Origin: a virus
Strand: one strand, 5' to 3'
Length of the DNA stretch: 33,248 nucleotides
Virus record (IMG/VR): IMGVR_UViG_3300033978_000174
Location: 1 to 33,248 of that record
In this document: positions 1 through 33,248 of the stretch, one piece after another
How positions within the stretch are numbered: the stretch's first letter is position 1
Layout of the letters: each line of letters starts with the position of its first letter
Position numbers and translations under genes: made by a program
Notes under the pieces: generated by a model
Database searches by the model: none
What the model was told of the DNA's origin: nothing
Seen by the model: only the letters and a program-made list of their open reading frames with translations

Positions 1-18
1 CAAGTGTTTGAGCCCTAA
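1..18 (+). CDS. 3' end of an upstream tail gene (partial)
   Basis: The first 18 bases read as five sense codons (ending Val-Phe-Glu-Pro) and a TAA that overlaps the ATG of the gpL homologue as TAATG. In lambda-like tail operons the gene directly before L is M, so this is probably the end of a gpM-type minor tail protein. Only the context supports that; five residues cannot identify a family. Confidence 0.5.
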   Translation, partial: QVFEP

Positions 19-911
19 TGGCATACGCAGCTTGGGCTAGCAGCACCGCCTACAGCGTTGGCGCAATTGTCCGTGCAACGTCCGTACAGGCCACAGGGCT
101 TGTCTTTCGCTGCACTGTTGCAGGCACATCAGCTAGCACACAGCCTGCCTGGCCTACCGATATCGGCAGCACCATTGCAGATGGCACGGTCACATGGGCA
201 GCGATTAGCAGCGTCTACGAAGAACTGTCGGTACTGGCGCCGAATGCCATCATCGAGCTGTTTGAGCTGCAGCTTGACAACACGCTGCATGGTGCAAGCA
301 CGACGTACTACTGGCATAACGGCGTCAATGCCAACGTGACTGGCGACATCGTTTTCAACAGCAATACCTACGTCAGGCTTCCGGTCAAGGCGGAGGGTTT
401 TGACTACAGCAACACTGGTAGCCTGCCACGGCCAACGCTGACGATCAGCAATCTGACTGGTGATATCACAGCAATTCTGCTGCTGGTCAATGCGACGACG
501 CCCGGCAATGACCTTGGTGGCGCCACTGTCCGCAGGATCCGCACTCTGAAGAAGTTTCTAGACGGCGAGACCAATGCAGACCCCAATGCACGGTTTCCGA
601 CAGAGATCTGGTACGTCGATCGGAAGTCATCCGAGAACCGCGATCTGGTGCAATTTGAGCTGGCCAGTAAGTTTGACCTTGCAGGCGTGATGCTGCCAAG
701 GCGTCAGATCATTGCCAACGTGTGCCAGTGGCAGTACAGATCGGCAGAATGCGGCTACACCGGCAGCAACTACTGGAATGTCAACGATCAGGTGGTCGGC
801 ACCTTGGCGCAAGATGTATGCGGTAAGCGGCTTGGTAGCTGCCGATTGCGGTTTGGCTCCACTGCAGAGCTGCCGTTCGGCTCATTCCCTGGCGCTGGTC
901 TAACGCAATGA
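18..911 (+). CDS. L: Minor tail protein L (tail-tip, probable Fe-S protein)
   Basis: A 297-residue homologue of lambda gpL, a component of the tail tip complex that joins the tail tube to the central fibre protein. The core (about residues 70-230) has the gpL-type beta-rich pattern. Four cysteines at 236, 245, 268 and 275 have spacing x8, x22, x6, the spacing I recall for the cysteines that hold the iron-sulphur cluster in lambda gpL. Residues 3-65 form an extra N-terminal module rich in Trp, Ala, Ser and Thr that resembles small carbohydrate-binding modules; lambda gpL lacks it as far as I know. The start is the ATG overlapping the previous stop. Next comes gpK with a 4-base overlap, in the usual L-K-I-J order. 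Confidence 0.85.
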   Translation: MAYAAWASSTAYSVGAIVRATSVQATGLVFRCTVAGTSASTQPAWPTDIGSTIADGTVTWAAISSVYEELSVLAPNAIIELFELQLDNTLHGASTTYYWHNGVNANVTGDIVFNSNTYVRLPVKAEGFDYSNTGSLPRPTLTISNLTGDITAILLLVNATTPGNDLGGATVRRIRTLKKFLDGETNADPNARFPTEIWYVDRKSSENRDLVQFELASKFDLAGVMLPRRQIIANVCQWQYRSAECGYTGSNYWNVNDQVVGTLAQDVCGKRLGSCRLRFGSTAELPFGSFPGAGLTQ

Positions 912-1621
912 AGCTAGGCACAACGTTGCAAACCGAGATCCTCGCCTACGCGCAGGCATGCGACCCCAAGGAAATGTGCGGGGTTGTCCATGTGGTCAAG
1001 GGCCGGAAGCGGTTTTACGCCTGCAGCAACATCGCCGCAACGCCTGATGAGCACTTCGTGTTGGACCCTGCTGACTATGCAGCGGCTGAAGACTTGGGCG
1101 AGGTCGTGGCGATCGTTCACAGCCATCCTGTTACCAAGCCTGAGCCGTCAGATGCGGACCGTATCGGTTGCAATAGCAGCGGCCTGCCATGGGTGATCGT
1201 CAACCCCAAGACTGAGGAATGGGGCCAGTGCGAGCCGTCTGACTTTGAGCTGCCATATGTCGGGCGTGAGTTTGTCTTTGGCGTGGTGGATTGCTACAGC
1301 CTGTGCCGTGACTGGTATCAGCGTGAATGGGGTTTGGAGCTGGCTGACTTCCCGAGGCGTGATGGTTTCTGGGAGCGTGGTGAAAACCTGTACGTCAATG
1401 GGTACAAGTCCCAAGGCTTCCGGCGTGTGCCGTTTGATGAGTTGCAGTACGGCGACGCGATCTTGATGCACCTTGGCGCTGACCTGCCTAATCACGGCGC
1501 CATTTACCTTGGTGACCAGCAGATTTTGCATCATGTGCAGGGGCGGCTATCTAGTCGGGACGTGTACGGCGGCTACTATGTAAAGAGCACTGCCATGGTC
1601 CTGCGGCATGAAAGTCGTTAA
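908..1621 (+). CDS. K: Tail assembly protein K: JAMM metallopeptidase plus NlpC/P60 domain
   Basis: A 237-residue two-domain homologue of lambda gpK. The N-terminal half is a JAB/MPN+ domain: Glu22, then His71-x-His73 followed by Ser81-x-x-Asp84, the JAMM zinc signature. The C-terminal half is an NlpC/P60 cysteine peptidase domain with Cys129 in a DCYSL context and His196 in NHGAIY. In phages this protein acts during tail tip assembly and is thought to help local cell-wall opening; that role is family knowledge. The gene overlaps gpL by 4 bases and gpI by 14 bases, so translational coupling is likely. Confidence 0.9.
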   Translation: MKLGTTLQTEILAYAQACDPKEMCGVVHVVKGRKRFYACSNIAATPDEHFVLDPADYAAAEDLGEVVAIVHSHPVTKPEPSDADRIGCNSSGLPWVIVNPKTEEWGQCEPSDFELPYVGREFVFGVVDCYSLCRDWYQREWGLELADFPRRDGFWERGENLYVNGYKSQGFRRVPFDELQYGDAILMHLGADLPNHGAIYLGDQQILHHVQGRLSSRDVYGGYYVKSTAMVLRHESR

Positions 1622-2252
1622 GGTCTACGGCGCCCTCCGCAAGTTCCTAGGTGGCCGCTGCCGTTTCGAGTTTGAAGTAGACACACCAGCGCAAGCAATC
1701 AAGGCGTTGTGTGTGAACTTTCCTGATCTTGAGCAGTGGCTGATTAAAAGCGATTGGGGTTATCGCGTCACGGTTGGCAAGGAGCGCATCGGGCCAGAAA
1801 ATGCAGAGCTGGTCTGCCTGCCTTGGTCAGAGCGTGAGGTGTTCAGCATTGCCCCGGTGATCGCAGGTGCTGGTCAAGGTGTCGGGCAGGTTTTTGCAGG
1901 CATCGGTCTTGTCTTGGCTGCCATTGTCCTTGGCCCTGCGGCTGGAGGTTTTCTAGGCTTGGGTGCAGGATTGGCTGGGGCTGGAGCCGGAATTATTGGT
2001 GGTGCTGCAGCCACGGCAATTGGCGGACTTGGTGCTGCGCTGTTACTTGGCGGCATCTCGCAGATGATTTCGCCGCAACCCAACATGTCGCCGTTAGTGC
2101 GCGGCAAGGAAGCAGCCAGGCTTGAGAGCTTCAGCTTCAGCGGCATCAACAACACCAGCCAGCAGGGATTGCCGGTTCCGATTGCTTATGGTCGGGTCTT
2201 TGCTGGCTCAGCAGTCCTAAGCGCTGGCCTTGACGTTGATCAACTGAAATGA
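1608..2252 (+). CDS. I: Tail assembly protein I
   Basis: A 214-residue protein in the position of lambda gpI. The N-terminal part (1-80) looks like the ubiquitin-like fold of the family, beginning with a short strand and an AlaLeuArgLysPheLeuGly segment. Residues about 85-150 are a long run of Gly, Ala, Leu and Ile that would read as a membrane-like or glycine-zipper segment, also seen in gpI relatives. The C-terminus (SGINNTSQQGLPVPIAYGRV) is typical of the family. The start overlaps gpK by 14 bases and the stop overlaps the gpJ ATG (ATGA). Its partners are gpJ and gpK in the tail tip. Confidence 0.85.
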   Translation: MKVVKVYGALRKFLGGRCRFEFEVDTPAQAIKALCVNFPDLEQWLIKSDWGYRVTVGKERIGPENAELVCLPWSEREVFSIAPVIAGAGQGVGQVFAGIGLVLAAIVLGPAAGGFLGLGAGLAGAGAGIIGGAAATAIGGLGAALLLGGISQMISPQPNMSPLVRGKEAARLESFSFSGINNTSQQGLPVPIAYGRVFAGSAVLSAGLDVDQLK

Positions 2253-5200
2253 CACAGATCCAAGGTGCTGGTGGCGGTGGCGGTGGCGGTGGCGGTGGCT
2301 GCTTCCCTGGATACACGCTTGTCGATATCCCTGGCGGGCAGTGCCGCATTGATGAGCTGAAGCCCGGTGACATCGTTCTGAGCTTTGACGATCAAGGGCA
2401 GATCCTGCCTGCCAAGATCCTCAAGCTGCATGTCCACGACAGCGAACCGATCACCCGTTACAGCTACTGGGGTGGCAAACATCTTGATGCAACGCCTAAT
2501 CACTGGGTACTCAACCAGTTCAATGCGTTTGTTTGCATTGACACGCTGGGGCCTGATGACTGCCTGATTGACGGTCTAGGGCACCTGCGGCCCATCATCG
2601 CCAAGCAACCGCTAGAGCCTGGCACGGTTTACAACCTGACCGTTGAAGGCCAGCACACCTTCATTGCGGGCAACATTCGCGTCCACAACGCTGGCCTGGG
2701 TGCTACGATCGCTGGTGCAGGCGGTGGTGGCGGTGGCGGTGGCAAAGGTGGTGGTGGCACGACGCATGTACCAACGGAGGCCGATGACTCGCTGCAATCG
2801 GTCCAATACGGCAGTGTTCTTGACCTGATCAGCGAAGGCGAAATCCAAGGCATTGAGAACGGCGTTAAGGGCATCTACCTGGACGGCACACCGATTCAAA
2901 GCAGCAGCGGCATTGATAACTTCACTGGCTACACCGTTGTCACCCGCAACGGAACGCAGAATCAGGCATACATCCCTAACACCGAAGGCACGCAGTCTGA
3001 AAAGTCCGTCAACGTTGAGGTCACAAATGCTGCATCTGTAACCCGTACCGTCACGGATACCGATGTTGACCGTGTGCGCGTCACGGTGCAGCTACCAGCG
3101 CTGCAGATCATTGAAGACGACGGCGACATCATCGGCCATAGCGTCAGCATTGGCGTTTACATCCAATACAACGGTGGCGGCTTTACCAAACTATTTGATG
3201 ACACCATTAGCGGCAAGACCACCAATAGCTATCAGCGTGACTATATAGTCAGCCTATCGGGTGCGTTCCCTGTTGATATCCGTGTTGTCCGCAACAGTGC
3301 TGATGAGACCAGCGCCCGCAGGCAAAACCGCACTTACTTCAGCAGCTACACCGAGATCATTGACGAAAAGCTGCGTTATCCCAATAGCGCACTGACTTTC
3401 CTGCGGTTTGACTCGCGGCAGTTTGACACGGTGCCAGCGCGTAAGTATCTGGTGCGTGGCATCAAGGTGCAGCTACCCAGCAACGCCACCGTTGATACGA
3501 CAACCTACCCAGGGCGCGTTACCTACTCAGGCGTCTGGGACGGCACGTTTGGCGCTGCTACATGGTGCGCAGACCCAGCTTGGTGCTTGTGGGACTTGAT
3601 GACCAGTACGCGGTACGGCGCAGGCATTCCAACCAGCAGCCTGGACCGTTACGACTTTTTCGCCATCAGCCAATACTGCAACACGCTGGTCAGCAACGGA
3701 CGCGGCGGTCAGGAGCCACGGTTCAGTTGCAACATGCTGATCAACAGCCGTGATGAGGTCTACAACGTCATCCAAGAGTTTGTCGCCCTGTTTCGTGGCA
3801 TTGCCTACTACGGCGCCGGGTCGATGGTGGTGTTGCAGGACAAGCCTGCAGATCCGCAGTACCTGTTGACACCTGCCAATGTCGTTGATGGGCTGTTCAG
3901 CTACAGCGGCAGCGCACAGAAGGCACGGCACACCACCGCAACGATTGCATACCAGACCTACCAGCAGCTTGGTGAGGTCACTTATGAATATGTCGAGCTG
4001 GCAGATGCGGTTGCCAAATACGGCATCATCAATAAGGACATCAAGGCCATTGGCTGCTACTCGCAGGGCCAGGCGCACCGCTTGGGCAAGTGGGCGTTGC
4101 TGTCTGAGCAGAACCTGACTGAGACCGTCACATTTTCGGTGTCGCTTGATAGTGGCATCGTCCTGCGGCCTGGAATGGTGATTGACATTGCCGACCCGAT
4201 GAAGGCTGGTAGCAGGCAGGGCGGCAGGATCAGCGCAGCAACGACGACGACCGTAACGCTTGATTCTGCTCCCACCTTGGGAGGAAGCCCAACCATCAGC
4301 GTGCTGCTGCCTACGGGCTTGGTCGAAACGCGCAGCATCAGCGGTTTAGCGGGCAGTGTGGTCACTGTCAGCAGTGCATTCAGCGAATCTCCTAATCCGC
4401 AGAGCATTTGGATTATCCAAAGCACCGGCACGCAGACGCAGCAGTTCCGTGTTATCACGGTTGCCGAGGGTGAAGATGGCATCTACGGCATCACGGCGCT
4501 GTCATATAACGCCAGCATCTATGCCGCGATTGAATCGAACCTAAAGCTGTCGTTCCGTGATGTAGGCGATGGCGGCCTGACCGATCCGAACACCATCCCG
4601 CAGGAACCAATCGTTGAACCTGCACCTGATCCGCCGAGCAGCATTGATGGCACTGAGCACCTGTACGTTGACGGTTCCAACGTGCTCACTGCTTTTGAGC
4701 TGAGCTGGATTGAGCCAACCGTCAGGATTGTTGCCAACCGCGCCATCAAGGCGGTCAACTATCGGTTGCAGTACAAGATTGACAATGACAACTGGCGGCA
4801 ACTGGAGACGACATCACCGTCGATCCGGCTGACTGGGTTGCGTGCTGGGACGCTGTACGTCCAAATCGTCAGCATTGGCCTTACCGGACGGATCAGCTCC
4901 ACCGCAACGGCACAGTTTGCGCTGATCGGCAAGACGGCATCTCCCGGCAACGTGCAAAACTTGACGATTGAGGCCATTAGCGCCAACAGCGCCCGGCTGC
5001 GGTGGGATGCAACGGTTGATCTAGACGTGAAGGTGGCTGGCCGTGTTCACATCAGGCACACCAACCTTACGAATGGCACCGGCACATGGAGCAACAGCGT
5101 TGACCTGATTCCTGCGATCGCAGGCCATAACACCGAAGCAATTGTGCCGCTGGTCGAGGGTGAGATCCTGGTCAAGTTCGAGGATGACGGCGGCCGACAG

Positions 5201-6061
5201 TCTGCAGCAGAAACCAGTGTCATCGTTGACTTTCCTGATGCGCTTGGACGGCTGCTGGTGCAGTCAAGGCGTGAGGATGCGGATGTGCCGCCATTCCAGG
5301 GCAACAAGACGGATGTGTTCTACAACGAGGACTATGACGCCCTCACCCTTGACGGGGATGAGGAGATTGATGACGTGGTGGACTTTGACCTGCTGCCGGT
5401 GATGGACTTCATCGGTGACACGGTTGGGACAGGCACTTATGAGTTCAATGCAACCTTGGACCTCGGCGCTTCGTATTCGGTTGACCTGACTAGGTTCTTT
5501 GTCACTCGCGGATTTTTCCCTAGCGACCTGATCGACAGCCGTAATGGCTTGGTTGATGACTGGTCTGATTGGGACGGCGGTGTGGTCGATTCGGTCAATA
5601 GCAAGCTGTACCTCCGGCGTACCAGCGACAACCCAAGCGGCACGCCAACCTGGACAAGCTGGCAGGAGTTCGTCAATGGCACCTTCCTTGGCCGTGGCTT
5701 CCAGTTCAAGGCAGAGCTGACTAGCAATGACCCAGCAGAGAACATCTTGATTGATGAACTGGGCTATGAGGCAACGTTCCAGCGCAGGACTGAGCAATCG
5801 GTTGGAGCGATCGCCAGTACGGCAGGCACCAAGTCCATCACGTTTGACAAAGCGTTCTTTACCGGCACTGCCAGCCTCGGCGGCATCAATGCTTACCTGC
5901 CCAGCGTCGGCATTGTGGCCCAGAACCTTGCAACAGGTGATTACTTCAACGTCACCAACGTGACCAGCGCAGGCTTTGATGTCACCTTCAGGAACAGTAG
6001 TGGCACCGCAGTTGACAGGAACTTCCTGTGGAGTGCAGTCGGATTTGGCAAGGGCGTTTAA
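2249..6061 (+). CDS. J: Tail tip/host-specificity protein J with an embedded Hint domain
   Basis: A 1270-residue gpJ homologue, the central tail-tip protein that contacts the receptor in lambda-like phages. The order is: a short N-terminus with ten glycines (8-17); a 130-residue Hint domain (18-147); a second glycine-rich stretch (158-170); the conserved gpJ start ThrHisValProThrGluAlaAspAspSerLeuGlnSer and LeuIleSerGluGlyGluIle; the hub-forming region to about 770; fibronectin-III-like segments at about 800-1000; and a C-terminal region to 1270 probably facing the receptor. Without the Hint domain the two glycine runs would be adjacent and the protein would look like an ordinary gpJ. The ATG overlaps the gpI stop by 4 bases. 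Length is close to lambda gpJ (1132) plus the insertion. Confidence 0.9.
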   Translation: MTQIQGAGGGGGGGGGGCFPGYTLVDIPGGQCRIDELKPGDIVLSFDDQGQILPAKILKLHVHDSEPITRYSYWGGKHLDATPNHWVLNQFNAFVCIDTLGPDDCLIDGLGHLRPIIAKQPLEPGTVYNLTVEGQHTFIAGNIRVHNAGLGATIAGAGGGGGGGGKGGGGTTHVPTEADDSLQSVQYGSVLDLISEGEIQGIENGVKGIYLDGTPIQSSSGIDNFTGYTVVTRNGTQNQAYIPNTEGTQSEKSVNVEVTNAASVTRTVTDTDVDRVRVTVQLPALQIIEDDGDIIGHSVSIGVYIQYNGGGFTKLFDDTISGKTTNSYQRDYIVSLSGAFPVDIRVVRNSADETSARRQNRTYFSSYTEIIDEKLRYPNSALTFLRFDSRQFDTVPARKYLVRGIKVQLPSNATVDTTTYPGRVTYSGVWDGTFGAATWCADPAWCLWDLMTSTRYGAGIPTSSLDRYDFFAISQYCNTLVSNGRGGQEPRFSCNMLINSRDEVYNVIQEFVALFRGIAYYGAGSMVVLQDKPADPQYLLTPANVVDGLFSYSGSAQKARHTTATIAYQTYQQLGEVTYEYVELADAVAKYGIINKDIKAIGCYSQGQAHRLGKWALLSEQNLTETVTFSVSLDSGIVLRPGMVIDIADPMKAGSRQGGRISAATTTTVTLDSAPTLGGSPTISVLLPTGLVETRSISGLAGSVVTVSSAFSESPNPQSIWIIQSTGTQTQQFRVITVAEGEDGIYGITALSYNASIYAAIESNLKLSFRDVGDGGLTDPNTIPQEPIVEPAPDPPSSIDGTEHLYVDGSNVLTAFELSWIEPTVRIVANRAIKAVNYRLQYKIDNDNWRQLETTSPSIRLTGLRAGTLYVQIVSIGLTGRISSTATAQFALIGKTASPGNVQNLTIEAISANSARLRWDATVDLDVKVAGRVHIRHTNLTNGTGTWSNSVDLIPAIAGHNTEAIVPLVEGEILVKFEDDGGRQSAAETSVIVDFPDALGRLLVQSRREDADVPPFQGNKTDVFYNEDYDALTLDGDEEIDDVVDFDLLPVMDFIGDTVGTGTYEFNATLDLGASYSVDLTRFFVTRGFFPSDLIDSRNGLVDDWSDWDGGVVDSVNSKLYLRRTSDNPSGTPTWTSWQEFVNGTFLGRGFQFKAELTSNDPAENILIDELGYEATFQRRTEQSVGAIASTAGTKSITFDKAFFTGTASLGGINAYLPSVGIVAQNLATGDYFNVTNVTSAGFDVTFRNSSGTAVDRNFLWSAVGFGKGV
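2270..2299 (+). repeat. (GGTGGC)5 repeat encoding ten glycines
   Basis: Five perfect tandem copies of GGTGGC code for Gly8-Gly17 directly before the Hint domain. A second, less regular glycine-codon run lies behind the domain at 2720-2758 (eight Gly, Lys, four Gly). The two runs bracket the insertion and could serve as recombination tracts or as flexible linkers. Confidence 0.9.
2300..2689 (+). other. Hint / bacterial-intein-like domain inside gpJ
   Basis: Residues 18-147 of gpJ carry the hallmarks of a Hint fold. Block A begins with Cys18 (CFPGYTLV) and ends in IDELKPGDIVLSF. Block B contains the Thr-x-x-His motif in DATPNHWVL. Blocks F and G read VYNLTVEGQHTFI and end Val-His146-Asn147. 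The next residue is Ala148, not the Cys, Ser or Thr a classical intein needs for branched splicing. At 130 residues there is no room for a homing endonuclease. This fits the bacterial-intein-like (BIL, type A) class, whose members can splice or cleave themselves without a +1 nucleophile. Whether it splices, cleaves or is inactive cannot be told from sequence. Confidence 0.88.
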
Positions 6062-6089
6062 AGTGTAGACACTGCCTGTCTTGTAAGTT

Positions 6090-7805
6090 GTGGCTCAACA
6101 CGATTACGTCATCGCGAACGGCACTGGTGCTGCTGTCCGCTCTGACCTGAACAACGCGCTGGCCGCCATCGTCAGCAACAACAGCGGCGCGACAGAGCCA
6201 GCAACCATGTATGCCTACCAGTGGTGGGCTGATACCAGTACCGGGCTGCTCAAGCTACGCAATGCTGCCAACAACGCTTGGATCACGCTGAGAGAGCTGG
6301 ATGGCACGCTAACCATTGAGGCAGGTACGGTCTCGGCCCCTGGCTTGGCGTTCGCGTCGGACCTGAACACCGGCATCTATTCACCCGGCGCTGACCAAGT
6401 AGCGATAACCACCAACGGCGTCGAGCGCGTCGAATGGGGGACCACCGAGGTGGTGTTTAACGATGGTGGCACCAACTACGACTTTCGCATCGAGGGCGAC
6501 ACTGTTGATAGCTTGTTCTTCGTTGATGCCTCAACGGATCGGGTAGGTCTGGGGACTAGTAGCCCCAGTGCGTTATTTCATGTTGCACAAGACAGTTCCG
6601 ATGGAACCCAGGCGCGAATTACTGGCGCCACAAATCAAAACTATCAGCTTCGCTGGGGATTTGACACGACAAATCTTGTCGGTCGCATCCAATCAATTCA
6701 TGTGGGGACAGCTTACAGGGCCCTTGCTCTTAACCCTGACGGAGGCAACGTAGGGATTGGCTCTACTGCGCCCAACAGAGTATTAGATGTAAATGCTGCG
6801 TCGGGCAACGGAATCGCCCTAACTCCAACAGCAGGAAATGCAACAAACTGGATTGATTGGTTTGATACAGGCGGCGGTCCTTATGGCCGTATTGGCTATG
6901 ACCATCAAGCCAGTGCCATGCTGTTTCATACAAATAACAGCGAAAAAGCAAGGCTGGACCTAAATGGTCGTTTTTTAGTTGGCACGTCTTCTGCGCGTAG
7001 CAATTTTTTCAACACCACAACATCTACGCCTCTCTTTCAAGTAGAAGGGGCATCTTCGGGTGTTGGTCAGCTCTCGTCGTTTACTTATGGCGAAAGCAGC
7101 AACGGCGGCCCCTATCTGGTTCTTGGCAAGCATCGCGGCACTACAACAGGAGGCGTCACCTTAGTAAATGATGGTGACCAAATTGGTGCTGTTTCGTTCC
7201 AAGGATCTGACGGGAGCGAGTTTGTTGAGGGCGCGAGGATTCAAGCATTTGTAGATGGGACCCCTGGAGCGAATGACCTTCCGTCAAGATTAGTGTTCTC
7301 CACTACCGCCGACGGAGCGAGCAGCCCGACGGAGCGGTTCCGCTTATCCGCAAATGGAAGCGTCCGCGTTCCGGGTTTTTACGACTTTGCTACTGCATCT
7401 GCCGCCAATGTAAACATCGACAGTGACTACATAGTTCGCCGTTCAACGTCCTCTGTTAAATACAAAAAAGACGTAGAAACTATTGCACAAAATTATTCAG
7501 ATGCTTTGCTCGGTTGCCGTCCTGTTTGGTATCGGTCCAAATGCGATAGCGACAACCCGGACTGGGGTTGGTGGGGCTTTATTGCCGAAGAGGTCGCGGC
7601 AATTGACCCCAGACTTGTTCATTGGAGAACAACTGAGCCGATCATCAAAGAGGACGGATCAACTGTTGACGTTCCACTTGCAACGCCCGAACCAGAAGGC
7701 GTCCAGTACGACCGCTTTGTTCCGCATTTGCTGAACCTGATTAAACGGCAGAAAGAGCAGATCGAAGCGATGGAAGCCAGACTGTCAGCCCTTGAGGGCG
7801 CGTAG
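6090..7805 (+). CDS. Tail fibre with C-terminal S74 intramolecular chaperone
   Basis: A 571-residue fibre protein. The N-terminal 120 residues (start VAQHDYVIANGTG, then a WWADTSTGLLKLR segment) resemble the virion-attachment part of cyanophage fibres. A long beta-rich, Gly/Asn/Thr-rich shaft follows. The last ~120 residues are an S74 peptidase/chaperone domain: the Ser-Ser at 454-455 with Lys459/460 fit the Ser-Lys dyad, followed by GFIAEEV and the DRFVPHLLNLIKRQKEQIEAM trimer-forming coil. Family knowledge: the domain folds the trimer and then cuts itself off before the Ser. The GTG start at 6090 follows gpJ by 28 bases. From about 6560 the DNA becomes more AT-rich than the first third, suggesting an exchanged distal module. 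Confidence 0.88.
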   Translation: MAQHDYVIANGTGAAVRSDLNNALAAIVSNNSGATEPATMYAYQWWADTSTGLLKLRNAANNAWITLRELDGTLTIEAGTVSAPGLAFASDLNTGIYSPGADQVAITTNGVERVEWGTTEVVFNDGGTNYDFRIEGDTVDSLFFVDASTDRVGLGTSSPSALFHVAQDSSDGTQARITGATNQNYQLRWGFDTTNLVGRIQSIHVGTAYRALALNPDGGNVGIGSTAPNRVLDVNAASGNGIALTPTAGNATNWIDWFDTGGGPYGRIGYDHQASAMLFHTNNSEKARLDLNGRFLVGTSSARSNFFNTTTSTPLFQVEGASSGVGQLSSFTYGESSNGGPYLVLGKHRGTTTGGVTLVNDGDQIGAVSFQGSDGSEFVEGARIQAFVDGTPGANDLPSRLVFSTTADGASSPTERFRLSANGSVRVPGFYDFATASAANVNIDSDYIVRRSTSSVKYKKDVETIAQNYSDALLGCRPVWYRSKCDSDNPDWGWWGFIAEEVAAIDPRLVHWRTTEPIIKEDGSTVDVPLATPEPEGVQYDRFVPHLLNLIKRQKEQIEAMEARLSALEGA

Positions 7806-7918
7806 ACCTACTCTCCTCTGTGCTTGGTACACTAATAGCAATACCCCCTAAGCCTCTCAACGATGCTCAAACCTGGGGGTCACTATTTCCTCAAGGCGTA
7901 GTAACCATTCCCACTTCT

Positions 7919-8071
7919 ATGTCACCTGATTTCCGCTCGCTTTGCATCCGACTTCTAATTGCCCTTGATTCCGGCAACGCCAAAGCCGAAGAGCATGTGC
8001 TTTGCCAAATCAGGCAAGCAGTCAAGGACGAAGAAAACAGGGCTATGGCGCTCACCGGCAAAGCCACCTAG
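7919..8071 (+). CDS. Small protein upstream of the integrase (50 aa)
   Basis: An ATG at 7919 opens a 50-residue ORF (starts MSPDFRSLCIRLL) that ends 20 bases before the preferred integrase start. It looks like one or two amphipathic helices (LIALDSGNAKAEEHVLCQIRQAV) with no domain I recognise. The reading frame is open further upstream, but the segment before 7919 has poor coding character. Position suggests co-transcription with the integrase, possibly as a small regulator; that is speculation. Confidence 0.5.
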   Translation: MSPDFRSLCIRLLIALDSGNAKAEEHVLCQIRQAVKDEENRAMALTGKAT

Positions 8072-8091
8072 TCACCTTCACAAATGACACA

Positions 8092-8946
8092 GTGACACTG
8101 ACAGTCAGCGAGCTATGGGACGCCTTCCTTGCGGAGCGTTCTATTTCGCTGTGCCCAACCAGCCTGACGTCTGATTACCGTCAAGTCACCAAGTGGCTCA
8201 AGCGCTGCCCAGTGCAGGATATTGAGCAGGCACGGCAGGTGGTGATCTGGGTGTTGGGGCAAACCCCAGTGCTCACGTCTCGCCGCGTGGCGATGTACAC
8301 CAAAAGCATGTACAAGTGGGCAGCGCAGGAAGACGTCGCGTATCTGGCACGCAATCCGCTGGCAAGTTTCAAGATGCCAAAGGCGCCGCAGCGGGACATT
8401 GACATCATCGTCATCCCGCGCAATGAGGTTGGATTGGTGCTAGCTGCTTTGGCCGCGAAGTACACCTATTGCAGCGCTGACTGGTCGGCTTACACCGAGT
8501 TCATGCTGCAGACCGCCATGCGCACTGGTGAGGTGCGAGCCCTTAAGTGGTCAGACATCAAAGATGGCAAGATTCTTGTTCACAGCAATTGGACCCTGAC
8601 GCACGGTTACAAAGACAGCACCAAAACCAACAAAAGGCGATGGGTGCCGCTCAACCGCAAATGCCAAGCAATCCTTGACCAGTTACCGCAGGACGGCGAG
8701 TTTATCTTCCCCTGGGACCGGCTTGCATTTCAGAGCTACTTCAGGAAAAAGCTGCAGCCGCTTCATGCTGCTGGCCTGATCTCCTATGCTTACCGTCCAT
8801 ACGACTGTCGGCATACGGCAATCAGCCGTTGGATCGAAGCTGGCATCCCGGTGCCGCAGGTTGCAAACTGGGCGGGCAATACGGCTGAGGTGATCTTTAA
8901 GCACTACTGCAACACGACTCAGGAATACGAAGTTCCTGAGCTTTGA
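8092..8946 (+). CDS. int: Tyrosine recombinase / phage integrase
   Basis: About 284 residues from the GTG at 8092 (the frame is open to an ATG at 8002, giving 314, but that would overlap the previous ORF by 70 bases). An N-terminal SAM-like DNA-binding region (VSELWDAFLAERS...) is followed by the catalytic domain. The first Arg is in TAMRTGEVRALKW, the beta-hairpin Lys in KTNKRRWVPLN, the box II Arg in YDCRHTAISRW and the nucleophile Tyr in IFKHYCN. In box II the usual first His is Tyr, and the third box residue is Asn (NWAGN), so the active site is slightly atypical. The protein would integrate and, with an excision factor, excise the phage genome, so the phage is temperate. Confidence 0.88.
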   Translation: MTLTVSELWDAFLAERSISLCPTSLTSDYRQVTKWLKRCPVQDIEQARQVVIWVLGQTPVLTSRRVAMYTKSMYKWAAQEDVAYLARNPLASFKMPKAPQRDIDIIVIPRNEVGLVLAALAAKYTYCSADWSAYTEFMLQTAMRTGEVRALKWSDIKDGKILVHSNWTLTHGYKDSTKTNKRRWVPLNRKCQAILDQLPQDGEFIFPWDRLAFQSYFRKKLQPLHAAGLISYAYRPYDCRHTAISRWIEAGIPVPQVANWAGNTAEVIFKHYCNTTQEYEVPEL

Positions 8947-8974
8947 CTTACACTGCTGCTACTGACCACCAATC

Positions 8975-9304
8975 ATGAGCATCACCTACAACTGGGCCAT
9001 CGCCAACCTAGAACGCGAGGTTTCGGACGGTTACGTCTTTACCGCTCACTGGACGGTGGTGGGCATCTCTGATGACGTTGACCCCGAAGGCAATCCCTAC
9101 AACTCCGGCGCCTATGGCTCGATAGGTCTGGAGCGCCCTGAGAGCAGCATGATCCCGTTTGATGAGCTGACGCAGGAGCAAGTGGTTGGCTGGGTCAAGG
9201 ACAAGTTTGGCCCCGATAAGGTCACCGAGATCGAGGAAGCGCTCGCCGCACGGATCGTAGACCAGCAGTTTCCGACCGTTGAAGCTGGCGTCCCGTGGCA
9301 GTAA
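8975..9304 (+). CDS. Conserved cyanophage-type protein (DUF7936-like)
   Basis: A 109-residue acidic protein starting MSITYNWAIANLER and containing VFTAHWTVVG, a pattern I associate with DUF7936 proteins of cyanophages. A helical C-terminal part (LTQEQVVGWVKDKFG) follows. The function is unknown. It starts 28 bases after the integrase stop and its 3' end overlaps the next small gene by 10 bases. The family name is from memory and should be checked by a profile search. Confidence 0.75.
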   Translation: MSITYNWAIANLEREVSDGYVFTAHWTVVGISDDVDPEGNPYNSGAYGSIGLERPESSMIPFDELTQEQVVGWVKDKFGPDKVTEIEEALAARIVDQQFPTVEAGVPWQ

Positions 9305-9432
9305 AAGCAAAGGCTGGTCTAAGCGGCACCGTCCGCAAGGATCCTGTCCCCAAGACAACCAGCCAAGGGCAAGGGCAGCGCTCCAGGCCGCGACGCCGTG
9401 GCCGCAAAAAGCTGCGCGGGCAGGGTCGCTAA
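9295..9432 (+). CDS. Small highly basic protein (45 aa)
   Basis: A GTG at 9295 opens 45 codons ending TAA at 9432, overlapping the preceding gene by 10 bases. The peptide begins VAVKAKAGLSGTVRK and finishes with a dense Arg/Lys tail (RPRRRGRKKLRGQGR). About one third of the residues are basic, so nucleic-acid or membrane binding is likely. Similar very short basic proteins occur next to DUF7936-like genes in cyanophages as far as I recall. Confidence 0.6.
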   Translation: MAVKAKAGLSGTVRKDPVPKTTSQGQGQRSRPRRRGRKKLRGQGR

Positions 9433-9441
9433 ACTGATTAC

Positions 9442-9690
9442 ATGATCGAGGTCATCGCTGCTATTGCTGGAGCGTCGATCTCCGTTGCCGCGATGGGCGC
9501 GATGGGCTTTAGCCGTCGCAACGATGAAGCACGCGAAGCTGTAATCAGACTGACCGCTGCCGTAGAGCATATTGCCACACAGCTAGAGGTGCTGCATACG
9601 GACATCAAGGAAGACCGCAAGGAAACTTTTTCACGTCTTAATGGCGTTGAGCAGCGCGTGACTATGCTTGAGGCACGGCCTACACGCTAA
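9442..9690 (+). CDS. Small membrane protein with coiled coil, probable lysis accessory
   Basis: 82 residues. Residues 2-22 form a hydrophobic helix (IEVIAAIAGASISVAAMGAMG), followed by a basic patch (SRRN) and a long charged helix with heptad-like spacing (AVIRLTAAVEHIATQLEVL... RLNGVEQRVTML). The layout resembles XhlA-type hemolysin/holin accessory proteins, and the gene sits three small ORFs before the endolysin. I infer a lysis-related or spanin-like role; the sequence does not prove it. The ATG lies 9 bases after the basic small gene. Confidence 0.7.
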   Translation: MIEVIAAIAGASISVAAMGAMGFSRRNDEAREAVIRLTAAVEHIATQLEVLHTDIKEDRKETFSRLNGVEQRVTMLEARPTR

Positions 9691-9694
9691 CCCC

Positions 9695-9835
9695 GTGGAC
9701 TTCCTTTCTCATCCCGCCTTCTGGATCATCGTCGCTGCTGCTAGCGAGCTGATCGCCATTAGCCCACTGAAAAGCAACAGCATTGTGCAGCTGGTGTTTC
9801 AGGTACTGAACCTGTTGAAGGCAAAAAAGCGCTGA
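9695..9835 (+). CDS. Small membrane protein, candidate holin (46 aa)
   Basis: A GTG at 9695, four bases after the previous stop, opens 46 codons. The protein starts VDFLSHPAFWIIVAAASELI, has a hydrophobic segment to about residue 24, a short polar turn (SPLKSNSI), a second hydrophobic stretch (VQLVFQVLNLL) and a basic tail KAKKR. Two hydrophobic segments with a positively charged C-terminus next to an endolysin is the usual look of a small class II holin. The function is inferred from position and topology only. Confidence 0.65.
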   Translation: MDFLSHPAFWIIVAAASELIAISPLKSNSIVQLVFQVLNLLKAKKR

Positions 9836-10035
9836 CCTCGTTCGCTATTCGCAAACAGCGATTCGAGGCCCAGTTGCCGGCCAAACTAGACCAAGCCGAA
9901 GCGGACTGGCACGCAGCGCAGCCCGTAGGCCCTGAGCCGGTGATTACGCATCATCCAGTAGACGACACACTGCAAACCGGAGATAGCCGCCTGCTTGGCG
10001 GTGCAATGGAGATCAAGTCACCATGGTCAAGCTGA
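9832..10035 (+). CDS. Possible 67-residue ORF with CTG start, overlapping holin and endolysin
   Basis: The frame beginning with CTG at 9832 (inside the holin-candidate stop, as CTGA) stays open for 67 codons and ends at 10035, 12 bases into the endolysin gene. No ATG, GTG or TTG start is available between the last upstream positions I checked and 9832. The product begins LTSFAIRKQRFEAQLPAKLD and is polar with no membrane helix. It fills an otherwise empty 187-base gap in a tightly packed region, which is the main reason to believe it. A CTG start is rare, so confidence is limited. Confidence 0.4.
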   Translation: MTSFAIRKQRFEAQLPAKLDQAEADWHAAQPVGPEPVITHHPVDDTLQTGDSRLLGGAMEIKSPWSS

Positions 10036-11081
10036 GCGACCTGTTCCGGTACTACAAGCACGGCACGCCACATCAGATGGCGGCCATCTCTGAATTGGAA
10101 GCAGAACTGTTAAAGGTAGCGCCTGCAATCTTGAATAGGGACCAAGCCTGGTACAAAACCTGGCAGCAAGGCGGCAAGCTGCATAATTATGGGCCAGCGA
10201 TAAAGCTGATAAAAGAGTTTGAGGGCTGCCACCTAAGCGCTTACCCTGATCCGCTTAGCGGCGGCGACCCGTGGACCATTGGCTATGGCACCACTCGCTA
10301 CAGCGATGGCCGCAAGGTGCAACGCGGCGACAAGATTACAGTTATTGACGCCAGCAGCCTGCTTGAACTTGAGGTAGACCGCATTGCCGCCAAGCTGCGT
10401 GCCACGGTGCCGTTTTGGAATGCCATGAGCGGCAACCAGCAATGTGCGCTGATTAGCTTTGCCTACAACCTGGGCAGCGGGTTCTACGGATCCGAAGGAT
10501 TCGAGACGATCAGCAAGCGGCTGAAGGACAAGGACTGGGCCGCGGTGCCCGAGGCGCTGCTGCTGTACCGCAACCCCGGCACCAACGTCGAGGCTGGTTT
10601 GCTACGTCGCCGGCAGGCAGAAGGCAGGCTGTGGGTTGGCGATCAGCAGCAGGGAGCAGCCAAGCTGACGCCTAGCAGTCCGTTCAGCGCACGGATCACG
10701 CCGCACATCCGAATCGGTGAGTTTGCGCTAGACCAAGAGGCACGGCGCTTCGATCACCAGTACCAAGTAGATACCGCAGCTGAGCTGGCAGCGTTCCTAG
10801 AACGCGCTCGTGGTGCATTTGGCAACAAGCCGCTCATCATCACGTCGGGTTACAGACCAGCAGCCATCAATCGGCAGGTAGGTGGTGCCAGCGGCAGCGA
10901 GCACCTATTTAATGCGCCTGGCGTGGGTGCAGTTGACTGGTATATCAACGGCGTGGACATCTACAAGCTGCAGGACTGGTGCGTCAAGCATTGGCCATGC
11001 AGCACTGGACTAGGCGCACCCAAGGGCTTTATCCACACCGGCATCCGCCAAGGCAGGCCGCGTCTCACTTGGCCTTATTAG
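10023..11081 (+). CDS. Bifunctional endolysin: GH24 lysozyme plus M15A-type peptidase
   Basis: 352 residues with two wall-degrading domains. Residues about 58-200 are a GH24 phage lysozyme: catalytic Glu67 in EFEGCHLSAY, then DPWTIGYGTT and FAYNLGSG. Residues about 225-352 resemble an M15A D-Ala-D-Ala peptidase: SGYRPAAINRQVGG, then His294 (SEHLF), Asp305 (GAVDWY) and His338 (FIHTGIR) as zinc ligands. The spacing between His294 and Asp305 is longer than the usual SxHxxGxAxD because of a small insertion (NAPGV). The first 55 residues are a separate helical segment. GGAG about nine bases before the ATG supports the start. No signal peptide is visible, so export would need the holin. Confidence 0.88.
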   Translation: MVKLSDLFRYYKHGTPHQMAAISELEAELLKVAPAILNRDQAWYKTWQQGGKLHNYGPAIKLIKEFEGCHLSAYPDPLSGGDPWTIGYGTTRYSDGRKVQRGDKITVIDASSLLELEVDRIAAKLRATVPFWNAMSGNQQCALISFAYNLGSGFYGSEGFETISKRLKDKDWAAVPEALLLYRNPGTNVEAGLLRRRQAEGRLWVGDQQQGAAKLTPSSPFSARITPHIRIGEFALDQEARRFDHQYQVDTAAELAAFLERARGAFGNKPLIITSGYRPAAINRQVGGASGSEHLFNAPGVGAVDWYINGVDIYKLQDWCVKHWPCSTGLGAPKGFIHTGIRQGRPRLTWPY

Positions 11082-11109
11082 ACTGCCTGTGTAAGCCGCT
11101 ACCAACGGC

Positions 11110-11961
11110 ATGGCGATCACGTCTACGCGAGTATCGCCAGAGCTTTTGGAGATACGGATACCGTACAACAGCACCAAGGAAGAAGCAACCTTTCTACTGC
11201 TGTCGGACATCCACCTAGACAACCCAAAGTGCAACCGCAAGCTGCTGCTGCAGCACCTGGATGAGTGCAAAGCAATTGGCGGCCATGCTTTGATGTTTGG
11301 CGACGTGCTTTGCCTGATGCAAGGCAAAAAGGATCGGCGCGGCAGCAAGGGCGACATCAGGCCAGAGCACCTTGGCGGCAACTACTTTGATCTGGTGTTC
11401 CGCGAGTCAGCCGACCTGCTCCGGCCATACGGTGACATGATCCTGATGATGGGCGACGGCAACCATGAGACTGCCGTGCTCAACAATCAAGAGATCGACC
11501 CGCTAGAGAACGTGGTGCGGCTCATGCGCAACGATGGCGCGGTCACCGAGCACATGGGCTACCAGGGCTTTGTGCGGTTTGCGTTCCGGCAGTCAGCCGG
11601 CCGTACACGCCGCTGCACATTGTTCTTCCACCACGGCGCATGGGGCGGCATCGTCACCAAAGGCACCATGGGTGGCGGCCGCTACGCGCAGATCGCACCT
11701 GATGCAGACATCATGCTTAACGGCCACAACCACGAGCGCAGCATTGTGGCACACCCGTGCTACCGCATCGCAGAAAACGGCAAGGCATGGATTGAGCAGC
11801 GCTGGCACTTGCAGACCGGCACCTATAAGCAGGAGTTTGGCGCTACTGGTGGCTGGGCGATTGAGCGCATCGTAATGCCTAAGTCACTTGGCGGGATATG
11901 GCTAACGCTGCGGCCACGAGAGCGCGGCGGCGTTGACATCTCCTGCAGGCCAACCGTATGA
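11110..11961 (+). CDS. Calcineurin-like metallophosphoesterase
   Basis: 283 residues with the full set of metal-binding blocks: DIHLD (block I), FGD (II), GDGNHE (III), FFHHG (IV) and GHNH (V). The family cleaves phosphodiester or phosphomonoester bonds with two metal ions. The substrate cannot be read from sequence; phage members have been linked to nucleic-acid or nucleotide processing. It lies 28 bases after the endolysin and overlaps the next small gene by 4 bases. It is not part of a recognisable SbcCD pair. Confidence 0.85.
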   Translation: MAITSTRVSPELLEIRIPYNSTKEEATFLLLSDIHLDNPKCNRKLLLQHLDECKAIGGHALMFGDVLCLMQGKKDRRGSKGDIRPEHLGGNYFDLVFRESADLLRPYGDMILMMGDGNHETAVLNNQEIDPLENVVRLMRNDGAVTEHMGYQGFVRFAFRQSAGRTRRCTLFFHHGAWGGIVTKGTMGGGRYAQIAPDADIMLNGHNHERSIVAHPCYRIAENGKAWIEQRWHLQTGTYKQEFGATGGWAIERIVMPKSLGGIWLTLRPRERGGVDISCRPTV

Positions 11962-12140
11962 GACAGTACGTCCTTGAGATTGAGTACACCATTGTGGTGG
12001 AATCTGAAGATGACGACCCGGAAGAGGTATCGGACAATTTCGTAGCGCGGCTCACTGAGCTAGCGCCGTCCAACGATCACGTCCTGGGCCTCACGGTTCA
12101 GGTGTTACCCATCCCGGAACTGCGTGGATCATTTGATTGA
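11958..12140 (+). CDS. Small acidic protein (60 aa)
   Basis: Starts ATG overlapping the phosphoesterase stop (ATGA). The product (MRQYVLEIEYTIVVESEDDD...) has a predicted beta strand followed by an Asp/Glu cluster and a helix, then a strand (HVLGLTVQVLPI). The pattern suggests a small alpha/beta fold. No family recognised. It overlaps the start of the HNH gene by 17 bases. Confidence 0.65.
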   Translation: MRQYVLEIEYTIVVESEDDDPEEVSDNFVARLTELAPSNDHVLGLTVQVLPIPELRGSFD

Positions 12141-12423
12141 TGGCTCTAACCTCGTATCAAAGCGCAGCGCAAAGCATCAATTTAGACAGCAAATCTTTGA
12201 AGCATGGGGCCATACATGCGCGTATTGCGGCGCCCCGGCTGACACGCTAGACCATGTGAAGCCACGCCACAAAGGCGGCGCTACTGTTGCTTGCAATCTT
12301 GTACCGGCGTGCAAGAATTGCAACCGTAAGAAAGGTAGCGAGGAATGGCGCGAATGGTTTAGCCGTCAAGATTCGTGGTCTGTTGATCGCGTTCTAAAGA
12401 TTCAGGATTGGTTGGTTGATTAA
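12124..12423 (+). CDS. HNH endonuclease
   Basis: 99 residues from the GTG at 12124 (TTG at 12133 is the alternative). The HNH core is complete: Cys32-x-x-Cys35, then Asp43-His44 with His49 (LDHVKPRHKGG), Asn58 (CNLVPAC) and Cys63-x-x-Cys66-Asn67 (CKNCNRKKG). The two CxxC pairs hold a structural zinc; the DH pair and Asn form the beta-beta-alpha-metal active site. It may be a nicking or homing enzyme. It is the last gene of the rightward block and converges with the sigma-factor gene, overlapping it by 4 bases. Confidence 0.85.
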   Translation: MDHLIDGSNLVSKRSAKHQFRQQIFEAWGHTCAYCGAPADTLDHVKPRHKGGATVACNLVPACKNCNRKKGSEEWREWFSRQDSWSVDRVLKIQDWLVD

Positions 12424-13415
12424 GCATCTGATGGTAAAAAATCAGTGCTTGCCACTGCTGCCTGTGCTCTCGGCACATACCGTTGAAGCAAACCCTCCAT
12501 ACATCCTGATAGCGGCTGATTGTTGGTTTCGACATGGCCAAGCGGGGTATTGCTTAATGGGTTGCTCATCAGCATACGAAGGCGGCTAATGCCACGACGC
12601 TCTAAGTTTTGCAGCTTGGTGCGGCTGACGCCTGTTTGCTGTTCAAGTTGCGCCCAGGTGACAGGCCGCGCAAGGTTTCTGGCATGGATTACCTGTTTGG
12701 TCAACGGGTCTAAGTATTTGTTAAAACAATCCATCAATTCGCGTATCTCTTGTCGTGTTTCTATCAGGTCATTGTCGTAGTTAGGATCAGCAATGTTGTC
12801 ACCGATGCATGTTGTCTCGGTGTCAGCAACTCGCTGGTCCAGGCTTGTCACTTTATAGGTTTGCTTTAACAGGTATGACAGCTCTTCTACGTCCATATCC
12901 AGTGCGCTAGAGATTTCGCTCATGGTTGGCTGTCTGCCGATCTTATGGCTTAGATCCTGCATGGTGCGGTTTATCTTGTACAGCATCTCATGCAAACTGG
13001 TTGGCAGGCGAATTATGGAGTCATGCTGGATCAATGCCCGCGTAATGCCTTGCCTGATCCACCAATAGGCATAAGTTGAAAACTTGTAACCGCGTGACGG
13101 GTCGAATAGCTCAACCGCACGCGCAAGGCCGATATTGCCCTCTTGGATCAAGTCCATCAACTCAAGCGTCTTATTGCTGCGCTTGTCGTACTTGCGGGCT
13201 ACATGGACTACAAGCTGCAGGTTGGACTTAATAAACCGTTGCCTAGCGCGTTCACCGCTTCGCAACTCGCGTTGCTCATCACGGGTTAGCTCCCTGTCGC
13301 ATTGTCTTAATTCTTGCCATCTAATGACACGCCTGCCGAGTTGTATCTCTTGTTGCGGTGTCAGTAGTGGATATTTGGCGATACTGTTGAGGTAGTCTTT
13401 GATGCTGTCGGCCAT
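12420..13415 (-). CDS. RNA polymerase sigma-70 factor, group-2-like
   Basis: 331 residues. Region 1.2 is at 4-35 (IKDYLNSIAKYPLLTPQQE), region 2 at 55-135 (FIKSNLQLVVHVARKY, DLIQEGNIGLARAVELFD, FSTYAYWWIRQGITRAL), region 3 at 136-205 and region 4 at 225-282. Region 4.2 (TWAQLEQQTGVSRTKLQNLE) is recognisable but departs from the usual primary-sigma sequence, so -35 recognition may differ. A 45-residue tail follows. The factor would redirect host RNA polymerase. Cyanobacteria carry many group 2 sigma factors, so capture from a host is the likely origin. It lies on the same strand as the recombination operon, after dCTP deaminase, with a small opposite gene between. Confidence 0.92.
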   Translation of the reverse strand: MADSIKDYLNSIAKYPLLTPQQEIQLGRRVIRWQELRQCDRELTRDEQRELRSGERARQRFIKSNLQLVVHVARKYDKRSNKTLELMDLIQEGNIGLARAVELFDPSRGYKFSTYAYWWIRQGITRALIQHDSIIRLPTSLHEMLYKINRTMQDLSHKIGRQPTMSEISSALDMDVEELSYLLKQTYKVTSLDQRVADTETTCIGDNIADPNYDNDLIETRQEIRELMDCFNKYLDPLTKQVIHARNLARPVTWAQLEQQTGVSRTKLQNLERRGISRLRMLMSNPLSNTPLGHVETNNQPLSGCMEGLLQRYVPRAQAAVASTDFLPSDA

Positions 13416-13416
13416 G

Positions 13417-13659
13417 ATGAATCCATTAGTTCACACAATGGAAGCACAGTTCCACGGCGCTGCCAACGCTAACATGTTGCGCCAGCTACATGCAGCAAAA
13501 GATTGGAATGCGTTACTTGAGTACAGCTTGCTACTGGCTGAGCAGGAGGCCAGCCAACGCTCGCAGATTAAGTGGTTAGCTGCCGAGGCGATGCGCTCAT
13601 GCAGCATCGAGCCTTGGCATTTGGCTGCGGCTCAGGAACTGCTTGGAGGCAGCCACTAG
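13417..13659 (+). CDS. Small helical protein in the sigma/dcd gap
   Basis: An 80-residue protein (MNPLVHTMEAQFHGAANANM..) that is almost entirely helical, with the segment MLRQLHAAKDWNALLEYSLL and AEQEASQRSQIKWLAAEAM. It resembles a small family I have seen in cyanobacteria and their phages, without known function. Several in-frame starts exist (TTG 13399, ATG 13402, 13414, 13417 and 13438). I chose 13417, which places the start just outside the divergent sigma gene. Its end overlaps the 3' end of dCTP deaminase on the other strand by 63 bases. Confidence 0.6.
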   Translation: MNPLVHTMEAQFHGAANANMLRQLHAAKDWNALLEYSLLLAEQEASQRSQIKWLAAEAMRSCSIEPWHLAAAQELLGGSH

Positions 13660-14151
13660 CTTGTCATTGTTGTAATGCCCAACCTGCGCATAGCTCAGGG
13701 CTGGCTGCTGGCTCATGCGAAAGAACACCATCTGACCAATCTTGAGCCCTGGATAGATCGGCAGCGGCTGCAGCTGACGGGCGTTTTTCAGCTCTAGCGT
13801 TAGCGTGCTGCCATTCCAGCCGGGATCGGCATAGCCGGCGTGAAGGTTCTCATAGCCCTCCCTAGCGCGGCTTGACTTCAGGAAAAACAGGCCGGCGATA
13901 TCTTCCGGCATGTAAAAGGTCTCGACCGTCTGGGCCAGCACAAACTGTCCAGGCACCAACTCGTATGGATGCTCCACGGTGTAACCGCTGATGTCAAGCG
14001 GAATCATCTGGTGCCCTTGGACCGATTCAAGCATGATCAGGTTGCCAAGCCGTAGGTCCAAGCTGGCTGGATTGATCAGCTCTGGGTCATGGCCCTGCAC
14101 CATCCCCTGAGTGACGATTAGGTCTTCGATTTCGGTGTCAGATAGGATCAT
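13597..14151 (-). CDS. dcd: dCTP deaminase (dUTPase superfamily)
   Basis: 184 residues. It turns dCTP into dUTP, feeding dTMP synthesis for phage replication. Family motifs are visible: INPASLDLRLGN near the start, the LKSSRAREGYENLHAGY segment with the conserved Ser-Arg pair, DPGWNG, and the catalytic-Glu block TLTLELKN, then PGLKIGQMVFFR. The start overlaps the zinc-ribbon gene by 14 bases. An alternative is a bifunctional dCTP deaminase/dUTPase, which cannot be excluded. Confidence 0.85.
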   Translation of the reverse strand: MILSDTEIEDLIVTQGMVQGHDPELINPASLDLRLGNLIMLESVQGHQMIPLDISGYTVEHPYELVPGQFVLAQTVETFYMPEDIAGLFFLKSSRAREGYENLHAGYADPGWNGSTLTLELKNARQLQPLPIYPGLKIGQMVFFRMSQQPALSYAQVGHYNNDKLVAASKQFLSRSQMPRLDAA

Positions 14152-14371
14152 TGATGTCGATAACGTGTTTACCAGTGCAGTGCTTAGATGCTGACCATTT
14201 CAGGTCATACTTTGAAACTTGAATTTCTGCCGGTTGCTTGGTGTACCAGCGGTGATTACACCCATCGCAGCGGCGACGCCTAACAATCGTACCGTCAGCC
14301 AATTGATTGGTCATAACGACATACGTCTGCTGGCATGAGCAGCTAGGGCATCGGACTTGAACTGCTGGCAC
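14138..14371 (-). CDS. Zinc-ribbon protein resembling the N-terminus of NrdR
   Basis: 77 residues with Cys8-x-x-Cys11 (and Cys13) and Cys35-x-x-Cys38. The segment GTIVRRRRCDGCNHRWYT closely follows the IRRRRxCxxCxxRFxT pattern of NrdR, the regulator of ribonucleotide reductase genes, but the ATP-cone domain is missing. It could bind DNA as a small regulator, or be an unrelated ribbon. It sits between dcd and an RHH gene and overlaps both. Confidence 0.7.
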   Translation of the reverse strand: MPAVQVRCPSCSCQQTYVVMTNQLADGTIVRRRRCDGCNHRWYTKQPAEIQVSKYDLKWSASKHCTGKHVIDINDPI

Positions 14372-14633
14372 GTCTAACTCGGCTCATAGCATCGGACCTG
14401 AATTGCTTGCATGTATCTTCTAAATCTTGGGCAAGGACGGCAGCCGAACGCAGCAGCGTTGTAAGCGTCACCGGCTTCATATCACGATCCGTCGCATAGC
14501 GAATGGCGTGCCTGAAGCCTTGACTGATGTTGCCGCCGCCAAGTTTGCGGGCAGCTTCAATCTCCTCGCGGCTCATGCGGATGTTCACCGTGTAGTTACG
14601 ACCGCGCTGCGTTGGTATGCGCGGGCTAGGCAT
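14343..14633 (-). CDS. Ribbon-helix-helix-like protein
   Basis: 96 residues. Residues 13-47 (YTVNIRMSREEIEAARKLGG then ISQGFRHAIRYA) match the strand-helix-helix layout of Arc/CopG-type DNA-binding proteins. The C-terminal half is helical with a Ser-rich end. It could regulate the leftward operon. It overlaps its upstream neighbour by 8 bases and its downstream one by 29. Confidence 0.6.
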   Translation of the reverse strand: MPSPRIPTQRGRNYTVNIRMSREEIEAARKLGGGNISQGFRHAIRYATDRDMKPVTLTTLLRSAAVLAQDLEDTCKQFRSDAMSRVRRASSSSPMP

Positions 14634-14883
14634 TGCCCTTTAGCTCGGCGGCGATGGCGAAGAGTTGCTGGCGAATGTCCACGACACCTCCCAACTCAAC
14701 GTCCCACGGTCGCTCTTCGATGAAGAGTCGCTCTTGTTCAGGCGGCACCACCTGATCCGCAGCAGCTCGCAGGGCGGCGGGGAGGGCGCCGTGCATCAAG
14801 TTTTCGGCTATGTGATCACCATGCAATGGGTACTTGCCGAAGGCATCCAGCACCGCCTGCGCGGCAGGGGAGAGGTTAGTCAT
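14626..14883 (-). CDS. Conserved helical protein (85 aa)
   Basis: Starts MTNLSPAAQAVLDAF and contains AALRAAADQVVPPEQERLF and IRQQLFAIAAEL. It resembles a short protein common in cyanobacterial prophages; function unknown. Its ATG overlaps the stop of the preceding 50-residue gene by 8 bases, so translation is probably coupled. Confidence 0.65.
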   Translation of the reverse strand: MTNLSPAAQAVLDAFGKYPLHGDHIAENLMHGALPAALRAAADQVVPPEQERLFIEERPWDVELGGVVDIRQQLFAIAAELKGNA

Positions 14884-15028
14884 CCAAAGCCTCCTCCATG
14901 TCGCGCTTTACCAAGTCAGCAATGCGCTGCTGGTACAGGCCGGTATAGGTTTCGCAGGTGCGGCCATAGTGGTGATACAACCACTCCAAGTAGTCCTGCC
15001 GTTGCTGGTCAGCTATTGGGTTGTTCAC
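14876..15028 (-). CDS. Small acidic protein (50 aa)
   Basis: A GTG start at 15028 gives 50 residues (VNNPIADQQRQDYLEWLYHH ... RIADLVKRDMEEALDD). It is rich in aromatic and acidic residues and probably folds as two helices. The start lies inside the end of the preceding gene and the stop lies inside the start of the next, the same tight packing as the rest of the operon. No family recognised. Confidence 0.6.
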   Translation of the reverse strand: MNNPIADQQRQDYLEWLYHHYGRTCETYTGLYQQRIADLVKRDMEEALDD

Positions 15029-15161
15029 TGATAAGCTCCATCAACTCAAGGACATGGGCCGCAAAGGCGGCATGGGTCATCACTGCATGGGTGCCAGGAG
15101 GGCGCCCGTAGGACGCCTCCCACCACTCCTTGAATGCAGCTTCAAGGCTGGTTTGGTTCAT
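15009..15161 (-). CDS. Small protein directly after SSB (50 aa)
   Basis: ATG at 15161 overlaps the SSB stop by one base (TGATG). The 50-residue product (MNQTSLEAAFKEWWEASYGR ... HVLELMELISEQPNS) is helical with a Trp-Trp pair and an FxxWW-type front. It overlaps the following GTG-started gene by 20 bases. Position suggests a DNA-metabolism accessory role; no domain recognised. Confidence 0.65.
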   Translation of the reverse strand: MNQTSLEAAFKEWWEASYGRPPGTHAVMTHAAFAAHVLELMELISEQPNS

Positions 15162-15511
15162 CAGAATGCAGACTCCTCGCTAGCAGCAGCAGCAGCACGC
15201 GGCAGGTATTCAAACCGGGTGACATTCAGCACATGCTTAGAGCGTTTAGCGCCGCTCTCCTTGTCCTGCCAGTCCTGACGGCGAATGCCGCCGGTAACCA
15301 TGATGCTGTCGCCTTTTTTGCAGTTGTCGGCAATCATTTGACCGCCTTTACCCCAGACCTCTACGTCAATTGCATTGTTGATGTAGTTGCCATCTTTATC
15401 TTTGCCTTCCTGAATGCCTGCACCAAAGTTGCAAACACAAGTACCGGAATCAAAAAACTTAATTTGCGGCTCGCTAATAATGCGCACGACGCCGGAAGCA
15501 TACAAACTCAT
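15161..15511 (-). CDS. ssb: Single-stranded DNA-binding protein
   Basis: 116 residues with an OB fold: beta strands in VVRIISEPQIKFF, VCNFGAGIQEG, NAIDVEVWGKGGQMIADNCKKGDSIMVTG and VLNVTRFEYL. The protein ends EESAF, close to the acidic, Phe-terminated tip by which bacterial SSB recruits partners. It protects single strands for Bet-mediated annealing and replication. It overlaps the HTH gene before it by 4 bases. Confidence 0.88.
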   Translation of the reverse strand: MSLYASGVVRIISEPQIKFFDSGTCVCNFGAGIQEGKDKDGNYINNAIDVEVWGKGGQMIADNCKKGDSIMVTGGIRRQDWQDKESGAKRSKHVLNVTRFEYLPRAAAAASEESAF

Positions 15512-15714
15512 GGGTTGATTGGTGTAATGGAATGGGTCTCTTCAAAGGCCAGTACATCAGGCAGGTTGTACCTGACGCGGGACTGGCCGAGTGGACATCC
15601 TAGCCTCGGGACTGTGTAATAGCTAGGCCCTTGGCCGCGTAATCGTTGAGACTTAATGCTGGACGGCTTGAGGCCCCAACGCTCGGCTAGTTGCTCAGTT
15701 GTCAGATAACTCAT
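15508..15714 (-). CDS. Small helix-turn-helix protein (excisionase/MerR-like)
   Basis: 68 residues from ATG 15714 (a TTG at 15726 adds four). [31 protein letters not shown] is a winged helix-turn-helix of the HTH_17/excisionase type, followed by [13 protein letters not shown], the usual wing and final helix. It may be the recombination directionality factor for the integrase, or an operon regulator. It overlaps Bet by 20 bases and SSB by 4. Confidence 0.7.
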
Positions 15715-16441
15715 TCTCTTTTTCAAGCATTAGTTGCAAAAGTTGATCGTGCTGCTCTTGGCTGATCTCACCCGCTTCTAGCCGTGCCGCCATACGCGGT
15801 TGCAGGTCTTCTAGATCCTGCAGGGTTTTGGCCTTAGCGATGGCCGCCTTACCAGCGGTGAACGTCTTGCTGCTGTCTACCTTAGTGGTAGCAGGCAGCT
15901 TGACCTGCTCAGCTGGCGTGACCGTAACAGTCTCGGCTTGGTCCATTTCGTCGGTGCTGTACACACCAGACATGTCAGCAGGGAATGCCTTACGGAGTGC
16001 CAGCGCCTCAGAGCATTTGGCAATCATGGTGGCGCCCATCTTGGACCACAGCCCCTGGCCAGCGTTGTAGTCCGCAAAGCGGGCAACACCAATAAAAGGA
16101 TGTTGGCTGCCTTTGCGATGCACGATGGTCTTAGCTGCAGCGGGCGGCTTGCTGGAGAGCCATACGTCTTTCCATTCGCCTTCATCACCGCACCAGTACG
16201 TCTCGCTGCCGTCTAGTTGTCCGGTGCGTTCGGCAATGGCACGCAGGCCGTCAATGCCGGCTTGAATGGTCATTTTGCCGCCACGCTTGATGGCGTAGAT
16301 CTGCTTGCTGAATGGGTCAAGGCCAGTGCGCTGGCACGCATAGGCGAACAGCCGCAGCTCATCATTGCTGCAGCCTGGCGCAATGGTGCTGCTAATAAGC
16401 TGCGTTTGCTCTGGGGTCCAAAGGGTGATAGCGGTTGACAT
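15695..16441 (-). CDS. bet: Phage recombination protein Bet (RecT family)
   Basis: 248 residues. The N-terminal 180 residues match the Bet/RecT annealase core: [39 protein letters not shown], and [16 protein letters not shown]. The enzyme anneals complementary single strands and works with the 5'-3' exonuclease encoded just upstream; the genes touch at 16441. The C-terminal 70 residues are a low-complexity and helical tail, which in relatives mediates partner contacts. Gene order exonuclease-Bet-HTH-SSB is a classic phage recombination cassette. Confidence 0.9.
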
Positions 16442-17235
16442 CAGAACTCGATGGGTGATTGCTGGTTGGCATTAAGTGCCCAGCCGGGCAGGCTGAGCGT
16501 TTGGACTGAGGTGTCGCCGTAGCCGGGCCACATGTCAGCGGCCTTGCAGGTGGCGATCACGTCCAGTGCATTATCGCGCATGGTCCGCCCTAGTGCCATA
16601 GCGGCATGGTCCAGTTCGTAAACGGCGACCGCATACGGCGCAGTCTTTTCCACTGCGATAAACACAAACCGGCCAGAGCCGTGCAGGCCAGTCAGGTAAT
16701 GCGCTGCCTGGACGTGGTAGGCAAAGGTGGCCACGCTACGGGCAAACGCTGCAGGGCTGGCGTCCTGGCATGTCTTCAGGTCAACGATGGTGCTGCCTTG
16801 ATACCAGTCTGGGCGGCACTTGCAGCGCAGTCCTGTTGGCAAGTCATCCCACCAGAACGACTGCTCGGCCTTGCCATGAGCCAGCAGCGCTGATGCAGCA
16901 GGATGCCGTCGGACGCTATCGGCCATGCAGTTAGCGGTCAGCATGTCGCTAGCCGTCACGGCTTCGATGCCAGCAGCAGCCATCTGCTCAGCCTGCTCCT
17001 TGCCTGCTTTGGTGTTGCGTGGCCCGCAGACGCCATAGCGGGATGACAGCTCATCAGGTTCCAGCACGGCGCAATGCACCAAGCTGCCTAGCTTCATCGC
17101 TGCCGTCGGTTCAACCGGCAAGCGGTGCGGGTCCAGATATCGCGCCCAATAGTGGTAAGGCGATTGCATTACCGCTTTGAGGTGACTGGCGCTGACGGCT
17201 GGGTCAGCGTGATAGTCGGCATTAGAGATGGTCAT
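16441..17235 (-). CDS. RecE/exonuclease VIII-like PD-(D/E)xK nuclease
   Basis: 264 residues. Residues 1-60 ([32 protein letters not shown]) match the start of the RecE C-terminal/DUF3799 family. Catalytic residues read Asp143 (CRPDWY), Asp152-x-Lys154 (VDLKT), then Gln176 and Tyr180 ([11 protein letters not shown]). It would degrade 5' strands at ends to make substrate for Bet. It overlaps the upstream small gene by 4 bases and touches bet. Confidence 0.85.
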
Positions 17236-17432
17236 GCTTCCACCCCCTCGCGCAGTTTGCGGTGCAGCCGGCTGCTAGGGCCGTAGGTGGCGTAAATCTC
17301 CGGGAATGCCAGCAGCAGGCGCTCGCGGTTGATCGGGTCAGCCTTGAGGCCGGCTTCAGCCAAGGCGGTAAAGAAGTTGCCGGCGTACTGCGCTGCAGTG
17401 ATGAAAGTCCAGTAGCGGTCTGAGTCGGTCAT
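17232..17432 (-). CDS. Small protein upstream of the exonuclease (66 aa)
   Basis: Starts MTDSDRYWTFITAAQYAGNF and continues as a helical, mildly basic protein ([29 protein letters not shown]). No family recognised, though this kind of short gene often precedes RecE-like exonucleases in phage recombination operons. The stop overlaps the exonuclease ATG by 4 bases. Confidence 0.65.
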   Translation of the reverse strand: MTDSDRYWTFITAAQYAGNFFTALAEAGLKADPINRERLLLAFPEIYATYGPSSRLHRKLREGVEA

Positions 17433-17456
17433 AGAATTAACGCGGTGTGTTGAGGT

Positions 17457-17488
17457 GGGGCGGTTGGTGTGGCCGCCCCGTTTTCTTT
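17457..17488 (+). terminator. Stem-loop with T tract on the + strand
   Basis: A perfect 7-bp stem GGGGCGG/CCGCCCC with a 9-base loop (17457-17479) is followed by GTTTTCTTT. This is terminator-like for rightward transcripts, although every neighbouring gene runs leftward. On the minus strand the same hairpin has no trailing T tract. It may block antisense transcription or act as an mRNA stability or attenuation hairpin between two leftward genes. Confidence 0.5.
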
Positions 17489-17666
17489 ACGCCAGTGCTA
17501 AGCGGACGCGGTAGCGGCTGATGTGCATGTGGTCCGCGATGCGGCGCTGCGTCCAGCCGTAGCCCCGGAGCCGCTTGGCGCGTTGCTCAGTGGACTCGGT
17601 TGCCCAGAGCAGGATGACCAGCGGCAGCAGGAGCAGCGCGGTCAGTAGGGCAATTGTGGTTGTCAT
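17487..17666 (-). CDS. Membrane-anchored small helix-turn-helix protein (59 aa)
   Basis: ATG at 17666 gives 59 residues. Residues 1-21 are a strong hydrophobic helix (MTTTIALLTALLLLPLVILL). After a short acidic turn (ESTEQ) the rest is basic and reads as a helix-turn-helix: RAKRLRGYGWTQRRIADHMH then ISRYRVRLALA. The arrangement suggests a DNA-binding motif tethered to the membrane, or a regulator with a buried N-terminal helix. No named family. It lies 60 bases after the preceding gene. Confidence 0.7.
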   Translation of the reverse strand: MTTTIALLTALLLLPLVILLWATESTEQRAKRLRGYGWTQRRIADHMHISRYRVRLALA

Positions 17667-17726
17667 GGTGTTAAAGCGGGTGGAATGGTGCCGGGATTGG
17701 GTGCGGCTCCCGGTTGGCCGCGAGGG

Positions 17727-17957
17727 TCAGACAGCGGCAAATCCGCGATCAAGCAGGTTCATGTAGAACTCCCTGGCTTGCTTAACGGTGTAAGTACCGT
17801 CACCGCGCCCCATGGTGCCGCCCCAGCCTTCTGTGGTGAGATGCAGCATGGTCACGTCAACCAACTTTTTGCCAGACTCCGAGACGCGCTGCTGAAAGGT
17901 GCAGCGGGCAGCGGGCAGGTGTTGGGTCTCAGAGCGCTGAAGGGTGTAGACGGTCAT
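17727..17957 (-). CDS. Small protein under a duplicated promoter-leader (76 aa)
   Basis: The start is the ATG at 17957 (MTVYTLQRSETQHLP). The frame is open to 18011, but that extension runs through the promoter and leader. The protein contains CTFQQRVSESGKKLVDVTML and TYTVKQAREFYMNLLDRGFAAV, an alpha/beta pattern with no domain I know. Its upstream 54 bases are nearly the same as those of the gene at 27756 on the other strand, which argues for the chosen start and for common regulation. Confidence 0.65.
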   Translation of the reverse strand: MTVYTLQRSETQHLPAARCTFQQRVSESGKKLVDVTMLHLTTEGWGGTMGRGDGTYTVKQAREFYMNLLDRGFAAV

Positions 17958-17983
17958 GGGTGGAATCCGTTTGGGACCCCCAT

Positions 17984-18011
17984 ATCCTACACCATGTGCC
18001 GCCGTGGTCAA
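17984..18011 (-). promoter_or_regulatory. Sigma-70-like promoter A, shared sequence with 27701-27729
   Basis: On the minus strand, TTGACC (18006-18011) is followed by a 16-base spacer and TAGGAT (17984-17989). The spacer begins ACGGCGGCACATGGTG, almost the same as promoter B at 27701. The leader between the -10 and the ATG at 17957 contains AAACGGATTCCACCCATG, again nearly shared with the second copy. No typical Shine-Dalgarno is present. Confidence 0.6.
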
Positions 18012-18070
18012 GCGTGGTGAGGGGAATGGATGAGGTCAGGTAACGCCCGACCCCCGAGGCGGCCGACCTG

Positions 18071-18180
18071 CGTCGTCGGCGGGACTGTCTCCGGCCCCTG
18101 CATCCGGCTTATGGGTGATGGCCAGCCTTCGTCGCTGACGGGACTAACTCCGGGCCATGCATCCGGCTTGTGGCTGGAGG
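18071..18180. repeat. Imperfect 59-bp tandem repeat, about two units
   Basis: Unit one runs from 18071 and unit two from 18130. Shared blocks include CGTCG, GGGACT, CTCCGG and GCATCCGGCTT, each exactly 59 bases apart. Unit two covers the last codons of the VRR-NUC gene and unit one lies past its stop. Because 59 is not a multiple of three, the repeat is a DNA- or RNA-level feature, not a protein repeat. Confidence 0.65.
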
Positions 18181-18558
18181 AATACTACCACCGTGGTCAA
18201 CCGTGGTCAACCGTTGGGCATCCTCAACGCTGCGTGCCACGCCAGCAATCCCGCCAGCAGCTTGCACCGCATCCAGCCACTGCTGCTGCTCTGGCCTGAG
18301 CCTGCCGGTGGGTGTCTTGACCTCAATCGACAGGAACACAGCCACCTGGGTGCCGACCATCTCAGGGGTGACGGTGACCGTCCGCCAGCCGATCAGGTCA
18401 GCACTGCCTTTGCACAGGCCGAACTGCACAGGGCGGCCATGCTGGTCGCGCAGGGTGCCGGTGTTGTTGCGGAACACCTTGGTATTCCCGTGGCTGATGG
18501 CTAGCCGGATCTCCTGCTGGATGCGCTGCTCGCTAGTGCTGCTTGAGGCTCCTGGCAT
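18109..18558 (-). CDS. VRR-NUC domain nuclease
   Basis: 149 residues. Residues 9-120 show the VRR-NUC fold: EQRIQQEIRLAISHG, FRNNTGTLRD, FGLCKGSADLIGW with the catalytic Asp, FLSIEVKTPTGRL with the Glu-x-Lys, and QQQWLDAVQAAGGIAGVARSVE. The family cuts structured or branched DNA and often follows a helicase in phages, as here. The last ~30 residues (after RLTTV) show no domain character and lie over a promoter and repeat. The start overlaps the helicase by 26 bases. Confidence 0.85.
   Translation of the reverse strand: MPGASSSTSEQRIQQEIRLAISHGNTKVFRNNTGTLRDQHGRPVQFGLCKGSADLIGWRTVTVTPEMVGTQVAVFLSIEVKTPTGRLRPEQQQWLDAVQAAGGIAGVARSVEDAQRLTTVDHGGSIPPATSRMHGPELVPSATKAGHHP
18182..18210 (-). promoter_or_regulatory. 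Sigma-70-like promoter with tandem TTGACCACGG boxes
   Basis: On the minus strand two copies of TTGACCACGG start 10 bases apart (GGTCAA at 18205-18210 and 18195-18200 on the plus strand). The distal box is 17 bases from TAGTAT (18182-18187), a good -10. The proximal copy sits inside the spacer and may be an operator. Transcription would start near 18175, inside the end of the VRR-NUC gene, and cross the 59-bp repeats before reaching promoter A. Confidence 0.5.
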
Positions 18559-19891
18559 ACATCACATGTTTTGCCCAAGCTACGGCATTCTTGTAGCCAC
18601 GGCTTTGACCGAGGCTTATTAGGTCTTGCAAGCTCTGCGCACTGCCCTGCTCGCGTTTGCGCTCGCGTGTGGTCAGCTCCTGCAGCTCACCCTCAACTAC
18701 CTTTAGCTCCCTAGTCTCCTGCGGTGCAAACACATGCCCGCAGTCAGGGCAGACCTGCGTGGCGCTCATGCTGGTGCTGAAGCACACCGGGCACACCTTG
18801 ACGCTGGGCGCTTGCTCGCGGTCGCGCTTTTTGGCACCGTCCAGGGTCCAGTCGCGCTCTTCGAGATGGTGCCCCAGCCTGAGCGTGTTGCCCACATGGT
18901 CCAGCACGACGGCGGTCTTGCCTACGGATGGCCTCAGGCAGCGGCCGATCATCTGCAAATGCAGGCTGACGCTTTGCGTTGGCCTGAGCAGAATGCACCC
19001 GCCGACGCTGGGCACGTCTACGCCCTCGCCAATCAGGCTGCAACTGGTCAGCACCTTGAGTCTGCCAGATCCCAGTGCCTGCAACAGATCTCGCCTGCAA
19101 TCATTGCTTATGGTGCCATCAATGCTGGCGGCTGGGATGCCCTGGCTCATGAATAGCGCCGCAACCGCTTCGGCATGTGCCACGCTGCAGCAGAACGCAA
19201 TAGCGGTCTGGCCTGCCAGGTGCTTGCGGTAGTGGCTTACGCAGTCACCCATGATGGTGCCGACACGCTCCTCTGCTTGCTTGGCGTCAAAGTCGCCCAT
19301 CTTCTTACGCAGCCCGGCAGTGTCAAACCCTGGCGGTGCCAGCACACGAGCACTGGCGAGGTAGCCGTTGTCGGTCAGCCACGCAGCGCTGGGGCCCTGC
19401 ACCATGGCCTGGTAGTGGTCGCCAAGCCCACGACCGTCACCACGGCATGGCGTCGCTGTCACTCCTAAAACGTGCGCTATTTGGAAATGGCGAATGACCG
19501 TTGCCCACTGGCCTGCATTGGTGTGGTGCGCCTCGTCCACCACTAGGAGCTGAAAGAACTCTCCCGGCAGCTTGTGCAGCCTGCGGGCAAGGGTCTGGAC
19601 TGAGGCCACCTGCACCGCATGGCTTAGGTCCATGCTGCGGCCTGCTGCGATGCGGCCATGACTGACGCCCATGCTGGTGAGCGCTCGGCTGGCTTGATCC
19701 AGCAGCTCGGCGCGATGCACCAGAATGCAGACGCGGTTGCCCTTTTTGGCGGCGGACTGGGCGATGTAGCTGAAGCACACCGTCTTGCCGCCGCCGGTGG
19801 GCAGCACTGCAAGAACTGTGCGCTTGCCGAGCTGGTACTGCAGGCGGATGTCAGTGATGAGTTGTTGTTGGTAGGGGCGGAGGTTCATCAT
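18533..19891 (-). CDS. DEAH-box superfamily 2 helicase with C-terminal zinc ribbon
   Basis: 452 residues. Motif I PTGGGKT (31-37), motif II DEAHH (about 121), motif III TATP, then the second RecA domain with SLIGEGVDVPSV and QMIGRCLRP. A zinc ribbon CPVC...CPDC follows near residue 375-395. The layout fits the UvrB/RecG-like SSL2-type helicases in phages that remodel replication or recombination forks. It overlaps the PLD gene by 4 bases upstream and the VRR-NUC gene downstream, forming a three-gene unit. Confidence 0.88.
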   Translation of the reverse strand: MMNLRPYQQQLITDIRLQYQLGKRTVLAVLPTGGGKTVCFSYIAQSAAKKGNRVCILVHRAELLDQASRALTSMGVSHGRIAAGRSMDLSHAVQVASVQTLARRLHKLPGEFFQLLVVDEAHHTNAGQWATVIRHFQIAHVLGVTATPCRGDGRGLGDHYQAMVQGPSAAWLTDNGYLASARVLAPPGFDTAGLRKKMGDFDAKQAEERVGTIMGDCVSHYRKHLAGQTAIAFCCSVAHAEAVAALFMSQGIPAASIDGTISNDCRRDLLQALGSGRLKVLTSCSLIGEGVDVPSVGGCILLRPTQSVSLHLQMIGRCLRPSVGKTAVVLDHVGNTLRLGHHLEERDWTLDGAKKRDREQAPSVKVCPVCFSTSMSATQVCPDCGHVFAPQETRELKVVEGELQELTTRERKREQGSAQSLQDLISLGQSRGYKNAVAWAKHVMYARSLKQH

Positions 19892-20619
19892 GTTCCATCC
19901 CTCAGATATTCATCATCCGAAGACCATCCATACGACTTGCCCCACCATCGATCTTCGATCCTAAAACTTGAAAGCAAAACTTGCCTCCATTCAATTTCAT
20001 ATGCTTTGATAATTTCGGGCGATTTAATAAACAATCCATTTTCCAGCGATTTGGTGGCATTAGCGGTGAAGTTGTAACTCCCAGTCCAAAGCAAATCAAA
20101 GGATTGATAAGGAGATTCATTGTCGGATTTTTTGTTTGCAAAAAGAACAAACTTGTGATGCATTCTTGCATTTGACCTATTTTCATTTTTTGGTTTACCT
20201 GAAAGCCTAATTGGCTGTATTTCAAAAAAACAACACCAACTGGCATCTGCCCAATAGTTGTCTACACCCGCAAGGCTTTGATACAAATTTCTTTGTTTTT
20301 GCATTGACCATTCACTTGAATCTGGCCTCAGCCAGTCTTCTTGCTGCACAATAAATTGAACATTTTTGCCCTGCAATGCTTCTAGTATCGGAATGCTGGT
20401 AAGCCAAGCCACGCACCCAACAATAATATCATGCTTTTTAATTTGCTCAATTATTTCATGTTCAATATTTCTAAAAACCGGTCTAACAAGTGCTTGACTC
20501 AAGTCTGGCACATTTGATTCTTTTAGCCGTCCGTAGCCTTCGCATGATTCAGGCTCCAAAAAATTAAGGTTTTCAATTTCGTTGGTTTGCGCTAAAAGTC
20601 GCGCGGGGCCATAGTCCAT
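19888..20619 (-). CDS. Phospholipase D-like protein in an AT-rich island
   Basis: 243 residues from the ATG at 20619. The long open frame upstream (to 20949) runs antisense into the RHH and primase genes and is not credible. The single HKD-type motif is His154-His155-Lys156 (ARMHHKFVLF), without the usual Asp, followed by LLWTGSYNFTANATKSLENG, typical of PLD-family nucleases. Such proteins act as dimers that share the active site. GC in lines I counted is about 33-45%, far below the neighbours, and codons are A/T-ending, so it is probably a recent acquisition. Role unknown: DNA or membrane cleavage, exclusion of other phages, or an accessory of the helicase that follows. Confidence 0.75.
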   Translation of the reverse strand: MDYGPARLLAQTNEIENLNFLEPESCEGYGRLKESNVPDLSQALVRPVFRNIEHEIIEQIKKHDIIVGCVAWLTSIPILEALQGKNVQFIVQQEDWLRPDSSEWSMQKQRNLYQSLAGVDNYWADASWCCFFEIQPIRLSGKPKNENRSNARMHHKFVLFANKKSDNESPYQSFDLLWTGSYNFTANATKSLENGLFIKSPEIIKAYEIEWRQVLLSSFRIEDRWWGKSYGWSSDDEYLRDGT

Positions 20620-20637
20620 TCTGGTTTTCGCGGTTAC

Positions 20638-20675
20638 GCTTGACACCGTAGAGGAACCGGCTACGCTTGTCAAGC
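20638..20675. promoter_or_regulatory. Face-to-face promoters sharing an inverted repeat
   Basis: A perfect 8-bp inverted repeat, GCTTGACA (20638-20645) and TGTCAAGC (20668-20675), supplies a consensus -35 TTGACA on each strand. Plus strand: TTGACA, 16 bases, TACGCT (20662-20667), toward the RHH gene at 20690. Minus strand: TTGACA (20668-20673), 17 bases, TACGGT (20645-20650), toward the PLD gene at 20619. The region is the point where leftward and rightward transcription separate. The symmetric arrangement would make the two promoters mutually exclusive and an ideal target for a dimeric repressor. Confidence 0.6.
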
Positions 20676-20689
20676 ACCCAGCACAGCCG

Positions 20690-20863
20690 ATGCCCTTAGC
20701 CCATCCAGTTCCGCTGCGCCTCACGCCAGACCAGCTTGCTTGGCTTGACGCCTGGCGTGGTGACACGTTTTCCCGCAGCACCGCCATACGACTCCTGATT
20801 GCCGAGTCGATGCGCCTGCACAGCCGTGGCCTGTTGCCCGCTACTGGACGCCGCGAGTCATGA
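20690..20863 (+). CDS. Ribbon-helix-helix-like small protein (57 aa)
   Basis: ATG at 20690 gives 57 residues (MPLAHPVPLRLTPDQLAWLD ... FSRSTAIRLLIAESMRL). The segment LRLTPDQLAWLDAWRG with SRSTAIRLLIAESM is the strand-helix-helix pattern of CopG/Arc regulators. It is the first gene after the divergent promoter pair and its stop overlaps the primase ATG (ATGA), so it is probably autoregulatory and translated together with the primase. Frame stays open upstream but without an ATG. Confidence 0.65.
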   Translation: MPLAHPVPLRLTPDQLAWLDAWRGDTFSRSTAIRLLIAESMRLHSRGLLPATGRRES

Positions 20864-23352
20864 GCATCCTTGACGCAGCACGCGGCAGGTGGCCAGACCT
20901 GCTGCAGCAGCTTGCTGGCTTGACCGCCGAGCAGCTCACTGACAAGCATCAGCCGTGCCCGCTCTGCGGCGGGCGCGATCGCTACCGCTTTGATGACCAG
21001 GACGGCTCAGGCTCATGGTTCTGCAACAAGTGCGGCGGCAAGGCCGGGACTGGCGGAGCGGGCAGCGGCATGGACATGCTGATGCGTCGCACGGGTTTGA
21101 GCTTTGCCGAGGCCGCGCAGCAGGTTGAGCAGCACCTTGGCCTAGCCAAGCCGATACCAGCGCCGCCGTTGAAAGGGTGGGATGCGCACTGGCGGTACAC
21201 AGACACCTTTTATGTGCTACGCCGCAACCTGCCGGATGGCGAGAAAGAAATCCGCCCACTCTGGTTTGACGGCGAGGGCTGGCGACGCAAGGCACCGCCA
21301 TCACCGCGTCCTTTGTACTGGGCGCGTCGTGATGCAAACCTGCCGTTGCTGATCGTCGAAGGCGAGAAGACTGCTGATGCAGCCGCTGCATTGTTTCCCG
21401 GCCATGCCGTACTGACCTGGGCGTCAGGCTGCCAGGCCATCGACAAAGCCGACTGGTCACCTATCGCTGGCCGCCGTTGCGTGCTATGGCCTGATGCGGA
21501 CATGCCAGGCCGTAAGGCGATGGCCAAGTTAGCGCCACGTTTACTTGCTGCTGGTGCTACGCAGGTCCGCATTGTCCATCCGCCTGAAGGTGTGCCCGAG
21601 GGATGGGACCTCGCTGATGCGGACTGGTCACTAGGCCAAGCTGCAGCGCATCTTATGTCCAACCGCTCAGCACCCGTTGAGCTGCCGGATCCTGTGGCCG
21701 AGCCGTTGCTGGCCGAGCCGCTGCCCGAACCTGATCCGATACCGCAGGCTGATAGCTGTTTCACTTGCCTCGGCTTTGACAATGACAGCTTCTACTACCA
21801 GCCGCACAGCACCGGACAGGTAACCCGCCTATCGCGCAGCAGCCATACCGGAACCAATCTCGTGTCGCTAGCGCCTCTTGGTTACTGGGAGACCCTGTAC
21901 CCATCCAAGACTGGCGTTAACTGGACTGCAGCGGCAAGCAGCTTGTTTGAACGCCAGGCCGCTGTTGGCGTCTACAGCCCAGACCGGATCCGTGGCCGTG
22001 GCGCTTGGTGGGATAAGCGCGTCAGCGTGCTGCATCTAGGCGATCGCCTGGTGGTTGATGGCGATCCGCGTGATGTCAGCGCTGGTGTGGCCGGCAGCGC
22101 CTACCTGTATCAGCGCCTTGCGCGCCTGCGTGGTCCAGCAGATGCCAAGCCCCTAGCCGATGATGAAGCATTTGTCCTGGCCGAGCTAGCCGAGCGCTTC
22201 CACTGGGAAGTCCCCGCATCCGGCCTACTGCTAGCCGGCTGGGCTGCTCTTGCCCCGATCTGCGGTGCGCTTGATTGGCGTCCTCATGCTTGGCTAACAG
22301 CAGGTGCAGGCTCCGGCAAGTCCGCCATCCTTGACCGCTACATCTCGCCCCTGCTAGGGGATATGGGTTTGGTCGTAGCTGGCAACACCACAGAGCCCGG
22401 CATCCGACAAGCCCTGCGAGCTGATGCCCTGCCTGTTGTCTTTGACGAAGCCGAATCCAATGAGCGCACGGACCAGCAGCGAATGCAGGCCATCCTCGGT
22501 CTAGCGCGGGTTGCCAGCTCGGAGTCCAAAGCGCACACGCTCAAGGGCAGCCCTGAGGGCGATACACAGCGTTACACCATCCGGTCAATGTTTTTAATGT
22601 CGTCTATTGCAACCGCACTCAAGCAGGGTGCCGATAAGTCACGCTTTGCTCAGCTCACATTGCGGAATCCGAATGAGCTACCAAAAGCTGAACGTATTGC
22701 GCACTGGGAAGCCTTGGACCGCGACCTTGACAAGCATATATCTGAAGCGATTGGCCAGCGATTGCAGGCACGGACCATTACACTGATACCCGTAATCCGC
22801 GCTAGCGTGCGCATCTTTACCCGTGCAGCTGCTGAGGCATTTGATAGCCAACGGCTTGGTGATCAATACGGCACGCTATTAGCAGGCGCGTGGTCTTTGC
22901 AGTCCAGTGAGGTGGTCACTCGAGAGCAAGCATGGCAACTGATTGAGCAGAACAACTGGGAACCCTACTCTCAGTCGATTGAAATACCGGATGAAAAGCG
23001 CTGCCTCCAACGCATCTTGCAGTATCAAATACGAGTCGAGGGAGATAAAACAGTAACCCGAACCATTGGCGAACTTGTAGATCTTGCATTGCATCATGGC
23101 AATGACATGGTTGTAACAACAGAGCTGGCAGTGGCCACGCTCGGACGCAATGGCATCAAGGCTGAGCAGGGCGCTATCTGCGTGTCCAACACGGCCAACG
23201 CCATTGCAGGCATCCTCTCGGACACGCCATGGAGCAACTGCTGGTCAACCGTGCTGGCTCGTTTGCCGGGCGCCGAGAAGGTGGGCGTTATTTGGTTCAA
23301 AGGTTCAGGCGGTAACAGTCGAGCCACCAAAATCCCCCTTGAAGCCGCCTGA
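20860..23352 (+). CDS. Primase-helicase (zinc ribbon, Toprim, ATPase)
   Basis: 830 residues in three parts. A primase zinc ribbon (Cys33, Cys36 in CPLCGGRDRYRF; Cys55, Cys58 in CNKC). A Toprim-like region with Glu167 (LLIVEGEKTADAAAAL) and Asp212-x-Asp214 (LWPDADMPGRKA). A helicase domain with Walker A GAGSGKS (Lys487) and Walker B VVFDEAES (Asp529-Glu530). This is the layout of P4-alpha and related phage replication enzymes, which unwind the origin and prime synthesis. It is the likely replication initiator; an iteron-like region follows directly. Confidence 0.88.
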   Translation: MSILDAARGRWPDLLQQLAGLTAEQLTDKHQPCPLCGGRDRYRFDDQDGSGSWFCNKCGGKAGTGGAGSGMDMLMRRTGLSFAEAAQQVEQHLGLAKPIPAPPLKGWDAHWRYTDTFYVLRRNLPDGEKEIRPLWFDGEGWRRKAPPSPRPLYWARRDANLPLLIVEGEKTADAAAALFPGHAVLTWASGCQAIDKADWSPIAGRRCVLWPDADMPGRKAMAKLAPRLLAAGATQVRIVHPPEGVPEGWDLADADWSLGQAAAHLMSNRSAPVELPDPVAEPLLAEPLPEPDPIPQADSCFTCLGFDNDSFYYQPHSTGQVTRLSRSSHTGTNLVSLAPLGYWETLYPSKTGVNWTAAASSLFERQAAVGVYSPDRIRGRGAWWDKRVSVLHLGDRLVVDGDPRDVSAGVAGSAYLYQRLARLRGPADAKPLADDEAFVLAELAERFHWEVPASGLLLAGWAALAPICGALDWRPHAWLTAGAGSGKSAILDRYISPLLGDMGLVVAGNTTEPGIRQALRADALPVVFDEAESNERTDQQRMQAILGLARVASSESKAHTLKGSPEGDTQRYTIRSMFLMSSIATALKQGADKSRFAQLTLRNPNELPKAERIAHWEALDRDLDKHISEAIGQRLQARTITLIPVIRASVRIFTRAAAEAFDSQRLGDQYGTLLAGAWSLQSSEVVTREQAWQLIEQNNWEPYSQSIEIPDEKRCLQRILQYQIRVEGDKTVTRTIGELVDLALHHGNDMVVTTELAVATLGRNGIKAEQGAICVSNTANAIAGILSDTPWSNCWSTVLARLPGAEKVGVIWFKGSGGNSRATKIPLEAA

Positions 23353-23397
23353 CCGTTCGGAGGCGTTCGGCCGAAAACCCTTGGTATGACTGAGAAC

Positions 23398-23600
23398 TAA
23401 CGGTCCTAACGGTCCTAACGCTTTTTCAGAAGAGCCCCCCTTTAAGAGAGAGGGTGTAAGTGTGTGGGTGGGTAGGGTGCTGTCTCTTGTATGTATATGT
23501 CTTTTTTAGCGTTAGGAGTGTTAGGTTAGGGGCTCAGCCCAGTGGTGGCGGGCGATTTGCGCCGAACGCCCACCGTTAGGCGACCGTTAGGACCGTTATG
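23398..23600. repeat. Iteron-like array (TAACGGTCC / ACCGTTAGG) in a 245-base gap
   Basis: Between the primase stop and the next RHH gene lie TAACGGTCC at 23398 and 23407, TAACG at 23416, then the reverse-complement form: GTTAGG at 23511 and 23520, ACCGTTAGG at 23572 and 23583, and ACCGTTATG at 23592, whose last three bases are the RHH start codon. The spacing is mostly 9 bases. A T tract (TCTTTTTTAG) and a GGGCTCAGCCC hairpin lie between the clusters. This is either a replication origin served by the primase-helicase or an operator for the RHH protein, or both. Confidence 0.7.
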
Positions 23601-23873
23601 AAAGAAGTCAAAGTCCGCTTTGAGCCTGCAGACCTGGTGGCGCTAGACCAGCAGGCGGCAGCAGCTGGGGTGTCCCGTGCGGAGTTGATCCGCAGTAGGG
23701 CGTTGGTGTCGAATTGCGACAGTGGCCTTACTGTTGCTGGTTATCACCGGCTAGTGTCCGATGCGCTTGCCAATGTGCGCGGGGACATCCCACGCCGCAT
23801 GGTTGAGCAGCTTGTCGCTTATGTCATCACATGGATCTCGTCAACATCTCACCCAAGCAGCAACCAGTCCTGA
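23598..23873 (+). CDS. Ribbon-helix-helix protein, CopG-like
   Basis: 91 residues. KEVKVRFEPADLVALDQQAA followed by VSRAELIRSRAL is a clear ribbon-helix-helix. A helical second half (GYHRLVSDALANVRGDIPRRMVEQLVAYVITWI) could give dimer or tetramer contacts. The start codon is part of the last ACCGTTATG repeat, which points to autoregulation by binding the array. It overlaps the next ORF by 43 bases. Confidence 0.75.
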   Translation: MKEVKVRFEPADLVALDQQAAAAGVSRAELIRSRALVSNCDSGLTVAGYHRLVSDALANVRGDIPRRMVEQLVAYVITWISSTSHPSSNQS

Positions 23874-24043
23874 ATCGCCTCAGCGACACCATGGACCATG
23901 CACTTGCTTATGCCGCCGCAGTCGTGGATAATGCCACCGATGACGGCGTGCCCATCCCCGCTGAACTGGTCGCCAGCTTTGCCGCTGATTACGACCGCAT
24001 CATCCTTTACCTCACCCAAGCGGCCAGTGTCGGATCCCGTTGA
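23831..24043 (+). CDS. Small helical protein (70 aa)
   Basis: ATG at 23831 inside the end of the RHH gene. The product (MDLVNISPKQQPVLNRLSDT ... AELVASFAADYDRIILYLTQ) is acidic and helical. No family recognised. It overlaps the DUF3310 gene by 17 bases, and the coupling suggests it belongs to the replication unit. Confidence 0.55.
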   Translation: MDLVNISPKQQPVLNRLSDTMDHALAYAAAVVDNATDDGVPIPAELVASFAADYDRIILYLTQAASVGSR

Positions 24044-24230
24044 CCACCCAAGCCACTACACCAGCAGCAGCATTGAATGCATTGATGCAATCCGCGCAGC
24101 ACTCACACCAGAGGAATGGCGCGGTTACATCAAAGGCAATGTTATGAAATACTGCTGGCGCGAGAGGCTTAAGGCTGGCGACATTGACCTAGCCAAGGCT
24201 GCTTGGTATCTCACACACCTACACCAATGA
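24027..24230 (+). CDS. DUF3310 protein
   Basis: The GTG at 24027 gives 67 residues starting VSDPVDHPSHYTSSSIECID. HPSHY followed by IECID and GNVMKYCWRERLK is the DUF3310 signature, common in phage replication regions and sometimes annotated as a nucleotide-kinase-related domain; its biochemical role is unclear. The frame is open upstream to 23898, but that part overlaps another gene and lacks the family pattern. The stop overlaps the clamp ATG (ATGA). Confidence 0.85.
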   Translation: MSDPVDHPSHYTSSSIECIDAIRAALTPEEWRGYIKGNVMKYCWRERLKAGDIDLAKAAWYLTHLHQ

Positions 24231-25267
24231 AGCTCATTACCACGCAGGGCGACCTCGCCCATGCGCTACGCACCATTGCCCCAGCCATCAGCACCAGCAA
24301 CAGCCACCCGATCCTGAGCTGCTGCCTGCTTGCTGCCGATGGCGCAACCATGACCATCACCGGCTTCAACCTGGACCTTGGCATCAGCGTCACGGTGCCC
24401 GCAGCTGTAGAGGCACCCGGCACCGTCGCGTTGCCGCACAGGCTGCTAGCGGGGCTTGTAAGCCGCTTTGAGGATGGCGAGGTGCTAACCCTGTCAGATG
24501 GGCTCCTGAGCGCTTGTGGGGCCTCCTACGGCCTTGCAGCGATGGATGCGGAGGATTACCCCGCCATGCCGGTTGTAGAGGCACCTGGCGCTGAGCTATC
24601 GCTATCCGATGGTGTACGCGCCTGCCTGCCGTGTTGCAGTACCGACATCAGCAAGGCCATGCTCTCCGGCATTCACATGGCAGCCGGCTACATGGAGGCC
24701 ACTGACGGCCACCGGCTGATGCGTATCCCCGTAGCACTGCCGGATGGCATTGACTTGGTGCTACCAGCCAGCACCATGAAGCTGCTGCAGGACCGCACCG
24801 TCACCGTGGCAGCCGCAACCGGCCAAGCCGTCATCGATGCAGGTGATGGCGTCACCATCTACAGCCGCATCCTTGATGGCAAGTTTCCCAACGTGGCAGC
24901 GCTGGTGCCCGCCAGCTTTGAGCACACCATCACCCTCGACCGGCATCGCTTTGCCCGGTGCCTAGAGCGTGTCGCGCTGATCGCAGAGGCGCACAACTCT
25001 GTGGTTAAGCTCACCGCCGGCGCAGGTGCTCTAGCCATCACCGCCGAGGCCGATGCCAACAACGGCAAGGAACTGATCACCTACGAAGGCACAGCAACCG
25101 GCACATGGGCATTCAATGTTCACTACCTGCTTGATGGCCTTAAAGCCTTCAAGGGCTGCGAATCCGTTACAATGTCCGCCAATAGCGCTACAACTCCTGT
25201 AGTGTTGACCCCGGCTAAAGTAAAAGGGCAGACATATCTCGTTATGCCGGTTCAAATCAAGCAGTAA
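24227..25267 (+). CDS. dnaN: DNA polymerase III beta subunit (sliding clamp)
   Basis: 346 residues from the ATG at 24227 (MKLITTQGDLAHALRTIAPA). An in-frame start at 24203 is less likely because it lacks the ATGA coupling. Family landmarks include SNSHPILSCCLLAADGATMTI, GTVALPHRLLAGLVSR, SGIHMAAGYMEATDGHRLMR, YSRILDGKFPNV, and a C-terminus ending YLVMPVQIKQ that resembles the VMPMRL end of bacterial clamps. It is slightly shorter than host clamps (about 370). It would encircle DNA as a dimer and tether a polymerase. No polymerase or clamp loader appears in the window, so it probably works with host factors. Confidence 0.9.
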   Translation: MKLITTQGDLAHALRTIAPAISTSNSHPILSCCLLAADGATMTITGFNLDLGISVTVPAAVEAPGTVALPHRLLAGLVSRFEDGEVLTLSDGLLSACGASYGLAAMDAEDYPAMPVVEAPGAELSLSDGVRACLPCCSTDISKAMLSGIHMAAGYMEATDGHRLMRIPVALPDGIDLVLPASTMKLLQDRTVTVAAATGQAVIDAGDGVTIYSRILDGKFPNVAALVPASFEHTITLDRHRFARCLERVALIAEAHNSVVKLTAGAGALAITAEADANNGKELITYEGTATGTWAFNVHYLLDGLKAFKGCESVTMSANSATTPVVLTPAKVKGQTYLVMPVQIKQ

Positions 25268-25273
25268 AGAGCA

Positions 25274-25597
25274 ATGGCCGCCAAAGGCACCACCAGGGCT
25301 GAAACTGAAATGCGGGCGCAAACCTTTGCCCGCATCATCGCTAATGGTGGCCGTCGCTCAGACTGCATCCGGCATGGACGGGAGAACTGGGGGGTTGCAG
25401 AAGACACCTGTGACAAATACCTTGCAATGGCACGCGATCAATTGCGTGCTGATTGGGATCTTCAGCGCCCGCAGATGGTGGCTGATTTGCTGTCGCAATG
25501 CGCCACGCTGCAGCAAGAGGCACGCGAGAAAGGTCATCTGCACATTGCCCTTGGCGCCATCAACACCGCCGCCAAGCTGGCGCAAATCTGTTCGTGA
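25274..25597 (+). CDS. terS: Terminase small subunit
   Basis: 107 residues. An N-terminal helix-turn-helix-like part (QTFARIIANGGRRSDCIRHG, NWGVAEDTCDKYLAMARDQ) is followed by a helical oligomerisation region (VADLLSQCATLQQEAREKGH, ALGAINTAAKLAQI). The pattern W-x-V-x-x-x-T-x-x-x-Y and the final AAKL are common in small terminases that recognise the packaging site. The stop overlaps the GTG of the large subunit (GTGA). Confidence 0.85.
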   Translation: MAAKGTTRAETEMRAQTFARIIANGGRRSDCIRHGRENWGVAEDTCDKYLAMARDQLRADWDLQRPQMVADLLSQCATLQQEAREKGHLHIALGAINTAAKLAQICS

Positions 25598-26946
25598 GCA
25601 TTCTTGCTGCTGTTGCTGAAGGCCATGTCCTGCAGCAACTGAATGCCAATGAAGAGCTGACTGATGTAGATGCCCTGCTTGCGCGTATTAGAAGCGACCT
25701 GCACCCTGGCCAGCTTGCGTTTGTGGATGACACTGCAACGCAGATCCTTGGCATCAGTGCTGGATATGGCGCTGGCAAGACTCGGGCATTGTGCGCTAAA
25801 GCCGTGATGCTGGCAGCGGTCAATCAGGGCTTTATCGGCTGCGTGATGGAGCCAACCGGACCGCTGATCCGTGACATCTGGCAGACGGACTTCGAGGCAT
25901 TCCTTGAGGCGTACGACATCCCGTACACCTTCAGGGCTAGCCCGCTGCCGGAGTACATGTTGCACCTGCCGGGCGGTGATACCAAGATCCTGTGCCGCAG
26001 CTTTGAGAACTGGTCGCGCATCATCGGCTTGAACCTTGCCTGGGTGCTGGCTGACGAGATCGACACCGTGACGCCCAGCATTGCCAACAAGGCATTTCCC
26101 AAAATCCTTGGCCGCTTGCGCTCTGGCAATGTCCGGCAGTTTGGCGCGGCATCGACGCCAGAGGGGTTCCGGTTTCTCTGGCAGACATTTGCCAGTGACG
26201 ACGCGCAATTGCGACCGGACAGGCGGCTTATCAAAATGCGGACTTATGACAATCCGCATTTGCCGAAAGATTTTATTGAACGGTTGCGTGCCAACTACGA
26301 TCCGACCCTTCTCAAGAGTTACCTAGAAGGAGAGTTTGTAAACCTAACCACTGGTTGTGTTTACGACAGATTTGATCGCGCTAAGCATGTTTTTGCAGCA
26401 TTGCCGGACATCAGTCGTGAAGCGCTGCGGGTGGGCATTGACTTCAACATCGGCAACACCAACGCGATCATCGGCATACGCATTGGCGATCGGGCTGTTG
26501 TCATTGATGAAGTTGCTGGTGCAAACGATACCGATTCGCTAGCGCAGGAAATCCGCCGCCGCTACCCAGACCACAAGATCTACGGTTACCCAGACGCATC
26601 AGGTGGCAACCGCTCAACAAATGCCACACGCACGGACATCCAGATTTTGGAAAGCTATGGCATCAGCAACCAATCGCCGCAATCAAACCCGCCGATCCGC
26701 GATCGCGTCAACAACGTGCAGGCCATGCTTGAAAACGGCAAAGGCCAGAACCGTCTACAGATTTACCAAGGCTGCAAGCGATTGATCGAATGTTTGGAGC
26801 TGCAGTGCTGGGATGAGAAGACTCAACTGCCCGACAAGCAGTCCAATTTTGATCACATGAACGACTGCCTTGGCTACTGGCTGCACCGCGACTTTTCGAT
26901 GCTGCACAAGACCGCTGGACGCAGCACGGGGATTCGGCTATATTGA
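25594..26946 (+). CDS. terL: Terminase large subunit
   Basis: 450 residues from the GTG at 25594. The ATPase has Walker A GYGAGKT (Lys62) and Walker B LADEID (Asp154-Glu155), then the coupling segment GAASTPEGFRFLW. The nuclease domain begins near GIDFNIGNTNAIIG (Asp283) and contains IYGYPDASGGNRSTN. It pumps DNA into the prohead and cuts the concatemer. An upstream extension to 25498 overlaps the small subunit and has no family character. Confidence 0.93.
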   Translation: MSILAAVAEGHVLQQLNANEELTDVDALLARIRSDLHPGQLAFVDDTATQILGISAGYGAGKTRALCAKAVMLAAVNQGFIGCVMEPTGPLIRDIWQTDFEAFLEAYDIPYTFRASPLPEYMLHLPGGDTKILCRSFENWSRIIGLNLAWVLADEIDTVTPSIANKAFPKILGRLRSGNVRQFGAASTPEGFRFLWQTFASDDAQLRPDRRLIKMRTYDNPHLPKDFIERLRANYDPTLLKSYLEGEFVNLTTGCVYDRFDRAKHVFAALPDISREALRVGIDFNIGNTNAIIGIRIGDRAVVIDEVAGANDTDSLAQEIRRRYPDHKIYGYPDASGGNRSTNATRTDIQILESYGISNQSPQSNPPIRDRVNNVQAMLENGKGQNRLQIYQGCKRLIECLELQCWDEKTQLPDKQSNFDHMNDCLGYWLHRDFSMLHKTAGRSTGIRLY

Positions 26947-27001
26947 TTGGCGCAGCGAGGCGGCAACCTCCTGCGCCCGGCCACCTGAGTCACCAGGCAA
27001 C

Positions 27002-27694
27002 ATGGACATCATTACACGCGCAGAGGCTCTTACGCAGGGCCTGACGCACTACTTCACGGGCAAGCCGTGCCGCAACGGCCACATTTCAATTCGTGGCGTG
27101 CGCAAATGGAATTGCCTTGAATGCGACCGCAATCAAAAGGCGGAGGAACGCAAGCGCGATCCTGAACGAGTGCGGTCAAACGAAAGGCGCACCGCAGCAA
27201 AGCATCGTGAATCAAAGCGGCAATCAACCAAGCGATGGCGCGAGCGCAATCCAGATCGGTTAAAGGCTTATAATCAAGCATTTCGCATTCGCTACCGAAC
27301 TGACGCGGCATTTAGAAGGCAAAGGCAAGCCGCTTATAGGCTTCATGCCCAGAAACAGAGAGACCTGAAAACGAACAGAGCCATCAGCCTCAACTTGAGA
27401 AATCGCATTTATTACGCATTGACAAGCCGTGGTGCCTGCAAGACGCAAGCAAGCGCTGACCTGATCGGCTGCACCGTCGAAGAACTCCGCCAGCACTTGC
27501 AAGCGCAGTTCACTGACGGCATGAGCTGGACCAACTATGGACGCGACGGCTGGCACATCGACCACATCCGCCCATGCGCGAGCTTTGACCTGACCGATCC
27601 AGAGCAGCAGCGGCAGTGCTTTCACTACACCAACCTGCAACCGCTGTGGGCTGCGGACAACATCCGCAAAGGCGCCAAGTGTGAACAAGTGTAA
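27002..27694 (+). CDS. HNH endonuclease, homing-type
   Basis: 230 residues from the ATG at 27002; the frame is open to 26870 but that part overlaps terL. The N-terminus has a zinc-like set (Cys23, His27, Cys38, Cys41 in GKPCRNGHIS ... NCLECDR), then a long Arg/Lys-rich DNA-binding helix, and a C-terminal HNH core (GWHIDHIRPCASFD, NLQPLWAADNIRKG). This layout resembles free-standing homing endonucleases of cyanophages. Its place between terminase and portal could instead mean a packaging-associated nuclease. The 55-base gaps on each side set it apart from the packed genes. Confidence 0.8.
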   Translation: MDIITRAEALTQGLTHYFTGKPCRNGHISIRGVRKWNCLECDRNQKAEERKRDPERVRSNERRTAAKHRESKRQSTKRWRERNPDRLKAYNQAFRIRYRTDAAFRRQRQAAYRLHAQKQRDLKTNRAISLNLRNRIYYALTSRGACKTQASADLIGCTVEELRQHLQAQFTDGMSWTNYGRDGWHIDHIRPCASFDLTDPEQQRQCFHYTNLQPLWAADNIRKGAKCEQV

Positions 27695-27700
27695 CGGGAG

Positions 27701-27729
27701 TTGACCAAGGCGGCACAAGGTGCCATACT
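27701..27729 (+). promoter_or_regulatory. Sigma-70-like promoter B, shared sequence with 17984-18011
   Basis: TTGACC (27701-27706), a 17-base spacer starting AAGGCGGCACAAGGTG, and CATACT (27724-27729). The spacer matches promoter A at all but two of its first 16 bases. The leader to the ATG at 27756 contains AAACGGATCCCACCCATG, nearly as in copy A. The -35 to ATG distance is 55 bases here and 54 in A. Confidence 0.6.
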
Positions 27730-27755
27730 TAGGTCATCCGAAACGGATCCCACCC

Positions 27756-27950
27756 ATGACCGCTGCCATTTCCGCACCCCAGCTTTCAGTCGCCGCTCAG
27801 ATGGCTTTCTATCTTGGCGTAACCGAGGACTCGATTCACTTCCTCGAAAGCGCTTTTGACGTTGACGGTTGCACCATTGAGGTTGGCGGCAACTGGTTTG
27901 ACGTTTATTTTGATCCGACTGGTTTGGTCACTGAGTATTTGCCCGCCTGA
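27756..27950 (+). CDS. Small protein under duplicated promoter-leader (64 aa)
   Basis: ATG at 27756 (MTAAISAPQLSVAAQMAFYL). The product ends FDVDGCTIEVGGNWFDVYFDPTGLVTEYLPA in outline, a small alpha/beta protein with an aromatic-acidic C-terminal half. No family recognised. The in-frame extension to 27720 runs through the leader and is rejected. Its promoter region is a near copy of the one before the unrelated gene at 17957, so both may respond to the same signal. Confidence 0.65.
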   Translation: MTAAISAPQLSVAAQMAFYLGVTEDSIHFLESAFDVDGCTIEVGGNWFDVYFDPTGLVTEYLPA

Positions 27951-27986
27951 GCCCTTCGGAACCTTTCATCCGCCACCCACAAAACC

Positions 27987-28130
27987 ATGACCACCAACCC
28001 CTGGCTCAATCGCTTTGCAGCCCTGACGCTGCTGTTCATGATGTACGGCGTTGGCATCAGCGTCGGCCGTGATCAAGCCGTGCAGGCGCATCACAACCAC
28101 CCGGCCTGCCATCAGGGGCTGAAGCCGTAA
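27987..28130 (+). CDS. Small membrane protein (47 aa)
   Basis: ATG at 27987 opens 47 codons: a polar start (MTTNPWLNR), one hydrophobic helix (FAALTLLFMMYGVGISVG) and a His-rich tail (AVQAHHNHPACHQGLKP). The cluster of five His and one Cys could bind metal. It sits between the promoter-B gene and the portal, 36 bases after the former. No family recognised; possibly a superinfection or membrane-modifying gene, which is a guess. Confidence 0.6.
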   Translation: MTTNPWLNRFAALTLLFMMYGVGISVGRDQAVQAHHNHPACHQGLKP

Positions 28131-28159
28131 ACTGACGGCATTGTCAGCAGTTAGCGGTC

Positions 28160-29629
28160 GTGTATAGCGGGTACAACTTCTACGACCGGCCGCTAGCGCA
28201 GCGCACCGTATCGAAGGTCAACGACCCTAATACAAGCTGGTACGCGCAAGAACCGCATTGGATCCTGATCGAGGATCTGCTGCAGGGCACCTACGGCATG
28301 CGCAAGAAGCATCGCCGTTACCTGCCGCAAGAACCACGCGAGCTAGACGAGTCCTACGACAACCGCCTAGCCCGTAGCGTCTGCCCGCCGTATTACATCC
28401 GCCTAGAGCGCATGTTGGCCGGCATGCTGACCCGCAAGCCTGTCAGGCTGGATGACACCGCTGACGCCATCCGCGAGCAACTATTCGACGTAGACCTGCA
28501 AGGCAATGACCTCAATGTCTGGACCTATGAAGCAGCCCGCAAAATGGTCCGTTATGGCCACATTGGTACATTGGTGGATGCACCGGCTAATGGGGGTCGA
28601 CCCTATTGGGTGACCTACACGCCCCGGCAGATCCTTGGCTGGCGCACCGAGACGCAAGAGGGCAAACAAGTGCTGACCCAGTTGCGGCTATCGGAAGTGG
28701 TCACAGTGCCTGATGGCGAGTTTGGCGAGAAGGCCGTCGAGCAGGTTCGTGTCCTAACGCCTGGTGAGTACCGCATTCACCGCAAACAGGACAGCGGTGA
28801 GTTCACCGTTGTCGATGAAGGCCGCACCAGCCTTGGCCAGATTCCGTTCAGCATCGCTTACGCGCAGCGTCATGGCTTCATGGAGTCACGGCCGCCGCTT
28901 GAGGACATCGCAGAGCTGAACCTCAAGACCTATCAAGTGCAGTCGGACCTCGACAACCAGCTGCATATCTCAGCAGTACCGATGCTGGCGTTTTACGGGT
29001 TCCCGTCAGCAGCGGAAGAGGTATCAGCCGGACCAGGCGAGGCGATCGCATTCCCAGCCGAAGGCCGCGCTGAGTACATCGAGCCTGCAGGCCGCAGCTT
29101 CGAGGCGCAGTTCCGCCGGCTTGAGCAGCTTGCGTTGCAGATCAACGAGCTAGGGCTGTCGGCAGTGCTAGGCCAGAAGCTGAGCGCCGAGACCGCTGAA
29201 GCAAAGCGTATTGACCGCAGCCAAGGCGACAGCACCATGATGGTGATTGCGCAAAACATGCAGGACATGATCGACAACTGCCTGCAGTTTCACGCGCAGT
29301 ACCTCGGCAATGCCACTGCCGCCGGCAGCGCCTACGTCAACCGTGACTTCCTCGGCGCACGCCTTGAGCCGCAGGACATAACCGCGCTGCTGTCGCTGTA
29401 CACTGCTGGCACCATCTCGCAAGAGACATTGCTCCGCGAGCTTGCCGAAGGCGACGTGTTGGGCGATAACTTTGATGTGGACGAGGAGCTGGAGGCCACA
29501 TCCAATGCGGGGCTTGACCTATCGGATGCTGGACGTCCTGACAGACTGGTTGATAGCAGTGATGATCTGGGTGGAGCCGAAGAAACCGAGGAAGCAGGAG
29601 CTGGACTATACGATATGCAATCTTCCTGA
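28160..29629 (+). CDS. Portal protein (DUF4055-type)
   Basis: 489 residues from GTG 28160. Landmarks: RYLPQEPRELDESYDNRL, SVCPPYYIRLERMLAGMLTRKP, EAARKMVRYGHIGTLVDAP, and a stem/crown region with LNLKTYQVQSDLDNQLH. This is the DUF4055 portal family found in many siphophages. The dodecameric ring forms the DNA entry vertex. Its end overlaps the next small gene. The position after terminase and before head morphogenesis is canonical. Confidence 0.88.
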   Translation: MYSGYNFYDRPLAQRTVSKVNDPNTSWYAQEPHWILIEDLLQGTYGMRKKHRRYLPQEPRELDESYDNRLARSVCPPYYIRLERMLAGMLTRKPVRLDDTADAIREQLFDVDLQGNDLNVWTYEAARKMVRYGHIGTLVDAPANGGRPYWVTYTPRQILGWRTETQEGKQVLTQLRLSEVVTVPDGEFGEKAVEQVRVLTPGEYRIHRKQDSGEFTVVDEGRTSLGQIPFSIAYAQRHGFMESRPPLEDIAELNLKTYQVQSDLDNQLHISAVPMLAFYGFPSAAEEVSAGPGEAIAFPAEGRAEYIEPAGRSFEAQFRRLEQLALQINELGLSAVLGQKLSAETAEAKRIDRSQGDSTMMVIAQNMQDMIDNCLQFHAQYLGNATAAGSAYVNRDFLGARLEPQDITALLSLYTAGTISQETLLRELAEGDVLGDNFDVDEELEATSNAGLDLSDAGRPDRLVDSSDDLGGAEETEEAGAGLYDMQSS

Positions 29630-29822
29630 TGAGATCTTGGCTGTCATCCGGCTGACATGGTACAAAGACGGCAAAGCCGATGAAGTGGACGAGCTGCGCA
29701 TCATGGAAGACGGCCAGAACGGCTACGACGCCTTCGCTGCAGCAGTGCAGGGTGCATTAACCCGCGGCGCCAATGTAAGCATCAGGTCTGGATACGCGCC
29801 GCAGCAATTGGGTATCATGTAA
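29562..29822 (+). CDS. Small protein overlapping the portal 3' end (86 aa)
   Basis: An 86-residue product from ATG 29562 (MIWVEPKKPRKQELDYTICN). ATG 29526 or GTG 29559 are alternatives. It continues EILAVIRLTWYKDGKADEVDEL and ends ALTRGANVSIRSGYAPQQLG, which reads as an alpha/beta fold. It overlaps the portal by 68 bases in another frame. No family recognised; head-region small genes of this kind are usually head-completion or decoration accessories. Confidence 0.65.
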   Translation: MIWVEPKKPRKQELDYTICNLPDEILAVIRLTWYKDGKADEVDELRIMEDGQNGYDAFAAAVQGALTRGANVSIRSGYAPQQLGIM

Positions 29823-29838
29823 AAAAAGAGTTATTACC

Positions 29839-30276
29839 ATGGCTGTTCGCAATCAAACCCGTGACTCTCGTGGTCGCTTTGCCGGCAGTGGCACTGGTGG
29901 GGTAGTTAGTCGTCCAAAACAGCCAAAACCTCAGCCAAAAGGCGGCAGTATGACGCGTGCATTGCGTCGCGGTCAACGTGATTTATACAAGGCTGAGCAA
30001 ATGCGCGTGCAATCATTGGGAGGCAATGTTGCAGGTATGCGCATTATTCGTCGTAACATTAAAAAAGGAGCCAATGAAAAAACTGCGGCATCTAGTAAAC
30101 AAAGCCAAGGATCCGGCAAGGTATCGGACGCATTGCGGGGCACCTTGCGTCAGCTTGCTCAATCTGATGCAAGGTACTTTCGTGAACTTAACAACATTGT
30201 TGGTCAGCCAGCAAGTGCAGCACGTCGTGTCGCGGGTACTCGCAAGCCATCGCAAAAGCGTCTTAAAGGCGCATGA
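29839..30276 (+). CDS. Basic head-region protein (145 aa)
   Basis: Starts MAVRNQTRDSRGRFAGSGTG, with the RDSRGRFAGSG motif seen at the start of several phage head proteins. It is very rich in Arg, Lys, Ser and Gln and probably poorly structured, so DNA-binding or packaging-related. AAAAGAG lies about eight bases before the ATG. Base composition is more AT-rich than the neighbours. It overlaps the head morphogenesis gene by 4 bases. Confidence 0.7.
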   Translation: MAVRNQTRDSRGRFAGSGTGGVVSRPKQPKPQPKGGSMTRALRRGQRDLYKAEQMRVQSLGGNVAGMRIIRRNIKKGANEKTAASSKQSQGSGKVSDALRGTLRQLAQSDARYFRELNNIVGQPASAARRVAGTRKPSQKRLKGA

Positions 30277-31472
30277 GTACGCCAGAATCGCTATACCGCA
30301 ACGCCATTGACCTAAACAGGTTTAGCAATAGCGTTGGCCGGCGCATTATCAATGCCTATAACGACATCATCATTGATGCAGTCAATCAGCTCCGCACTAT
30401 TGATGAGCTAGCCGCTCCGGTCAAGGCTGCCAGACTGCGGGCGATCCTTGCGCAGCTAAAGGACAGCCTCGGCACCTGGGCTGGTGACGCAACCGAAATA
30501 ACCGCAACCGAGCTGCAAGGCATCGCGCAGTTGCAATCTGAATTTGTGGCCGATCAGCTGCAACGTGCATTGCCTGCTGGCGCCCGTGATGCAGTGCGCA
30601 CCGTTGAGATCAGCCCGCAGTTTGCGCAGTCAGTGGTCACGACTGACCCAACCCAAATCAACGTGGTGGCGCTTAGTGATGACCTGTTTGCAGCAGTACA
30701 GGGCGCGCCGGCGACGTTCAGCCTGACCGCTGCCCAGGGTGCCACCATCACACTGCCCAATGGCGAGGTAGTCAGCAAGGCATTTCGTGGCATCGCCGTC
30801 GATCAAGCCGAGCGGTTTTCGCAGGTGGTGCGGCAGGGGCTGCTAACCGGCGAGCCGACGCCTGCTATTGCTAAGCGGCTGATCGGCAGCCTGCAATTTG
30901 GCGAGGAAGCCAAGACCGTCAAGCAACTGATCGCCGCAGGCGGGCAGGCAACAGCCGTAGCCGATAATCAGGTCATCGCCTTGGTGCGGACGAGCATCAA
31001 CCAGGTAGCCAATACCGCCAGCCAGCAGGTGTACGAAGCGAACCAGGACATCACACCGCGATATCGCTACGTCGCAACGCTTGACACCCGCACCAGTGCG
31101 ATCTGCCGGGCGCTTGATGGCCGTGAGTTTGAATACGGCAAGGGACCAACGCCGCCGCAGCACTTCAACTGTCGCAGCACGACCGTTCCGGTGATCGATT
31201 ATGACGCCTTAGGCTTTGCCCCGCCGCCGCCCAGTAAACGCGCTGCAGCAGGCGGCATGGTGCCTGCAAATGAGTCCTATGGCCAGTGGCTTGCCAAACA
31301 AGACCTGCCAACCAAAGCTAAGGCGCTCGGTGCAAACAAGGTTGCCTACTTCGACAAGCTGTCGGCTAAGTACGGACCCAAGGACGCCATTGCCAAGCTG
31401 GTTCGCGACGATGGGTCAGAGCTAACCTTAGGCCAGTTGCGGGCTCGATACGGTGCCGTTAAAGAAAGGTAG
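30273..31472 (+). CDS. Head morphogenesis protein (SPP1 gp7 / Mu gpF family)
   Basis: 399 residues. The signature C-terminal block is present: [20 protein letters not shown], then [15 protein letters not shown], typical of the gp7/Mu F minor head proteins that enter the capsid with DNA. Upstream are long helices ([20 protein letters not shown]) and a middle domain ([20 protein letters not shown]). The last ~75 residues ([19 protein letters not shown]) are also found in relatives. It follows the portal block and overlaps the next small gene by 20 bases. Confidence 0.9.
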
Positions 31473-31596
31473 CTCGCAGAAGACCATCTCAGCCAACATC
31501 AAAGCTGAGATGAAGGCCGGCAAGCCGCAAAAGCAAGCCGTTGCCATCGCCCTGTCCAAAGCCGGCAAAACCCGTAAACCCAAAGGTAAAAAGTGA
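31453..31596 (+). CDS. Small lysine-rich protein (47 aa, DUF6496-like)
   Basis: GTG at 31453 opens 47 codons inside the end of the previous gene. [20 protein letters not shown] and [12 protein letters not shown] match a small phage family that I recall as DUF6496. The C-terminus is a lysine tail (RKPKGKK). The frame, length and tail are typical; function unknown, possibly nucleic-acid binding in the capsid. The stop overlaps the next ATG as TGATG. Confidence 0.75.
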
Positions 31597-31664
31597 TGCC
31601 TAAGTACACCGGACCAGCCAAGCCTCAAAAGCCCATGCCTAAGAAAGGAGGCAAGAAAAAGTGA
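31596..31664 (+). CDS. Micro-protein of 22 residues, Lys/Pro-rich
   Basis: ATG at 31596 overlaps the previous stop. The product ([20 protein letters not shown] plus two Lys) is entirely Lys, Pro and Gly. Its last codons contain AAAGGAGG (31644-31651), a strong Shine-Dalgarno nine bases before the next GTG, and its stop overlaps that GTG. It may be a true micro-protein, a translational bridge, or merely a leader for the next gene. Confidence 0.45.
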   Translation: MPKYTGPAKPQKPMPKKGGKKK

Positions 31665-31882
31665 AACGCGGCGACCGTGTTAGCTGGAACTACCAAGGCA
31701 CGCGCACCTTTGGTGTGATCACCAGCATTGGCGGTGAACGGGCGACCATACCAACGCAAGGCGGCGGTAGCGTCACCCGCGTTGGCAGCATGGACGACCC
31801 CATCGTGCGGATCAAGTCCGAGTCAACCGGCAACGCGGTCATCAAAAAGCGGTCAGAGCTGAAACCTGCACCCCGGCGATGA
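31661..31882 (+). CDS. Tudor-like DUF2945 protein (73 aa)
   Basis: GTG at 31661, with the strong AAAGGAGG site nine bases upstream. KRGDRVSWNYQGTRTFGVIT and IVRIKSESTGNAVIKKRSEL match DUF2945, a small SH3/Tudor-like barrel known as the hypervirulence-associated domain. In phages its role is unknown. It overlaps the next gene by 4 bases. Confidence 0.8.
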   Translation: MKRGDRVSWNYQGTRTFGVITSIGGERATIPTQGGGSVTRVGSMDDPIVRIKSESTGNAVIKKRSELKPAPRR

Positions 31883-32151
31883 TTACCTATCGCGGCGAGC
31901 AGTTCGAGGGTTACAACAAACCCAAGCGGACGCCTAAGCATCCGACCAAATCGCACGCGGTACTGGCCAAGGATGGCGAAACCGTCAAGCTGATCAGGTT
32001 CGGCCAGCAGGGGGTATCTGGCTCACCACCACGAACAGGAGAAACAGCAGCAGCGAAGGCCAGACGGGCATCATTTAAAGCGCGTCATGCCGAGAATATC
32101 GCCAAGGGCAAATTGTCGGCGGCGTGGTGGTCAAATCGGGAAAAATGGTAG
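31879..32151 (+). CDS. DUF6321-like cyanophage protein (90 aa)
   Basis: Contains YNKPKRTPKHPTKSHAVLAK, VKLIRFGQQGVSGSP and ARRASFKARHAENIAKGKLS with a final AAWWSNREKW. I associate this highly conserved pattern with DUF6321 proteins of cyanophages and other marine phages. It is strongly basic, and the gene sits among head genes, but its role is unknown. Its last 77 bases overlap the opposite-strand ORF at 32075. Confidence 0.8.
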   Translation: MITYRGEQFEGYNKPKRTPKHPTKSHAVLAKDGETVKLIRFGQQGVSGSPPRTGETAAAKARRASFKARHAENIAKGKLSAAWWSNREKW

Positions 32152-32338
32152 CCCGCTCCTGCTGGTGTATCCACGTCTTCAGCTCGCATACATAACGCCG
32201 CAACTCATGCGCCTTAGCGGCGTGCCAGCCGTTGCCGGTGCTGCGGTACAGGTGCTCATGCCGGTCGATCGCATCTAGCGCCTGCTTGATCAGTGCATTC
32301 CACGGGCCGCGTATTGGTGTATCCCATTCGCGTGCCAT
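32075..32338 (-). CDS. Antisense small protein in the head operon (87 aa)
   Basis: An ATG at 32338 on the minus strand gives MAREWDTPIRGPWNALIKQA followed by AIDRHEHLYRSTGNGWHAAK and LRRYVCELKTWIHQQE. The first 60 residues look like a genuine helical protein of a kind I have seen in cyanophage genomes; the last 25 lie antisense to the DUF6321 gene and look less natural. It occupies the only large gap (32152-32388) in this otherwise rightward block. The function is unknown. Confidence 0.6.
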   Translation of the reverse strand: MAREWDTPIRGPWNALIKQALDAIDRHEHLYRSTGNGWHAAKAHELRRYVCELKTWIHQQERATIFPDLTTTPPTICPWRYSRHDAL

Positions 32339-32370
32339 TATCGGCATAGCTGGTACGATGACAGCGTAAT

Positions 32371-32385
32371 TAAGCCTGCGGCTTA
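32371..32385 (+). promoter_or_regulatory. Short hairpin before the scaffold gene
   Basis: TAAGCC-TGC-GGCTTA forms a perfect 6-bp stem with a three-base loop, four bases before the scaffold ATG at 32389. It has no T tract. A hairpin with the same TGC loop precedes the capsid gene. It could control translation or mRNA end stability. Confidence 0.35.
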
Positions 32386-32388
32386 TCC

Positions 32389-33069
32389 ATGTCCGATGAA
32401 ACACAAACCCAGGAGCCTGCGGCTACCGGGGGTGACAATAACGACGCATTGCAACGCAGTGTGGAAGCGCTTGAGCGCAAAAATAAAGAGCTGATTGCAG
32501 AATTGCGTGCTGCCAAAAAGGCGCCAGCATTGCCTGATGGGGTCGATGTCAATGAGCTATTGGAGTTCAAGCGCAACCACGAGCAACAGCAGCTTGAATC
32601 GCAAGGCAAGTATCAAGAGGCGCGACAAGCTCTGGAGCAGCAGTTCCGTGAGGCGACGGCGGAAAAGGACCAGCGCATTGCCGCACTGGAAAGCCGCGTC
32701 CGCGAGTTGGAACTGGTCACGCCAGCAGTAACAGCACTGGCTGACATCGTGCATGACCCTGACCTGGTGCTAAAGACCAAGCTGAGCGCTGATCAGATTG
32801 AACGCGACCCTGACGGCACCGTGGTAGTGGTTGATGGCTACCAGCGCACGCCAGTCAGCGAGTGGGCAAAGACGCTGCCGGCGTGGATGCAAAAGCAACC
32901 CAAGCCGCAGGGCAGCGGCGCACCATCAGCCGGTGCTAGCACTGGCGGCATCCCAGCAGGCATGGCAAACCCATTCAGCCGCGATAGCTTCAATCTGACT
33001 GAACAGGCGCGACTGTTCCGCACTGATCGTGATTTGTACGATCGCATGAAAGCAGCAGCTAACCGTTAA
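32389..33069 (+). CDS. Capsid scaffolding protein
   Basis: 226 residues. A long coiled-coil (about 20-115: SVEALERKNKELIAELRAAK, QGKYQEARQALEQQFREAT, DQRIAALESRVRELE) is followed by a Gly/Ala/Ser-rich linker and a short C-terminal helix (FNLTEQARLFRTDRDLYDRM). This is the usual layout of phage scaffolds, whose C-terminal helix contacts the capsid protein. It lies immediately before the major capsid gene. No protease domain is visible. Confidence 0.85.
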   Translation: MSDETQTQEPAATGGDNNDALQRSVEALERKNKELIAELRAAKKAPALPDGVDVNELLEFKRNHEQQQLESQGKYQEARQALEQQFREATAEKDQRIAALESRVRELELVTPAVTALADIVHDPDLVLKTKLSADQIERDPDGTVVVVDGYQRTPVSEWAKTLPAWMQKQPKPQGSGAPSAGASTGGIPAGMANPFSRDSFNLTEQARLFRTDRDLYDRMKAAANR

Positions 33070-33091
33070 GCTATTGCCAACCGGCTGCGCT

Positions 33092-33115
33092 GGTGCTTTG
33101 GGCTGCGCCCACACC
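33092..33115 (+). promoter_or_regulatory. Nested hairpin upstream of the capsid gene
   Basis: GGTG (33092-33095) pairs with CACC (33112-33115) around an inner GGGC-TGC-GCCC stem (33100-33110). No T tract follows, so it is not a standard terminator. It may shield the abundant capsid mRNA from 5' decay after processing. Confidence 0.35.
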
Positions 33116-33140
33116 GTAAACCATTCCCCCGAGATGAATC

Positions 33141-33248
33141 ATGGCGACTCTTCGCTCTGACATCATCATCCCAGAGGTTTTTACGCCTTACGTCATTGAG
33201 CAAACCACGCAGCGTGATGCCTTCCTGGCTAGCGGTGTGGTGCAGCCC
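33141..33248 (+). CDS. Major capsid protein, N-terminal fragment
   Basis: The first 36 residues are visible before the window ends: MATLRSDIIIPEVFTPYVIE then QTTQRDAFLASGVVQP. The pattern of an early IIPEVF followed by TTQRDAFLASGV is typical of one HK97-fold major capsid family. The position after the scaffold gene supports it. The rest lies outside the window. Confidence 0.85.
   Translation, partial: MATLRSDIIIPEVFTPYVIEQTTQRDAFLASGVVQP

Follow-up and report, generated by a model that had tools for sequence, protein, structure and literature searches.

A mobile, endonuclease-free Hint domain at one fixed site in the tail-tip protein gpJ of uncultured phages

An intein-like Hint domain without an endonuclease is embedded near the N-terminus of the phage tail-tip protein gpJ; it is real, conserved and mobile, and apparently new to the literature, as a search of open-licence papers yielded no report of a Hint or BIL domain in gpJ. 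Inteins mostly reside in replication and packaging enzymes. The account that we consider probable is that of an endonuclease-free Hint resembling the A-type BILs, which is exchanged as a cassette at glycine-coding tracts and would remove itself from the protein to leave a religated or a trimmed gpJ.

The Hint domain lies directly ahead of the gpJ body

The window analyzed here is the whole of IMG/VR virus record IMGVR_UViG_3300033978_000174, 33,248 bases long, in which tail genes in the lambda-like order L-K-I-J occupy positions 18-6061. These genes, on the + strand, encode a gpL-like minor tail protein (18..911; Phage_tail_L, E 4.6e-48), a gpK-like protein with profile matches to Prok-JAB and NlpC/P60 (908..1621), a gpI-like tail assembly protein as the 5' neighbor of gpJ (1608..2252; phrog_32, E 1.9e-43), and the gpJ-like tail-tip or central fibre protein itself (2249..6061, 1270 aa; phrog_31, E 6.7e-233; lambda_TipJ), whose start ATGA overlaps the gpI stop codon. 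Elsewhere in the record are an integrase (8002-8946), a sigma factor, a sliding clamp, a terminase, a portal and head genes, and an Endonuclease VII-like gene (26870-27694) is found with the terminase on one side and the portal on the other.

The phrog_31 match to gpJ begins at residue 163 and position 2 of the lambda_TipJ model falls on residue 165, placing the onset of the gpJ body proper at about residue 164. Because lambda-J-type profiles begin at residues 163-165, the Hint domain (residues 18-147) is situated in an N-terminal extension directly ahead of the normal gpJ start. A sequence-only reading of this DNA had called attention to the unusual host protein and to two polyglycine runs framing the domain; gpJ is indeed a lambda-J-type tail tip, and glycine runs lie on both sides of the Hint, at residues 8-17 and at residues 158-170, the latter interrupted by Lys166. 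Upstream, the N-flank ('N-extein') comprises I-Q-G-A and then a run of 10 Gly (residues 4-17; 2258..2299, + strand), a motif found in 58/60 distinct N-flanks and in 53/54 domain-less alleles. Downstream, a second I-A-G-A and its Gly run (G8-K-G4; 2708..2758, + strand) form a C-flank that corresponds to the N-terminal head carried by domain-less gpJ alleles. As the gpJ start codon overlaps the gpI stop and domain-less alleles start just 5' of the same head motif, the Hint is an insert within gpJ and not a separate gene.

Fold, motifs and conservation of the domain

Residues 18-147 (2300..2689, + strand; 130 aa) had been taken for a Hint domain from the letters of the sequence, an identification that profile searches and the predicted fold bear out. 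Residues 1-170 match the Pfam model Hint PF01079 above its cutoff (E 1.6e-7, 31.6 bits against 29.7) and Intein_splicing PF14890 below it (E 3.5e-6, 27.4 bits against 35.8), and the NCBIfam model TIGR01443 for the intein C-terminal region exceeds its cutoff on the gpJ N-terminus (20.1 bits against 15.6). AlphaFold2 applied to 14 relatives gave a confident Hint fold (mean pLDDT 96.6, pTM 0.89), for which the top solved structures in a Foldseek search of the PDB were BIL domains and mini-inteins, including BIL2 of Tetrahymena BUBL1 (E 2e-10), CthBIL4 (2lwy; TM 0.90, 1.8 A), the gp41-1 intein (6qaz), NpuDnaB and others. Assignment to PT-HINT was rejected, PF07591 scoring 15.8 bits on the domain, below its cutoff of 27.7.

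When viral contigs were scanned under the guidance of a profile, 517 stretches proved to encode a relative, the best 80 of 517 being retained, and viral contig loci provided 151 distinct complete domains, of which 150 are 130 aa long and the remaining one is 131 aa long. All motifs that follow are on the + strand. Cys1 (gpJ Cys18; 2300..2302), which is predicted to act as nucleophile in the N-S acyl shift, is present in 151/151 distinct copies, and the same holds for the block B T-P-N-H (gpJ T82-H85; 2492..2503), corresponding to the intein TxxH (TPNH in 147 copies, TANH in 3, TRNH in 1), and for the terminal His146-Asn147 of block G (2684..2689), the predicted site of Asn cyclization. Block F, VYNLTVEGQHTFIA with His136 (gpJ V127YNLTVEGQHTFIA140; 2627..2668), keeps its pattern in 150/151. 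The residue at -1 is Gly in 150/151, and that at +1 is Ala in 149, Ser in 1 and Gly in 1; it opens the stretch Ala-Gly-Leu-Gly (+1 to +4; 2690..2701), outside the domain and conserved as AGLG in 148/151, the other C-flanks being SGLG, AGIG and GGLG. The proposed limits of the domain, Cys18 to His146-Asn147, and its missing +1 nucleophile (Ala148) both hold. An internal Cys (domain C88, gpJ Cys105; 2561..2563) lies within Asp-Asp-Cys in 149/151 copies, with NDC in L229 and DDM in L272; redox control is one idea for this near-universal residue.

Because the majority of the 151 copies were retrieved by patterns inside the Hint, their invariance is partly conditioned; in a scan with the gpJ body, which involved no selection on the Hint, 22/22 Hint-positive loci were intact at the checked positions. 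Together with a median dN/dS of 0.12, these comparisons indicate that the Hint of gpJ is kept catalytically intact. One might consider a dead or purely structural Hint decorating the tail tip and retained in the virion, since extensions are known to concentrate at gpJ N-termini (PMC13243795), yet such a fate is improbable given the invariance of all catalytic positions, the low dN/dS and the count of decayed copies (0/151). The AGLG segment also appears strongly selected, though outside the Hint (pN/pS 0.07). The idea that it forms an ordered piece of the Hint was discarded, as a second model that included the flanks is disordered from +2 onward.

No close relatives of the domain were found in 50,697 cultured-phage records, and the gpJs of cultured phages share less than 40% identity with the one studied here. 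A scan of 84,980 bacterial species genomes gave 1 locus with a relative, on a contig in a cyanobacterial MAG bin, where the Hint is likewise at the gpJ start; 300 genomes from the family of that MAG gave 1 Hint locus, which is the one on that contig. No member of the subfamily was found outside gpJ, the two matches flagged OTHER being gpJ starts cut by contig ends. Since the lone bacterial relative belongs to a cyanobacterial MAG and the cyanobacterial repeat GCGATCGC occurs in 6 copies in the window compared to 1.1 expected, the phage likely infects a cyanobacterium, a host call that does not extend to the low-GC relatives, with 0 copies of the repeat.

Presence and absence at one fixed site

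Judged by comparison of alleles, the gpJ Hint behaves as a presence/absence allele, always at the one site, and is dispensable for gpJ. Among 77 gpJ loci newly fetched by the gpJ body, the Hint was present in 22, absent from 51 and cut in 4, and three cultured-phage gpJs compared beside them were without it. Domain-less N-termini have the form M..IxG[AS]-Gly(n)-K-Gly(n)-TPTEADDSLQS, whereas domain-bearing ones consist of the shared head, the Hint, AGLGxx and then the head motif repeated, domain-less alleles having neither AGLGxx nor the second IxGA motif. Between L083 and L143 the extra DNA amounts to 435 nt between the Gly tracts. The alignment of gpJs with and without the domain, suggested earlier as a check, thus recovered both kinds of allele at the same site. 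On an unrooted tree of 102 gpJ bodies, presence and absence change 21 times compared to 34 for shuffled labels, gains and losses being undistinguished, and at least 13 of the 21 changes are forced by supported branches.

That the presence/absence pattern comes from assembly artefacts across the Gly repeats is hardly credible. In its favor, the contigs are metagenomic and the domain is flanked by short direct repeats, but gpJs without the domain are found in cultured phages and make up a clade of 13 rows, and the loci L137, L138 and L140, from three metagenomes, have in common the N-terminus MIEDLLLVQGAG, never seen with a Hint.

Rare Gly-linker variants matching on both sides of the Hint, GASTGGG (L028:5001-5480) and GSKGG (L108), were also observed. 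The match between the flanks was rejected as proof of a duplicated target, as synonymous codons differ and the common GA and GS types vary independently of each other on the two sides (Fisher p 0.22).

Horizontal exchange of the Hint

The identity of the Hint is only loosely related to that of the gpJ body (correlation 0.36), and the AU test rejects the gpJ tree on the Hint data (p 1.5e-10) as well as the Hint tree on the gpJ data (3e-97). In the clearest pair, L078 and L100, the Hints are 98% identical in protein and 94.6% in DNA, compared to 55% protein identity between their gpJs. DNA identity in this pair is about 0.5-0.65 upstream, climbs in the last 60 nt, which correspond to the N-side Gly tract, reaches 0.90-0.98 in the Hint, is 0.88 just 3' of it and is about 0.6-0.7 from 60 nt past the domain. 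The same profile was found for L079 and L106, and weaker cases are L125/L113 and L129/L096. The presence/absence changes, the conflict between trees and the near-identical Hints in diverged gpJs argue for horizontal exchange; as far as sequence comparison can tell, the Hint moves between phages independently of gpJ. The comparison places the edges of the cassette at the Gly-coding tracts.

A Hint of 130 aa leaves no room for an endonuclease inside it. A possible agent of exchange is the phage recombination pair of the window, a RecT-like annealing protein and a PD-(D/E)XK exonuclease (15695..17235, - strand), acting on the GGN repeats. On the other hand, longer segments may have been exchanged in other pairs, or an endonuclease may act in trans. 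We propose tentatively, and with more doubt than belief, a fuller picture in which an endonuclease-free element spreads through recombination at Gly tracts, the poly-Gly linker serves both as landing site and as protection, and natural splicing proceeds by aminolysis. If so, this linker would offer repeat homology and also render every processing product harmless, and the element would spread among uncultured phages without a homing enzyme and without the residue for exact splicing.

Predicted processing of gpJ

After translation, self-removal of the Hint is the most likely outcome suggested by its motifs. Cys1 and TxxH would convert the Gly-Cys bond into a thioester, and Asn130, assisted by His129, would cyclize and free gpJ as H2N-Ala-Gly-Leu-Gly-. 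An Ala at +1 rules out standard transesterification. The freed amine could attack the thioester (aminolysis splicing), a step that Gly at -1 would favor, giving M..IxGA-Gly(n)-AGLGxxIAGA-Gly(n)-gpJ; alternatively, hydrolysis of the thioester would leave a gpJ trimmed to AGLG. Since both products would bear an IxGA-Gly(n)-K-Gly(n) head resembling the one in domain-less gpJ, imprecise processing would be tolerated, and this tolerance would explain the persistence of a Hint without a +1 nucleophile. An aminolysis route was reportedly put forward by Dassa in 2004. Ligation by CthBIL4, a close match in fold, is described as 'without nucleophilic side chains' in the title of Aranko 2013 (cited in PMC7664689).

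Splicing, C-terminal cleavage and N-terminal transfer had been listed as possible outcomes from the sequence, and the list is chemically sound, although the invariance of Cys1 and TxxH speaks against C-terminal cleavage as the sole selected step. In its strict form, cyclization of Asn147 sheds the N-peptide and Hint as one piece, gpJ begins Ala-Gly-Leu-Gly and the other Hint chemistry goes unused. Such an outcome agrees with the invariant His-Asn followed by Ala in 149/151 copies, with the strong selection on AGLG and with the C-flank, which by itself restores in 60/60 cases the IxGA-Gly(n) head seen when gpJ has no Hint; moreover, BIL domains, in which the +1 nucleophile is missing, mostly cleave (PMC7664689). 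We regard cleavage alone as rather unlikely, however, for Cys1, TxxH and the Gly at -1 are as invariant as His-Asn, which would be unexpected if the N-terminal bond stayed unactivated; the invariance of Cys1, TxxH and His-Asn argues instead that both ends are activated. In addition, the N-flank motif is constrained (pN/pS 0.46 against 0.84 immediately upstream, in rows chosen by the motif pattern), which is odd for a discarded peptide and may tip the balance slightly toward splicing, in which the N-peptide is kept.

The same invariance of Cys1 and TxxH and the constrained N-flank would also suit a thioester that passes the Gly-rich N-peptide to another molecule, or a step that times tail assembly. 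Many close gpJs without the Hint retain the same N-terminal head, though, no partner was seen, and a Hint that moves horizontally on its own is unlikely to depend on a partner essential to every phage, so that we consider N-terminal transfer very improbable. The role proposed earlier for processing, in the timing of tail assembly or in the attachment of gpJ to a partner, is not supported for similar reasons: close relatives without the Hint keep an otherwise normal gpJ, and a tolerated mobile insert fits the independent movement and the domain-less gpJs better than an assembly device. The preferred reading remains self-removal with a religated or trimmed product.

This BIL-like domain, found at a fixed site of a structural virion protein in many uncultured viruses, represents a new home for such domains and, having moved between phages without the usual DNA-cutting enzyme, a new way of spreading. 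Close gpJ alleles with and without the Hint constitute a natural experiment on how such an element spreads and persists with neither a homing endonuclease nor a +1 nucleophile, and the 151 distinct Hints, about 130 aa long and almost always preceded by Gly at -1 and followed by Ala at +1, are candidates for studies of ligation by aminolysis.

Comparison with known systems

The gpJ domain has the fold and the blocks A, B, F and G of the Hint superfamily. Like class 1 inteins it has Cys at position 1, TxxH and a terminal His-Asn in 151/151 copies, but the Cys, Ser or Thr that these have at +1 is not the rule here. Exact excision of a standard intein restores its host, whereas the gpJ cassette leaves a scar (AGLGxx and a second IxGA-Gly run). 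The internal endonuclease of homing inteins is absent (130-131 aa in 151/151), and, unlike class 3 inteins, which lack an N-terminal nucleophile and use a block F Cys, the gpJ Hint has an invariant Cys1 and VYNLTV in block F.

Phage class 1 mini-inteins are the closest in sequence (gp41-1, E 1.5e-9) and likewise occupy a fixed insertion site. The helicase intein of Vibrio phage 13VV501A matches the divergent member L272 (E 2e-9), but it lies in an enzyme and has Cys at +1, in contrast to the +1 Ala, Gly linker and scar in gpJ. This helicase (L334:652-3153, OQ622096.1) apparently carries two mini-inteins, the second at DEC|CH with +1 Cys. The collagen-like tail fibre shared by Alcaligenes phage Afa-NA1 and Salmonella phage Sen-NF also has a Hint that runs from Cys to His-Asn and is followed by a non-nucleophilic residue, Met, at +1, but this Hint lies near the C-terminus of a different protein and is about 27% identical to the gpJ Hint. 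Both records (L331:3032-4462, PV550095.1; L332:2032-3462, PV359490.1) encode the identical 476-aa fibre, with the Hint about 13 residues before the stop; its identity between a phage of Alcaligenes and a record labelled as a Salmonella phage may reflect mixed assembly. Ruminococcus phage NatCom_3870 (L333:3983-4780 and 5643-7196; PV036417.1) has nearly the same Hint in two proteins whose C-terminal parts differ, resembling a polymorphic cassette. Lambda gpJ and its relatives share the gpJ body and the gene order L-K-I-J; lambda gpJ has no Hint, and its start corresponds to residue ~164 of the gpJ here.

A-type BILs, defined by a terminal His-Asn and a non-nucleophilic +1 (PMC7765530, PMC7664689), share with the gpJ Hint these two features, the fold and the lack of an endonuclease (CthBIL4, 2lwy). 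Known BILs, however, belong to bacterial proteins, in whose variable regions they lie (PMC7765530), whereas the gpJ Hint occupies one fixed phage tail-tip site with a mobile presence/absence pattern, and its sequence scores nearly equally against the gp41-1 intein (E 1.5e-9) and CthBIL4 (2.6e-9). Because of this different setting and the near-equal scores we do not claim membership, although the gpJ Hint would work like an A-type BIL.
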